The position numbers were made by a program, and so were the translations under genes. A DNA stretch of 64,000 nucleotides from Tribonema minus (lineage: Eukaryota; Sar; Xanthophyceae; Tribonematales; Tribonemataceae). How positions within the stretch are numbered: the stretch's first letter is position 1; every line of letters starts with the position of its first letter. Where the stretch lies: the NCBI GenBank assembly GCA_017506865.1, contig JAFCMP010000516.1:434001-498000 (forward strand), read 5' to 3'. This document shows positions 1 through 64,000 of the stretch, one piece after another. A model generated the notes under the pieces. That model searched no databases, was not told the DNA's origin, and saw only the letters and a program-made list of their open reading frames with translations.

Positions 1-2639
1 GTACCACTTGCCGCCGCCGGGGCGCGGCGCGTCGCGCGAGAACGCCGTGCGCAGGCGCAGCCGCCGCGCCGCCGCCGCCGCGCACAGCTCCGCGGCGTAG
101 TGGAAGTCGTGCGCCTTGTGGCGGCAGCCAAAATATAGCGTGTCAGGTGGCTCGCTGCTCGGTGAAGCATCATCGTCGTTGTTGTCAGTGGCAGTGCTCG
201 CGGCGCTGCCGTTTTGCCCTGCGGCGGCTTGCTCTGTTGCTGCCGTGTGCGCAGCGCTGCCGCCGTTGGTGCCGGTGGCCGCGGCTGCGCCGCTGCTGCT
301 GCCGCTGCCGTCGTGCGCAGCGGCTGCTGCCGCGCGCTCGAACTGCCGCTGCTGCAGGATGGAACGCATCGGGGCAATGCCAGTGCCTGGCCCGATGAGA
401 ATCACCGGCGTGTGCGGATCGCGCGGCAGGCGGAACGTTCCTGGACGCAACCACAGGGGGACAGTGTCCCCCGGCTTCAGAGCTGCAAAGAAGGGGTGTC
501 ACAGGGGCACGAGGGGTTGGGCGCGGTAGTGAGGGCTTGTAGTGGAGTGAGGTTGAGCATGTCATCTTTCCAGCGCATCCGCATATCATAGCGGCATATG
601 CAATGCTGGCAGAATATCAATGTAAAGAGCGCTGCAGGTGGCGAACGAGTGATTGGGAGTTTGAAGTGATCCATACAGTCTAAGGTTATGTGCTGGTACA
701 CACAGCGCTGCATACTACCACTGATCCCCAAACGCAGACCTTTTCTCTGTATGCTTCTGCTTGACCCGCAAAACGCTACTCTCCCCAAGACTGTGCTATA
801 ATGTTCATGTGCAAAATGTCAATTGCAAACCGTGTATGAACTGTGGTGGAGCCCTGGTGCCCACTTGTCAATGACCCAGCATTGACCTGATTTACATGGA
901 TGCACATGCCAGGTTAAAGTGCACGGTTAGAGTGCACCATCCCATACCATAAGTTTGATGCATAAGTGCACGAGCTGACCACTGCGACTTTGCTGTGCAA
1001 CATGCGATGCTACAATCCTGGATGAATGCGAAGGCGGCAGTAAATCTACCCCTAGCTGGACCCCTAATCCTGCACATGTGCACTCTGGTTCACGCGAAAC
1101 CATGTGGAGCAGGATGCCAGCTTTCTCGCAATGCATGTTGTAACTGCCAATGGCAATGCACAGCGCAAGAGAGCCCTGATCATGATGCCAGATGCATGCT
1201 GACCCTCACGCTCGCTCTGACCGTGTTTTCTCATACACAAACGTCAATGTACTTAGTGCCATCGATCTACCAACAAGATCACGCATGACGACATCTGCAT
1301 ACTGAACAACTAATAGAAGTATGCCAATCTACACGAGTGACATGTCTACCTACCCACATACATAATCTGATACACATACTCGGATGTATATGAGTACCTA
1401 CACGTACTCGCGGCCTCACCTGCGAGCCACGTGGAGCAAACGCCGGCCTTCGTGCGCTTGTACCGCGTCTTGTAGCTCACCACGGCAATACACAGGTGCA
1501 CGCGGCGGGTACCTACCTACCTACACTGATATACCTACATATATGAGCTCGCGGCCTCACCTGCGAGCCACGTGGAGCATACGCCCGCCTTTGTGCGCTT
1601 GTACCGGGTAGCTCACCACGGTAACGCACAGGTGCACGCACCTGGTACCTGCCCACGCTCACGAGCTCATATACATTACATACCTATTATATTATACCCA
1701 TATATGATTATATTATACCTATATATGAGCCTCAGCCTCACCTGCGAGCCATGTGGAACAAACGCCAGCCTTCTCCCGCTTGTACCGCGTCTTGTAGCTA
1801 ACAACAGCAACGCACAGGTGCACCTGCCCTGGGTGCGCGAGCGAGCTGGACGCGATGGAGAAAGCGCGCGGGCGCAGGCGCGGGATCATCTCCAGCAGCC
1901 GCGCCAGAGGGGGGCGGCACGAAGGGAAATCCTGCACGTTACAAGGGGGACGTGGGGGGGGGGGGGGGGGGATACATCGATGTCAAGCAGATGCGATCAT
2001 GCTCACAAGACGCGCCAGAGGGGGGCGGCACGAGGGGAAATCCTGCGCGTCACAAGGGGGGGATGTGGGGGGGTGGGGAATGAGCTGAGACGTTGTGGTG
2101 AGAGGGACTTGGAGGGTGAGCAGATGGGATCGTGGTCACAATGGCGCTGCTGCGCATGTACTGTGGCAGTATAGTACAGTGGCAGGACACTACAGTGGCG
2201 GTACAGTACAGTGGTGTATCCCCCATACCTACCCCCAAACCCTCGTACCTACTCCAGCAGCTGGTCCAGGGGGGGCAGCAACTTGACCATAATCCTGCCA
2301 ACCGCAAGTGGCAGGATTTCAACGGTGGTTGGGTATTCAATGCAATCAAAGACGTGATGCAGGCGGCACTATGGCATTCGCCATTATACCACATCAGTCC
2401 CGATGCTGCGCAGAGGGAACTGCCGCAAGCGCGTGCGGCGCGCAGCGCAGGCGGGCAGCAGGTGCGTCGAGGCGGCGCTGCACACCTCAGCTCCCATAAT
2501 TCATGCTCATTGAATGGTCAGCAGGAAGTGGGCCACCTTCACGGTACACTCCGATGCAAGGAAATACATCAAGAATGCACCAGCACTCCTCAAACAGCGC
2601 CCGCGGTAGCAGAACTACAACGATCGCCGCCTCCGCCGC

Positions 2640-2679
<40 letters not shown>

Positions 2680-4957
2680 GCAGCAGCGGCAGCGCACCTG
2701 CAGCACCTCCGCGTGCGTGCGGCGCTCGCGCACGGCGTATTCGTGCAGCAGGTCCGCGCCCGCCGTCGAGCCGAGATCCAGCAGCTTCTCCTCCTCCTCC
2801 TCGTCGCGCGCAAACAGGCTCGCCTTGTCGAAGAATGCGCGCCGCGGCGCGCCCAGTATGTCCAGGTAGCGCGTCAGCAGCTCCCGGACGGTGCAGACGG
2901 ACGGCAGGTCGAGCGCTGCTGCCGCTGCGCCGCCGCCGCCGCCGCCACTGCTGCCGCCCAGCAGCGCGTCCAGCGGCGACGGCTCCGCAGCGACGGCGGC
3001 AGCGTCCTGCCGCAGCGCGCCATCTTCACTAGCGCCAGCGCTTGGCGATAGCGCAGCACCGGCAGCGCTGCGCGGAGGCGGCGGCGGCGCGCGCGCGATG
3101 CGCAGCGTGGCGTCCAGGTCCAGGCCCGCCACCTTGGCGAACGCCGCGACGCCCGCGGGCGCGTTCTGCGGGTGCACCACGGCAACGTCGCCGGCGCTGT
3201 AACCGCCGCAGCCGCCGCGCGCGCGCCCCATGCCGCTGACGTCGAGCTCGAGGTGGCGCACGTCCTGCGCGTGCGCCGCGCTCGTGAGGCGCGCGTTCAC
3301 GCGCAGCGTCGCGCGGAAGGGCATGCGCTGCGGCGGCGGCGGCGGTCTGTCAGCGCGCGCTGCTGCCGTCGCCGCCGCCGCTGCCTCCGCATCGGTGAGG
3401 TAGGCGTCCGGCGGCGCCAGCGGCGCGTAGAAGTTCGCCAGGCCTTGCTGTTCTGCGGGCACTGAGGTTGAAGGCGGCAGCACCTCTACGGTGTACAGCG
3501 GGGGCTCTAGGACTGGTGTGTCGTCTATGTAGGGGGGTTCGTCCATGTCGTCGTCTGTGGCGGCGAGCTGGGCCATAGGGGACAGAGGCAGCAGCGCCTG
3601 GCAAAGGGCTTGGGTCCATGTGTCCACCTCCTGCCAAATGCCGCCGGCGGCTTGCTCATCCGCGTATCTGTAGAGGGGATGCAGGGAGTGGTGCATGTGT
3701 GGTTGACTGGCTGCGCAAGGTGCGCGAAGAATGGTATTGCATTTAGCAAGCACGATGGCTGCATACAACATGCAAAGAACCTCGCACGGCTGGGCGTAGA
3801 TGTACCTCAGTGACCTGCATTTCTCTTCTACAAAGTGATTCGAGCGTCAAAGACTGTGTTTTCATATACAGCCATCATGCATCATCACGCTACTGTGTGT
3901 AATCTGCGCTGACAGAGGCCAGGCAGTATCCCGCGCCGAGTGTGTCCGTTTGCGACGACATGGCGTGTGGTGAAACAAGCGTCATGACTGATGCTCACAC
4001 GTGCTTCGTTGGGGTGCACCAAAACACAAAGAAGTCATTGGATACTTTGGTGGCATCACCACATCTGGTCACATACCAGTGTTCAGCAATCCAAGTGCTA
4101 GGCACGGTCTAATCAACGAGCTCATTGCGACAATCAGTAGTCTAACCTTTGGCCAGACTTCAGGCTGAAAGACACAGAAAGACACAACTCACGTCTTTTG
4201 TGATACAAGCAGCAGATGGCGTAAGTGAGAGCTACCCCTGAGTGCTACTGAAAGAAGAATGACTATAGCTGTTCAGACCTCCCGCAAATGCTGTTGGCAA
4301 CAGCTGTCTGGAACTATTTACATGATGCATCTATTGCTCTGAAGAGCGATCTGCCTTAGGACTGTATCATGCACTCTCACTTCAACTCGACCTGCAAGAG
4401 CCTCAAGACAAGTTCAAGGTTTTCCCTAGTCCAGCATCATCAGCACACTTGCGGCCAATGCTGAATCATTAATGCCTGCTCTCAAATGGCAGCACCACCT
4501 GTTGCGCCAGCAAGACTGCAACTTGATGCATTGCTCTGAGACTTTGTACTGACCCTGCGGATATCAGCGGTGTTGCCCCCAGCTGTCCCAGCCTAGCCCC
4601 GAGCCTCCTGGCCGCAGCGCAGTACTTTTCGTAGGTGGTATCGCCCAGGCCGAGCATGGCAAATTTCATGCCGGCAAGCGAGTCTCCAGGGAGCGCCCGC
4701 CGCAGCAGAAACTTCCAGGCCTTCTTCATATTATCCGGGGGTTCACCGTCGCCAGTCGTGGCGATCACAAACACCGCTAGCCCTGTCAGCGGCAGCGCTT
4801 CTAGAGGGAAAGCATCCAGGGATCCTAACCAGGGCCTGAACCCTCGCCTGCGCACCATGCCTTCGAGGTACTCCGCGACCTCTTGGGCTGTCCCGGTCTG
4901 GCTGCCATAAAGAATTGGCAGCCATGGCGCTGCTGCCTCTGATACTTCGGCAGCCAT
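1..4957 (-). CDS. NDOR1: NADPH-dependent diflavin oxidoreductase (NDOR1/TAH18 type), 3' end outside window
   Basis: Predicted exons on the minus strand: 4957-4554, 3667-2698, 1931-1742, 482 to beyond base 1. All junctions keep frame (phases 2, 0, 1), giving 682 codons so far. The family passes electrons from NADPH through FAD and FMN to the Fe-S assembly protein anamorsin/Dre2 in the cytosol. Seen: an FMN-binding flavodoxin motif YGSQTGTAQ at about residue 17, then [11 protein letters not shown] and [12 protein letters not shown]; an FAD-domain [22 protein letters not shown] (flavin contact); GVCSTWLA; the nucleotide site [14 protein letters not shown] at about residue 549; and [12 protein letters not shown] (NADPH ribose site). 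The start is the ATG at 4957; upstream in-frame starts are not ATG. The FAD domain carries Ala/Pro-rich inserts that the family normally lacks. The last part of the NADPH domain is missing only because the window ends. Identification is firm; exon borders are inferred from GT/AG sites and phase. Confidence 0.93.
1402..1645 (-). repeat. Two donor-side copies of NDOR1 exon 3
   Basis: The 3' end of exon 3 plus its donor (1736-1826) recurs at about 1556-1640 and 1414-1503, inside the downstream intron. The copies still encode parts of VSYKTRYKR and CSTWLA and keep the GTGAGG donor; the 1556 copy carries a small deletion. A CTACATAC-rich spacer separates the units. Confidence 0.85.
2005..2066 (-). 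repeat. Acceptor-side copy of NDOR1 exon 3
   Basis: The exon 3 acceptor region (real copy 1903-1965) is repeated at about 2010-2066 in the upstream intron, including the AG, the first codons ([15 protein letters not shown]) and the flanking poly-G/C tract. The real copy has a G run of 16 or more at about 1957-1972. Confidence 0.8.
2641..2697. repeat. CAG trinucleotide tract at a donor site
   Basis: A nearly pure (CAG)n run lies in the NDOR1 intron directly after the exon 2 donor (GTGCGC, 2697-2692 on the minus strand). Read as protein it gives only poly-Cys, poly-Ala or poly-Gln, so it is taken as intronic microsatellite. Confidence 0.7.
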
Positions 4958-5152
4958 TCGGTAGGTGGGTCCAGCTAAAACTTCAGCAACTTCAACAGTT
5001 CTGTGCTTGAAGTTTGTGATTTCAGTCCCATCTGCCACCCACAGGCTGTTGAGCCAAGTGCATGCACTGAGTGATCCACTTTGTCACGACTAAAGCTTTT
5101 CAAACGCTGGAGCTGCGCAGTGGAACCGTTGGTGCGTGTGCGGTGCCTGATC
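4958..5152. promoter_or_regulatory. Shared promoter region of the NDOR1 / NDUFAF6 head-to-head pair
   Basis: Only 195 bases separate the two divergent start codons, so core promoters and 5' UTRs of both genes must lie here or overlap the neighbouring first exon. It contains TTGAAGTTTG and CTTCAGCAACTTCAACAG, two instances of the motif that is frequent throughout the window. No TATA box is obvious. Both genes serve Fe-S or respiratory-chain maturation, so co-regulation is plausible but inferred. Confidence 0.5.
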
Positions 5153-7666
5153 ATGACTCAACGCGTAGTGAGCAGGATCCTGCAGCATCGACGAGCATTG
5201 GGCGCTGTTGCAGCGCACAAAAGAGCGCTGTCGACTGTCCCATCCATGCCAAATCCAGATCAGCATTGCGCAGACATCGTTCGCAAAGCGGATTACGACG
5301 GCTACCTGTGCAGCCTGCTGGCGACACCTAGGACAGCGAGGCCCTCGCTGCTGGCCCTGCGAGCCTTCAACGTGGAGATTGCCAGCATCAAGGAGGCAGT
5401 ACGCAACAACACTCGCTCAGGCACCATGAGAATGCAGTGGTGGATGGACGTCGTCAACGCCGTGTACAGCGGCGGCAACGGCGGCGATGCACGGGTGCTG
5501 CCGCCAGAGCCTGTGTGCGTGGCACTGAATCAGGCAGTGCAGCAGCATGGTCTGACACGGCGCTGGTTGGAGCGGATGATTGCAGCCAGGAGGCACGAGC
5601 TGGAGGCGCCTGGGTGGACTTCGATTGCCGACCTGGAAACCTACGCGGTGAGCAGCAGTGCAGATTCGTATACTTCTGATAGGTATTGGTCGTCAGTGCA
5701 AGTTGGACGACAATGTTACAGTTACTTGATGTGCGTGTGTGTGGTGTGAGTCATACACAATAGCTTGATAGTAATGTATGCATCAAATTGTTTACATGTG
5801 CTCGGCGCTGGAAGGATTGCGCGTTTTGGTGCTGGATCGTACACGTGGAATGCGGCTCGCGCCTTTGCGGAATTTGAAGCACTGACCCTATGAGACAAGT
5901 GCAGAGGACGGGAGCACAGCTCATGCAGTGTTGCGCGCATCGTGCATGAGCATGTCTGAATGCAGCGCCAACACTCACATACTCGCCCTTTTGAGCGGAA
6001 CAAAACAGTGGACGTTCCTTTTTATCATGCTCTCCCTGAATACCGTGGCGCATGGTATGCATGCTCTCCAGGTGCTCGCGCACAGCGTGGAGTGCCCACT
6101 TTATTTACACCGCAGTTACTCCAGGTCGTCAATGCGGCATTGCTCATCTTCAATGCTGACCACATTGCGTTCACGTCACGTTGATGCAGCGTTCGTCAAA
6201 GTAATGAAGTGGGGCTTGGCGCTGTGGTGGTGATCATCATCAGCACGCGGCATTGCATGCCTTACTTGAATGCTCCCGCATAGCAGAGTCATTCCACCAT
6301 GGTCCCCCTCTTGCGCTTTTCAGCTGAGATTGTCAGTACATAGCTGATCATCAACTGGAACTTCAACATTGCAGGAACATACCGCATCCAGCCTGCTGTA
6401 TTTAAGCTTGGAAGCTGCTGGCGTGGCGGACGAGAGAGCGGAGCACGCGGCCGGGCACATAGGCAAAGCAGTGGGCATATGCACATTACTCAGGTGCGCC
6501 GACGTATGTACATGTTGAAGTGTGGATACATGTGTGTATGAAGGCGCTATTGTGAGCTGCCGCAAACATCCTGAAAGAGCCGGCGCTGGTCGTCTCCTGT
6601 CCTAGCATCATCTCATGCATATGCCAATGACAGCAGTCAATGTCTGCATCTGGGCACATTGACACGGTCAGTAGGTGATGATTCCAACTGTGCCCGCTTG
6701 CCGTGGCTAGCTCTGATGTACTTCAAAAGACACATGGAGTATCCTATAGCTGCTGTGAATGTCCATGACTTCAAGCCATCATGCTACATGTTGTCTGCTG
6801 CTGCTGTTGCTGCTGCAGGGCAGTGCAGCACCACAGCGCTCAGAAGCTGTCAGTGCTCCCCGGTCAGCTGCTGCGCAAGCACCTCGTGGCCTCCACCGTG
6901 CTATTCAACGGCGCGCGCACGGAGGCGGAGGCGGAGGCGCTAGCGGCGTGCTTCTATGACGTGGCGTGCGTTGCAAAGGGGCACATGGAGCAAGGGCAGG
7001 TACGCATGCTGTTAAGGAGGATGTAGCATTTAGAGTTCTTCAAACAGGTGTGCATGGACATTCGATTCCTGATGCATGTTTGCCTGGTCACCTATGTCAG
7101 CGATCAGCCAGTGGGTGCATGCGTGCGGCGCACATTGTCATCAGTCTTGCGTGTTGAATTCTCAATCCGCAGCAGGCGCGTGAATGCTTGTGTGTGCACT
7201 ACCGCGCTGCTCACGCGTCGTGGTCGAGCGCATCGGCCAAAGGGGCATGCGCGACACGTGCTGCGTACATTCATGCCTTCCTCACAGCATGCCGACTGTT
7301 TCGCTGGCTGTTCGCATGGTGGCAACGCTCGGCAGCACCCAGCGCACTGCCGCCTTGCATTTATTTTCACTCTGAGCAAATGTGCGCAATGGCTGCGGCA
7401 CAGCCAATGCCCCCTTCGCCCAGTCTTCATTGCCTGTCAGCCCATAACACACACCAGGCTGTGTGCTCTTGCTTTTCTCGCAGGAGCTTGCATCTGGCCT
7501 GAGCAATGACGCGTTTCGAGCGCTGCTGCCCGGCGTCAGAGCGGCCTGGTACCTGGAGGCGCTGGAAAAGGCGGGCTTCAACGCTTTCGACGCATCCCTC
7601 ACTCCACGAAGCTGGATCCCATTCCAGTTCAGAGTTGCACGCGCCGCCATGACACACAAGTTTTGA
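5153..7666 (+). CDS. NDUFAF6: NDUFAF6-like mitochondrial complex I assembly factor (phytoene/squalene synthase fold)
   Basis: Exons 5153-5647, 6375-6493, 6819-6999 and 7484-7666 join in frame (phases 0, 2, 0) to 325 residues ending in TGA, close to the usual length. Family role: needed for assembly of respiratory complex I in the mitochondrial matrix; the squalene-synthase-like fold has no established prenyl-transfer activity. Seen: an Arg-rich N-terminus without acids ([17 protein letters not shown]), fitting a mitochondrial presequence; [32 protein letters not shown] joined to [34 protein letters not shown]; and the C-terminal [16 protein letters not shown]. The aspartate-rich motifs of true prenyl synthases are not evident. 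The ATG at 5153 is chosen because the upstream in-frame start at 5081 is TTG. Introns run up to about 730 bases. Confidence 0.92.
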
Positions 7667-8013
7667 TCGAGCACTGGCAGCGTCGCAGGCAGCTTTCATG
7701 TGCAGGTGACCGGCATTTGAGTTGGGGGTTTGTTTGGCCAGAATAGTATGCTGCTGGTGCAGTGCACTAAGCTGCATTGCCTGGTAGGAGGGCACTGATA
7801 CTACAGGCAACCAGGGCAGAGCGAGTCGTGGCCACCAAGTATGTACTTCATGTTCGGCAGCTACATCAGCTCGTGTCAAATGCAACAGACACCCAATCAT
7901 AAACGCGCCTTCTTGGACTCTGTCCACTACACTGCACTTGTCTTTGCTTGCCCACTATTTTGAAGTTGGCGCGTCACGTCGTTTGGCTTCAGTTTGCGCC
8001 TCACCTTGTGCCA
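7667..8013. other. Intergenic region without a recognised gene
   Basis: This 347-base stretch holds the 3' UTR of the NDUFAF6-like gene and the promoter of the cyclophilin gene. I see no conserved coding segment; the minus-strand open frames here show no family motif. Confidence 0.6.
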
Positions 8014-11000
8014 ATGCGCTGGGTGCGAGTATGTGCGGCTGCTGCCCTGCTTGCAGCGCAGACTGCAGTGGCGTTCACGGTCAGGCAACCAATAGTGTGC
8101 AGCAGCGGCAATAGCAAACATGCGCAGCAGCAGAGCAGAAGACAAGCCTTCGCTGCAGTCGGCGCAGCAACAGCAGCGCTTTGCACATTGTCGCCAGCGC
8201 AGGCAGCCGATTCGGTGTTCACGAACAGACTGGAAGAGCTGCAGGGCATTACCACCACAGTGAATTCAGTTGCAGGGTGGGTGAGTCTACCTTGTGTTCA
8301 AACATGCGCAAACTGATTGTTCATCAGGGCGTGTGTAAACCTCCTCGGCATCTCGGCATGGTCGTTTATGTATACTTTGATGTCGCCGGCCCCGCTGTAG
8401 ATGCTTTCGAGCGAATGACTTTGGTGGGTTCGATGACTTCGGTGAATCAAGGCGTCGGGCGTGCTCGGGCATCGCCTACCATGCTGCATACAGCATCTTA
8501 TGTGAACCGCCTTGCCTGTTGCAGGTGGAGCCGGAGGTTACCAGCAGGGCGCTGATGCGGCTTTCAGTGGATGGGAAGCCTGCAGGCAAGTGCACCGATG
8601 TGCATGTCTGATTATTGATGTCCAGGTGTCAACCGTGCGTGAGGGTGCTGGTAGCTTGCGTATACGAGTGTGGGGTTAGGCGTCATCTCTCTACAGCAGT
8701 ATGTTGGCATTTCTGATAGACGTTGAATTGGTGCTGTGCGCCGATGCTTGGCTTGCTGTGACTGGCCATGCATGGTTCTGTATTAATGTGACGGCAGGCA
8801 TCCACCATGCGCAGCCGGACTGCGGGAATGTGTTTGAGTACAGTACTGTGTACTGTACTGTACTCCACTACGCAGTGCATGAATGATGCACATTAGCAGC
8901 GGCTACGTGTTCAAATTGCGCCATGTCACATGGTGAATCATCTCCCAAACTGCACCCTTTGACGCAGCTGAAGGCAAGGACGACTCTGGCTGAGCTAACG
9001 TTACTCGCTGGCCGAGTGCCAGATGACTTCAACTCCACACTGTCACGCAAGCAGCCGCTTTCAGCCTATTGCAAATGATGAGCAATGGAATATTTGCTGC
9101 ACAAACATCATGCCTGCGCTTCTAGTGGCGGTACGGCAGCGCGCCGCTGGCTACATACCTACATACCGCGACATGAGCACTGCCGCATCTTGCCCCGGCG
9201 CAGGCACCATCGTGATTGGGCTCTACGGGAAGACCGTGCCTGAAACAGTGGCAAATTTCGAGGCGCTGGTAATGGGTGACACGGACGGAGGTTACAGTTA
9301 CAAGGGGACCACGTTCTACAAGGTGGTGCAGGGGCTGAACATGCAGGCGGGTGCGGTGGGGGACTTCTCAGGGAAGGGCCTCACGGGGCTGTCGGCGAAG
9401 GTGACGCACCAACTTCAAGTATATAAGTTGAAGCACCACATTCGTAGCTGGCTGAGGTGCGCCGTGCCAGATGATTGTGGCAACATAATGGAGAAGTGTC
9501 TAGCCCGCCGAGTGTCTTATCTGGTAATCTATGACCAGATTTTGAGATGCCATCATCGGAGCTTGTGCCTGCTGGCAGAGGCAGAGGGTGTTTAATGCCA
9601 TTTATCTGCACATGGGCGCCCTAAGACTTGCAAGGTCAGGTGTATCCAGTTGTCATCTATGATCAGCTTTGTTTCGTCATCACTAACCGATGACAACAGT
9701 TGCGTGCAGCAAATGCTGCATTGTCAATTGCTGCGGTGATTCACCGCCGTTGCCGTGTGTTACCCTACATGCCCCCACTCCCCACTACACATGCTGAACT
9801 GCTTCATCGCTTAAGCAGCGCGTCTGTTCCTCCATATGACATTGAAGCAATACATGCTTTGCTCTATGTTTGTTCTGATGATGGGAATAACCTACACCTG
9901 TCGCACCAACAAAGAGAGCTGGTGACTCTCCGTGCGAGCTTGCAGCAGGCCACAACGCTCAGCGCGAGACTGCATTGCAGAGCGCTGCCTCGCCACCAGC
10001 CTTGTGACGCTCCGCGCACGTCGCTTGGTGCGCGGTCGCATCACTGACTGAGCACTGACTGACCCCACTTGCCGCGTTGCATTCCCCTAATATCATAGAA
10101 GGTGCCATCCATACCGGACTGCTGAATACTACTGAACCAGTTGTTGTTGTGTAATGACCTATTAGTTCTGGCCAATCAGGACGGACGCGCTCCTTGGTGC
10201 TGCCTGCCCCTGGACTCATCGTTTGGCAGCAAGCCATGTAGACTGGAAACGTACGTCTCAATCTGCACTTATTCCACAAGCTGCATGACCCTGGGCTCAT
10301 GAGCAGAAGCCATTCAGACCAGATAAATCTGATGTGAGACACTTAGACTCATCATCTGGCAGGCACGCCACCACAAGAGAGATTGCCAATATGCTCAAGA
10401 CCCCGGAGATTATACATCCCAGCCCTGGCGACCAGAGCCGGCGGAGCGACACCGTTAGCGCTGTCTTCAATCTGATTGCCACGGTGGTGGGGGGCGGAGA
10501 CACTTAGACTCCTCCGTGCCGCATGCCCCCCCTTTGCTTCACTATGTAGAAGGAACCGTTTGGACCGGAGAACTTTGAAGTGAGGCACGGCGCGGAGGGC
10601 ATGGTGAGCATGGTGCGCGGCCCCGACACCAAGAACGACTCGCGCTTCTTCATCACCATCAAGCCAGACGCCGGGTGGGCAGGTATGTATGTCATCTGCA
10701 GTAGACCTTCCTACCCCTGTTTTGTCCTAAAGTGCGAGGAATGGAGCGTGTTCAGAGCAGGGGCTGTGTCCACTGTCTAGTGCAGGGCGGGGGATCAAGC
10801 TGTGCGTACTTCAAGTATGCGTATACACCAGGCCCCCTGTATGCACACACAGCAGTGGATGAGTGCCAGGGTGAGCGCACGACATCAACAGTGTGCTGTT
10901 CAGAGAGGAGCGCCTCTGGTCCATCGTCGGCGCTGGCGGCCGGGCACGTATGCATGTGTGTAGCATTCTATTCACTTTATGAAGTATGCGAACGGTCCTA

Positions 11001-11417
11001 CGCGCGCACTCGCGGGCGCAGTGCGGTGTCAGTCGACGAGGCTGAAAAGCCTGCACGAGCAAAGCGTGGGTGTTGGGTGGTCCCCCATATATTCTGCCGT
11101 GACACACTGATCAGCTGCGCAGGTGCGTGGGTCGTCGCGGCTGGGCGCCGCGCAGCGCAGGCACACTGCGTGCCGCGCAATACGCACGGCCCTTTGCAGC
11201 TGTCACAGCACCTGAGCAATGCCACCGCTGACGCCGCGCCTATCGCCGCCGCTGCGCTGCCGCAGACGGTCGTTACGTGGCGTTCGGGCGCGTGCTGGAG
11301 GGACTGGACGCGCTGCGTGGCATCGATCAGCTGAAGGTGCAGACACCCAGCAACAGGCCCCTCAAGCCGGTCGTCATAGAGGAGTGCGTCATGCTGCCGG
11401 CGCCGGACGCGGCGTAG
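8014..11417 (+). CDS. Plastid-lumen cyclophilin-type peptidyl-prolyl isomerase
   Basis: Exons 8014-8280, 8525-8585, 9204-9400, 10550-10682 and 11266-11417 join in frame to 269 residues. Targeting: a hydrophobic signal peptide with the junction AVA|FTVR (Phe21), a transit stretch, then SRRQAFAAVGAATAAL...SPAQA|AD, a twin-Arg lumen signal with cleavage near residue 64. The mature protein has VDGKPAGTIVIGLYGKTVP, FYKVVQGLNMQAGAVGDF, MVRGPDTKNDSRFFITI and WADGRYVAFGRVLEGLDAL, the cyclophilin core. Compared with human CypA, catalytic Arg55 is Lys and His126 is Tyr, while the FFI Phe and the Trp of the WxDG motif are kept, so activity may be weak. Intron 2 (8586-9203) begins with GCAAGT, a GC-AG intron; the reading frame fits only that site. 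Partners in the lumen cannot be told from sequence. Confidence 0.92.
10085..10345 (+). repeat. Decayed acceptor-side copies of cyclophilin exon 4
   Basis: At 10304-10342 the intron carries a degraded version of the exon 4 start: AGAAGCCATTCAGACC against AGAAGGAACCGTTTGGACC, both followed by a G-rich GTGAG(A/G)CAC segment. A weaker match begins near 10095 (ATAGAAGGTGCCATCC). The copies are too diverged to be coding. Confidence 0.45.
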
Positions 11418-11816
11418 GGCGTGGCCCACTCATTTGAAGTCTGCAGTTGAAGTTAAAGTGGGAGAGGGGGCATCAGAGAGAAGTGTAGACAAGAATTGTC
11501 TGGCGCGATGAGGACACACAAGCAACAGAGGCACTGGCAGCTGTGCGAGTCGGGGGGCCTACATTGCGGTTGGCATTCATGCTGGCATGTAGCAATAAGC
11601 TGCAAGACTAGACAGTCTGTTCGTGTCATAGACAACCACCTCAACAAAGCAAATAAATGTTTGTTGAATCAGAGTGTTGTATAGCCGACATCATGCCTCC
11701 TGAGGAGGCTCAATCTCTGTGTGTGTATACATACCTCCATGATCTGTTGAACCTGGGGGGTTTATTCTCGATCGCTTGAAAGCAGTAGCAGAGCGCTCGG
11801 CAGCGAACAAATTGGC
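11418..11816. other. Cyclophilin 3' UTR and intergenic region
   Basis: This 399-base stretch has no recognised gene. An AATAAA hexamer at about 11652, some 235 bases after the stop codon, is a candidate polyadenylation signal for the cyclophilin gene. TTGAAGT-type motifs occur at about 11432 and 11448. Confidence 0.5.
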
Positions 11817-14460
11817 ATGGCAACAACACCGCCGATACCAGCTGCTGCTGCTGCACCTCTATCCTCTGACGACAGTGTGAGCTTCGCAACCGGCATGCAG
11901 TGGTTCTTCAGGGAGTCCGTGCACCGCTGGCTGAAAGACGACTGCAGGAGCTATCGCGTCAACATCCGAACGGCATCAAGCCAGGCGAGCCGCAAGCAGA
12001 GAAATGGAGACAGGAGGTCGAGCGTACAACGCTGCTTTTGATCGCCCTTCAACCTTACCTGCAGCTTACGGCAGAGGAGCAGGAGCGTCAGCAGCGAGGT
12101 ACGTCGCAACGCTCGATTCTTCCGATGCTCCGCAGATGTTGCGTTGACGCTCTGTCCTTGCTAGCCGATTCAGTCAGGCCCGCTAGTGCCCTGCGCACGG
12201 TAATCGCTATGTCTTTGAGTGATGCTCCTTCTTCCTTCGGCAGCTCCTTTGTCCGGCAGAATGGTGCAAATAGAGCATCACAACAGACGCAAGCCACACT
12301 CGAGAAACCGTGTCATTTGTGGTCAAGATGGATTGCATTATTTGTGTGAAGAAGCAAGAGGGGGTGCGGTGATGCTGTCCCTGCCGCCGCCCCTGGGAGC
12401 AGACTACAGGGCTCAGCCCGTTGCAGAATCCCACGAAGTCCCCCTCGCGCGCTCCACCCCACTTCCCTCACCTACATACTCTTGGCCAAGATAGGCGTGG
12501 GCGGGTGGGTATTTTTTCTGGAATGTATGTCAAAGCTGTAGGCCCAATCCTGCCTTGCTTGGCCGCATCAAGTTGGAGAATGCACCTAGCACCTCATTTC
12601 TGCGGGCGACCCTCCAAAGCCGGTGACCCCATTCTTGGGTCCAAAAAGCTGCATTCATCTCTCGCTGCACTGCCGAAGAACGCAACCCTTATCCGGATGC
12701 GATCGCGCGGATAAGCATGGTGGCATGAGATTAGGTGACGAGGTTTTACGCTAGCACCTGTTGTACTGGTGTCGCATGAACGATGGCGGCTGATTCACAA
12801 TGCTTCGGCGCTTTCTGCTGCCACTGTGCCTCTGCAGGCGTACCGTTGCCGCGCACGATTATGCTTTTTGTCCCAGAGTTGTCCTGCTGCTGCTTCCGCC
12901 TCTTCAACGCGCTGTCTGGCAGTGGCGGTCTCTGCAAGGAGGAGTACTTCTTCTTCAGTACGCTTCTGGCGTATCACAATGTAACCTGGGCTGACGCGTT
13001 GACTCTGACGCGGACATCTGCTTGCTTTGATGGCATCGCGGAGGCGGCCGTCACCCATTGGCTGGCCGCTTTGCACCGAGCGCAGATGGCTGATGCTGCA
13101 GGTGCGTTCAATCAGTATGTGTCAACTCAGTAGTTACTACCGTGTGGAACTTGTGTGCAGAGTGCCGGAGACAGTACTATGATGTCCCATCATCAAGAAT
13201 GCCTTGGCTCAATGCAAAGCGTTTCGTACAGAGCTACACATAGCCATGGTGAGCCCATAGCTGCTCATGTAGTTGCTACCGCTGCTGTTCACTGCTGTTG
13301 CGTGCAGGGGCCTGGGACAGTGAAACTAAAGTTGCGCAGCTGCCTAGAATTGCTCCACCAGAGTCTATGTAGCTGTGCTGCGCCTGTAGTCTCATGAAAC
13401 AGTGTGCTTGGGTTGCTGCTGATGTTGCTAGCTCACTGGCATAAAGCACGCGCAACTTCAGTTGTGCCTCGATGTCTACCTAGCTGCACATCTTCAAGCT
13501 GCTCACACTTTATTGCTGAGCGCAGGAAGCCGTCATCATCATGCCCGCTTGCTGGCTGCCAGGACTTTTGCGGAACTCCATGGTACTCTTAAGCTTGTAT
13601 CGCTTTCGTGCTCAACACCTATTTCTGCAAGATGTCGAGCTAAACCATCACGGCAAAAGGAACTGAGACTATCGACCAGTTCCTACTGCGATTAGCTGAA
13701 CCAGCATCAGTTGCACTCGTGGCTACCTTTGTCACTACACCCTGCTCATGCACTTCCGCTCGCAAAATGCCTGCGTCTTTGGTTTGCCGTGCAGCGGCAG
13801 CGTCAGCTCCTCTGTGTCCAAGCTGCTGCTGCCACTTCGTCGAGGTGGGGCCTGGATCGCTCAACTAATTGGTCCTTCAGACTCAGATGACATTAAAGAC
13901 AAAGGCCTGTGAAGCGCTGTGCGCTGTGTAGTGCCAAAATGCAATAGGTACATGGCGACCGCCGCCGCCCGCGGCTCCGTCAGTCTCCCCTGCAACGCCA
14001 CAGCCCGGGCAGCACTTGAAAGCACCGGCGCCAGCTCCGCCGCCGCTGCAGCAAAGGCAAGTAGGTGCTGGGACAGGAGTTGCAGATGCTGCACGGCTCA
14101 GTAATTGCAGTGCCGCCAGAGGCACATGCGCTTGCGGATGCCTCTGCCACCGTGCTTGCGAGTAAGGCGAAGGCGGAGCTGCGACTGCTGCCGCAGGGGA
14201 TGCAGCGCCCTCAAGCAGTTGCCCACTTCCGGTCACAGCGCCACATGCACTCCATCGGCACGGCATTCCTCAATGAGCTGATGTACCCCTCAACGGCCGC
14301 ATTCGACGAAATGCCCTGGCAGCAAGCTTTTCAAAAGGCGCTCCATTGGAGTCAAGCAGCAGACGGCACACCACTGCAGGCTTTGAAGAAATTGCCGGGC
14401 GGCAGTTTGCACACGCGCCTCCGCCGAGTACCACGCTCAAGGCACATATCACTTTTGTGA
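11817..14460 (+). CDS. Unrecognised multi-exon protein
   Basis: I do not recognise the family. Coding segments: 11817-11876 (ATG, 20 codons), 11912-12098, 12838-13101, one starting at 13308, probably one starting at 13462, and 14077-14460 ending TGA. The first four connect in phase; junctions between 13308 and 14077 are unresolved. Visible content: an amphipathic helical stretch with LAERRLQELSRQ and EKWRQEVERTTLLLIALQP; then LPRTIMLFVPELSCCCFRLF and CKEEYFFFSTLLAYHNV; a further helical piece LAAHLQAAHTLLLSAG; and a C-terminal segment with VIAVPPEAHALADAS and AFLNELMYPSTAAFDEMPW. There are no obvious membrane spans or signal peptide. The first intron would be only 35 bases (11877-11911); the alternative is that 11912 onward starts elsewhere. 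The gene is real on coding texture, but the model is provisional. Confidence 0.5.
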
Positions 14461-15402
14461 CAACTGCAGCAAGCCGGCCACGCGACGTATCCTGCGGCTA
14501 TACTTCAAGACAGGCCTACTCAACGACGTCTCTCATGGAATGAACAAAGAATTGCACCTCGTGTGTTTGGCAATGAATGACTTTCTCATGCAATTGCCAA
14601 TGAATGACTTTCTCATGTATGTGCAGGAATCAGACACAGACGTGTCTGCGTCATCAAAGTGACCAACGTAGTCGTGCACCTTGTGCAAACCTTGAAGGCT
14701 GTTGCGTGCTTTGTGCAGTGAGCTTGTACATCATCACGTGTCCAGAGCGGAGTCTCCAAAATAACGTTGATGCACATGCTACTGGCGTGACAATGCCAAC
14801 AGTTTGGAGAGGAATGCAAGGGAGCAGCATCCACGAGGCCAACATTTGCTGAACACCCATGCCTCAAACGCTAATAAGCTTGCCACAGAAGTCTTTCTGA
14901 CTACTGTGGATATGGTGGCACTGTTTGACTCGTGGCCTATTGCTGCAGCAGCGGCGACCACGGTCATTGGTGGAAGGCGTTCAATTTGACGGCTAAGCAC
15001 ACCTTGTCACCTAGATTTCTACGATCTTTTGATTCCTTTTCATGCAGTTGCAACTGGGCTCCAGGCGCTGAGCATGGCAAATGATAAGCATACACTGTTG
15101 GTTAGAGCATGAGCAACCACGAATCAATGATCATGAGCAGGTGTAGACTTAGGTTACAGTGCCGCCACGCCTGCACTGAGAAAGCAGGCAGTACAGACGC
15201 CCAGTTGCCGCACTTGCAAATCATCGCCAGCAACAAATAGCGACTCGCATATTGGGCAGGTTGGCCACTGGACAGGATGATGAACTGCACTGTATGTACA
15301 TGTGTGACATAAAAGCTATACTAATGCATGTAAAGGTGCTGCTTGATGAATGTGATCAACGCCGACAAAACGCCGCCGTCCGTCAGCCGCCGTCCGTCAG
15401 CT
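14461..15402. other. Intergenic region between converging genes
   Basis: These 942 bases contain the 3' ends of the preceding plus-strand gene and the following minus-strand gene. A short direct repeat, CAATGAATGACTTTCTCATG, occurs at about 14571 and 14600. I see no supported gene. Confidence 0.55.
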
Positions 15403-15984
15403 TCAAGCCCACAGCACCACCTGCAGCACGCTGTACACAATGGCAGCAAAAATAAGGCTTCTCTGGAAAGCATCCTTCAGCTCCGCCTTGTCGGCCTCCA
15501 TCTGCTGCTTCCGCTCCGCCCTGTCAACCTCCATCTGCGACTTCAGCTCCGCCTTGTCGGCCTCCCGCTCCGCCATGTCGGCCTTCCACTGCTCCCAAGC
15601 CTCTTTGCTGCTCTCCTCCAGCTGCTCCTTCAGGTCTTTCCCCAGCTGAACACAGAGTTGCTCAAATCCACGCTGGTGGGCCTGCTCCCTGAGCTGCAGC
15701 TTCAGTGCTTCCTTCTCTTGCTCCAGCAGCAAGACCTTGCCTTTCTCCCTGGCAAGTTCTGCAAGCTCATCAAGACGCGCTGTGGTGTCTGCTTTGAAGG
15801 TTTGCTGTCTGACAGTGAGGCCCTCCAGCTTCGTCCTCAGTTCCTCATTGTGGTCGTGGTTCGAGTTGTCATTCATGACAGAGGGAGTACGCCTATAGGA
15901 GGACGACTTGGAGGTGAGCGGCGCGAATGCCCGGACGAGCATTCTTGTACGAAGCATGATGAACGTCATTGTTGCTGCCTTCAT
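15403..15984 (-). CDS. Single-exon coiled-coil protein with C-terminal membrane anchor
   Basis: An intronless 193-residue frame starting with ATG at 15984. From about residue 45 to 170 it is a charged heptad-rich coiled coil (for example LLEQEKEALKLQLREQ and DRAERKQQMEADKAELK), ending in a single hydrophobic segment SLIFAAIVYSVLQVVLWA directly before the stop, as in tail-anchored proteins. The N-terminus is basic with few acids and contains VRAFAP, which resembles the AFAP cleavage motif of plastid precursors in ochrophytes, but the preceding stretch is not strongly hydrophobic. The layout resembles the CCDC90/MCUR1 group of organelle membrane coiled-coil proteins, but no diagnostic motif confirms that. 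It is one of only two genes here predicted without introns upstream of a large divergent partner. Function unknown. Confidence 0.8.
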   Translation of the reverse strand: MKAATMTFIMLRTRMLVRAFAPLTSKSSSYRRTPSVMNDNSNHDHNEELRTKLEGLTVRQQTFKADTTARLDELAELAREKGKVLLLEQEKEALKLQLREQAHQRGFEQLCVQLGKDLKEQLEESSKEAWEQWKADMAEREADKAELKSQMEVDRAERKQQMEADKAELKDAFQRSLIFAAIVYSVLQVVLWA

Positions 15985-16504
15985 GGTGCCTCACAGCTCT
16001 GTGGTGGCTCGGCTCCTCTCATTAGGCTCTGAACTACATGAAGTTTATTCTACCCATGGCCTGTGAAGTTCACAAGTTTATTCGGATGGTGTGTCACCTG
16101 TAGTACGCACGCGCCTTGGCGAACCTGACCCACACAAACCTGCTGGAATGATGGACCCTGAATCTCATCGAATGCATCGTCCGCACTAGTTCAGTATGCG
16201 ATCAGGATGTCGGTGCCCGGAGCCAGTCATCTAGCTTTCAATGGCATAGCACTGGAGCGCGTACGCTCAGCTCTGTCGGCAGCGCTGTGCATGCATACTC
16301 TTTGCGTGTTATGACACACATTGGCGGAGTCGGGGGACAGATGGACGAGGACTTCGAGACGGGGGAGATCTAGCAAACTTCAACGAGGAATGTCAACGCT
16401 TGAGTTTTGATCGAAACGTTGTTCAAGCAAACCGAAAACGACAGTGGACCCTAGGTGTGGAGACATGGTCGTCCGCTTAGCTATAGCGTAGACTGCTCGT
16501 ACAG
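15985..16504. promoter_or_regulatory. Intergenic promoter region between divergent genes
   Basis: 520 bases separate the start codons of the coiled-coil gene (minus) and the giant J-domain gene (plus). Both promoters should lie here. I see no TATA box or recognisable operator. Confidence 0.4.
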
Positions 16505-19500
16505 ATGCGAGTTGCAGCTGGCGCCATAGTGCATGGCAGCACAGCTGCCATTAGCACGCCTTCTAGTCATGCATCGCAGTTGACGACCCCAGCCGCGGCG
16601 CCAACACGGTTTTTCGAGCCGCCACCTACGCCTGTAGGCAAGGGCGAGGATCTTTATGCAGTGCTGGACGTGTCGCTGCATGCTACCCAGGAGGAGATTT
16701 CGTTGGCGTACCTAAACTGTCGCAGCAGGCTCACGCACAGAGGAACGGCGGTGGAGCATGACGAGACAGCGGTGCTGCATGACAGGTAGGTGCCTCTCAA
16801 ATCAATGTTATCACAGGCCATGCGATGCATGAAGCAGCACTGAACTATAGTGAGGTGGTGTCCTGTGCTTGTACGTCAGCCACGTATGTCGGTACTGATG
16901 CTTCGAGCAATGCCAGTCAGTTAGCCGAAGAGAGCGAGCAGAGAGATGTAGCCATCAGTGCTGCAGCTTGAAACCACACACTGAAATGATATGCACACTG
17001 CATTGCTGATGCAACTGAACAACATGTGTTGGCATAAATGCGGGTGACTCACAGTCTGCAGTCCGCCGCTTGTACAGGCGCAATAGACAATCATCAACCA
17101 TTGTGCATGCCCACACAGCATCAGCTCGAAGTTACATATTGGCGGTGCAGCCTGATTTCGTTGCCTTCAAAAACACTGTTGATCACAAGGGCCTACAGCG
17201 TCAGCAATCACGCGCATCCGCTGTGCCAGCTTCCATAGCCCACCGCATGGCGCATCACCGCTAGTGTGGCTGGACGTTTTTCCTTCCCCGATACATACCC
17301 AAGTCTAACACGCTGCACGCTCATCAATACAACTGGGCCTCTCTTCGCGCCTCAGGTACTGGCGGGCGTACTACACGCTCGGACACACTGGCAGGCGCAG
17401 CACGTACGACATGGGCGTCGCGCTGAGCGGTGCTGCCTCCAAGTGCTGGCGCGTGCACGATGCCGCCGCGCACGCCTTCCTCGAGCTGCTGGGCTTCCGC
17501 AGTCACCGCGCCGCCGGCCTCCAGCTGCAGCAGCGCGGCGGCAGCAGCGGCAGCAGCAGCCAAATTCAGTTGCGGGCGGTTACGCGGCAGTTACGGACGG
17601 ACACGTTCCCGACCGGCGACGCCGCGTTTAATGCTGTGCGGGGGCGGCTCGCCGCTGCGCTGCCGGAGGAGCTGCGGATGCGCCCAAGCGTGCTGCCGTG
17701 GCAGCTGAGCAATGATGCCGCTGCTGTCATCACTGTCGCCGCGCTGGACGCTGACGGCGATGGCGCCGCCGCCGCAGCACCAGCAGCAGCAGCAGCAGCG
17801 GCGACTGAGCCGCGCGGTGCTGCTGCCGCCGTGTTGGATGCGGTGACGGCAAATGCAGCCGTCGTGGAGCAGCCTGCCGCGCCAGCAGCAGCAACGCTGC
17901 AGCAGCAGCAGCGCACCACTGGAGGCTCGTGCGCCGGTGTTGAGGCTGACATGGCAGGGGGCGCAGCGGAAGTGCTTCGAGTGCGCAGCGAGGCTCGGCA
18001 TGCTGCGCACGAGCACGCAGCGATGCACGGAGTGAGGGCAGCGCAGCAGCGAGCTGATTATGATGCTCAGGTGGCAGCAGAACTAGATTCGAGGGCTCAT
18101 GACGGAGTTGCGGATGCACTGTCAGCACGAGTGGAAGCAGCAGCAGCAGCGGCGGCAGCAGCGCAGGCAGCGGCAGCAGCAGCAAAGGTGCAGCCTGCGG
18201 AAGCATCAGCGGCAGTGCAGCAGACAGATGCGGCAGCAGCAGAACGGCCAGTGGTGTCACAGAAGGCTACTGCGACGCCTCACCAAGCATCAGCAGCTCC
18301 GCACGCAGCAGCAGCAGGCCAGCAGTCATCAGTTGCTCAGCAGGCAGCGGCAGCAGCGCTGCCGCAGCCATCGGCAGCAGCGGTCTCGATGGGTGCAGAC
18401 GCTGCTTGCGCCATCATGGATGCTGTCATTGTAGATGAGGTGACTGATGTGGCGACATCGATACCACGCCGGCCAAATGAGAACTCGCAGCAAGGGCGGT
18501 TACGGCAACAAACGGCTCAGCAAGGCGCCACTGCTGGCACGGGTGCGCAGCACTCACCTGGCATGCGCGCATCGGGATTTGCTACGGCGCAAGCCTCTGT
18601 GCAGATTCCAACAGGCGCTTTAAGCGGCGCTGCTGCGATTGCCGAGCAGGGCCATCACATCCTTGCAGCGACGGCGCAGAGCTTGGGAGGTGGCGGCGGC
18701 GCCGCCGCCACAGCCTCCGTGGCACGGGCGCATATGGCGGCGGCGGCAGCAGCGGCGGACTTGCGGCGGCAGCACGACGCGGCGCAGGCTGCGGCGGCGA
18801 CGGCGGCGGCGGCACAGCGCGCAGCAGAGGTGCGCGTGCAGCGCACGCAGGCGCAGCGAGAAACGCGCGAGCGGGAGCTGCAGCACAGTGCTCAGCAGGC
18901 GGCGCGCATCCGCGCTCAGCGCGAGCGCGACGCAGCAGACGACGCGGAGGCAAAGGCGCACGCTATCGTGGCGGCTGCACGGGCGGCGCGGGAGAGAGCG
19001 GCGGCGGCGGCAGCGGTGAGGTTCGCAGCACCCACCGGGAGCAGCGCCGGCAGTAGTGCTGCAGGGGATGGGGGCAGCATCGAGCATATGCCACTTGCGT
19101 CAGAGGTGGTGGAGAAGACACTCGCACAGGCGGCTGCTGTGAATGCTGCAGCGGCAGCGAAGAGGCCCGTTGCAACGAGCTTCGGCGACGCCGCCGCAGC
19201 GCTAACACACGCCGCCACCGCAGCTGCGGCGCACGCTCAGCAGCAGCGCGCTGCCGCAGCAGCGGTCTCCGCGCACGACATGGCACATCACGCAGCGAGC
19301 GTGCGCGAGGCGCGTGACGCCGCAAACAAGGCAACGCTCAATCGTGAAGCGGAACACAGCGCTCAGCAGATGGCGGCGCTGCACGCTGCGCACGCACGCG
19401 AGACGGCGGAGAACGAGGCCAAGGCGCACGCCATAGCGCAGGCGGAGCTGGCGGCGCGAGCGCGCGCTGCGCAGCAAGCCGTCGCCGCAGCTTCAGCCGG

Positions 19501-22500
19501 CGCTGCTGCCGGCAGCGGCGGCGGCGCTGCAGCTGGCAGCAGCAGCAGCGGCAGCGGCACCCAGCCTGTCTCCAGCATTGTACATCCCTTAGCAGGGACG
19601 GATGCAACTCTGTTGCCAACCGCGAACGGCACAAGTCTCGTAGTGCGAACGAGCAGCGCTCTGGCTGCAGCGGCAGCAGCTGTCGCGAAGCCGGCGGCGG
19701 AGGCAGCGGCGGCGGCGCGGCGGCGCAGCGACGCTGCACAGGCGCAGCGCGCGCGGGAGATGGCGGAGTACGCGGCGAAAGTGCATGCGGAGCACGAGCG
19801 TGCGGACGCCGCGGCGCGCGATCACGCGCTGCGCCACAGTGCTCAGCAGGCTGCGCTGCTGCGCGCCAAGCGCGCGGCCGAGGTGGCGGAAAGTGAGGCC
19901 AAGGCGCACGCGATCGCCGCTGGTGCAGTCGCTGCGCGCAATCGCGCCGCGGCTGCCGCTGCCGCTGCCGCCGCCAGCAGCAGTGGCCGCCCCGCGATCG
20001 ACGGTGACGTTGAGATCATCATAGAGGCGCCGCCAGCAGCTGCGGGTGGTGACGGCGGAGACCTCAGCGCAGCCGATGGCAATTCATCGATTGGTGCCGT
20101 GCGCGCTGCGCTGGGGCGTGGTGGCGCTTTGGCGAAATCACCTGGCACTGCGCTGACGCAGCCACTGGCAGCGCCGGCGGCCGCAGCTGCAGCGGCAGCG
20201 CAGCGCAACCAAGAGGCAACTGCGCAGCAGGCAGCGGAGCGTGCAGCGCAGGTGCGGGCGGCGCGCGAACGCACGAACGCAGCAGCGCGCGAGCATGAGG
20301 CACGTCGTGCCGCGGAGCGAGCGGAGCAGCAGCGTCTGGAACGTGAACGCGAGACAGCAGCAAATGAAGCCAAGGCTCATGCAGTTGTCGCCGCCGCTGC
20401 TGCTGCACGTACGCGCGCTGCTGCTGCTGCGGCCGGCAGCAGCGGTGGCGAGCGCGCCGCTGTGGACAGTGATGTTGAGGTGATCAGTGAGACACCACCA
20501 TCTGCTTTGGCTGCAGATGCTGCAGCAGAACGCGCAGTCGAGGGTCCACACAACCGTAGTGTCTCAGAAACAGCAGTTGGCACGGCCGTGCACAGCAGCA
20601 CCTTGGCCGCCACAGCGACCGCAGCGCTGGTGCAGCAGCAGCCAGCGGCGACGGCGGCCGTCTCTGCAGCGGTGGCAGCACAGCAGAAGCGCGAAGCGAC
20701 CGCGCAGCAGGCAGCGGCAGAGCGTGCAGCGCAGGCGCAGGCGGCGCGGGCGCGTGCAGCTGCGGAGGCGCGAGAGCGCGGCAGGCGTCGCGACGCGGAG
20801 CGAGCGGAGAGGCAGCGGGCCGCGCGCGACCGCGAAGCAGCAGCGCTCAGCGCCAAGGCGCACGCCATTGCGCAGGATGCGCTGGCGAAGCGCGAGCGCG
20901 CAGCTGCTGCGGCCGCCAGCAATGTCAGCAATGAGCACGCGACTATCAATGGTGATGTTGAGGTTATCATCGATGCGCCGCCCGCTGCAGCGGACACGGT
21001 CGATCGCGCCTTTCCGCATCGTGCTGATGCCGCAAAGGACACTGCAGTCAGTGCAGCAGCAGCGCGCGGCGGCGGCGCGGTCAAGGCTGCCGGCGTGGCG
21101 TGGACGCAGCCACTGGCGGCAGCAGCCGCAGCGGCAGCAGCAGTGCAGCAGCAGCGGGATGCCGCACAGGCGGCGGCAGCGCAGCAGGCAGCAGAGCGCG
21201 CAGCACAGGCGCGAGCTGCACGGGCCAGCGCCGATGCGCAAGCGCGCGAGCACGAAGCGCGCCGAGCAGCGGAGCGAGCGGCGTGGCAGCGCTCAGAGCG
21301 TGAACGCGAGGCAGCAGCGCTCGACACGAAGGCGCACGCCATCGCGCAGGAGGCCCTGGCCAGACAGCAGCGCGCAGCCGCAGCAGCGGCAGCGAAAGCG
21401 GCGGCAGAGAGGAGCGGCGCGGCCAGCGTTGCTGATGCGCCTCGGCCGGAACGCAGTGCCGTACGGATTGTGCCGGACACCACAAACACTGCTGCAAACG
21501 CTGAAGGTGGTGTCGTGGCAGCGCAGCAACAGCAGCAGCAGCGGCGGCGGCAGCACCATGTAGATGAAGGTGCAGGTATCGCGCAGCGCTCAATGCAAGC
21601 GCGCGCCGCACGGGACACAGCTGATCAGAACGCCCGGCAGCAGGCGGCGCTGCATGCAGCAGAGCAGGCAACAGCGCTCCGCACCAAGCGTGAGCGCGAC
21701 ACTGCAGCAGCGGACGCGAAGGCGAAGGCCGTAGCACGCGATGCGATAGCTGCACGCGCACGCGCTGCAGCAGCGGCGGCAGCAGCGGCAGCAGCGGCGG
21801 CAACCGGCTGTGCAGTCAATGCTGATTCTGGCGACGCTGTTGGCGGCGGTGCCGCTGCCAGCGCTGCTGCTGCCGCGGACCTGGCGCCTCCAAGACATGC
21901 GATGGATGCCGCAGCGCTGCTGCCGGTGGCAGCTGCTAAGGTGGCAACGGTACCGCCTCACTCAACACCGTCATTGGCGGTGCGCACAGCTCTGCCAGCC
22001 GAGGCAAGGGGCTCTGCGGCAGCGGCAGCAGTAACGCAGGGTCCAGCCGCAACAGCGGCAGCAGCTGCGGGCTCCCAGGATCAGGCAGATGCTGCAGCGC
22101 GCAGCGCGGAAGGCAATGAGGAGACTGCACAGGGCAGCACCAGCAGTGATGACGCCAGTGCTCAGCAGCCACCGGCGGCAGGCAGGGCAGGAAATGCGTC
22201 GCACGAGCACAGCAGCAGCACCCACGTTGATGGCGCTGCCAAAGCACCCCCCGATGTGGAGGCCATGCGGAGCACTGTGGCAGTGCTCGCCGAGAGCGCT
22301 GCCATGGAGGACCCCATTGCGCGCACGCTCATCGCAGCAGCGGCGCGCGCCGTAGATGCCGCTGCTGCTGCCGCCGCCGCCGCGCCCGCAGCAGCAGCGG
22401 CGGCGGCAGCGCCCGCGGCAACAGCGGCGGCGGCAACGCCCGCAACAACAGCGGCGGCGGCAGCGCCGGCAGCGACAGCGGCGGCGGCAGCGGCGCACCA

Positions 22501-25500
22501 GCGCGATACAGCTCTGGCGGCGGCGCGGGAGGCGGTGCGCGTGGCAGCGGAGGCGGCGGCGGAGGCGGAGGTGGGCGCGGCGGCGCAGCAGCTGCGTGAC
22601 ATGGCTCAAGAGCTGGAGGATGGGCGCGCAGGGGCGTGGGGCGCAGTGGAGGAGCTGTGCGGCGAGGAGCACGTGGCGGCGGAGGCGGCGCTGGCGCAGG
22701 TGTGCGGTGCTGCGCGCGGCGCGCTGTCACTCGCTGCTGCTGCTAACTGTTTGCTGAGCGCTGCTGCAGTCGCACTGCGCGGAGACGACGCGTGTGCGCA
22801 CACGCTGCGCGCAGCTCCACATGGTGTTATGCTCTTTGTGACGTGCTCATGTATTGGGTAGCAGCGGGCGCGGCTCTTTGTGTAGGGGACTTCATTGAGC
22901 GCTGCTGCTGGCTGGATTGGGCACTCACCTCAGCCAGCCCCCCCCCCGAAAAAAACGCTTTGTCAGGTCACCTCCGCGCGCGCAAATTGCAGTCGCCAGC
23001 ACTGTTTACAGTGCATATGTGCCTCCGAGCGCACAAGCAGTGTACGCAGAGTTCGCCGCGCTCTCAAAGGCTGCCCTCAACTTCTACTTCAAGTCAGCGG
23101 CACATGTGCGCAATGCCGTGAGCAAGCGCATGATGGCACTCACCCCCCGCCATCTGCATTGCTGCTCATCACCACCACGATAGCAGGCGCAGAGCGCGGC
23201 CGGCGCCGTTGCCACCTCATGTCGATCGAACCCAACACTTGCGCAGCGCCGCATGATGCATTCACGCGCAATCCTCCTCATCCGCCGCCCATAAAAAAAG
23301 TTATGTGCTCAAGTGACCATTGTGAATGCATACTAATCCCAAACTGAAACATCATGATCAGAAAGCATATCGAATTGTAGTTGGGGTTCCACCCTGCGCC
23401 GCTGCCCATCATCGCCATCGCCGCTGCTGCCGCAAGCGCATACCGTCATGTCACACCCGACACACGCGCAGCGCCGCGCATACTGCACTTACGCACAATC
23501 CTCCTTGTCCGCCGCCATCTGCACCGCCTATCATCAGAATCGCCAGCGCCGCTGCTGCCACAGGCACAGAACGTGGTCGCCGCCTCCCGTGGCGCCCGTA
23601 AAGACTTGCATTTCCAAAAGTAAACATTGTGAATGAATGAAGGATCCCCAAACTGAAACATCATGATAATCAAGCGTATCAAAATGTAGTGGGTTTTCAC
23701 CCTGCGCCGATGACCATCACCGCCGTCGCCGCTGCCGCCGCAGGCGCAGAACGTTGTCGCCGCCTCCCGTGACAAGTAAAGAAAGTAACCATTGTCAATA
23801 AACAAAGCTCCCCAACTTAAAACATTATGATTACAAAGCGTATCAGAATTTTAACTGGGGCAAACTCTGCGCCGCTGCCCACCACCGCCACCGCCGCTGC
23901 CGCCGCAGGCGCAGAACGTGGTCGCCGCCTCCCGCGGCGCGCGCGCGCACCTTGCGGAGGCTCTGGCACTGGCGGAGCGTGCCGTACGGGGGGCACGGTG
24001 GGCCCGTAGCGAAGCCATAAAGGCGCTGGAGGAGGGGGGCAGGGGCAGGCGGGAGGCGCGCGTTATCGTGGAGGCCGCGGCGGCGCGGCTCGCTGCTGCG
24101 GAGGCGGCGCTCGCGGAGCTGGGCACAGAGGTGAGCGCTGCCGCTGCTTTTGTCGGTATCACTTCACAAAGTAATCGCATTTCATGGTTTCTGGCATTTC
24201 ATGGTTTCTGGGTTTGGGTTCTTGTGATGTCTCACACGGTGGCTGCAGTTGCATGGTGGGCTGCAGCATGGGCTGCAGCATTTTTGACGTGGATTGGGGC
24301 ACCCAATTTTGCACGTGCCACAATGCAGCTTGCTGACCATCATCTCTGAACTTGAGTCCATACAAGCCATGTCGCATGGCGCAAGTTTGCACCGTTCCGC
24401 TCAAGTGTTCTCCACCAAATACCGCATTTGCAGGACCCGCTGCAAGAACTTCAACTAGCCCGCAGCGCAACTGCCGAGGCGCAGTCCCTGCTCGAACCCG
24501 AGGTTACAGCAGGCTACCTAATGGCCGGCCCAAGCGCTGTTGCGGTTGACATGCAACTGGCAAGGACGGCTGCGGCGGCAGTAGATCGCGCCGAACGCGC
24601 TGCTGCTGCTGCTGCCGCCGCCGCGGCAGCAGCGCGGCGCTCACAGAGCAGCAGCGCCCAGCAGACAGCAGCAGCAGCAGCAGTCTCCACCGGCGCTGCC
24701 GGCACTGCAGACAACACCGCCGCCGCAACCAAGGAGCAGGCTTTGAGCGCTGCTGCTGCGGAGGCGCCGGCTGCAGCTGCCGCTGTGATTCCAGCAGTTG
24801 CGGCGGCGCCGGTGCCACAGCGGCACGGAGCTGCGGAAGCAGCAGCCGGCGCGCCGCCAGCCCTGGCGCAGCCTCAAGATTGCGTTGCGGCGGCAGCAGC
24901 AACTGGTGGCGACAGTGCGGGGCCGATCTCTGGAAGCGGCAGGTCAGGATTTGCGGCGTTGCGCGAGGGCACGTGGGTGTTGGGGGGCCTGCTGAACAGG
25001 CTGACGGGGAAGGGGGGCGGGGATGGCGGCGGTGCTGCGCTGCGCGACACACAGGCGCAGCGGCAGAGGCAGCAGCGGCAGCAGCAGCAGCAGCAGCGTG
25101 CGGGTGATGTCGGTCAGCGTCCGCCTGCGGCAGGCACTGCTGCCGCTTCGCCTGGCGCACGCGGCGCACAGGCACAAGCGCCTCCAAGCGCAGCAGAGAC
25201 GGCGGCACCTAATGCCGCTTCGTCCAAGGTGCAGGCAAGCCATGGCAGCCAGGCAGCAAGCGCAGGCGCTGCCGCGTGTGCGCCGTCGGTGCTGCCAGCA
25301 GCAGCAGCTGTCGCTGTCGCCGGCAGCAGTCTCGCGCCAGCGAGCGCAGCGGCGCAGGCGGAGCGTCACGCGCTTCGCGTCGCGGATGGGCCGTGTGGCC
25401 CGCCGTTGCTGATTAGTGACAACACAGCATCAGCTCCGCATGAGGGCAGCTGCACACTGTACCAGCTGCTGCTGGCAGGGGTGTCGCCGGCGTTCGGCCC

Positions 25501-27623
25501 TGCCGCAGCCCTGCTGCTGCTGCCACCGCTGCATCCGTTGCAGGCGTGTGTGCCCGGCCCTCTTGGCGCGTTGGCAGCTGCGGACGGCTCACGAAGCCAT
25601 TTGCTGGAACGCCGGAGCGGAGCTACGCACACGGTGGCATCGGTGTCGCCAGTTGTCGTGCATTCGACTGGCGTCGCAGCTGACGATGAAGGTCTTGTTG
25701 GCGCTGGCGAAGCCATGCAGCACGCGGTTGCGCCTGGCAGTACAGCAGACAATGCCGTAATCAGCGCTGCAGGTGCTGCCGGCGCCACTAGCATGTTGCG
25801 CGATAAAGTTCAAAGTGCAGATGCTGTTGACCGCGCCGCCGCCGCTGCCACCAGCTTTGCTGTGGCGCACGAGTTCCCAACAGCACACACAACTGACGCG
25901 GCAGTTGCTGCTGCAGTTCCGGCACAGCAGCTGCGGTTGCCCTTGGCAGGAGTGCCTCCGCTGCCATTACGCCGTGCTAGCAGCGGCGCCAGGAGTGGTG
26001 CTCGTTTCCAACAGCGCCAGCAGCAGCAGCAGCAGCGCTCGCCACTATCAGCGCTGCAGACGCTCGCCGCTGCACGGCTGCGCAGCGGCGACGCGGTGAT
26101 GGACGCAGCGGCGGCGGCGCTGCCGCTGCTGCTGCTGGCGGCGTGCACCGCCGCCGTGAAGTCTGCGGTGCTGCAGCAACAGCTGGCGTTCCACGGCCAG
26201 ATTATCATGTCCGCCGCCATGGTGAGTAAGGGGCGTTGGCGCAGAAGGTAGTTAAGGCAGCGTGTAGGGCGTGAGAGCGCCGTTCACTGCAAGCACTGCA
26301 TTGGTGCTGGAGTTATTGGGCACGCGCTTCTTGAGGAACGAATAGCGTTTTTGGAGGGCCGGCAGGTGACGCCAGGCCTTCACTCTGGCAATGCAGCAGG
26401 CTTACTCCAAGTGGGGTTTAATCTGCGGCAGGCGCACATATGCTTGACGCTGTCAGCTGCCTGTGACAACACTCAACAGTATCCACTAGGCGTCATCATC
26501 TAGGTCCGAATGACGCAATATCTTCGAAGAATAATGAGTCTCAGCAGCACTGGGCGCTTGTCAGGATGGTGCGCCCATTGTGGCAAATCTGGCAACCCCC
26601 AGGCAGCGCAAGCGACGCCAGTGTTTCCGCGATGAGCGCTCAACGCACAGCACCATCACACTTATCTTGCAGCATCTTGCGCTCACAACCAGCACTTCGT
26701 GCCCCTCCCGCACTCAGGCGGTCATGGCAGCGGGGATTGGCGCCGCAGCTGCCGCCACCGCCGACAGCAGCAGCAGCGTCGCAACAGCCGCCTCCCGCGC
26801 ACCTCGCAGCCATCAGCGGCAGCTGCTGAGGCTCATGGCCGTAACGCTGGTACTGAATCACATTGCGGCGCCGTCGCTAGCCCTCGTCCTAGGGCTTGCG
26901 TTGGCGCTCCCAAGCACGGCGCTGCTGGGCCTGGTGCTGCTGGCGGCGTCGGCGTCAGCGCCCGCAGCAGCGCTCGCCGCGCTGCTGTCGCGCGGCAGCG
27001 CTGCGCAGTCGCTGGCGCTCGGCGCCGCGTCCACGCTCGCCGTCGCCGCAGCGGTTTCGCCCTTTGTAACCGCCCTCACGGGTTCCAGCACGCTGCTGCC
27101 CTCCGTCGCCACGTATACGGTCCGCCTCGTGGTGCTGCCGGCGCTGGCGGGAGCGCTGGCGGCGCGCGCCGTGGCGCCGTCCGCCGCTGCTGCCGCCGTG
27201 CTGCGCGCGGCGGCGGCGGCGGCGGCGGTGGCGGCGTGCGCCGTGCTCACCGGCGCGTCCGTCGCTTTCGCCGCACCCGCCATCGCCGCCGCTGGCTGGC
27301 GGCTGCACGCGGCGGTGCTGCTGCTGCACGCAGGCTCGGGGGCGGCGGCATACGCGGCAGCGCTTCAAGCGGGCTGCAACGAGGCTCAGGCGCGTGCCGC
27401 GGCGGCGGAGGCGGCGTTAAAGTCTGGCGGCGCAGCGGCGGCGCTGGCTGCGGTGTGCGGGCTGCCTGCTGAAGCGCAGGTGCCTGCGATGACATCAGTG
27501 GTTTGGACGGCAGTCATTGGGTCGCTGGCGCCGCTGGCGGTGAGGTGGCGCGCGGCGCGCAGCAGCAGCAGCGCGCACGCGAAGCCGGCAGCGCCGCTAG
27601 CACGTGCCGCGCCGACGCAGTAG
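16505..27623 (+). CDS. Giant Ala-rich protein: J-like domain, repeated coiled-coil units, SBF/BASS-like membrane domain
   Basis: The model joins 16505-16785, 17356-22823, 22993-23117, 23909-24130, 24434-26221 and 26718-27623, all in phase, to 2929 residues. N-terminus: EDLYAVLDVSLHATQEEISLAYLNCRSRL continued across the first intron by YWRAYYTLGHTGRRSTYDMG, a J-domain fold whose HPD motif is replaced by HRG, so Hsp70 stimulation is doubtful. The 5.5-kb second exon encodes Ala-rich coiled-coil units carrying KAHAI and, in three cases, DVE(I/V)I. Exons 3-5 continue with helical, Ala-rich sequence. The last exon is hydrophobic and resembles the SBF/BASS family of organic-anion/sodium symporters, for example LAASASAPAAALAALLSRG and KSGGAAAALAAVCGLPAEAQ. 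Whether the last exon belongs to the same transcript is uncertain: the phase and a membrane hairpin spanning the junction favour it, the odd fusion argues against. No signal peptide is seen. Confidence 0.6.
16600..17430 (+). other. J-like domain split by an intron
   Basis: Helices I and II lie in exon 1 (EDLYAVLDVSLHATQEEISL) and helices III and IV in exon 2 (YWRAYYTLGHTGRRSTYD). The loop that should read HPD reads LTHRGTAV, so this is a J-like rather than a canonical J domain. Confidence 0.7.
18730..21800 (+). repeat. Coding repeats: about seven Ala-rich coiled-coil units of roughly 130-150 residues
   Basis: Each unit has an Arg/Glu/Gln/Ala helix, then (E/D)(A/T)KAHAI(A/V), then a Glu/Arg break and a poly-Ala run with ARxRAAAAA. 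Unit signatures end near 19015, 19480, 19960, 20430, 20910, 21380 and 21780. Units three to five close with GDVEIIIEAPP, SDVEVISETPP and GDVEVIIDAPP. The DNA is rich in GCAGCAGCG and similar triplets, but the spacing of the charged residues shows protein-level conservation rather than a pure microsatellite. Confidence 0.85.
23170..23908 (+). repeat. Acceptor-side copies of the 23909 exon with flanking intron
   Basis: A unit of about 170 bases containing AAACTGAAACATCATGAT, GCGTATC, a CCGCC-rich tract and CAGGCGCAGAACGTGGTCGC recurs with the exon start near 23185 (decayed), 23568, 23738 and, as the functional copy, 23909. Copies two and three keep the AG and the codons for NVVAASR before diverging. 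They lie in the intron upstream of the real exon. Confidence 0.85.
26718..27623 (+). other. SBF/BASS-like transmembrane domain (last exon of the giant gene model)
   Basis: About eight hydrophobic segments. The stretch LGLVLLAASASAPAAALAAL followed by GSAAQSLALGAASTLAVAAAVSP matches the layout of the bile acid:sodium symporter fold (the Pro/Ala-rich crossover helix and the following ALS-type helix). TVRLVVLPALAGALAARAVAP and SVVWTAVIGSLAPLAVRW match later segments. Plastid BASS proteins import pyruvate or glucosinolate precursors; the substrate cannot be told here. The Ala bias weakens the assignment. Confidence 0.5.
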
Positions 27624-28802
27624 GCAACGCGGCTTGTGCCTGGCAGCTTACTGCCTGTCTTGATGATGCTCTTAGAGTGGGGCTTGATTTTGCCAGAACA
27701 CATGGCATTTTGGCGTGAACGGCCACAGCAAGCAGCGTGTTCAGAGACTACTTGTGCTAAATTGTACAGCGGCGGCAGGTGCAGCAGTGCCTGCTCGCAC
27801 CGCTGCAGATGGCATCGACGACACACGTGCAGGAACCTGTGCATATCACGTCAGAAAAGTGGCTGGCGATTGCTAGGTGGGCGGGGCTCATGGAACTGCC
27901 TACTCTAGTTGGTGTGCGTTGCGAGCTTTCATGTATGCAATAGGCACGCGTTCACACCTCACGAGGTGCCTTCAGAGACGTTGCAGTTGAAGTTCGTGTT
28001 TGAGTAGCGAGGGATCACACAGCCACAAGGCTTGGTGCCAGCTCCAGCAGAGCACGGCACATGTTGCGTGATTGACAGTTTGGTGTGAGGAATCGTGGCT
28101 TGGCGTTTAATATCACACTACATTGCGACATGGCATCATTCTGCTGCATTGTTGGTTGCCTGCAACTGCCATCAGTACTTGTTCTGATGCGCAGCGCCCT
28201 GCCATTACGCCCAAAATGCTCTCACATAGTGTTCCAATGGTTATTGTGCGATGCCTTGCTGCAAACGCTGCGCTCGCTTCTCGCCGAGCAGCTGTGACGG
28301 GAAGGTGGCGCACTGCTGCAGCACACCAGCTCATCAAGGCTTCGCGTATCTTGCAGTGCCTTGTGCCAGCAGAAATGAGAATGTTGCGCATGTCATGTGT
28401 TTGTTTGTAACCCAACCAATAAACGTAAGGATGTGCAAATGCTCAAGGGGTATGCATGCATTGTACTACTGCACGCCACACAGCAGCGCACAGCACAAAC
28501 AAGGCGACACGCAAGGCGCTAGCGCCGCCCCGGGCCCAGAGGTACAATGTAATCTGTTCTAATTGTGCTGCCCTTTCAATGCAGGGACGGTGACTTGGCG
28601 GCCAACCACACGCGACAAAACTCTGTGCGACTGCCCCTCCCCAACTGTGCGCTGCGCATGCAGCAGCCCACATCTTGGCAAACACACACTCTTTCGCACA
28701 CGCTGCACAGTGTTTCAAGCAGCACAGGCAGCTGTCAGCAGCAAGCCTGCACGACCGCGAATGCCAACCAACTGTTACAAGAGGCCCTCGCTGGCTGGGC
28801 GT
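27624..28802. other. Intergenic region between converging genes
   Basis: 1179 bases with no supported gene. An AATAAA at about 28419 (CCAATAAACG) could serve as a polyadenylation signal for the upstream plus-strand gene if its 3' UTR is long. No family motif is visible in either strand. Confidence 0.5.
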
Positions 28803-31800
28803 CTAGAGTAGGCTAGTCTGCCCGCTTTTGCCAAACAGTGACCGCGCTGGGTTGCTGGGTGGCGTGGAAACGGTGTCGGAGATGTCGCGCGGCGCTGCGC
28901 TGCGCTGCTGCTGCTGCTGCCGCTGCTGCTGCTGCTGCTGCGCGTGCGGCTGCAGGCCCCACGCGAGCGGCGAGCTCGCGACGCCGCCGCCGCCCATCAT
29001 GTCGTCGCTGATCCAGCTCGAGTACCTGCAGCGGTGATGTAGTGGTGATGTCATCATGGTCGGTGTCAGGTGCGCGTGTACGCAGTGATCATGAATGGAG
29101 AAACATGGATTTACATGAATGAAGCAATCTGGATCAACACGGCGTCTCCGCCGACTTCATGTCGTCGCTGATCCAACACCGTTGTCTATGGCAGTGCAAA
29201 TGATGCGTGGAATGCCAGATGTGCATGCGCAAGGGTGATGGTGAGTGTTGAAGTGTCGCGACAGCTGTCATGGTGCTGAAGCACAGGTGCAGGCTAGCAG
29301 AAGGAAGTGAGCCAGGTGCTGTGGCGCCCACAGAAGCATGGGGCCTCAAGGCAACGTCACAGCACCTTGAGCATGGCGCTTCAAGCACACCACCACACTG
29401 TCTCAAAGCCTGGTGCGCGCCACATGAACTTAACTGGTAGTAGGTGCTACTTCGCAATGCTGATGGGGTGTCTCCTGATAGCTTTGGAATTTGTGTATTC
29501 ACATGCTGCCAAGGGGCCGACACAGCTACAAAAAGGGCGGACACAAGGAGCATTTGGGAAAGACCGCGCCAGCTGTACCTGACCCTTACCCTAAACCCTT
29601 ATTCATGAGCCTTGTCACCTGACCCTTGTCCTCCAATGCAACAAAGACATGTAGTTCGCAAACCATTTCACTCCACCATTTCCATGCTAGAACCGGAGCC
29701 AAGGCCATGCTCCAAGAAAGACGTGGAGTCCTACTCAAAGCAAAGTACTTCAAGTATCTCCATCGTGAAGGAAGTGAGCTCCACTTACTGGACGCTGCGC
29801 AAACGACAGGAACTCGTCGCGCGTCCTCGTACTTGAAGATGCAAACTACTTCAAAGCATCTGCATTGAAATTGAGGTGCGCAGTAGTTAGCAAAACTTAC
29901 ACAGGTTGAGTCTCTGGTCGTGACGCTCCGTGAACAACAGGAACTCATTCGTGCGTCACCATACTTTGGAGGACGCATAATTGAAGTATTTATATTTAAG
30001 TTGAAGTGTGCATCACTTACAGGTTGAGAATCTGGTCGTGACGCTCCGCAAACGACAGGAACTCGTCGCGCGTCACCACGCCTGTCCCCCTCACGTCGAC
30101 CTCCCGCAGCGCCTGCGGCAGCGGCACGTCACCAGTTGAAGTGCAGCGTTTGAAGGTGGCACGAGGGTTGCGTGGTTGAAGCGACCCACTCAGTTCGGGA
30201 AAGTCGGGCTGAGAGAGGTGTATTAGGTTTAGGGTTAGGTCAGAACATGAGTGCCAAAACACCGCGAGCGGGTGACCATGGTACCAGTTCACCTGTAAAA
30301 CAAGTGAGCCGCTGAGGAACTACTTGTGATTGCTTGCACCAGATAAGTAGGCGTGAGGTGGCTATGGCACTCAGGGACCGAACAGCAACTGACTGCCTTC
30401 AGGAGTGATATTGCATGTCAAAAAAACACTAAGACACTGACCCTAATTCTGACCTAAAACCGGCAGCAGTGCCCTCAGCAGAGTTCCATGTCACCAGCAC
30501 CTCTTTTCAGGCAGGGTGCCTCCAGTAATGAGCTGTAACCGCACATGGCGAGTGAGCAACTTCAGGCACAGGTCCTGCACATGTCACCAGAACAGCCACA
30601 CCATTACATTTCAATTACTAATGAGCAGCGCTCAGCACTGTGTTGAGCACTATCACCGCGCGCCTCACCTCCTGCATGGTCTCCGCGGGCATGCTGGGGA
30701 ACAGTCTCCGGAGAATGTTCTCCACCTCTGCCAGGGTGAACTGGCCCTTGTCTTCCGCATCCAGGACCGCAAGCGCAAACTTGAAGGCATCGCGACGCCC
30801 CGCCTGTCAGCAAGTAGGGTTAGGGTTAAGGTCAGGGCCACAGGGTGAGAGAGCAGGACACACTTGGGGATTGGAGAGTGGCGATGAAGGGGGACTTGGA
30901 TTGTACAAGTGTTGGTGGTTGTCAAAGCATACGCAGTTCTTGGAACTGAATACATGCGTCGACAACGCTGGCATGTGGTGAACCACGAGTAAACACAGCT
31001 CGCCCTTGTCTTCCGCATCCAGGACAGCGAGCGCAAACTTGAAGGCATCGCGGCGCCCCGCCTGTCAGCAAGTAGGGTTAGGGTTAAGGTCAGGGGGAGG
31101 GTTAAGGTTAGGATGAGTGAGCAGGACGACATTTTGGGGATGCAAGCATGACCCACAAGGGTACTCGAATGTACTTCAAGTAATGGTGCTGCTGAGAGCA
31201 AACACAATTCATGAAAGTGAATGCATAAACATATATGCGTTCATGACGCTGGTGAAGCACGAGTAATCACAGCTCAGCAAAGATGTGCAACGGCATGCCT
31301 AGCATGCCTTTGTCTGATACCAAGGGCATTCTCTAGACATTTTGAAGCATCTGCACGGCCTTTAAAGTCGTATTTTCTGGCCCTGAGCACTGCTGCAGTT
31401 ACCTTGCCCATGCCATTGAGGACGGCAAGGCCCGTGAGACGTATCTTGATATGCATGACTCTCAGGACTGACTCGTGACTCGCAGGATCGCGTCAAATTT
31501 GGTGCTCGTGCCGAATCATACACAAGCACTTTTCAGTCATTTCTTACGCATTCTGAGGGCCTCTTAGTGCTTAGGAGCACTGCTGCAGCAGTTACCTTGC
31601 CCATGCCATTGAGGACGGCAATGCCTGTAAGAAAAACTCGTGACTCGCAGGTGCTCCTGTGCCGAATCATACAGGGGCACTTTTGAGTCATTTTTTACGC
31701 ATTCCGAGGGCCTCTTAGTGCTTAGGAGCAACGCTGCAGCAGTACCTTGCCCATGCCATTGAGGACGGCAAGGCCCGTGAGAAACTGGCGGAAGTCCAGG

Positions 31801-34800
31801 CTGCCGTAGCCATCCACATCGAGCAGCTCAAAGACCTGCAGCCACATGAGAGTCATAGAGTCAGAGGCAGACTCACTGCTGCAAAATTCAGGCCTCAGAT
31901 ATGAGATGGCGCAACTGTCGTAAATTTCATCAATGAAACAAATTTGAAGTTTATGATGTCAACTGCGGGAGTGTCACAGACTTGCAGCAAGCAGCAGGGA
32001 GTGCGCATGGAGTGAGCCCTTGGCACACGATGTATGGCGAATCAAAACATCAGCACTAGACTTCAAACCTCAACATCAGGCGCATTGCAGCACTCGTCAA
32101 GCCAGCAACTTCCTGTACCAGGTGCTATTGCTCACACCACCCCTAACCCTAATTTCCCTTACCCTAAACTCTCAATGAGCCACGCCTGCGCCAGCTGCCA
32201 CACAACCCTACCCATGAACAGGTTGACAAACCCTGGCCCTGCTGTCACAAGCTGTGCCACCTGCCTTCCTTCCCTTCCCAGTAATCTTACCCTACCTTGT
32301 ACCCAACTTGTGACATATATAGTAGCCGTAACCCTAGCTGCGTTAGACCCGCTGAAAGCTGCACCTTCTGTAGCTTGCGTTAACCTCAGGATCAGGCCTA
32401 CCTGAATCTACCCTTATACCTACACTCGCCGAACCCTAGCTTGGGGTTTAATCTTGGGGCTAGTATTAAGTTGGCTTAGCTTACGGTTGAATCTCAACCC
32501 CCTCAAGCCCCCGCACCTTCTGCAGCTCGCTCTCCATCACCCGCGACGGCGCCGCCGCTGCCGCCGACGGCCGCCGCCGCGCAAACGACGTCCAACTATT
32601 TGACCGCTCCTGCCGCGGGCTCCCTGCCGCAGAGCTGCCGCCGCTGCCGCCGCCGCCGCCGCTGCCGCCGCGGCTGCGCGCTATCGCCGCCGCCGCTGCT
32701 GCCGCGGCGCCGTCGCCCTCTGGCGCGGGCTTGGCGGCAGTGGCGGCGGCGGCGGCGGCGCTGCTGCTGCTGCTGCCGTGGAGGCGGTTTCTGCGCCACC
32801 CCGCTGCAAACTCCTCGTAGCTGCGCGCGAAGGAGAGAGGTGCAACAGTGCTCATCTTGGCGAGGCAGCGCTCATTACAGTGTGTGGCACTGCTCAGCTC
32901 GATGGAGGTGTTAATTAGATGAAGTGTGCCAGTGCTCAGCTCCATTGTTGGCAGCGCCACAGCAAGTGATGGGGTGTGTATTGGGGCGGTAGAGTGACAA
33001 CTGAAGGGCAGGGCCGCGTTCAGCAGCGTGGCATGCATGTACCTATGTATGTATGAGGATCAGTGTTGAAGCTAGGGGTTAGTTAGTAAACCCTGGCAAC
33101 TGCTGCTGTGGCAGAGAGTGAGGCATTCAGCAGCAATGCTCGGCACTTGTACAATGCTCAGCAGCAGCGCTCGCCTTAACGGAGTATGCAACCAACGCTG
33201 CATTGAGATTTACTAGCAGTGGCACCGGCCGTATCAATACCTCATTACATCACTGTAGTCGAATCACATCATCGCCTTTGAAGAAAACAGCGGACACTGC
33301 AACGCACCTGAGTCGCCCGTCCCCATTTGTGTCCAGCTCCGTGAACGCGCGCAAGTACCGCTTGGCCGTCTCTGTGGTAATCTCCAGCACCTCCCGCACC
33401 GCCGCCCACTCTACGATGGCGCCCTGCATGCGCTCCTTGCCCGCGTGCGCGCGCGCCGCGAACTGCAGCGCCGCATCCTCGTACGCGTGCTGCGTCGCAG
33501 GGACTCCCAGCTCGCGGGACATGAGCTGACGGCGCGGGGGTACATGCGGGAGGGTACAATTTTTCAAGTAGGTGAAGCTGGTGTTCAACTTTTAACTAGG
33601 CACAACTGCCCTCATGTGCTTCATAGGCGTGCTGCGTCTCAGGGACCCCAAGCTCGCGGGACATTAGCTGATGGCGCAGGGGCAGAAGGGAGGGCAGTTA
33701 CAGTGGGAGATCAGTTACGAGTCAGTTTCAGCCTGCAGTACTGCAGCGCCAAGCATTCGGGGACCCCCAGCTGGCGGGACATGAGCTGACGGCGCGGGGG
33801 CACACGACAGGACGACTGAGCATCGCTGCAACGCCGCGTTCTCGTGCTGCGTCGCGGGGACCCCCAGCTTGCAGGACATGAGCCGACGGCGCGGGGGCAT
33901 CGGAAGGGACGTCCGTCGCGGTGTGAAGTTCGTCCACTTCAATTGACTGGTACAGTTGATGTTCGCAGGGTCCCGCATGGAGCGTACTGAGTCATTGGGC
34001 ATGAGAAAGCGGTCTGTATTTGTGTCGTGATGCACCATTGCATCTTCGCATGTGCGCTGAGCGGGGAGGTCTAGGGTTAGGCATGTAGGTCACGTCAAAA
34101 GTGTAATCACCAATGCGATGCTGAGCAGCCTTTGACAAGCAGATTTCCGTTTTGCCCAGTGAAGTAAACAGCTGTGAGCTTGTACGCATTGTAGTGCAGT
34201 CAACATCAGCCCTTGGGCTAACCCTAACCCTAGTTCTGAGGCAAACGACGTGCTCATGAGAGGCTAGGCAGTCATCGAGGTTTGGCAGATGAGCCTAGTG
34301 CGATGATTCCACAGCTACCCTTGGGAAGCCAACAACATGTAGGGTCGGGGAATGTTCACAGCGCACAGCCTTGTCCACGAATGGAACGATGCCATCAACC
34401 AAGCGCTTCGCGCACAGGGCCAAGTCGCACCGCATCAGCAAACTTCACATTTGAAGTCCCAAGCCGCTGCAAATCACTTCAATGAGTTTTAGAGCTCACC
34501 CGCTGTACGTTGCTGGCGAACAGACTGGGTTCGGCGATCTCCTCCGCAGATGGCGTATACACATCCAGAAACCGCACCTGCCCACGTGAACACATGACGA
34601 CACCGGTTATGCAAGATAAGAGTCAGTGTGAGAAGCACATCTGCCGCAGCTGAGTGCGACAGCACATGCATGTGTGTGTCAATGTGTCCACAACACCGTT
34701 GCAGGGCAGCAGCCAGTGCAACAAGGAGACCCCGCCTATGCGCAAGGTGAAGCATCACATGCAAAATGTCACGTCCGTGGGTAAGACGTGCAAGAATCAA

Positions 34801-37800
34801 AATCTCTTGCAGTAGGCATCTGCGGCAAGAGCAGCTGTGTCAAAGCTTCAAACCATTTTTGCTAGTGCGTTTCACAAGAGCTGCATTGAAAGAACCTGGG
34901 ATCCACCATTCAGCAAACAACTCAATGAAAGAACCTGTGCTGAGCATGTGCTGGAAACCTTTGTGCCGCTCACTGACACCCACAACTCCCCTCACCTACT
35001 GTACTTTGATGTATCGACAGAGAGGGGCTGCACCCCTTGGAGACCTGATGCGGTTGCCAGACTGACAGGGACGATAAAAATTTGTGTACTGACGCACACC
35101 AAGCACGTTTATAAATACCTACATCTACATGTGTTGAAGTTTATCAATTGAAGTTGCCGCAGGCCGACGCACCTCAAGCGTGTTGTACACCTGGCACATC
35201 ATGCGTATCGCCAGCAGGTGCAGCTTGGCGCTGACGGCGGGGAAGGAGGGGTCCAGGTGTCTGCACACACGCATTTGAAGTACAGAAACAGACAACTTCA
35301 ACTTGAATCATAATCAACATGGTCATCAAATTTATAAACAGCAATGCCGTGAGAATGCTGCAGCATCTGTAGCCCTGCAAGAACACGCATGCGTGCAAGT
35401 GGTCCACCCCAGAACTGCGTGTGGCAGTAGCCTTCGGATGATAGTCTAAGGCTAAGGGGGGCAAGCATAGGGGAAGGAGGGGTCCAGGTGTCTGCACGCG
35501 CATGTTTAAGTACAGACATAGACATTGGTACCTCAATTTGAATGAAAACGAATCAAAACATCGTAGAGCTCAAGGTGACTCATATCATCGACAGAGTGTG
35601 TCATCATGAGAATGTAGCAGCGCCTGTAGCAGATTGAAGTACAAAAAAGACATTGGAACTTCAACTCGAATCATATCATCGAACAAGTGCGTCATCATCA
35701 GGATGCAGCAGCATCTGTAGCCCTGCAAGAACACGTGCACGCTCAAGTGGTCCACCCCAGAACTGTTCTTTGCGGTACATAGCCCCCCCACAATACCAAT
35801 ATTGTACAGTCACATGCAGGCTTGGCGCAGTGGTCTTCACAGGTACCGCCGACTACACACATACATGGCATGAGCATATATGATCAGCGCAGCTCACTCA
35901 CTCATAGTAGTACTTGACCAGCACGGGCTGGACGCTCTCGCCGGGATGGAATGCGCCGTTTTTGAATGTGATGATGGCTTCCTGGTTGTTGCAGGTGCCC
36001 TCCGGAAATATGAGCACCTGAAATTCAGACACAAAGCAGGAATGACGTGTTTTAGCGATGCTTTGTCAGTGAAACTATCTTTGAACGTGTCAGCAACGCC
36101 CTATTCGCTCTGATCGCGAGCGAGTCATGAGCTGGTCGAAGGCATGGCTACTTGCAAGACGCACGAAGTAAGCTTGTGAACGTTGAGGGCAAGGGTGAGG
36201 ACTGAGCTACATGGCAAACACCTATATACGTACAACGCAAGGGGTATAGGCTACAGGCACAGCCCCGCATACGTACATACATACCGCGTGTGGAGGCTGC
36301 ATCGCGAACACCCCTGTACATACGTACTACAAGGCTGTGGGCTACTACGCAAACATCCACTTGTGCACATACCTTAGCGCTCCAACGCGCAAGTACCTAT
36401 ATACGTACATACGCAAGGGTATAGGCTACAGGCAAAGCCCCGAGTACGTACATACCGAAGGGCGCCATCGCAAACACCTATAAACGTACATGCCCAAGGG
36501 CATTGGGCTCCATGGCAAACACATCCTATACCTACATACCTGAGGGTAAGGGCTGCATCTCGAACAACCCTGCACATTCATACTATAAGGCCGTGGGCTA
36601 CTTCGCAAACATTCACTTATGCACACACCTAAATGCAAACGCATGCTATACCTACATACCTGCGGGTAAGGGCTGCCGCGCTGGCTGCGCGCCTTGATGG
36701 CGGCGATGGTGTTCTTGCGGCTGTTTTCGTCCAGACGATCGACAAACAGAACCTGCAGCGCGCGCTGTATGCGCCCAATGATGGGCGTCTGCGGCGACGA
36801 CACGTCACGATAACAACGAATGCTCCCTTAAAAATTTTGTCTTCTAAGTCTGTTGCTGCACGTCAAGACATCAACAGACGCTCATCATTCATTAATGTCA
36901 GGCAATGTAGAAGTATTGTTGTTACTGCGCGTCGAGATAACAACAATCACTCATTAACATCAGGTAATCCAGACGCAAATACGTTGCCACAGGCAGAAAG
37001 GTTCAGGCGGTTCCGCTGGGTGGTCATACATGGTATTGCCCTGCTTGGATGCACTCTGCAAAGAGGACATGCTGGGTGAAGACGACAGAGGCAGACTGCC
37101 ATCCGCGCACTGCAGGGCATCGTGTATACGTACAGTAGATATCGTGTATACGCACAGTAGATACACCAGCTCAATCAACACACATGTGCTCACATTGTCA
37201 GGCGATGCAGCTGTTGCTATGGCAACCCCTTCTGCAAGCGTTGTATTTCAAACTCACATACTGGTGAACTTTACACTGCGCTATTTCCTGAATGTAGGCC
37301 GCGCCCCATCCTATCACCTATGCAATTACTCTACAAGCAATCGATACCCGGTGGGGGGGGCAGTGCGGCCGCGTAACCTAGCCCTAACCCTAACTCTCAC
37401 CGTGCTGTCTTCTGAGCGCTGCACCGGCGTGGCCTGACAGCACATGTGCGCGCACGCAAAGGCAGCGCACGAGAAATCCGTCAGATGCGGGCGCGCGTGG
37501 CGCGTTCACGGTAGGGTGTGGTGCAATTATACTATACATACCCCGATTAAAGCACACAGGCACCTCGTGAGCTGCTTGACCGACGCTGGACAGGCTGCGA
37601 CGCGAGACGCGCAGAGTGGCATGCTGAGCATTGTGAGGCACCGGAGCGCCGCGTCAGCACCAGGGGCGGCTGATGACGAATGCTGCAACAGGAGTGCGCA
37701 CAATGTGATGGAGAATGCTCCGCCGCAACTATGGCGCAATGGGTCGCTCGCTGCGCAAGACGCCCTTCGAGGTATGCAGGTATATGTGTTGTGAAGGTTG

Positions 37801-39012
37801 GGTTGCATTGCACTATCCCTGCCAATGGAATGGGTAAGGCACTAGATTGGATGTGCTAAAAGTTATGTACAGGAGGCAACTGGGTGATACAGTTGCAGTG
37901 ATCGCATGACATGAAATTGGTGCAATGATCACGTTATATACCTACGTTCTCACACATACATGCAATGCTCAGCGCTCTACAGTTGTGCATACACTGACGC
38001 CGCACGTGGAGCTGTGCGGTGCCGACCTTGAAAGCCCCTCCCCAACGGACACCACGAATGGATGACAGCGACGCAGCAAACATTGGACTGCAACTGACCT
38101 CAACCACCTCAGCATGCGCAGCGACGCCACATTAACGACTAGTTGACACATATCAGCGCACATATCATGAGGCCGTCTTTTATGGCAAACAAATCGGGCG
38201 ATCAAATCGGGGCCCAAACGCCCCTTTTAAATATACGCCAGCTTCGAAGCAAAGTGACCTGGACTTTTGCGTGAAAATGAGGCAAACAGAACGGCCCCGC
38301 AAATCGGGCACGGACTCTTCGACACGAACAGGCGCAGAACTGCTGAAGTTTGCATGGCGCAGGCTCAATGCGGCGACGCCCGATCCGTTTTGAATGGGAC
38401 TTTTGTGCCCCATAAAAGATGGCCTGAGCACAGAGTCAAGGATTACACATCGGTCCATGCCACGTCAACACTTCAAACTGTGACACTCACATGCGTGCAG
38501 AAGATGAGGAAGAGCGGCTCGAACGGGCTCACGTGGTTCGACACCAGTATCGGCGCGACGTGCTTCGGCAGCGGCCGCCCAATGACGTTCACCCAGAGGA
38601 ACCCAAAGAGCCACAGCTGGACCCTGAGGCACCAGTACACGGGGTACTTGAAGAGGCTGCGGATGCGCCCCATTGGCGCCCCCTCCTGATGCCCCGCCGT
38701 CACCAGCACGCTGAACACATACATACATACCACGTTGACCCCCGTCAGCGCCAGCCGCGGCACCCCCAGCAGGAGCCCCAGCACGACCATCTTGAGGTTC
38801 TCCGCGAGCGACATGGTGATGGTGTGGTTGACAAAGGGGTTCACGTCCTCGCGGCGGAAGTTGGGGATGTAGCTGTTGGCGCGGCGCACGCCGCCGCCGC
38901 CGCCGCCGGGGGGCAGAGCGCGCGCGGTGGCGCCGCCGCCATCGCTGTCCATAGGGTGCACGCCGCCGCCGCGCGGCAGCAGCGGCGTTCGGCTCGCTTT
39001 CCTCTGGTGCAT
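28803..39012 (-). CDS. Lysophospholipid acyltransferase with four EF-hands (LPCAT1/2 or LPEAT type)
   Basis: Twelve exons on the minus strand: 39012-38491, 37071-37030, 36788-36660, 36017-35902, 35260-35173, 34577-34500, 33525-33308, 32820-32517, 31835-31746, 30803-30669, 30112-30021 and 29025-28803, all in phase, 678 residues. The family re-acylates lysophospholipids at the ER or lipid droplets, with calcium-responsive EF-hands. Seen: a hydrophobic segment after NPFVNH; acyltransferase block I NHVSPFE (Glu where HX4D is usual); GRIQRALQVLFVDRLDENSR; PEGTC with FKNGAFHPG; VQPVLVKYYYE; and FLDVYTPSAEE. EF loops: DTNGDGRLSYEE (canonical, split by an intron), DVDGYGSLDFRQ, DAEDKGQFTLAE and DVRGTGVVTRDE. 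The tail is Gln-rich. The 42-base exon 2 is the least certain. The start at 39012 is the ATG nearest the conserved region. Confidence 0.9.
29145..29182 (-). repeat. Acceptor-side copy of LPCAT exon 12
   Basis: GCTGATCCA preceded by TCATGTCGTC repeats the start of the last exon (real copy 28998-29020) in the upstream intron; the minus-strand copy still reads WISDDM. Confidence 0.75.
29755..29965 (-). repeat. Two donor-side copies of LPCAT exon 11
   Basis: The exon 11 end (real 30021-30080; ACGACAGGAACTCGTCGCGC) recurs at about 29905-29962 and again at 29785-29832 in the downstream intron. The nearer copy keeps the whole end of the exon; the farther one has lost part. Confidence 0.85.
31000..31100 (-). 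repeat. Acceptor-side copy of LPCAT exon 10
   Basis: About 90 bases covering exon 10 codons (RRDAFKFALAVLDAEDKG), the AG and the adjoining telomere-like GGGTTAGGGTTA tract are duplicated from 30748-30835 to 31007-31095. Confidence 0.9.
31400..31645 (-). repeat. Two donor-side copies of LPCAT exon 9
   Basis: CCTTGCCCATGCCATTGAGG and neighbouring sequence of the exon 9 end (real 31745-31785) recur at about 31595-31632 and 31401-31440, each preceded by the same AGGAGCACTGCTGCAG-type intron sequence. Confidence 0.88.
33625..33900 (-). repeat. Three acceptor-side copies of LPCAT exon 7
   Basis: The exon 7 start (real 33485-33540) recurs near 33625-33685, 33755-33802 and 33838-33900, each with a CAGGGACCCC-like exon stretch, CGGGACATGAGCTGACGGCG or a close variant, and a G-rich acceptor flank. 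Confidence 0.88.
35355..35770 (-). repeat. Tandem intron duplication with acceptor-side copy of LPCAT exon 5
   Basis: GGAAGGAGGGGTCCAGGTGT of exon 5 (real 35240-35260) recurs at about 35473-35492. A further segment, GCATCTGTAGCCCTGCAAGA with its flank, occurs at both 35364 and 35711. Confidence 0.85.
36200..36659 (-). repeat. Donor-side repeats after LPCAT exon 3
   Basis: The exon 3 donor segment CTACATACCTGCGGGTAAGG (real 36652-36671) recurs with one change at about 36532-36551. The rest of the intron is built from decayed units with CGTACATAC, GGCTACAGGCA(A/C)AG and GCAAACA(C/T)C in tandem. Confidence 0.8.
38168..38427. mobile_element. Candidate MITE (254 bp) in LPCAT intron 1
   Basis: Terminal inverted repeats GGCCGTCTTTTATGG (38171-38185) and its near-perfect reverse complement (38410-38424, 14 of 15 match) are flanked by a direct TGA at 38168-38170 and 38425-38427. 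There is no coding capacity. Three-base target duplications suggest PIF/Harbinger-like or CACTA-like mobilisation, but the family is not determined. Confidence 0.55.
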
Positions 39013-39637
39013 GACGCGGCGTGCAAGCGCAGGAGGTTGGTTGCTGAGCTGTGAGCACCTGCGGTGCACATGTGTTCGCAGGCCAGGACGATGAATCTGT
39101 CGTGGTCTGTATGCCGTTGCGGGCATGCACGCTGGTGCAGACCTGCAATAAAATTTTGTCCCTGAAAGCAGTTCAAGCTTGAGGCCGCGTAATCCCAGCA
39201 TCACGCGCAAAGCAGCGCAACGCCAGGCAGCATAGGTGCCAAGTGAAGTTGGCTGCTGCCGACCCCTAGGAGACAACCAAGCGCTATCGTGCAATCATGG
39301 CCATATGCGGTTGCCGTTATTGTTGCCAGGCACACTGAAGCTCTGGCATGCCGAGGTCATTGGCTCACCTCAGCGGCAACACGCGTTAGGGTGCTTTCTG
39401 TCGTGATAGATCCCCGAAGCGCAGCTCCGACTCCGATCTCCCGCTACAAGTGTTCCCGGCAGCCAGTGACAGCTGCACCGCGCTATGTACAGCACTGTAG
39501 CACCTCCCACCAGCAATGTTCGGCGATGCACACCCTTAGCTTCCTGTGTGTGTTCGGGCTTGCTTTTTGGATTTCTTGGATCATGCAGATTTTGAAGTTG
39601 ACTGAAGTTCGAAGGTGAGGGCCTGACGGTGACAACG
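39013..39637. promoter_or_regulatory. Promoter region between the LPCAT and MRPL46 genes
   Basis: 625 bases between divergent ATGs. It holds TTGAAGTTGACTGAAGTTC at 39591, immediately before the MRPL46 start, and GTGAAGTTGG at 39244. No TATA box is evident. Confidence 0.4.
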
Positions 39638-41536
39638 ATGGCGTGCACCACCATGTGGAGGGCGGCAATGGCCTGCTCGTCTGCTGCACTTCCCGTCGCC
39701 AGAAGAGCCTTGCCCTCAGCAGGATGGCCTGCCTGTGCAGCCTTACAGAAGCACCAGCAGCACCATCAGGCTCGGCACGCATCCACGGACTCAGACGCTG
39801 GCACTCCAATGCGCAAGCCCGTGGGCCTATCCAAGGCTGAAGATATTAGTACTCTAGAGGAATGGAACGAAAAAAAGGCAGAGATGAAGGCTTACAGGAC
39901 GGAGAGGCGAAACATGTCTGTCAAGAAGAAACAGGGACGGCCAAAGCGGCCTCGCATAAGGCTGACCAACAGGGAAACGTGGTTAGGTGGACGGTCTTTC
40001 GAGATGAAGAAGGCAGAGGAAGCACGGGAGGCGAGCGGGCTGGACTGGGAGTACCATGCAGCGGTTTTGCTTGAGCGATTGCCTGTCGTAGTGCCGGAGC
40101 CAGAAGACTGGGAGGTACGCTGTCACGTACTGCTACCAACTGTGTTCACCTCATTTTGTGGCACTCGTTGCATACGGAAAAGTCGCACATCTTGAGCCTC
40201 GCCCCCTGCACGGCCACGGCAGTAGGCCGGTCAAGATATCACATCTAGTCCACACTCACCCGACGTACCCAGCTGTGTGTCTCTAGAGCCTGGTGCATCC
40301 ATTGCGCCTTTAGCTTGACAGCAGTGGCTTTCAAAGCGCTGTAATGAGTAGCTTATACCTTGGAATCTGTCACTGATAAAATTTGCAATCTGGGTGCATG
40401 GCCAGCATTGACGAACACTACCACTTTCACCAGGGGGCCGGCCACCATATTGATCTGGGCAGGATCGTGTACCTCCCGCAACCTACTCAGGTCACAGAAA
40501 ACTGTGTCAATCAATCCTGTGATCGCCTGTGCGGCACCAGCGTTGGGCGTAACTTCAAGTGCACCACTCCTGCGAACTCGCACTCAGGTCACGAGGCAGC
40601 TGACGCCAGTCACAGCCGTGCTGTCACCAGACACGAATGAAACGGTCTGATGCTGCCCCCCGCGCCACCACTTCAGCGTGCACCGACGCCCGGTGTCAAA
40701 AGCCCGTACACCATCATGCCTGCAAGTGCTGCACCTCACTTATGCGGCAAGACAATCTCATCCATCACTGCGCACAACCTGCCAAACGACGCATCCAGTG
40801 CGCACATGACCCCTTGATGCCCCCATCACCGTGCACAGCCTGTCAACTCAGGTCATCAGAGTACCTACTCGTACACGTAACATGCACACAACCCCCCCGG
40901 TCCCCCCCTTCCCCCCTCAAACCCCAGGTCGCGTGGATGGACTTCATGAGCGAGTTCCGCTGGAACTGCGGCCGCCAGTACCCCGCGGAGCTCGACATCT
41001 GGCGCGAAGACCGCGACGCCCCCGCCCCCTCCTTCCGCGAGCAGCACGAGGCCTGCCCGATACCGCTGGCGCCGCGCGTAACAGAGGCCGACGCCAGCGG
41101 CGACCGCACGACGCTCCACCGCGCCCTCGACCGCCGCATCTTCCTCCTGGAGCGCGCCTCCGACGCGGAGCCGTGGCGCTTCGTAACCGCCGCCGTGCAG
41201 CGCGGCGGCAGCGGCGGCGGCGACGGCGGCGGCGGCGAGACGCTGCGCGCGGCCGCGGAGCGCGCGCTCGCCGCGGCGCTGCGCCCCGATGTCCCGGGGT
41301 TCAAGTACTGGCACGTGGGGAACGGTCCTGCGGGGGTGGACTGGCGCATTTTTGGGGAGGAGGAGAGGGCGGCGCGGGGGGCGTTCGGGGAGAAGGTGTT
41401 TCTCATGCGCGCGCAGATTGTGGTGGGGGAGCCGGCGTTTGCGCGGCGCGGCGTGCAGCGCGTGTGGGTCGCCAAGGAGGAGCTCGCGGAGTACTTTGGC
41501 GCGGAGCGCGGGCAGTACTACGTGAAGTTGCTGTAA
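39638..41536 (+). CDS. MRPL46: Mitochondrial large-subunit ribosomal protein L46 (NUDIX-like)
   Basis: Two exons, 39638-40114 and 40928-41536, join in phase 0 to 361 residues ending TAA. It is a structural protein of the mitochondrial large ribosomal subunit, related to NUDIX hydrolases but without a catalytic NUDIX box. Seen: a basic, Ala-rich presequence (MACTTMWRAAMACSSAALPVARR); EYHAAVLLERLPVVVPEPEDWE at the end of exon 1, the typical start of the family core; RRIFLLERASDAEPWRF; GETLRAAAERALAAAL; KYWHVGNGPAGVDW; KVFLMRAQIVVGEP; and QRVWVAKEELAEYF. The ATG at 39638 is chosen because the open frame begins three codons earlier with GTG. A Gly-rich run (SGGGDGGGG) interrupts the core. The G-rich codons of exon 2 produce long shadow frames on both strands. 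Confidence 0.9.
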
Positions 41537-42863
41537 CAGGCGCTGTAACGGGCGCTGTGACAGCTGTCGGCGGGGGAGGGGGGGAGGGAGGGGGGGGGTC
41601 GGCTGCACTGAATGCAGTGCTTCACAGGCATGGTTCTTGTCGCGGGTTTCTCGGTTGTCTGCGCGCGTGTGCGTGCGTTGATGCTTGCGCCTGTGAGATG
41701 CGCGTCACTGCGCCGGTTCACGCTGTGCATACACGATGTGGCCCATCGTGAGTAGCAGTGACGGTGTGGACTTGTTCATGATATGCGCATGATACTTACC
41801 TGCTGCAGATCACCGCGCGTGATCGCTCGTGGGGGCTACCGCCAGCTGCTGTGCAGGCTGCATCAGCGCATTGATGTCACTGGCTATGCGTCCCGGAGGT
41901 CACGATTCGTGTCAGTGGTTACGCAAGTGGCATATTCATGTGCATGCGCTGGTTTATCTGCCGGTCCAAATTTGGTGCGTACGTGCAGCTACGCAGGTTG
42001 TTCAATGTGGTTTCAGCGCTGCAATGACATCGTGCTGCGCCGCTGTGCTCTGTATGGTGTGCTGCATCTGTAGCGTCATCGGATTACACACTATCAAGAA
42101 TGTGTCCATGTGCTAAGACCACCAGCGTTATTGTTCAGCGTGACAATGAGCCGCCATGCATGAATACAAGATCATCACGACAGTGATGCCTGTCTCAGAA
42201 GCGACAACATGAATGCCTGCGCAGCAAGAAGCATACTTCGAGAAGGAGTACATAATGTATTGTAATGCCATGCCAGTGGTATGTACACATGTGGAGCTGC
42301 AACTGCACTTACGGCAGCGACCTAGCTTTCGTATCAGCTGAATGCGGCGTCAAATGCAGCGTGCTGTCGTGCAGCACACAGCCATCAAATGCGCTGTGCT
42401 GCTGCCACTGATCATCTACACTACTGCCAACAACAACATGTCTGAGCCACCAATGCGCGGGCCGCGGCGACCCTACCTGTGCTCTTGCTCCTCGCATTGG
42501 CCGTTGTGACGACGCGTCAGCAACGCTCGGTACAGCTGCGTCTCGCAGCACCGCCGCCGCAATGTCAGCAACGCTCACACCTGCACGTTCTCCGCGCCGA
42601 CGATACTTCAGGCACTTTAAGTGCTGAGCGCTGTTGCAGAATGCAGCAGCCCTTAACGCAACGCCACAGGTTCTTCAAGAACTGCTCCGCGCCCGTGACG
42701 CCCCTCACGTCCTTACTTCAACTCCCCGAGCGCTGCTGCAACCTGCAGCAGCGCTCAGCTCGATGCGCTACAGGTTCTTGAAGGACTGGTCCGGCCCGAT
42801 GACGCTCATGTCCTTGCAGCAAGTTGAGCGCTGCTGCAAACTCCGACGGCAGCGCTCAGCGTG
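41537..42863. other. Convergent intergenic region with copies of the EGF-gene 3' end
   Basis: Contains the MRPL46 3' UTR with a G-run near 41570-41600, and two copies of the end of the EGF-like gene's last exon at about 42765-42815 and 42660-42712. A possible minus-strand exon between AG and GT sites lies at 42478-42580, but it has no family motif. If the EGF-like gene continues past 42868, its further exons would be here. Confidence 0.5.
42660..42820 (-). repeat. Two copies of the end of the EGF-like gene's last exon
   Basis: The segment TACAGGTCCTTGAAGGACTG (real 42865-42884, continuing to GACGCTCATGTCCTTG) recurs at about 42770-42815 and, more decayed, at 42665-42712. Each copy is preceded by a GAGCGCTG(C/T)TGCA-rich spacer. 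Confidence 0.85.
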
Positions 42864-45800
42864 CTACAGGTCCTTGAAGGACTGGTCCGGACCTATGACG
42901 CTCATGTCCTTGTAGTGCTGCACGCCGTTGTGCCGCGCGTAGTCCAGCGCGTGCAGCATGCCCCCTATCTCGCTCTCCGCGAGCACCCCGCTCCCCCCCC
43001 TCACCCCCCCGTGCAGCGCCGACTCCGGGACGCGGTAGCCGCAGTCCCCCCTGTCCCCCACCCCCTGCCGCCCGTCGCTCGAGAACCACCCCGGGAAGCA
43101 CGCGCACACCCCCTTATGGCGGTCGCACAGGCCGCGCCCCGAGCACTCAATCTCCTCCTGCGTGCCGCGCACCGACACTGGCGCTGGCGCCGCAGCGAAC
43201 GACGCGCCGTCCGTCTTGAACGTCACGACGCCGCTATTCGGGGCGCCGTCGGTCCCCTGCAGCGCGCTCGTGTCAGCGCTCAGCGCCGGCACGTCGCCGT
43301 GCGCCGTGAGGAACGTCACCAAAACCGTGTTGGCGGCGGCGCTCGCGGCGCACAGCGGCGCCGCCGCGCCCGCGCTATACGTCACGGCGACGTCGCCGAG
43401 AATCGTCGGCAGCGCCTCTAGCGCAGCCTCGAGAGCCGCAGCGTTCGCGTCGAAGCGAATGGTCGCGGTCGTCGCGGAGCGGAAGGTCAGGCGCAGCGCG
43501 CCGCCCGCCGCCGCGCAGCGCAGCAGCTGCACCTCGGGCGCCTGCGCGTAGCTCATGGCGTCGTCGCCGCGCGGGCAGCGCCGCAGCGCGCAGTCGTGCC
43601 CCGCGTAGCCATCGTCGCACGCGCAGCCGAAGACGCTGCGCGCGTCCCACGTGCGCGCGTCGTTGGCGGAAGCGCCGTACGAAATGGCGGTCGCGACGCC
43701 GTCAGCTGTTGCATCCAGCGCCAGCTGAGCCATGCTGAGGCACTGGCCGTGGCCGGAGCACTGCTGCCCTTGCTTGTCGGCGGGGCACACCTGGGGGAGG
43801 TAGCGGGGGGAAGGGGGAGGGGGGTGGTTGGCGGTTGTCGTGGTGTGGATTGGCGGGAGGTTGGTGCCGGCACAGCCACCGGGAATGCGCCGTTGCCTCC
43901 TCTGAATTCCGTGAATTGGTCGTGTACTCACCATTCACCCGCATACACACACCCTGTGAACATCGTGAGCAGGCCATGTACTCATCATGTACTCACAGGC
44001 GGCCCGCGTGTACAGGTCGTGTACCCACTATGTACTCCGCAGGCGCCCCCCGTAAACAGATCATGTACTCAGGCTAGTGTGCAGATGATGTACTCACCAT
44101 GTACTCTTGTGTACAGGCCATGTACTCACCATGTACTCGCAGGCGCCCCCCGTGAACAGGTCCCCGCACCGACACAGCCCCCTCTCCCGATCGCATATCC
44201 CCGCATCCGAGCACTCCGCCCACGTATCGTGCGCCACGTCATCCGCCGTGGGGTACGCAAACCACGACCACCCGTACGCGCACGCGCGCTGCGAGCAGTC
44301 CCCCGCGGTCCACCCCTCCTGGCAGTTACACGAGAACGTAACCGCATCGCACGCGCCGTGCCCGCTGCACGCGATTTCGCCGGGGCAGCCGCCGATGGCG
44401 GTTACGGCGTGGCCGCAGTCGGCGCGCAGGCCCGGGCCGCCGTAGCCGTCGCTGCCCGCGAAGATGTCGTCGTTGGTGTCGAAGCACGAGCACACGCCTG
44501 CGACGCAGTGCATGCGCTCACGCAGTCAGGTCATCTGATCATACATCCTTTGAGTCATGCAGGAGCACACAACTGCTTCGCGCTGCGTGAATTCAGCTGT
44601 CGCTGCCTGCAAAGACGTCGTCGTTGGTCTCGAAGCACGAGCAGACGCCTGCTTTGCGGTGCAATAGGGGGGGGGGTGCGTGGGGGAGCGGCGGTGTTTC
44701 CATAGGGCTGCTCTTCAGGCGTCATGATTGAAGTTCAAAACTGATGTTCAAATATTTTACTGGTCATAAGAAGTCACATAGATTGAAGGCATGCTCAGTG
44801 CGGCATTCCGCAGAAGCAGAAGTGGTTCATGTAAGTGTGTGGATGGCGCGCGCTGATCGCATCCACAAGCATGCGCCTGCGGTGCCCACTGATATCACTG
44901 ATCCCAAATGGAGCGTCACGACAAGAACTGGTGTTTCGCAACCTGCATACGAGCTGTAACGCATGCATGTCAAGCAGTGTGAACGGCGTTCCTAAACGCC
45001 TGTCTGCCTCGGAAACCTCTATGTGTCTCTGCAGAGCATCTAAACTTTCAGAAGGCGTCGCACTACAACAACTTCAACGGGAGCGTCCCTCCACCAGCAA
45101 CTTCAACCATGCCACGCACCTGACTCCCTGTCGCACAGGCCGCGGTTGCTGCACTCCGCGCCCTCCTTGGTGCCCTTGATGCTGTAGAAGGGGCCATTGC
45201 CATAGAAGTCAACGATGGAGCTGCCATCCGCTATGACAGTTACAGCGGGGTCCGTCACGCTGCCCCCTAGGGGAGGCGTCAGTGCCGTGCTGATCCCCCA
45301 CATGGGCCGCAGCGCTCCGAAGTTCTGCGTGAACTCCACCGCAATGACCTGTGCATCGTGCGATCAATGAGCATCATCATCATTCTCTTGGTAGTAATCA
45401 GCGTGCGAGCATTCAATAGTACATAGCGTGTGCTTGCTTCAGGGTCAAACACTTAAGGCTGAAGTACTGTAGACCTCAAGTGTTGGTGGAAGTGGCCGCT
45501 CCCCTTTGCGGGGGGTGACAGAGTGTCATTTCTATACAACGCTACGCCGACGCACTGATTGAGGCTCACCGCAACCTTAAGTATCAATGGCGTGAGTGTG
45601 TGTGTTTGTAAGGCAGCGGGTGAGCAGCGAGTGGTAGAGGAATGTACAGTTCACCTTAGAAAGCAGAACCTCAATTTGTCGTGGTGCTGAGCCAGCGCAC
45701 CTGCACGGAACATTGATGGTGCACAGCTGCGCAACATCGGCGGCAGCGCTTTCGATCAGCAGTGTGACACCTTCTGCCATCAGCAGTGTCGCCAATATAC

Positions 45801-47645
45801 AAGTGCCTGCTTGAAACAGCATCATGTGTACTTCGAAACGACCTTGCAAAACAAGAAAGTCCTTGCCCAATCTCTCGCAAGCACTGCTCGCGTCCAACCC
45901 CGCGCAACGCTCCAACTTCAACTACTGAAACTTCAACAACGGGTCCGCACCTGCTCGTCGACGAGCGTGCGCGCGCATGCCCCCTTGGTCGGGTCGCTGA
46001 GGAACGTCACCTTGACGTCTCTAATTGAAGTTATCTTCAACAGCGCGCTCCTGACGTCGGCCGCGCTCGCATCCGCCGCAATGCTGCCGGACCGCTCGTC
46101 TTTGTACACGAGCGCGAAGGCGCCGCCGATGCCGTGGCAAACTACAAGTTGAACTTCGTTGACCTGACCGGTCGTGAGGGGGTCATCGCCGACGGGGCAC
46201 TCGCGCAGCGCGCAGTTGAAGCCCGTGTAGCCCTCGTCGCAGACGCACCTGCGCATTGCGGTTCGTGCAGTGCGGGGGAGAGGCGGTCGGTTTGAAGTTA
46301 GTGACATGCACCAACTCCAACTTCACTGCTGTGTATCGGTGCAGGCAAGTGCTGCAAACCACCAGCCAATTTTCAATTTGAAAACGTGACTGGCTTGGTA
46401 CGCCAGGGCAGGGATGGTGCGGTCAAGCTGGAGCTTGACTCGAAGTGTGATACTTCAAAGTATGTGCTGATGTAGCGGCAGTGGCACCAACTTGAAGTTG
46501 GTGACGTGCCTACTGACTTCAACGCTCATTGATGCAGGGAAGTGCTGAACCCAGCACTGAGGGGAGTGCAGAGGTGACTGGCTCGGTAACAGGGCAGGCA
46601 TGGGGATGCATGACTCAGTGGTGCCCAAAGCCCCTACAGCATGTCCGTACCCTGCTGCCGCTGTTGCAGCACGCGGCTGCGACATGGCAGTCACATGATA
46701 TTCTGGCGGCGGGACAGCCTGTTGCTGAAGCGCCGATCAAGTCTGCCATGCACGACACGCACTTCAAGTGCGGCACTTGCCATGACTCTAAGCCAAAGCA
46801 GCCCCCATTGCGGCAACAATGTGCAAATGTACAACGTAGCGCATGGTCAAAACTGAGGGGCATCTTCAGAACCAGATTTGATGACTGCTTACGGCATGAG
46901 GAAGCACATGGTGCTTAAAGGCAAGAGCATGCGTCACATGTAGAGAGTACCGGTCCTCGACAGCATAGCTTTACTCCCGCAATGCACAAGACATGAGCTC
47001 AGGGCCCTGACGCTGCTGGTGATGTGCTATGGTACAGCATGATAGAACGCTTCTACTGCAATCACAACTTGCTCAAGCATAGAGTTTTTTGGTGTCGCTT
47101 GATCGTGCTTTAAGTGTTCACATCAAGCCTCGAACGTACCGGTGTATGCCGTTGGCGTCCCAGACGTTGTTGTAGTAGAACGCCTCGGACGTGACGGGGC
47201 TGCGAAAGTGCTCAGCATATGATTGCAGACTATAGCACGTTCCGTGCCCGTTGCAATGGTCGTCCCTAGAGCACGACATCCTGTCGCAAGCGGCCCCAGT
47301 GAAGCCCGGCATGCATGAGCATCTGCCAGAGCTCCTGTCGCAGGCACCTCTGTTGCTGCACTCGGCGTTGGCGTGCGCTACGTCCGTGGCCGACGCGTCG
47401 TCTGACCAAGCTGTACCTAGAGGGCACTGCCTCTCGCTGCAATCCGCTCCCGACCACCCCGACCAGCAAACGCACTGATTGTATTGATTGCAGTCCCCGT
47501 GCATGCTGCAGCGGTTCGGGCACATGGCTCTTGACAAGGGTGCCCATGAGAGCAGCAGCAGCCATGGCCCTTGCCACCCCCTTCTCCGCCACCACTCTGT
47601 CAACTGACCCATTTCCGCGCGTCTTCGTCTCCTGCCCATCGCCAT
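42864..47645 (-). CDS. Secreted EGF/tenascin-like protein
   Basis: Exons 47645-47140, 46248-45951, 45348-45120, 44497-44130 and 43790-42864 join in frame to 775 residues. A basic start and the hydrophobic PWLLLLSWAPLSRA form a signal peptide; the mature protein begins with MCPNRCSMHGDCNQYNQC. Cys-rich EGF-type units follow, for example CVCWSGWSGADCSERQCPLG, AECSNRGACDRSSGRCSC, RCVCDEGYTGFNCALRECP, ECSDAGICDRERGLCRC and IECSGRGLCDRHKGVC. Between them lies a beta-rich module starting (N/P)EVQL(V/L)xC and ending V(K/A)VTF/Y, present twice (46150-45970 and 43530-43375). No membrane anchor is visible, so it is probably cell wall or extracellular. The final TAG at 42864-42866 overlaps a possible donor (CCT|GTAGCA) that is duplicated downstream, so the gene may run on. 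The ATG at 47639 is an equally possible start. Confidence 0.8.
43975..44062 (-). repeat. Donor-side copies of EGF-like gene exon 4
   Basis: CATGTACTCGCAGGCGCCCC (real 44129-44148) recurs at about 44030-44050 and 43987-44005 with small changes, in the downstream intron. GTGAGTACATG-type sequence is kept between the units. Confidence 0.85.
44603..44662 (-). repeat. Acceptor-side copy of EGF-like gene exon 4
   Basis: About 55 bases (GTCGTCGTTGGTCTCGAAGC and flanks) repeat the exon 4 start (real 44463-44500) in the upstream intron; the minus strand still reads VCSCFETNDD. Confidence 0.88.
46295..46610. repeat. Tandem intron duplication upstream of EGF-like gene exon 2
   Basis: TGAAGTTAGTGACATGC and GTGACTGGCTTGGTA at 46293-46405 are repeated as TGAAGTTGGTGACGTGC and GTGACTGGCTCGGTA at 46493-46590. 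Offset is about 200 bases. Confidence 0.7.
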
Positions 47646-47889
47646 TTCATGTGTGGCTGGCGCCTTGTCACCACGAACAACAAAAACCGTTACTAAAGTT
47701 CGTTTAAGTTTGAGCACTCGTAGAAAGCTTTTGTGCTTGGGTAAGGATCTACTTATGTACCGGATTAGTATTGTAGGCCTTCGCACCTCGCCGGGCTGAT
47801 GACGGCGCAGTTCCGCAGCATCGCATGCAGCGCGTAACATCGACGAGCGGCCTGCGCAGGCTTGGGATTATTCGCCTTGATCTTTCGAA
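47646..47889. promoter_or_regulatory. Shared promoter region of the EGF-like / AlkB-SRA-CW pair
   Basis: 244 bases between two divergent start codons. It contains ACTTTAGTAACGG-type AT-rich sequence around 47690 and a TTCGTTTAAGTTTGAGCAC stretch. Both core promoters must fit here. Confidence 0.45.
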
Positions 47890-50290
47890 ATGCCCGTCGA
47901 TGCGGTACGACGCAATGCGGATGGCTCAAGGCTTCACCTGCTGCTGCAAGCCTTGCAGCAGTCGAGCAGCACCGAGCAGGAGCAGCAGGCGCCAGCATCG
48001 TCGCCGCCTCCGCCGCCGCCTCCTCCGCCTCGCTGCGTGGGACGCAAGAGGGCTTGGGATGGCACAGCTTTCGGTCCGTGGGAGACTTTAGTTGCCCCCC
48101 CAGCCGGCTCAAAAGGACCTGGAAAGTGCCCCTCCGTCATGATCAACCTGAATAGAGGCGGCAGAATACTTTTCTGGCCAGGGCTTGTGGATGAAGCGAG
48201 ACGTAAAATACTGCATGAGGCGGTCCAGAACTGCATATATCAAAAACAGGCGGCACAGATGCGCGAGCTGTGGGGAGAGGATACGAAAGCCCACCGGTAC
48301 CATGGCTTATGTATGCGATGCCAGCCCATCAGCACCTTTCCAGGTAATTGCACGCAGAGATGGCTGTTCTCTGCCTCTAGAAGTGCAATTATGACTCATT
48401 GCAGTATTGTCAACACGGTATCTTTGATGCATTGCATCAACAGCAAGAGTTGCAGCTGCAACTACTTGTTGCGTACGCAATTGAACGGGGATCTCGGACC
48501 AAGAGTACAGTGCCAGCCTATGTCGCCATGAATGCGCCACTCTTGCTGCTACATACTTCCGCTGCTGCTGCTGCTGCTGCTTCCACACCGGTGCTGCTGC
48601 CGCCCACCAGAGTTGGACGATTTGAAGCGGGATCTAGAGTATCGCTACGGAGAGGAATTCAACATTGGCGTGGATGTGCTGGTGTATCGCGATGGATGGG
48701 ACTGGCACGACTGGCGTTCGGACAATACGCAAGGTGTGTTGCTGTCACGACCAGGGCTCTGGTTTGTGGCAGCATGACTATACCATTGGGTGTTCGGCCA
48801 TTGCGTGGCCATGTATGCACTTGCTCACGTATATGTGTATGCAGGCGCGCTTGCAGAGTTGGCATGTGGTGGACATCGCTGTAGCAAACACAAGTGCTTA
48901 CGATGCTGGCCGTATGGCGCATCCAAGGTTGGCGTATAGGGGTTATGTGAGCTAATGAGCTCAAATCATTATTCTACTTTCCAAATGCAATTGCAGTGCG
49001 CAGCACTGCAAAATGACGGCATTCTTGACCACTGCAGTTTAGCGCCGGCTCACTCGCGTACCACTACTTCAACAGTGCAGTCAACTTCAAGTGTCTCGAT
49101 CACCCCGTATGGCGTGCGTTGAGTTTGCATGTACGCACCAGCACGCCATGCCAAAGTGCATACTCGATATCACCCAACTGAGCACTGCTTCCCACCCCCC
49201 ATCAGGGGAGATTCGCGTGGTGTGCGTCGTGGTGCAGGCATATCAGGCGCGGCCGCTGCACTTCCGCCCGAAGTTGAGCGTTGCGGATGGGGGGCGTCCA
49301 CTTGAAGTTGGCGATGAGGAGGTGCAGCTGTTCCCACAGCAGGGTGATGCATACGATTTTGATGGCGCCAGCCAGGTGAGCGCTGCTGCGCGGCAGTGTT
49401 GCGTTGAGCGGTGTGCACCTTCCCAGCAGGGGTAGGTAAGTATGTCAAGTGTGCTGATTGCATGGATGTTCTGCCTGGGGTGCGCAGAAAAACGAAGGTA
49501 CCGTTTGCGTACGCAGCCATGTGCAGCTGGAACAACAAGGCGGTGAAGGGGGGGGGGGGAGGGGTAGTGGCTATGATTTACATTGGACAGGGGGCCCAAG
49601 AGTCCGCGACAGTTGGCAGCTGGCGTAGGTATGTACAAGCAGAAGGCGCATAGGCATACCCCCTCCCAATGGATGTGCATGACACTTTCCCAGATTCCAC
49701 AAGTTGAAGTTTCCAGGAGGAAGGCACCCTGTGGTGACGTTTAGGTGCAAAATACGTCGGTGTGCAATGTCCAATTGCAGAGCACGCAGTTTCAGCCACA
49801 CAGGCTCCTGCCAACTCGTTCCCGCTCATGCTTGCTTCCTCATTGAAGTAGGTTTACTTCATGTGTCGCTTGTGCCAGGCCTGCGCCCGCATAGCACCTG
49901 CTTAGGGTTAGGGTTAGGGTTAGGATTAGGGTTAACCTAACCCTAACACTAACCCTAAGCACCTGCTACATGTTGCTCATAGGCTATGAGCATGAGCGCT
50001 GCAGCCGCAACTTCGCATTGAAGTTCACACAGCCCCCTCCGTTCCATTGCGGCCAACCATCCCTTGTCACCTAGAGCTCAACGATCTTTTTGATTCGTTT
50101 TTCGTTTTTCATTGAAATCTGTCTGTTGGGCTCTAACTGAACATCACTTTGCCCCCCCCCCCCCCCCCTTCCCGAAATCCCTACTGCCGCTGCGTGCTGC
50201 TGCAGGTGGGCTACGAAAACTCGGTGCCAAAGCAGCCGCTTGAAAAGCCTGGCTGCAACGTCGTCATGCTGCGCGCCGGCCGCAGCCTCA
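47890..50290 (+). other. AlkB-like unit I (degenerate)
   Basis: Spans exons 1-3 and the start of exon 4. The iron-binding HxD reads RSD (Arg codon 48715-48717), the second His reads Asn (50218-50220), and the distal 2-oxoglutarate Arg is absent (CNVVMLR). All three metal or cosubstrate positions are changed, so catalysis is unlikely. Confidence 0.8.
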
Positions 50291-51130
50291 CCGCAGCAGC
50301 GGACACAGGCGCGCGCGCTGCCGCCCCATCAAACCCCCTGCAACCCCCCATTCTGAGCGCTGCTGCCTCCGCCGCTGCTGCTGCCGCCGCTGCGCCACCG
50401 CCGCCGAGTCTCACGCCTCGCTGCGTGGCACTCCGGAGATTCTGGAATGGCGCGGCTTTCGGTTCGTGGGAGGCGTTAAATACCGCCTCGGTTGGACCTG
50501 GACAGCGCACCGCCGCCACGATCAACCTGAAGCGAGGCGGCAGAATTCTTTTCTGGCCGGAAGTCATGTCGCATGACAGTTGCGCGCTCCTGCGGGACAC
50601 CATAGGGCGCTGCACGGGGTACAGGGAGTGCGCCTCTGGCATGTATGTTCAGCCAAAGGGGGCACGCGTGCCGCGGGGAGATGCTGCTGCCAACAGAAGC
50701 TACCTGTATAGTGGCCTGTGCCTGCGGTGCCAACCCATCGTCGCCTATCCAGGTAACTATGTGTTGCGAGTGCAGGCCGCAAACGTCTGTACTTGGGTGT
50801 GTATGCAGAAGGGACGGCGCGCTGCTTGTTGCAGCACTGCTCTCTGTTTGACGCTGCGCGATCACACCTGCTTTGCGCAGCATTTGACGGACCATTCTTG
50901 ATGCGAGCACACTGTTGCATAGCATCGACAATGCAGCATAGCAAGAGTCGCAGCCATTGTGATTGCCATTGACCAGGGATCTCGGACCAAGAAAATGGCG
51001 CCGTCTCATGTCGCGATGACTGAACATGCCGCTCTTGCTGCTACTGCCTGCGTGGAGGTAAATTGAAGTTGCATCCAGCATACTTCAACTGGGCGCAGAC
51101 CGCATGCAACTTCACTTCACCTCACCACCA

Positions 51131-51167
<37 letters not shown>

Positions 51168-54100
51168 CCGCCGGTGTTGCTGCCGCTCAGAGATGGAACA
51201 ATTGAAGCGGAAAGCAGAGCAGAGCTTCGGGGAGACGTTCAACTTAGACGTGGATGTGCTGGTGTATCGCGATGGAGATGACAGCTACTGCTGGCGTTCG
51301 GACAATGCGCAAGGTGCGTTGCAGTCTCTGGGCTGCTGCCCTGCCATTGTCTTAGTGACCAAGGCTCTGATTTTTGGCATTATGGCCACAGCAGCGCATG
51401 AACTTGGGTGCTTGGCCATTGCCTGGCCATGAAGTATGCTTTTGTGTGACATTCATCAATTCTCGCTGAGGGCGCGAAAAATCCCACCTGTTAATGTATA
51501 ACATACGGTATATGTGTATGCAGAAGCACTTGCAGAGTTGGCATGTGATAGACATTACCGCAGCAAACACAAGTTCTTATGATGCTGGCCATGAGGAGCG
51601 TATCCAGGGTTGGCGTATAGGGGTTATGGGAGCTAATGAGCTCTCAGCGTCTGTCTAGTTTCCAAATGCTGTTGCAGTGCTCAGCACTGCAAACGACGGC
51701 ATTCTTGATCACAGCAGTTCATGCGCCCCACAACCGCTCACCCAGTACTTCAACAGTGCAGTGAACTTCAAGTGCCAACCAACTCATAATGGCATGGGCT
51801 GACTTTGCGTGCGCACGCACGCGCTGCCGTCACCACGTGAGCCGTGCAGAACTCGCCAACACCGTGCAGAGCGCCGCAAAAGCGCCAGCTTCAACCGTGC
51901 AAGGCAGAAACTTCAACAGCGCCCACCATCCCCCCCCCCCCCCCCCTTGCACTTCCAACTTACTTACCCTGTGCTTTCGACTCACTCGCGCACTCACTCA
52001 CTCGCCCCCTCACTCACTGTGTCAGCGCTGAGCTGTGGCAGCACTCAGCTGTGGCAGCGCTCCTCGATCGCCGCTCAGAGCAGAGCTTTGCTTGCGAGGG
52101 CGGCTCGTGACTGCAGCTTGCAGTGCTGAGATTCAAGAAGCGCATCTACGCACCTGCGTGCACTAACCGTAAGCCTAACCCTAAATCCAGCGGGTGCTGC
52201 CCAACGAGCCATGCTTTGCAGTGCACGTGGCAGAGAGATCATCATGGCGCTGCAACTTCAACTTGTGAACTTCACCTGTTTCAGTTTCACACCCTTGCCA
52301 GACACGCAAGCTCTCCTGTACCTACCTACCCGCATGCCGGACATCATCATCATCTGAGCAATATGCTCCCCCCCCCCCCTCCACAGGCGAGACTCGCGTG
52401 ATGTGTTTTGTGGTGGAGGCATATTCGACGCGCCCGGTGCTTTTTCGTCCGAAGCAGAGCGTTGCGGATGGGGGGCATCCACTTGAAGTTGGCGATGAGG
52501 AGATACAACTGCTCCCGCTGCAGGGCGACGCCTATGACTTTGATGGCGCCAGCCAGGTGAGCGCTGCTGCATGGCAGCGTTGCGCTGAGCGCTGTGCACT
52601 TTCCCAGCAACGGTAGGTACGTATTTTTCAGGTGTACTCGTTGGTTCGAAGTTCTCGCTTGGGTGCGGAAAACCCAGTGCACTGGTCACTTGCGCAGCAA
52701 TGTGCTGCTGCAGCATGAAGTTGGTGAGGGGAGGGGGGGCGAACAGGTACGGCAGGGGGCTTCGGAGCACGCGACAGCTGGCACTAGGCGTACGTATGTA
52801 CAAGCAGGTTGCGCATAGGCATACCCTACCAATGATGTGCATGACACAAAGTTCATGTTTTCTTGACTTGAAGTTGCCAGGGGGCAGTCTTGATGTTGAA
52901 GTACGAACCAACTGTCATGCGCCTTCTGATGTTTAACTGCGGGCCAGCTGCAAGCGCGCCAAGTCAGCCCCAACACCTTCAACTAAATCGTTCCCGCTGA
53001 TGCCTGCTTTCTCATTGAAGTGACATTCTGCCCCTGCGCCCACCGCAACACCTGCTGCAGGTGGGGCAATGAGCACACGCGCTGTAGCCACAACTTCATG
53101 TTGAAGTTCACACAGCCGCCGCCCCCCGTTCCATTTGCACCTCGCCATTGGAGTGTAACTGAAAACTCATCCGAGTACGCAACCTGACGCCAATACCTGA
53201 TGTTACTGTCAACTTCAATGCCATTCCAAAAACGCAATCTGACGCCACAATCTCTTGTGATATTGTCAACTTTGCGCGCTGCTGCAGGTGGGCTACGAGC
53301 ACGCGCTGCCGCAAACCCATCGCGCGCCCGATGTTGTGCGCTCCATGAGCATCATGCTGCGCGCCGGCCGCGACCCCGCTGCGGCAGCGGTTACAGGAGC
53401 GCACGCTGGCGTCCTGTCAATCCCCTGGCAACCCCCTGCCCCGAGGGCTGCTGCTGCTGCCGCTGCTGCTGCCGCTGCTGCAGGCCACGACCCCGCTGCG
53501 GCAGCGGTTAGGGGAGCGGTTACGGGAGCGCACGCAGGCGCCCTATCACTCCCCCAGCAACCCCCCGCCCCAAGCGCCGTTGCTGCTGCCGCTGCTGCTG
53601 CCGCTGCCGCTGCTGCTGCTGCCGCCGCTGCGCTGCCGCCGCCTTTTCCGCCTCGCTGCGTGGGACGCAAGAGGGCTTGGGATGGCACGGCTTTCGGTCC
53701 GTGGGAGACTTTAAATGCCCCCCCACCCGGCTCACGCGGACCTGGAAAGTGCCCCTCCGTCATGATCAACCTGAATAGAGGCGGCAGAATTCTTTTCTGG
53801 CCGGGGCTTGTGGAGGAGGAGAGGCGCAGGCAGCTGCAGGAGGCCATGCTGCGCTGCGCCGCGTACCGGCAGTACACGTTCGGCATGTATCTGGAGCCGC
53901 GCGTGCATGTGCTGCTGGGCGATGACACCACAAAGGGCTACCTGTACCACGGCGTGTCGCTGCAATGCCAGCCCATCAGGGACTTTCCATGTAAGCCTCT
54001 GCAAATGCGCGCGGAGAGATGGCTGTTCGTTCGCCTGCTTGAAAATGCGCATCCACGACTGATGGCAGCGTTGCAGCAACGTAGATACATGCGTCAGTAT

Positions 54101-57100
54101 CCTGATGCAGTGCGTCAATCAAGCAGCAGCTGCGGTGAGATAATTGCGTACGCAGTTGAAGTGGACTTTGGATCAGGTACGTTGTGCTCACCCATGCTGC
54201 TGTCACATACTGAGTGCGCCACTCTTGCTGCTGCTGCTGCCGCTGCCGCTGCTGCTGCATCCGCCTGTGCTGCTGCCGCCCACTCCGCAGTGATGGAAGA
54301 GTTGAAGCAGGACCTAGAGTATCGCTACAAGCAGACATTCAACATTGGCGTGGATTTGCTGGTGTATCGCGATGGAAGGGACAGCTGCGGCTGGCATGCA
54401 GACAACACGCAAGGTACGCCGCAAGTCTCTTGCAGTAGCTGCTGTTCCGCGTTTGACCAGGGCTTAGGTTGTGGTTTCCATCGTGGAAGTGGCGGCTACG
54501 ACGTATATTCTCCATGGTATATATACTCTTAGAGAACTCGGGTGCTCAACCATGAATGCAGTCGTGCAAAGCAATGAGCACACTTGGCAGCGCGTGCCGC
54601 AATTGCACCATTTGTGCTGTTGACCATTGCACCAGCGTCCGAGGCTAGTCAGGAGGGGAATCCGCTGGCAGCTGAGCCTCGTGCTCAACAGTGGTGGTTC
54701 TAGAACGATGTGATGTTTGCAGACCAAGGATGCGCTTGGCTACACACCACAGCTGGTTGGTGGCAGCGGTGATGCGGACACTGCAACTTCAAGTCAACAA
54801 CTTCCCCCGTGGCACTTTTGCGCACCCCCCTGGTTCGCCCAAGTAGGAAGGCACCTCTGTACCTACCTACCCTGCACGCCCTACATTTGCGCAGACCTGA
54901 CTGCTGCTTGCCCCCCCGTCATCCGAAACGCGGGTAGTGTGCCGTGCAGTCGAGTCAACGCCGCTGCAAGTTCAACTCAACAACTTCACCTGAAGCGTGC
55001 GCCCCCTGTTGCCAAGCAGAAAGGCACATACCTACCTGCCCTGCATGCCCTACATCTTGCGCTCACCTGACCGCCGCTGGCCCCCCTGTCATGCAAAAAA
55101 CGGGTGGTGTGCCTCGCGGTCAAAAGACACGCCTGTAACTTCAACTCACCAACTTCAAGGTGCGCATCCTCAGGTCTCCAACGAACGCGAACACTCCTCT
55201 TTTACCTACCTACAGGGGATGTTGCATTATCTGAGCACTGCTTCTCTTCCCCCCCCCCAGGGGAAGCTCTCGTTGTGTGCCTCGTGGTGCATTCAAAGGA
55301 GGCGCGGCCACTGCATTTTCAACTCACCGACTTCAACTGTGCTGAGCTATGGACGTGCAATCCCCTATGCGTACCCTGCATGCCCGATTTTGTGTTGTTC
55401 ATCTAAATTTTCTTTTTACCCTTATCAGGCGAGACCCTTGTGGTGTGCCTCGTGGTGGAGTCTGAGGAGGCGCGGCCGCTGCACTTCCGCCCGAAGCTGT
55501 GCGTCGCAGATGGGGGGCGTCCACTTGAAGTTGGCGATGAGGAGGTGCAGTTGTTCCCGCAGCAGGGGGATGCCTATGATTTTGATGGCGCCAGCCAGGT
55601 GAGCGCTGCTGCGTGGCAGCGCCGCGTTGAGCCGTGCACACCACCGCAGCAAGGGTAGGTATGGTAGGCACGCGCCGTGTGCTGACAAGGGTGGTATGTT
55701 TTTTGCCCCCCACGCACCTGTCGCTGCGCACAGCTGCAGATGGGCTACGAGCTTGAGCTGCCGAAGTGGCCGCGCGCCGCATGATCATGACTTCAAATTG
55801 AACCTCGGTCGAGCCTGCCGTTGCAACCTGAAGCAACATTTGCCTGCCGCTGGTCCCGTCAAAACCCAAACAACATCACTTTGCCTCCCCCCCGCCCCTT
55901 CCCCCCGAAATGCCTGCCGCTGTGCGCGACCGCAGGTGGGGTACGAGCACGCGCTGCCGAAGCGGCCGCGCGCCGCCGCGCGCCGCATGTGCATCATCCT
56001 GCGCGCCGGCCGCGATCTCGCCGTGGCGACGGACACAGGCGTGCACGTCGGCGCCCTGTCATCCCCTGCGCAAACCCCCATCCCGAGCGCTGGTGCCGCC
56101 GCCGCCGCCGCAGCTGCCGCTGCTGCTGCCGCTGCCGCTGCTGCGGCTGACGGCGGCGGCGGCGGCGGCAGCGACCCCACCGCCGCCGCCGCTGCGCCGG
56201 CAGCAGCAGCGGCACCCAGCACTGCTGCTGCTGCTGCTGCTGCGTGCGGCGTTGGAGTGCTGCCGCACAGAGAGATTGTGCCGTATAGAGCATACAGTGA
56301 CGGCGGCAGCAGCAGCGGCGGCAGTGGCGGCATGAAGAAGCGGATGCAGCTACAGCTCGCGCCTCTGCTGCCGCTGCCGCCGGCTGCACCTCTCAATTCT
56401 GAGGCTGTGGATGCTGCAGCTGCTGCAGCGGCGGCGGCGGCGGTGGCGGCGGGGGAGGCATGGCACCGCGGCTGTGTGGAGCTGATGATGTACAGGCGGA
56501 CGGAGCTGGTGCGGCAGGGCTGGCACAGGTACCTACATACCCTACATACCTATGATGGATCTGGTGGGGGTTTGTGGGGAGTTTGGAGCCTGCCCATGCC
56601 CCGGCAGTAGCAATGACGGCTGGCACAGGTACCTACCTGCGTATGATAGGGCTGGCACAGGTACATGCATGCCTATCTGGTACCTACATACCTATGATAG
56701 GGCTACATGCACGCCTATGATTGGGTTTGGGGGTTTAGGGGGGTTTGGGTCCTGCATTTGCCGCGGTAGTAGCAACGAGGGCTGGCACAGGTATTTACAT
56801 ATTTAACAGGGCTGGCACAAGTACCTACATGCCTAACAACAGGACTGGCGTAGGTATCTACATACCTATGACAGGACCTGGGGGGTTTGGGAGGGTTTGG
56901 TTTCTGCACACGCCCCGGTAGTAGCAACAAGGGCTGGCACATACCTGCAGTAGGGTTCGGGTTGGTAGGTGCTGCAAATGTTCCAGTAGCTACTTAGGGT
57001 TAGGGTTAGGGTTGAGACGTCAAGGTCATCATTGGGAGCAGGGTCCAGTTGTGGGGGGCTCTGGAAGAATATGGTAGACATTGCACGTCAGAGTGCGGGT

Positions 57101-60100
57101 GTCGACCCAGTCATAGTCACGATCTCGTCGTAGACAGGAATGCCCTGCAGCGGCGCAGCGCGCTTGCTGCGTGCGCACGAGGTTGGCGTTGGCGGTGCGC
57201 CTCTGAGGATGCATTTTAAACGAGGCGCGCATTCGCCGTGCTGTGGCGCCTGCCCCTATGACGCCCAGCAGGCGCTGCGTGTACGCAACAACGCGCCGCG
57301 CGCCTTGCGCTGCGCACACCGACTTAGGGTTAGGGTACAGCAGGCGTTGAACGCGCTAAAACTGTCGCAGCAGCGCTCGGCGCAAAGCCTGAGCTTCAAA
57401 AAGGGTTAAGGTTAAAAAAGAGTAGGGTACAGGTCAGAGTCAGGCTTAGGGTTAGAATACAAGGCACTTTAAAATATGTGGCTCAACGCCCGCCTGCCAC
57501 GCAGGATGACCGGCGTGGCATCAGCGCAGCTGTGCTCTGCACACTTACATTTATGTACTGTTGGCGTTGAACACACATGAGCACCAGATCTTGATGGCGC
57601 AGCGCGCGTCGCATCGCCATCCCTAACCTTAACCCCAACCCTCGTGTGCAGCCTGCGCTTTGGACATAACACCAGGCACATCCGCACTATGAGTCTTGAT
57701 GCCCGCCTGCCATGCGCGGCATGAGCGGCAGCGCGGCGGCGGGCGCGGACGCCGTAATATGCACAACAGCGCTTTGCACAAGTACCTTGATGTACGACCA
57801 GCGTTGCACACCTATACAGCAGACTCTGATGCGTTGGACGCATCGCACGGCTAGCCTCAACCCTGATCTCAACCCTCGGTGTGCATAATACCAGCACATC
57901 GCATAAATAAGTGTCAATGTCCGCCTGCCGCGCCCGCTGCGCAGAATGGACCGGCGCGGCATCAGCGGCAGCGCGGCGGCAGGCGCGGACGCTGTCATTT
58001 CGTCGCGCACCGACGCCGACATGGGCGAGGTGGATGGCCTCACCTGGCTCACCTACACATCATCGACCAAGCAGGTGAGCGCTGCTGCTGCTGCAGCCGC
58101 TGCTGTTGCTGCTGCTGCTGCTGCAGCTGGTGCCGCTGGCGCTGCTGCTGCTGCTGTTGCTAGACGGCGGCACCGCTGCTGCTGCCGCTGGTGCTGCTGC
58201 CGCCGCCGCCGCTGCTGCTGCTGCTGCTGCTGCTGCTATTAATGGCCTGCTTGACGTGTACACGTCGTCGATCGAGCAGGTGAGCGCTGTGCAGGGCAGA
58301 GCGCTGCTGCCGGCGCTGCTCTTGCTGCTGCTGATGTGCGCGGCCCTTGTCATTACCGTCGCGCACGCCATCGATTGCAACTGGTGACAGGGCCCGCGGG
58401 CGCTGCGGATGTCGCACGTGCGCCGCCTGCCCATCCGCATTTACCGCTTACTTCAGCTTTCACTCTGCGCTCCACTAATCAACAGCTGTTTCCCCTCTGC
58501 TCATCCCTCCCTTGCTGACGCACGTGTACTTCGTAACGATCGGCACTCTTGCAGGGCACGCGAGCGCTGTGGACGTCGCACGTGCGCTGCCTGCCCATCC
58601 GTCTCTACCGCTTAATCCGGCTTTCGCTCTGCGCTTTACTGAGTAGCAGCTGTTCCCCCTCTGCTCGCCCTTCCCACCCTCCCCTTGCTAACGCACGTGC
58701 AATTCACGACCGTCACTGCAGGGCGCGCGAGCGCTGCGGACATCGCACGTACGCCGCCTGCCCATCCAAATTACTCTACATTTCACTTTGCTCTCCAGTG
58801 CGTAACAGCTGTTCCCCCCCTGCGCACCCTTCCCTTGCTAACGCATGTGCAATTCGCCACGATCGGCTCTTGCGACTGGCGGCAGGACCCGCGGGCGCTG
58901 CGGATGTCGCACGTGCGCCGCATCTGCCGCTTGCTTCAGCCTTCACTCTGCGCTCCACTAATTGACAACCGTTCCCCCTCTCCGCACCCTCCCCTTCTAA
59001 CGCACGTGCAATTCACGACCACCACTGCCGCAGGGCGCGCGCGCGCTGTGGACGTCGCACGTGCGCCGCCTGCCCATCCGCCTCTACCGCTCGTCCGCGC
59101 TGCCGCCGCCGCTGGCGCCGCCGCCGCGCACCGACGGCGGCGTCGCCTACCGCTACGACGGCCTCTACTTTGTCGCCGCCGCGTATGACGAGTGGGGTAC
59201 GCGCCTCACGAGCGAGCCGCGCTGCGCGCCACCAAACCCTAACCCTAGATCACGGAAAGGGGGCGGCGGCAGCAGCAGCGCAGCCATCGGCGGCAGCGGC
59301 GGCGATGGCGGTGACACGGGCGGTGATAGGGAACATGGTGGCGGCAGCGCGTGCGGCAGCGCCGTTGATCAGCGCTGTGGAGAACCGGCGGAAGCAGCGG
59401 ACGGTGGCAGAGGCGGCAGCGATGATGGCGCCGATACGTACCGTAGGGCTCAAGCAGGAGGCAGCAGCCGCTGCGGCAGCGCACTGGGCACACCCGACCG
59501 TGAGGCGTATCGCAGCGGCGTTGGTGTCCATGGCACTTACAACGGCGGCAGCTGCGACGGCGGCAGCGCAAGCATGGATGGTCACCAAGGAAAGGATGCA
59601 GGCAGAATGTTCAGCACAGCAGCCGGCGACAGCAAGGGTGAGCAAGCGGCGGCAGCAGCAGCAGCAGACCGTAACGATGCCACCAGCACCCGCCGCAGCA
59701 GCAGCGGCAGCGTTGATGGTCGCCAGGGCGGCAGCGCACGGGGCGGCCACTCACACGACGGTGACGGCGGCGGCGGGGGTGGCGGCAGCTGCAGCGACGG
59801 CGGCAGCGGCATCAACGATGGCAGTGATGGCGGCGGCGCTGCCGACGCTGCTGACAATATGCCGATCTGCGTCACCACGTTCCGCCTCGTGCGCGACCAG
59901 CGCCTGAACGGCGTCAGCGACGCGCAGCTGTGGCGGCACGTTGAGGGCGCCGCGGCGGCGGCGGCGGCGGCAGGGGCGCAGCGGCAGCGCTCCGCAGCAG
60001 CGCTCAGCAGCGCGGCATCGGCAGCGCAGCGGCGCGAGCTGCGCGGGGGTGCTGCGCACCCTTCAGAGCGCGCGCCGCCGCCGCCGCCAGCAGCGGATGC

Positions 60101-60758
60101 CGACTGGAGCACGACGCTGTCCTGGGCGGTGGCGGCGGGCGTCTTCTCGGCGCACCGCGCGGCGCCGCCGCTCGCCGCCACCGCGTTCGACGCCATCGTG
60201 GCCCTCGCCGCCATACAGACTCTGGCGGGGGTCAAGGACGCCGTGTGCAGCCACGCCTCCGGCGGCGGCAGCAGCAGCAGCGCTGCGCCGCCGCCGCCGC
60301 TGCACTACTCGGCGGCGCTGCGGCGCGCGCTGCGCGTGACGCCGCGCGGCCGCGCCGCCGCGCGCGCGCGCGCCGCCGCCGACGCGCCGCCCCCCGAGAC
60401 GTGGGCGCAGTGCGCGGACTGCGCCAAGTGGCGGCGCATCAAGCCGGCGAGCAGGGCGGACTGGGCGCGCGCGAGCGCGGCGCTGCGCGGCGCCGCGCGC
60501 TGGACGTGCGCGCGCAACGTCCTCGACCCGCTGCGCAGCGCGTGCGCCGCGCCCGAGGAGGCGTGGGACGCGGACAAGCCGTGGTTCATGGCGGACGCGC
60601 CGTGGGACGGCGGCAGCGGCGGCGGCGCCGCGACTGCCGCCGAGCCTGCGCCGCTGCTGCCCAGCTCTGGCAGCAGCGACGGCGCAGCCGCCGACGCAGC
60701 AGCCTCTGCCTGTGACGCCAGCGCCAATGAGGTTGATGGCGGCAGAAATGTTGCGGCA

Positions 60759-60789
<31 letters not shown>

Positions 60790-62876
60790 AGCCCGACGTC
60801 TGGGCGCAGTGCACGGCGTGCGCCAAGTGGCGGCACATGAAGCCCGTCACCGCCGCGGAGCGCGCGCGGATCCTCGCGCACCTCGAGGGCGACCTCAAGT
60901 GGCGCTGCGCCGATAACTATTTCGACCCGACGCACAGAACGTGCGACGCGCCAGAGGAAGTCTGGGACGCTGATGAGCCGTGGGTGGATGCGTGCGCGGA
61001 TGCTGCCGCCGCCGCTGCCGCTGTGCTGGCGGCGCATGCGGGGCTGCGCGCCGCGCACTCGTCAGCAGCTGCTTCCGCTGCCGCTGCTGCTGCCGGCACG
61101 CGCGGAGGCGGAGCGTCTGCCGCTGCTGCGCACGCCGCGATGCCATCGCTCAGCGGGTCGACAGCGGACACCTTGCCCGGCTACCATGGCCCTCATGGCA
61201 TAGGGCAACAGCTGCCACCACGCCATGCTGCAGCAGCCCCGGCGGCACTCGATCGCGACAAAACCGGCGCCTTCACCACAGGTGGCGGCGGCAGCGCAGC
61301 GGCAGCGGAGCAGCAGGGCCGCGACGCGCCGCGGCGGCGGCCGTCCGCGCGGCACCCGTTCGCGCGCACGCTGCGGCCGTGCGCGCGCTGCCGCGCCGCC
61401 AAGCAGGGCGCGTACTTCTGCCGCGTCGGCAAGCGCCACGAGGCGCACGAGGAGGACGCGGCGCGCGCATGGGCGCCGCCGCAGGGCTTCGCGGCCTGGC
61501 TCGCCGAGCACTGCGCTGCGGGGGGCGGCGCTGCTCAGGCGGACACGTCAGCAGCGGCGGCGGTGCCAAAGGCGGCGGCGGCGGCGTTAAAGGCGGCAGC
61601 GGCAGCGCCAAAGGCAGCGGCGGCGGCGGCGGCCCCAAAGGCGACGGCGGCGGCCCCAAAGGCGACGGCGGCGGCGCCAAAGGCGGCGGCGGCGGCAAAG
61701 TCCAAGGTGGTCCTGGTGTCAGGGGTAGAGACGCCGCGCGACGCTGCCGGCGCGGCGTCGGCGGCGCGCGGTGCCTCGAGGCTGCGGCCCGCTGCCGGCG
61801 AGGCAGAGCTCAACAGCGCTGGCGGCATAAGCAGTGCAGCGGCACGTGATGATCAGCGCTGTCGCAGCAGCGCTCAGCATAGCGCACGTGACAGCGTGCG
61901 CGCGGTGGCGCGCGCAGGGCTGCCTTCGCAGGGCCGTTGCGCTGAGGCGGCAGCGGCGGCGGCGGTGGCGGTGGCGGCGGCGGCGGCAGCGGCTGCGTGG
62001 GCCGATGGCTCTATACGCCAGAGCGCTGCACTGGCAGCAGCAGCACTAGCGGCGCTCCATGCTGAGCTGCCAAGCCCACGCGCGCCGCAGTCAGTTTGCG
62101 GGGGATGGACTGCAGGGCCAAAGGACCAACCAACGGCACCGGCAGTGAGTGGCAGCGCCGCGCTGCCTGTGACAGCGCGTGCTCGGCCTACCAACTGCAA
62201 ACTTCAATATGAAGCTCATGCTGCGCCGGGCGGCCGCCGTGAGCACGCCAACCCGCTTGTCCCGTCGCCGGCTACCGTTGCGGGCTGGCGCAGCGGCAGC
62301 GGTCTTGCCGCACACGACTACATGTCAACACGTAACGAACATGACGCGACGCCGCCGCAGCTGCCGCCGTCGCCGCAGCGGCGCCGCTTGCGGGCGCTGC
62401 CAGCGAACGATGCGTCCACGCTGGGCGCTTTTGTAACTGCCAACTCGCATCAGCGGGGTCCCGTGGCGAACGCTGACGGCAGCTCCGCGAATGAAGCCGA
62501 AACGCTGTGCGGCAAGCGCACGCGGCAACAACGCCGCCACGAAGAGCCTGCAGCCCTGAGCATGCGCCGCGCGGATGAGTTGCCCGATGTGCGCGACAGC
62601 GAAGCGCCGCTGGCATTGCTTGCGCGCGCGACACGGGCGCAGAGCAGCACGTTGAGCGCTGCCGCCGCCGACGCCGATGACGATGCGCGCTGCTCCAAGC
62701 GCAGCCACCTGACTGCTGAGCATCATCGCCACCCCGACGGCGCGCGCCACACCGAGCGCAGCTCCGTGAACGATGAGCATCACCATCGTCACCCGCAGCG
62801 CGCGCCGCACAGCATGCCCGCAGCGGCGGCGCCGCGCCGCAAGTACACCACGCGTGCGCTCACGGGCGGTGTGTGA
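47890..62876 (+). CDS. Triple AlkB-like dioxygenase - SRA-YDG - double CW zinc-finger chromatin protein
   Basis: Exons 47890-48343, 48611-48733, 49206-49375, 50206-50752, 51191-51313, 52387-52556, 53288-53990, 54291-54413, 55429-55598, 55936-56528, 57945-58074 and 59034-62876 join in phase to 2382 residues. Units I-III each have GGRILFWP, a VYRDG(x)D strand, a GDAYDFDGASQ turn and a VGYE(H/N) strand. That is the AlkB 2-oxoglutarate/Fe(II) fold, which oxidatively removes alkyl groups from DNA or RNA. Unit III has WHADN (His799, Asp801), YEHALPK and RMCIILR, a complete site. Unit I has WRSD, YEN and no distal Arg; unit II has WRSD, YEH and no distal Arg. The SRA starts with VELMMYRRTELVRQGWHR, crosses two introns, and shows YRYDGLYFV and VTTFRLVRD. 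CW fingers lie at about 1558-1622 and 1690-1752. Likely a nuclear modified-base reader and eraser. The shared exon linking unit III to SRA is the key evidence for one gene. Confidence 0.88.
49893..49967. repeat. Head-to-head telomere-repeat insertion with 10-bp direct repeats
   Basis: (TTAGGG)n followed by (CCCTAA)n occupies 49903-49957 and is flanked on both sides by AGCACCTGCT (49893-49902 and 49958-49967). It lies in the intron before exon 4 of the AlkB-SRA-CW gene. Confidence 0.9.
50390..53370 (+). other. AlkB-like unit II (degenerate)
   Basis: HxD reads RSD (51295-51297). The second His is kept (53300-53302), and the distal Arg position is Ser (SMSIMLR). Its first exon is the most diverged of the three units (CVALRRFWNGAAFGSW). 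Confidence 0.8.
54925..55350 (+). repeat. Three decayed acceptor-side copies of AlkB unit III exon 3
   Basis: The exon start (real 55429; GGTGTGCCTCGTGGTGGAGT) recurs at about 55275 with roughly 60 bases of good match, at about 55107, and more weakly at about 54938, each followed by an AACTTCAACTCA(A/C)CAACTTCA-type stretch and a CTACCTA tract. Confidence 0.8.
55728..55790 (+). repeat. Acceptor-side copy of AlkB unit III exon 4
   Basis: CAG|ATGGGCTACGAGC, then CTGCCGAAGTGGCCGCGCGC, repeats the real exon start at 55933-55985. The Fe-binding His codon is Leu in this copy, so it could not serve as a working alternative exon. Confidence 0.85.
56529..56960 (+). repeat. Six donor-side copies after the AlkB/SRA linking exon
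   Basis: GGGCTGGCACAGGTAC of the exon end and donor (real 56518-56533) recurs near 56620, 56651, 56780, 56809, 56840 and 56931. Longer units also share GGGGTTTG and CCCCGG(C/T)AGTAGCAA stretches. Confidence 0.88.
56995..57450. repeat. Scattered telomere-like repeats
   Basis: TTAGGG runs occur at about 56995-57013 (three units), 57325-57338 and 57438-57449, with degenerate AGGGTTAAGGTTA at 57403, inside an intron of the AlkB-SRA-CW gene. Confidence 0.8.
57480..57760 (+). repeat. Two acceptor-side copies of the SRA exon 57945-58074
   Basis: GCCCGCCTGCC, CGGCATGAGCGGCAGCGCGG and GGGCGCGGACGCCGT at 57698-57756 copy the region around the real acceptor (57920-57995). A shorter copy lies at 57487-57525. 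Both are in the upstream intron. Confidence 0.85.
58228..58292 (+). repeat. Donor-side copy of the SRA exon
   Basis: GTACACGTCGTCGATCGAGC followed by AG|GTGAGCGCTG copies the exon end at 58048-58084 after a CTG-rich spacer. It could act as an alternative donor only if an acceptor is used upstream. Confidence 0.8.
58388..59033 (+). repeat. Tandem array of four pseudo-exon copies before the last exon
   Basis: Acceptors at 58390, 58554, 58721 and 58885 precede copies of the real exon start (AG at 59033), with a period of about 148-167 bases. Each has GCGCTG(C/T)GGA, TCGCACGT and CGCC(T/G)-type codons. In frame they encode variants of RALWTSHVRRLPIRLYR. Confidence 0.92.
60398..60990 (+). other. 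Two CW-type zinc fingers
   Basis: Each has WAQCxxCAKWRxxKP, a WxCxxN(V/Y)xDP core and CxAPEE(A/V)W, with all four zinc-ligand Cys. CW fingers bind the histone H3 tail, usually methylated Lys4. A third candidate zinc site, CARCRAAKQGAYFC followed by RHEAH, lies at about 61378-61446. Confidence 0.9.
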
Positions 62877-64000
62877 ACTGGCAGCGCATCGGCGAGGATC
62901 GTGCGCAGCGGTAAGGGGAAGGCGGCTTGCGCGCGGTGTGCCCGGCTCAACAGCATATAGAGTGGCCTGGCGAGCCATGACACGAGGGGCAGCGGCGGTG
63001 CGAGTGTCGCAACCGCATAGAGTGGCTGAGCGAAGCCACGACACGGGGGAACGGGGGCTCGTTTGAAACGCGCGAATCCGACCAGTGCGGTTGTAGAGAG
63101 TGGCGTCGGAGGTTGTATTTGTGCGCCGTCGGCGCGTGCGCGTGCACAAGTTGAAGTTAAGTCGTTTTGCGCACAAGAGTAGTTGATTTCTTCAGATGGT
63201 GTTCATACATTCGCTGCCGGCGGTCGAGCGCGCCAGAATGGCGCGCATCAGGTTGAAGTTTGATGGCGGTTCGCGGGGTGTCAATTGAAGAGGTAAGGTA
63301 GCCATGCCTGGGAGGATGCATTTGTATCAAGTGGTTTGGAGCCGTATGCCTCGCAATTCATGTTATGTTTTCGATTGACTGTTGCTGATTGGCGTTGTGA
63401 CGAACACTGCTGCTTGTAGTGGTGGGTAAAACCGGAAGGTCTTTGTGTACAAGTGTCCATGCAGAGACGTCACAAATACTACGAATGTTGACAGACCCAT
63501 ACACCTGTGAAGTGTTGCTGTTGTTGTCTTATTTGACACACCCTATAGCATGTCCTCATTGCTCAGGCTGTTGCCTTTGCGTATATATGCCTGACAGTCA
63601 CACATAGCAGCGCAGTGCACCTTCATTGCGCAGACAGGCAGCAAGGCGGCGCATGTTGCACATTATGCCATGTTTTGCCCGCCGAGGAACTCAAAGTGGC
63701 AGGGTTTAGCCCCCAGTCCTGAAGACTCCATCACTGACAAGCCTAATTACATTGGGAATGCGCAGACACGGCCGCCGTACACTCACCCGAGTCATCTGCA
63801 GTGCCCTTGAGCACCAGCAGCCCGAGCAGCTGAGATTCTGCTCTAGGCAATGGCAATAGCATAAGACAGTACGTCACGAGTCATCAAGACGCATGTGTGT
63901 GTGACGCAATATGCTGGTGAGAACATTGACACAATGCCAGGAGTATGCCTGGCATATGCATATGCCAAAAAAAAAGTCGTTTTGCGTAGGCGAAAAAAAG
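62877..64000. other. Downstream region, no firm gene
   Basis: Holds the 3' UTR of the AlkB-SRA-CW gene. A direct repeat of the form AGAGTGGC(C)TG(A/G)CGA(A)GCCA(C/T)GACACG occurs at about 62958 and 63017. The window ends in A-rich sequence. Apart from the weak exon candidate at 63787-63835, I see no gene. Confidence 0.5.
63787..63835 (-). CDS. Weak candidate exon of a minus-strand gene
   Basis: Between an AG (on the minus strand CAGAATCTCAG) and a GTGAGT donor at 63786 lies an open stretch encoding QLLGLLVLKGTADDSG. It looks exon-like, but its continuation in either direction was not found, and the length is too short to name a family. It may be the 3' part of a gene that starts beyond the window. 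Confidence 0.2.

What the first reader, a model, noticed from the sequence alone, without database searches (positions are those of the whole stretch)
47890..62876. AlkB-AlkB-AlkB-SRA-CW-CW: a possible undescribed DNA-modification eraser
One continuous, in-phase 12-exon model fuses three AlkB-type dioxygenase units with a 5-methylcytosine-reading SRA domain and two histone-reading CW fingers. The exon 55936-56528 carries both the end of AlkB unit III and the first SRA strand, so the fusion does not rest on intergenic guesswork. In established biology, SRA domains recruit DNA methylation machinery and AlkB enzymes oxidise alkylated bases. Having both in one polypeptide suggests targeted removal or oxidation of a methylated base at marked chromatin, functionally parallel to TET enzymes but from a different dioxygenase branch. 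I know of no described protein with this order, but I could not search.
Basis: partly seen in the sequence, partly recalled or inferred. Interest (0 to 1): 0.93.

Follow-up and report, generated by a model that had tools for sequence, protein, structure and literature searches.

The report
Algal AlkB-SRA DNA-base oxidase gene
A yellow-green alga has one gene that joins AlkB-type base-oxidising enzyme units to a DNA-base-gripping SRA domain and histone-reading CW fingers, and relatives of the enzyme-reader pair occur in diatoms and other algae, pointing to an unexplored way of editing chemical marks on DNA.

Summary
The 12-exon model (47890-62876, all GT-AG, 2382 aa) encodes AlkB-AlkB-AlkB-SRA-CW-CW; the window is from Tribonema minus. 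The fusion is no oddity: three searches gave 68 other proteins, 50 with both domains by BLASTP, AlkB before SRA in 50 of 50; named ones come from diatoms, Triparma and Aureococcus. Two unnamed relatives (P0009, P0010) also have CW fingers after the SRA. The public model of this gene stops at 57406 and lacks SRA and CW. Only AlkB unit III keeps the full Fe(II)/2-oxoglutarate site; units I and II lost the first metal His and a core Arg, and none of the 68 relatives shows such a triplication. A relative's predicted structure matches ALKBH3/ALKBH2 and TagI/UHRF1 SRA folds. Two points weaken 'TET-like 5mC eraser': the SRA base-pocket segment is family-specific and does not align to solved SRAs, and the acidic residue that contacts the base in AlkB is Thr/Ser here. 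Best reading: a chromatin-targeted DNA-base oxidase, probably tied to cytosine methylation, substrate unproven. No paper on the family was found in the searches made; key reviews were not held.

The parts
47890..48343 (+). Exon 1: start codon, N-terminus, first part of AlkB unit I
   Evidence: same start as deposited P0001
48611..48733 (+). Exon 2: AlkB unit I, metal-site exon (WRSD instead of WHAD)
49206..49375 (+). Exon 3: AlkB unit I, core strands
50206..50752 (+). Exon 4: end of AlkB unit I (YEN instead of YEH) and start of unit II
51191..51313 (+). Exon 5: AlkB unit II, metal-site exon (WRSD)
52387..52556 (+). Exon 6: AlkB unit II, core strands
53288..53990 (+). Exon 7: end of AlkB unit II and start of unit III
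54291..54413 (+). Exon 8: AlkB unit III, metal-site exon (WHAD, intact)
55429..55598 (+). Exon 9: AlkB unit III, core strands
55936..56528 (+). Exon 10: end of AlkB unit III (YEH...R...R), Ala-rich linker, first SRA residues
57945..58074 (+). Exon 11: SRA, middle part with the family-specific segment
59034..62876 (+). Exon 12: end of SRA (YRYDGLY at 59145), two CW fingers, tail and stop
60399..60560 (+). CW finger 1
60801..60959 (+). CW finger 2

Best explanation
The gene encodes a chromatin-bound Fe(II)/2-oxoglutarate DNA-base oxidase of an AlkB-SRA family found in ochrophyte algae. AlkB unit III is the only competent centre: it would take a flipped-out modified base and hydroxylate its methyl group. 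The SRA beside it would hold DNA with a base-flipping fold whose pocket has been rebuilt, and the CW fingers would anchor the protein on a methylated histone tail. Units I and II are decayed tandem copies that may serve as spacers or DNA grips. Shown: gene structure, domains, catalytic residues, conservation, the fold of a relative. Inferred: DNA as substrate, base oxidation, recruitment, the link to cytosine methylation. Which base is oxidised is left open here; 5mC is one candidate.
Against: No transcript, protein or activity was seen. The folded protein is a 40%-identical relative. Unit III has Asn where 39 of 41 relatives have Asp just after the metal Asp, which might lower activity. P0028 and P0029 lost HxD, so some members may act without catalysis. 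RNA as substrate is not excluded. The window shows no clear CpG depletion (0.95 observed/expected), so methylation here is not evident from sequence.
Confidence: 0.55

Rival explanations
1. Steered alkylation repair: unit III removes 3mC (and 1mA), which cytosine methyltransferases make as a by-product, at methylated or transcribed chromatin.
For: Nearest solved relatives are ALKBH3/ALKBH2; methyltransferases are stated to form 3mC (PMC8610418, passage citing Rosic 2018); the genome is rich in methyltransferases.
Against: The residue at His+4, acidic in AlkB (D135, numbering recalled), is Thr in unit III and T/S in 34 of 41 relatives; AlkB D135N dropped from 3.7 to 0.018 on m1A (PMC11065319, passages). 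Four other AlkB-family places exist in the assembly and could do repair.
Confidence: 0.2
2. TET-like 5mC eraser, as the reader proposed (a special case of the best explanation): SRA finds 5mC, unit III oxidises it.
For: AlkB, ALKBH2 and ALKBH3 oxidise 5mC weakly in vitro (PMC8508711, passages); hosts named in the searches belong to groups with reported DNMT5 (PMC9998398, passages); the Tet_JBP search of the assembly gave 0, but no control rang, so absence is not shown.
Against: Pocket segment of the SRA not alignable to 5mC-binding SRAs; no TET-type domain in the pieces scanned.
Confidence: 0.2
3. Non-catalytic chromatin protein: AlkB part is a scaffold, SRA and CW do the work.
For: Units I and II are decayed; P0028 and P0029 lost HxD; unit III has D-to-N after the metal Asp.
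Against: The metal triad and core Arg are kept in unit III and in nearly all relatives (39-41 of 41).
Confidence: 0.12
4. Annotation artefact: AlkB units and SRA-CW belong to separate genes or transcripts.
For: Deposited model ends at 57406; 1.4 kb intron before exon 11.
Against: Shared exons 4, 7 and 10; relatives have the same AlkB-SRA join; SRA and CW share exon 12.
Confidence: 0.04

Closest known systems
ALKBH3 and ALKBH2 (AlkB homologues; 3mC/1mA DNA repair)
   Different: His+4 acidic residue is Thr/Ser; joined to SRA and chromatin readers; extra decayed AlkB copies in Tribonema
SRA domains of TagI, UHRF1, UHRF2, SUVH5
   Different: Base-pocket/finger segment replaced by a family-specific conserved stretch
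TET/JBP dioxygenases
   Same: Possible same role, oxidation of a DNA base mark (inference)
   Different: No Tet_JBP match in the five pieces scanned; AlkB branch instead
Unnamed AlkB-SRA proteins of Triparma, Cyclotella cryptica, Stephanodiscus, Thalassiosira profunda, Cylindrotheca, Aureococcus and metagenomes
   Same: Same AlkB-SRA core and order
   Different: One AlkB unit each (no second full unit in 68 relatives); other chromatin modules in most of those scanned

Membership tests
AlkB (2OG-FeII_Oxy_2) | HxD...H metal triad and core Arg pair | tested here: met
   Unit III H, D, H, R, R. Not met in unit I (R, D, N, C, R) or unit II (R, D, H, S, R)
AlkB (2OG-FeII_Oxy_2) | Curated profile cut-off | tested here: inconclusive
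   Unit III 26.2 bits against 31.2; relatives P0002, P0003 and P0005-P0013 over it
AlkB (2OG-FeII_Oxy_2) | Double-stranded beta-helix fold | tested here: met
   In relative P0002; unit III itself not folded
ALKBH2/ALKBH3 subgroup | Acidic residue at His+4 (position by spacing; numbering recalled) | tested here: not met
   Thr in unit III; T 30, S 4, N 3, D 2, E 2 of 41 relatives
SRA | SAD_SRA profile over cut-off and SRA fold | tested here: met
   41.9 bits against 30.7; fold in relative P0002
5mC-reading SRA (UHRF1 type) | Alignable methyl-base pocket and finger (recalled features) | tested here: not met
   That stretch of the profile is left unaligned to TagI, SUVH5 and UHRF1
5mC-reading SRA (UHRF1 type) | Binding of 5mC DNA | not testable with these tools
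   needs a binding assay
CW zinc finger | zf-CW profile over cut-off | tested here: met
   46.1 and 39.7 bits against 27.5;
TET/JBP | Tet_JBP domain | tested here: not met
   Not among the matches at E<=10 of the five pieces scanned; some linkers were not scanned
UHRF1 | RING finger beside the SRA | tested here: not met
   No RING match in the SRA piece or exon 12
AlkB-SRA family (named here) | AlkB then SRA in one chain, SRA segment E.DG..W..Y.S..QG | tested here: met
   235.4 and 123.9 bits to models without Tribonema; segment present, though two Arg of the usual RE.DG..W.RYTS are G and T here
Active DNA-base dioxygenase | 2OG-dependent oxidation of a methylated base | not testable with these tools
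   needs an enzyme assay

The most novel reading that the evidence does not exclude
AlkB-SRA proteins are a class of DNA-mark erasers or oxidisers in ochrophyte algae, separate from TET/JBP, in which both the SRA reading pocket and the AlkB catalytic pocket (acidic residue to Thr/Ser) have been rebuilt to handle one DNA base that is neither a 3mC/1mA lesion nor bound in the standard 5mC mode.
Probability: 0.3. Interest if true: 0.92.

Novelty: new variant of a known kind. Interest (0 to 1): 0.74.

Why it matters
How diatoms and related algae remove or edit DNA marks is poorly known. A conserved protein with an intact dioxygenase and a base-flipping DNA-binding fold in one chain, tied to histone readers, is a direct candidate, in organisms where genes can be knocked out. 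If true it would add a second dioxygenase branch to the editing of DNA marks in eukaryotes, or show alkylation repair steered to marked chromatin.

Tried and rejected
Chance or reading error: rejected by the blind ORF scan and shuffles. Assembly duplicate as source of the three units: rejected, since units are 54-70% alike in protein and 72-80% in DNA. Dispersed gene family: unit III and SRA matched only this locus (10 of 10 and 4 of 4 matches; one SRA match is an intron echo). Selection on units I and II: dN/dS by NG86 0.77 (I-II), 0.57 (I-III), 0.67 (II-III); by YN00 about 0.65, 0.42, 0.43 (ratios taken): relaxed, not decisive. Family searches of the assembly for SRA and Tet_JBP gave nothing, but no control genome rang, so absence is not shown; the SRA of this gene itself was missed there because it is split. 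MT-A70: one match, 8.8e-4, no control rang. CpG depletion not evident. The reading 'all three AlkB units active' was dropped. In the VIA list the 50 rows are AlkB-type and FTO chains with one TagI and one UHRF1 row; families not listed are not excluded.

Literature: listings show no paper on an AlkB-SRA fusion; two reviews by the Aravind group and Rosic 2018 were not held, and I know them by recall only. PMC11431407 was searched for active-site residue names and held none.

Full report
What the window is. It lies in G000:C513:434001-498000 of a 158.2 Mb, 554-contig assembly. The protein search returned P0001, 'hypothetical protein JKP88DRAFT_248192 [Tribonema minus]', whose eight pieces map letter for letter onto 47890-57406. 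[quoted passage not shown]

Check of the observation. The three AlkB units share intron phases (1,1,0) and exon lengths (123 and 170 nt), the mark of tandem duplication of a whole block; an intron stretch of units I and II is also 80% alike over 329 columns. Exons 4 and 7 each end one AlkB unit and begin the next, and exon 10 ends unit III and begins the SRA. Pfam recognises the SRA (1.1e-10, over cut-off), two CW fingers (3.4e-19) and unit III (1.1e-5, under cut-off), but not units I and II. Solved relatives by sequence: ALKBH3 for unit III (5.8e-7) and TagI for the SRA (8.2e-5).

Relatives. Three searches gave 69 proteins, P0001 included. Of the other 68, BLASTP at E<=0.01 found AlkB in 68 and SRA in 50, AlkB first in 50 of 50; family models found SRA in 51, two of them weak (P0037, P0053), AlkB first in 51 of 51. 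The precomputed Pfam column names both domains in 35 of the 68 (counted by hand). These searches were seeded with AlkB-SRA proteins, so the share says nothing about AlkB proteins at large. Named sources are Aureococcus anophagefferens, Triparma laevis, T. strigata, Stephanodiscus triporus, Thalassiosira profunda, Cylindrotheca closterium and, by the CCRYP prefix (recalled), Cyclotella cryptica; the group of each is recalled. The Cyclotella entry P0013 carries a gene-caller score string that, as I recall its meaning, says all splice sites have transcript support.

Architectures. I scanned 22 of the 68 with Pfam. CW occurs in P0008, P0009 and P0010; in P0009 (three stretches) and P0010 (two) the best CW lies after the SRA, as in Tribonema. 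PHD-like domains occur in P0003, P0006, P0007 and P0011, chromo/Tudor-knot in P0017, P0025, P0028 and P0029, SAP in P0008, F-box in P0002. Not all members pass every cut-off: AlkB is under it or absent in P0004, P0019, P0025, P0028 and P0029; SRA is under it in P0003, P0016 and P0025 and absent in P0037. In a tree of 33 rows P0010 joins Triparma (99/95), while Tribonema is a long branch of odd composition whose place is unsure. No relative shows a second full AlkB unit, so the triplication is so far Tribonema's own.

Models without Tribonema. Models from 32 relatives give 144.9, 141.8 and 235.4 bits for units I, II and III and 123.9 bits for the SRA, with no gap at either exon junction. The deposited model scores at best 118.8 bits in any AlkB stretch, 10.9 to 63.0 in the other four, and has no SRA. 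A scan of 2091 ORF pieces without a gene model put all hits below 1e-4 (nine AlkB, two SRA pieces) in this gene, in order, on one strand.

Which units can work. Of 44 AlkB columns conserved in at least 90% of 42 relatives, unit III keeps 41, units I and II 31 each. Units I and II have Arg for the first metal His and Cys or Ser for the first core Arg; unit I also has Asn for the distal His. Unit III is complete. Its one change near the metal, N for D at the next residue, is shared by all three Tribonema units.

What the pockets suggest. The His+4 residue is D135 in E. coli AlkB by spacing (numbering recalled). A review says that D135 can bond the N6 of adenine and N4 of cytosine, that D135N fell from 3.7 to 0.018 on m1A and that D135T was best on m1G (PMC11065319, passages). 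In the family it is T 30, S 4, N 3, D 2, E 2 of 41. The SRA profile aligns to TagI, SUVH5 and UHRF1 on both sides of positions 49-70 but not there; canonical SRAs hold the base pocket and finger in that stretch (recalled), and the family has its own conserved segment. An earlier profile did draw an alignment through this stretch of TagI, with a 12-residue insert, so the break is not absolute. Both recognition sites look family-specific; the base is open.

Link to cytosine methylation. A survey reports DNMT5, HELLS, CDCA7 and a DNMT4-like protein in T. minus (PMC10538959, passages). Another reports DNMT5 in diatoms, bolidomonads and pelagophytes and links DNMT5 to linker methylation in Aureococcus (PMC9998398, passages). 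Ectocarpus has negligible 5mC (PMC12477816, passages). The assembly gave 123 scored C5-methyltransferase matches, a lower bound. AlkB, ALKBH2 and ALKBH3 oxidise 5mC in vitro, ALKBH2 least (PMC8508711, passages), and methyltransferases form 3mC (PMC8610418, passage). Both the eraser and the repair reading stay open; the window's CpG content gives no help.

Novelty. Searches listed no paper on an AlkB-SRA fusion; I saw listings, and passages only of the papers cited. Reviews most likely to mention it were not held, so the claim is 'not found', not 'never described'. Verdict: known domains in a conserved combination without a described function, a new variant of a known kind.

Noticed in passing
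G000, e.g. L036 (C340:3500-13400): At least 123 C5-cytosine-methyltransferase matches in the assembly, many in frames of 1000-3500 aa; in L036 the domain shares one open frame with reverse transcriptase, RNase H and integrase domains, so a retroelement carries a DNA methyltransferase. In the part of L037 seen, only the methyltransferase was found.
   Followed up: partly
window 55258-55318, 55717-55780, 56542-56946, 57700-57885, 58259-58336, 58388-59030: Introns hold partial copies of neighbouring exon edges (exons 9, 10, 11 and several copies of the start of exon 12, period about 164), as if exon borders were repeatedly duplicated in place.
   Followed up: partly
window 49902-49934 and about 56993-57015: Short TTAGGG runs inside introns of the gene.
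   Followed up: no
P0001 / JKP88DRAFT_248192, window 47890-57406: The deposited model of this gene skips exons 2, 8, 10, 11 and 12 and parts of 4 and 7, and ends in a tail with no family-model match.
   Followed up: yes
P0003, P0006: Aureococcus AlkB-SRA proteins are named 'SET domain-containing protein', but Pfam found no SET domain at E<=0.01.
   Followed up: yes
P0028, P0029: Chromo/Tudor-knot members whose AlkB part has lost HxD while the SRA remains.
   Followed up: partly
window 47118-47867, - strand: Open frame with EGF-like Cys repeats (by eye) just upstream, head to head with this gene.
   Followed up: no
G000:C35:117016-118371: Three CW fingers in another 2211-aa frame.
   Followed up: no
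window 61371-61442: Unassigned Cys/His cluster in the protein's tail; the pattern was not seen in the 69 database proteins.
   Followed up: partly
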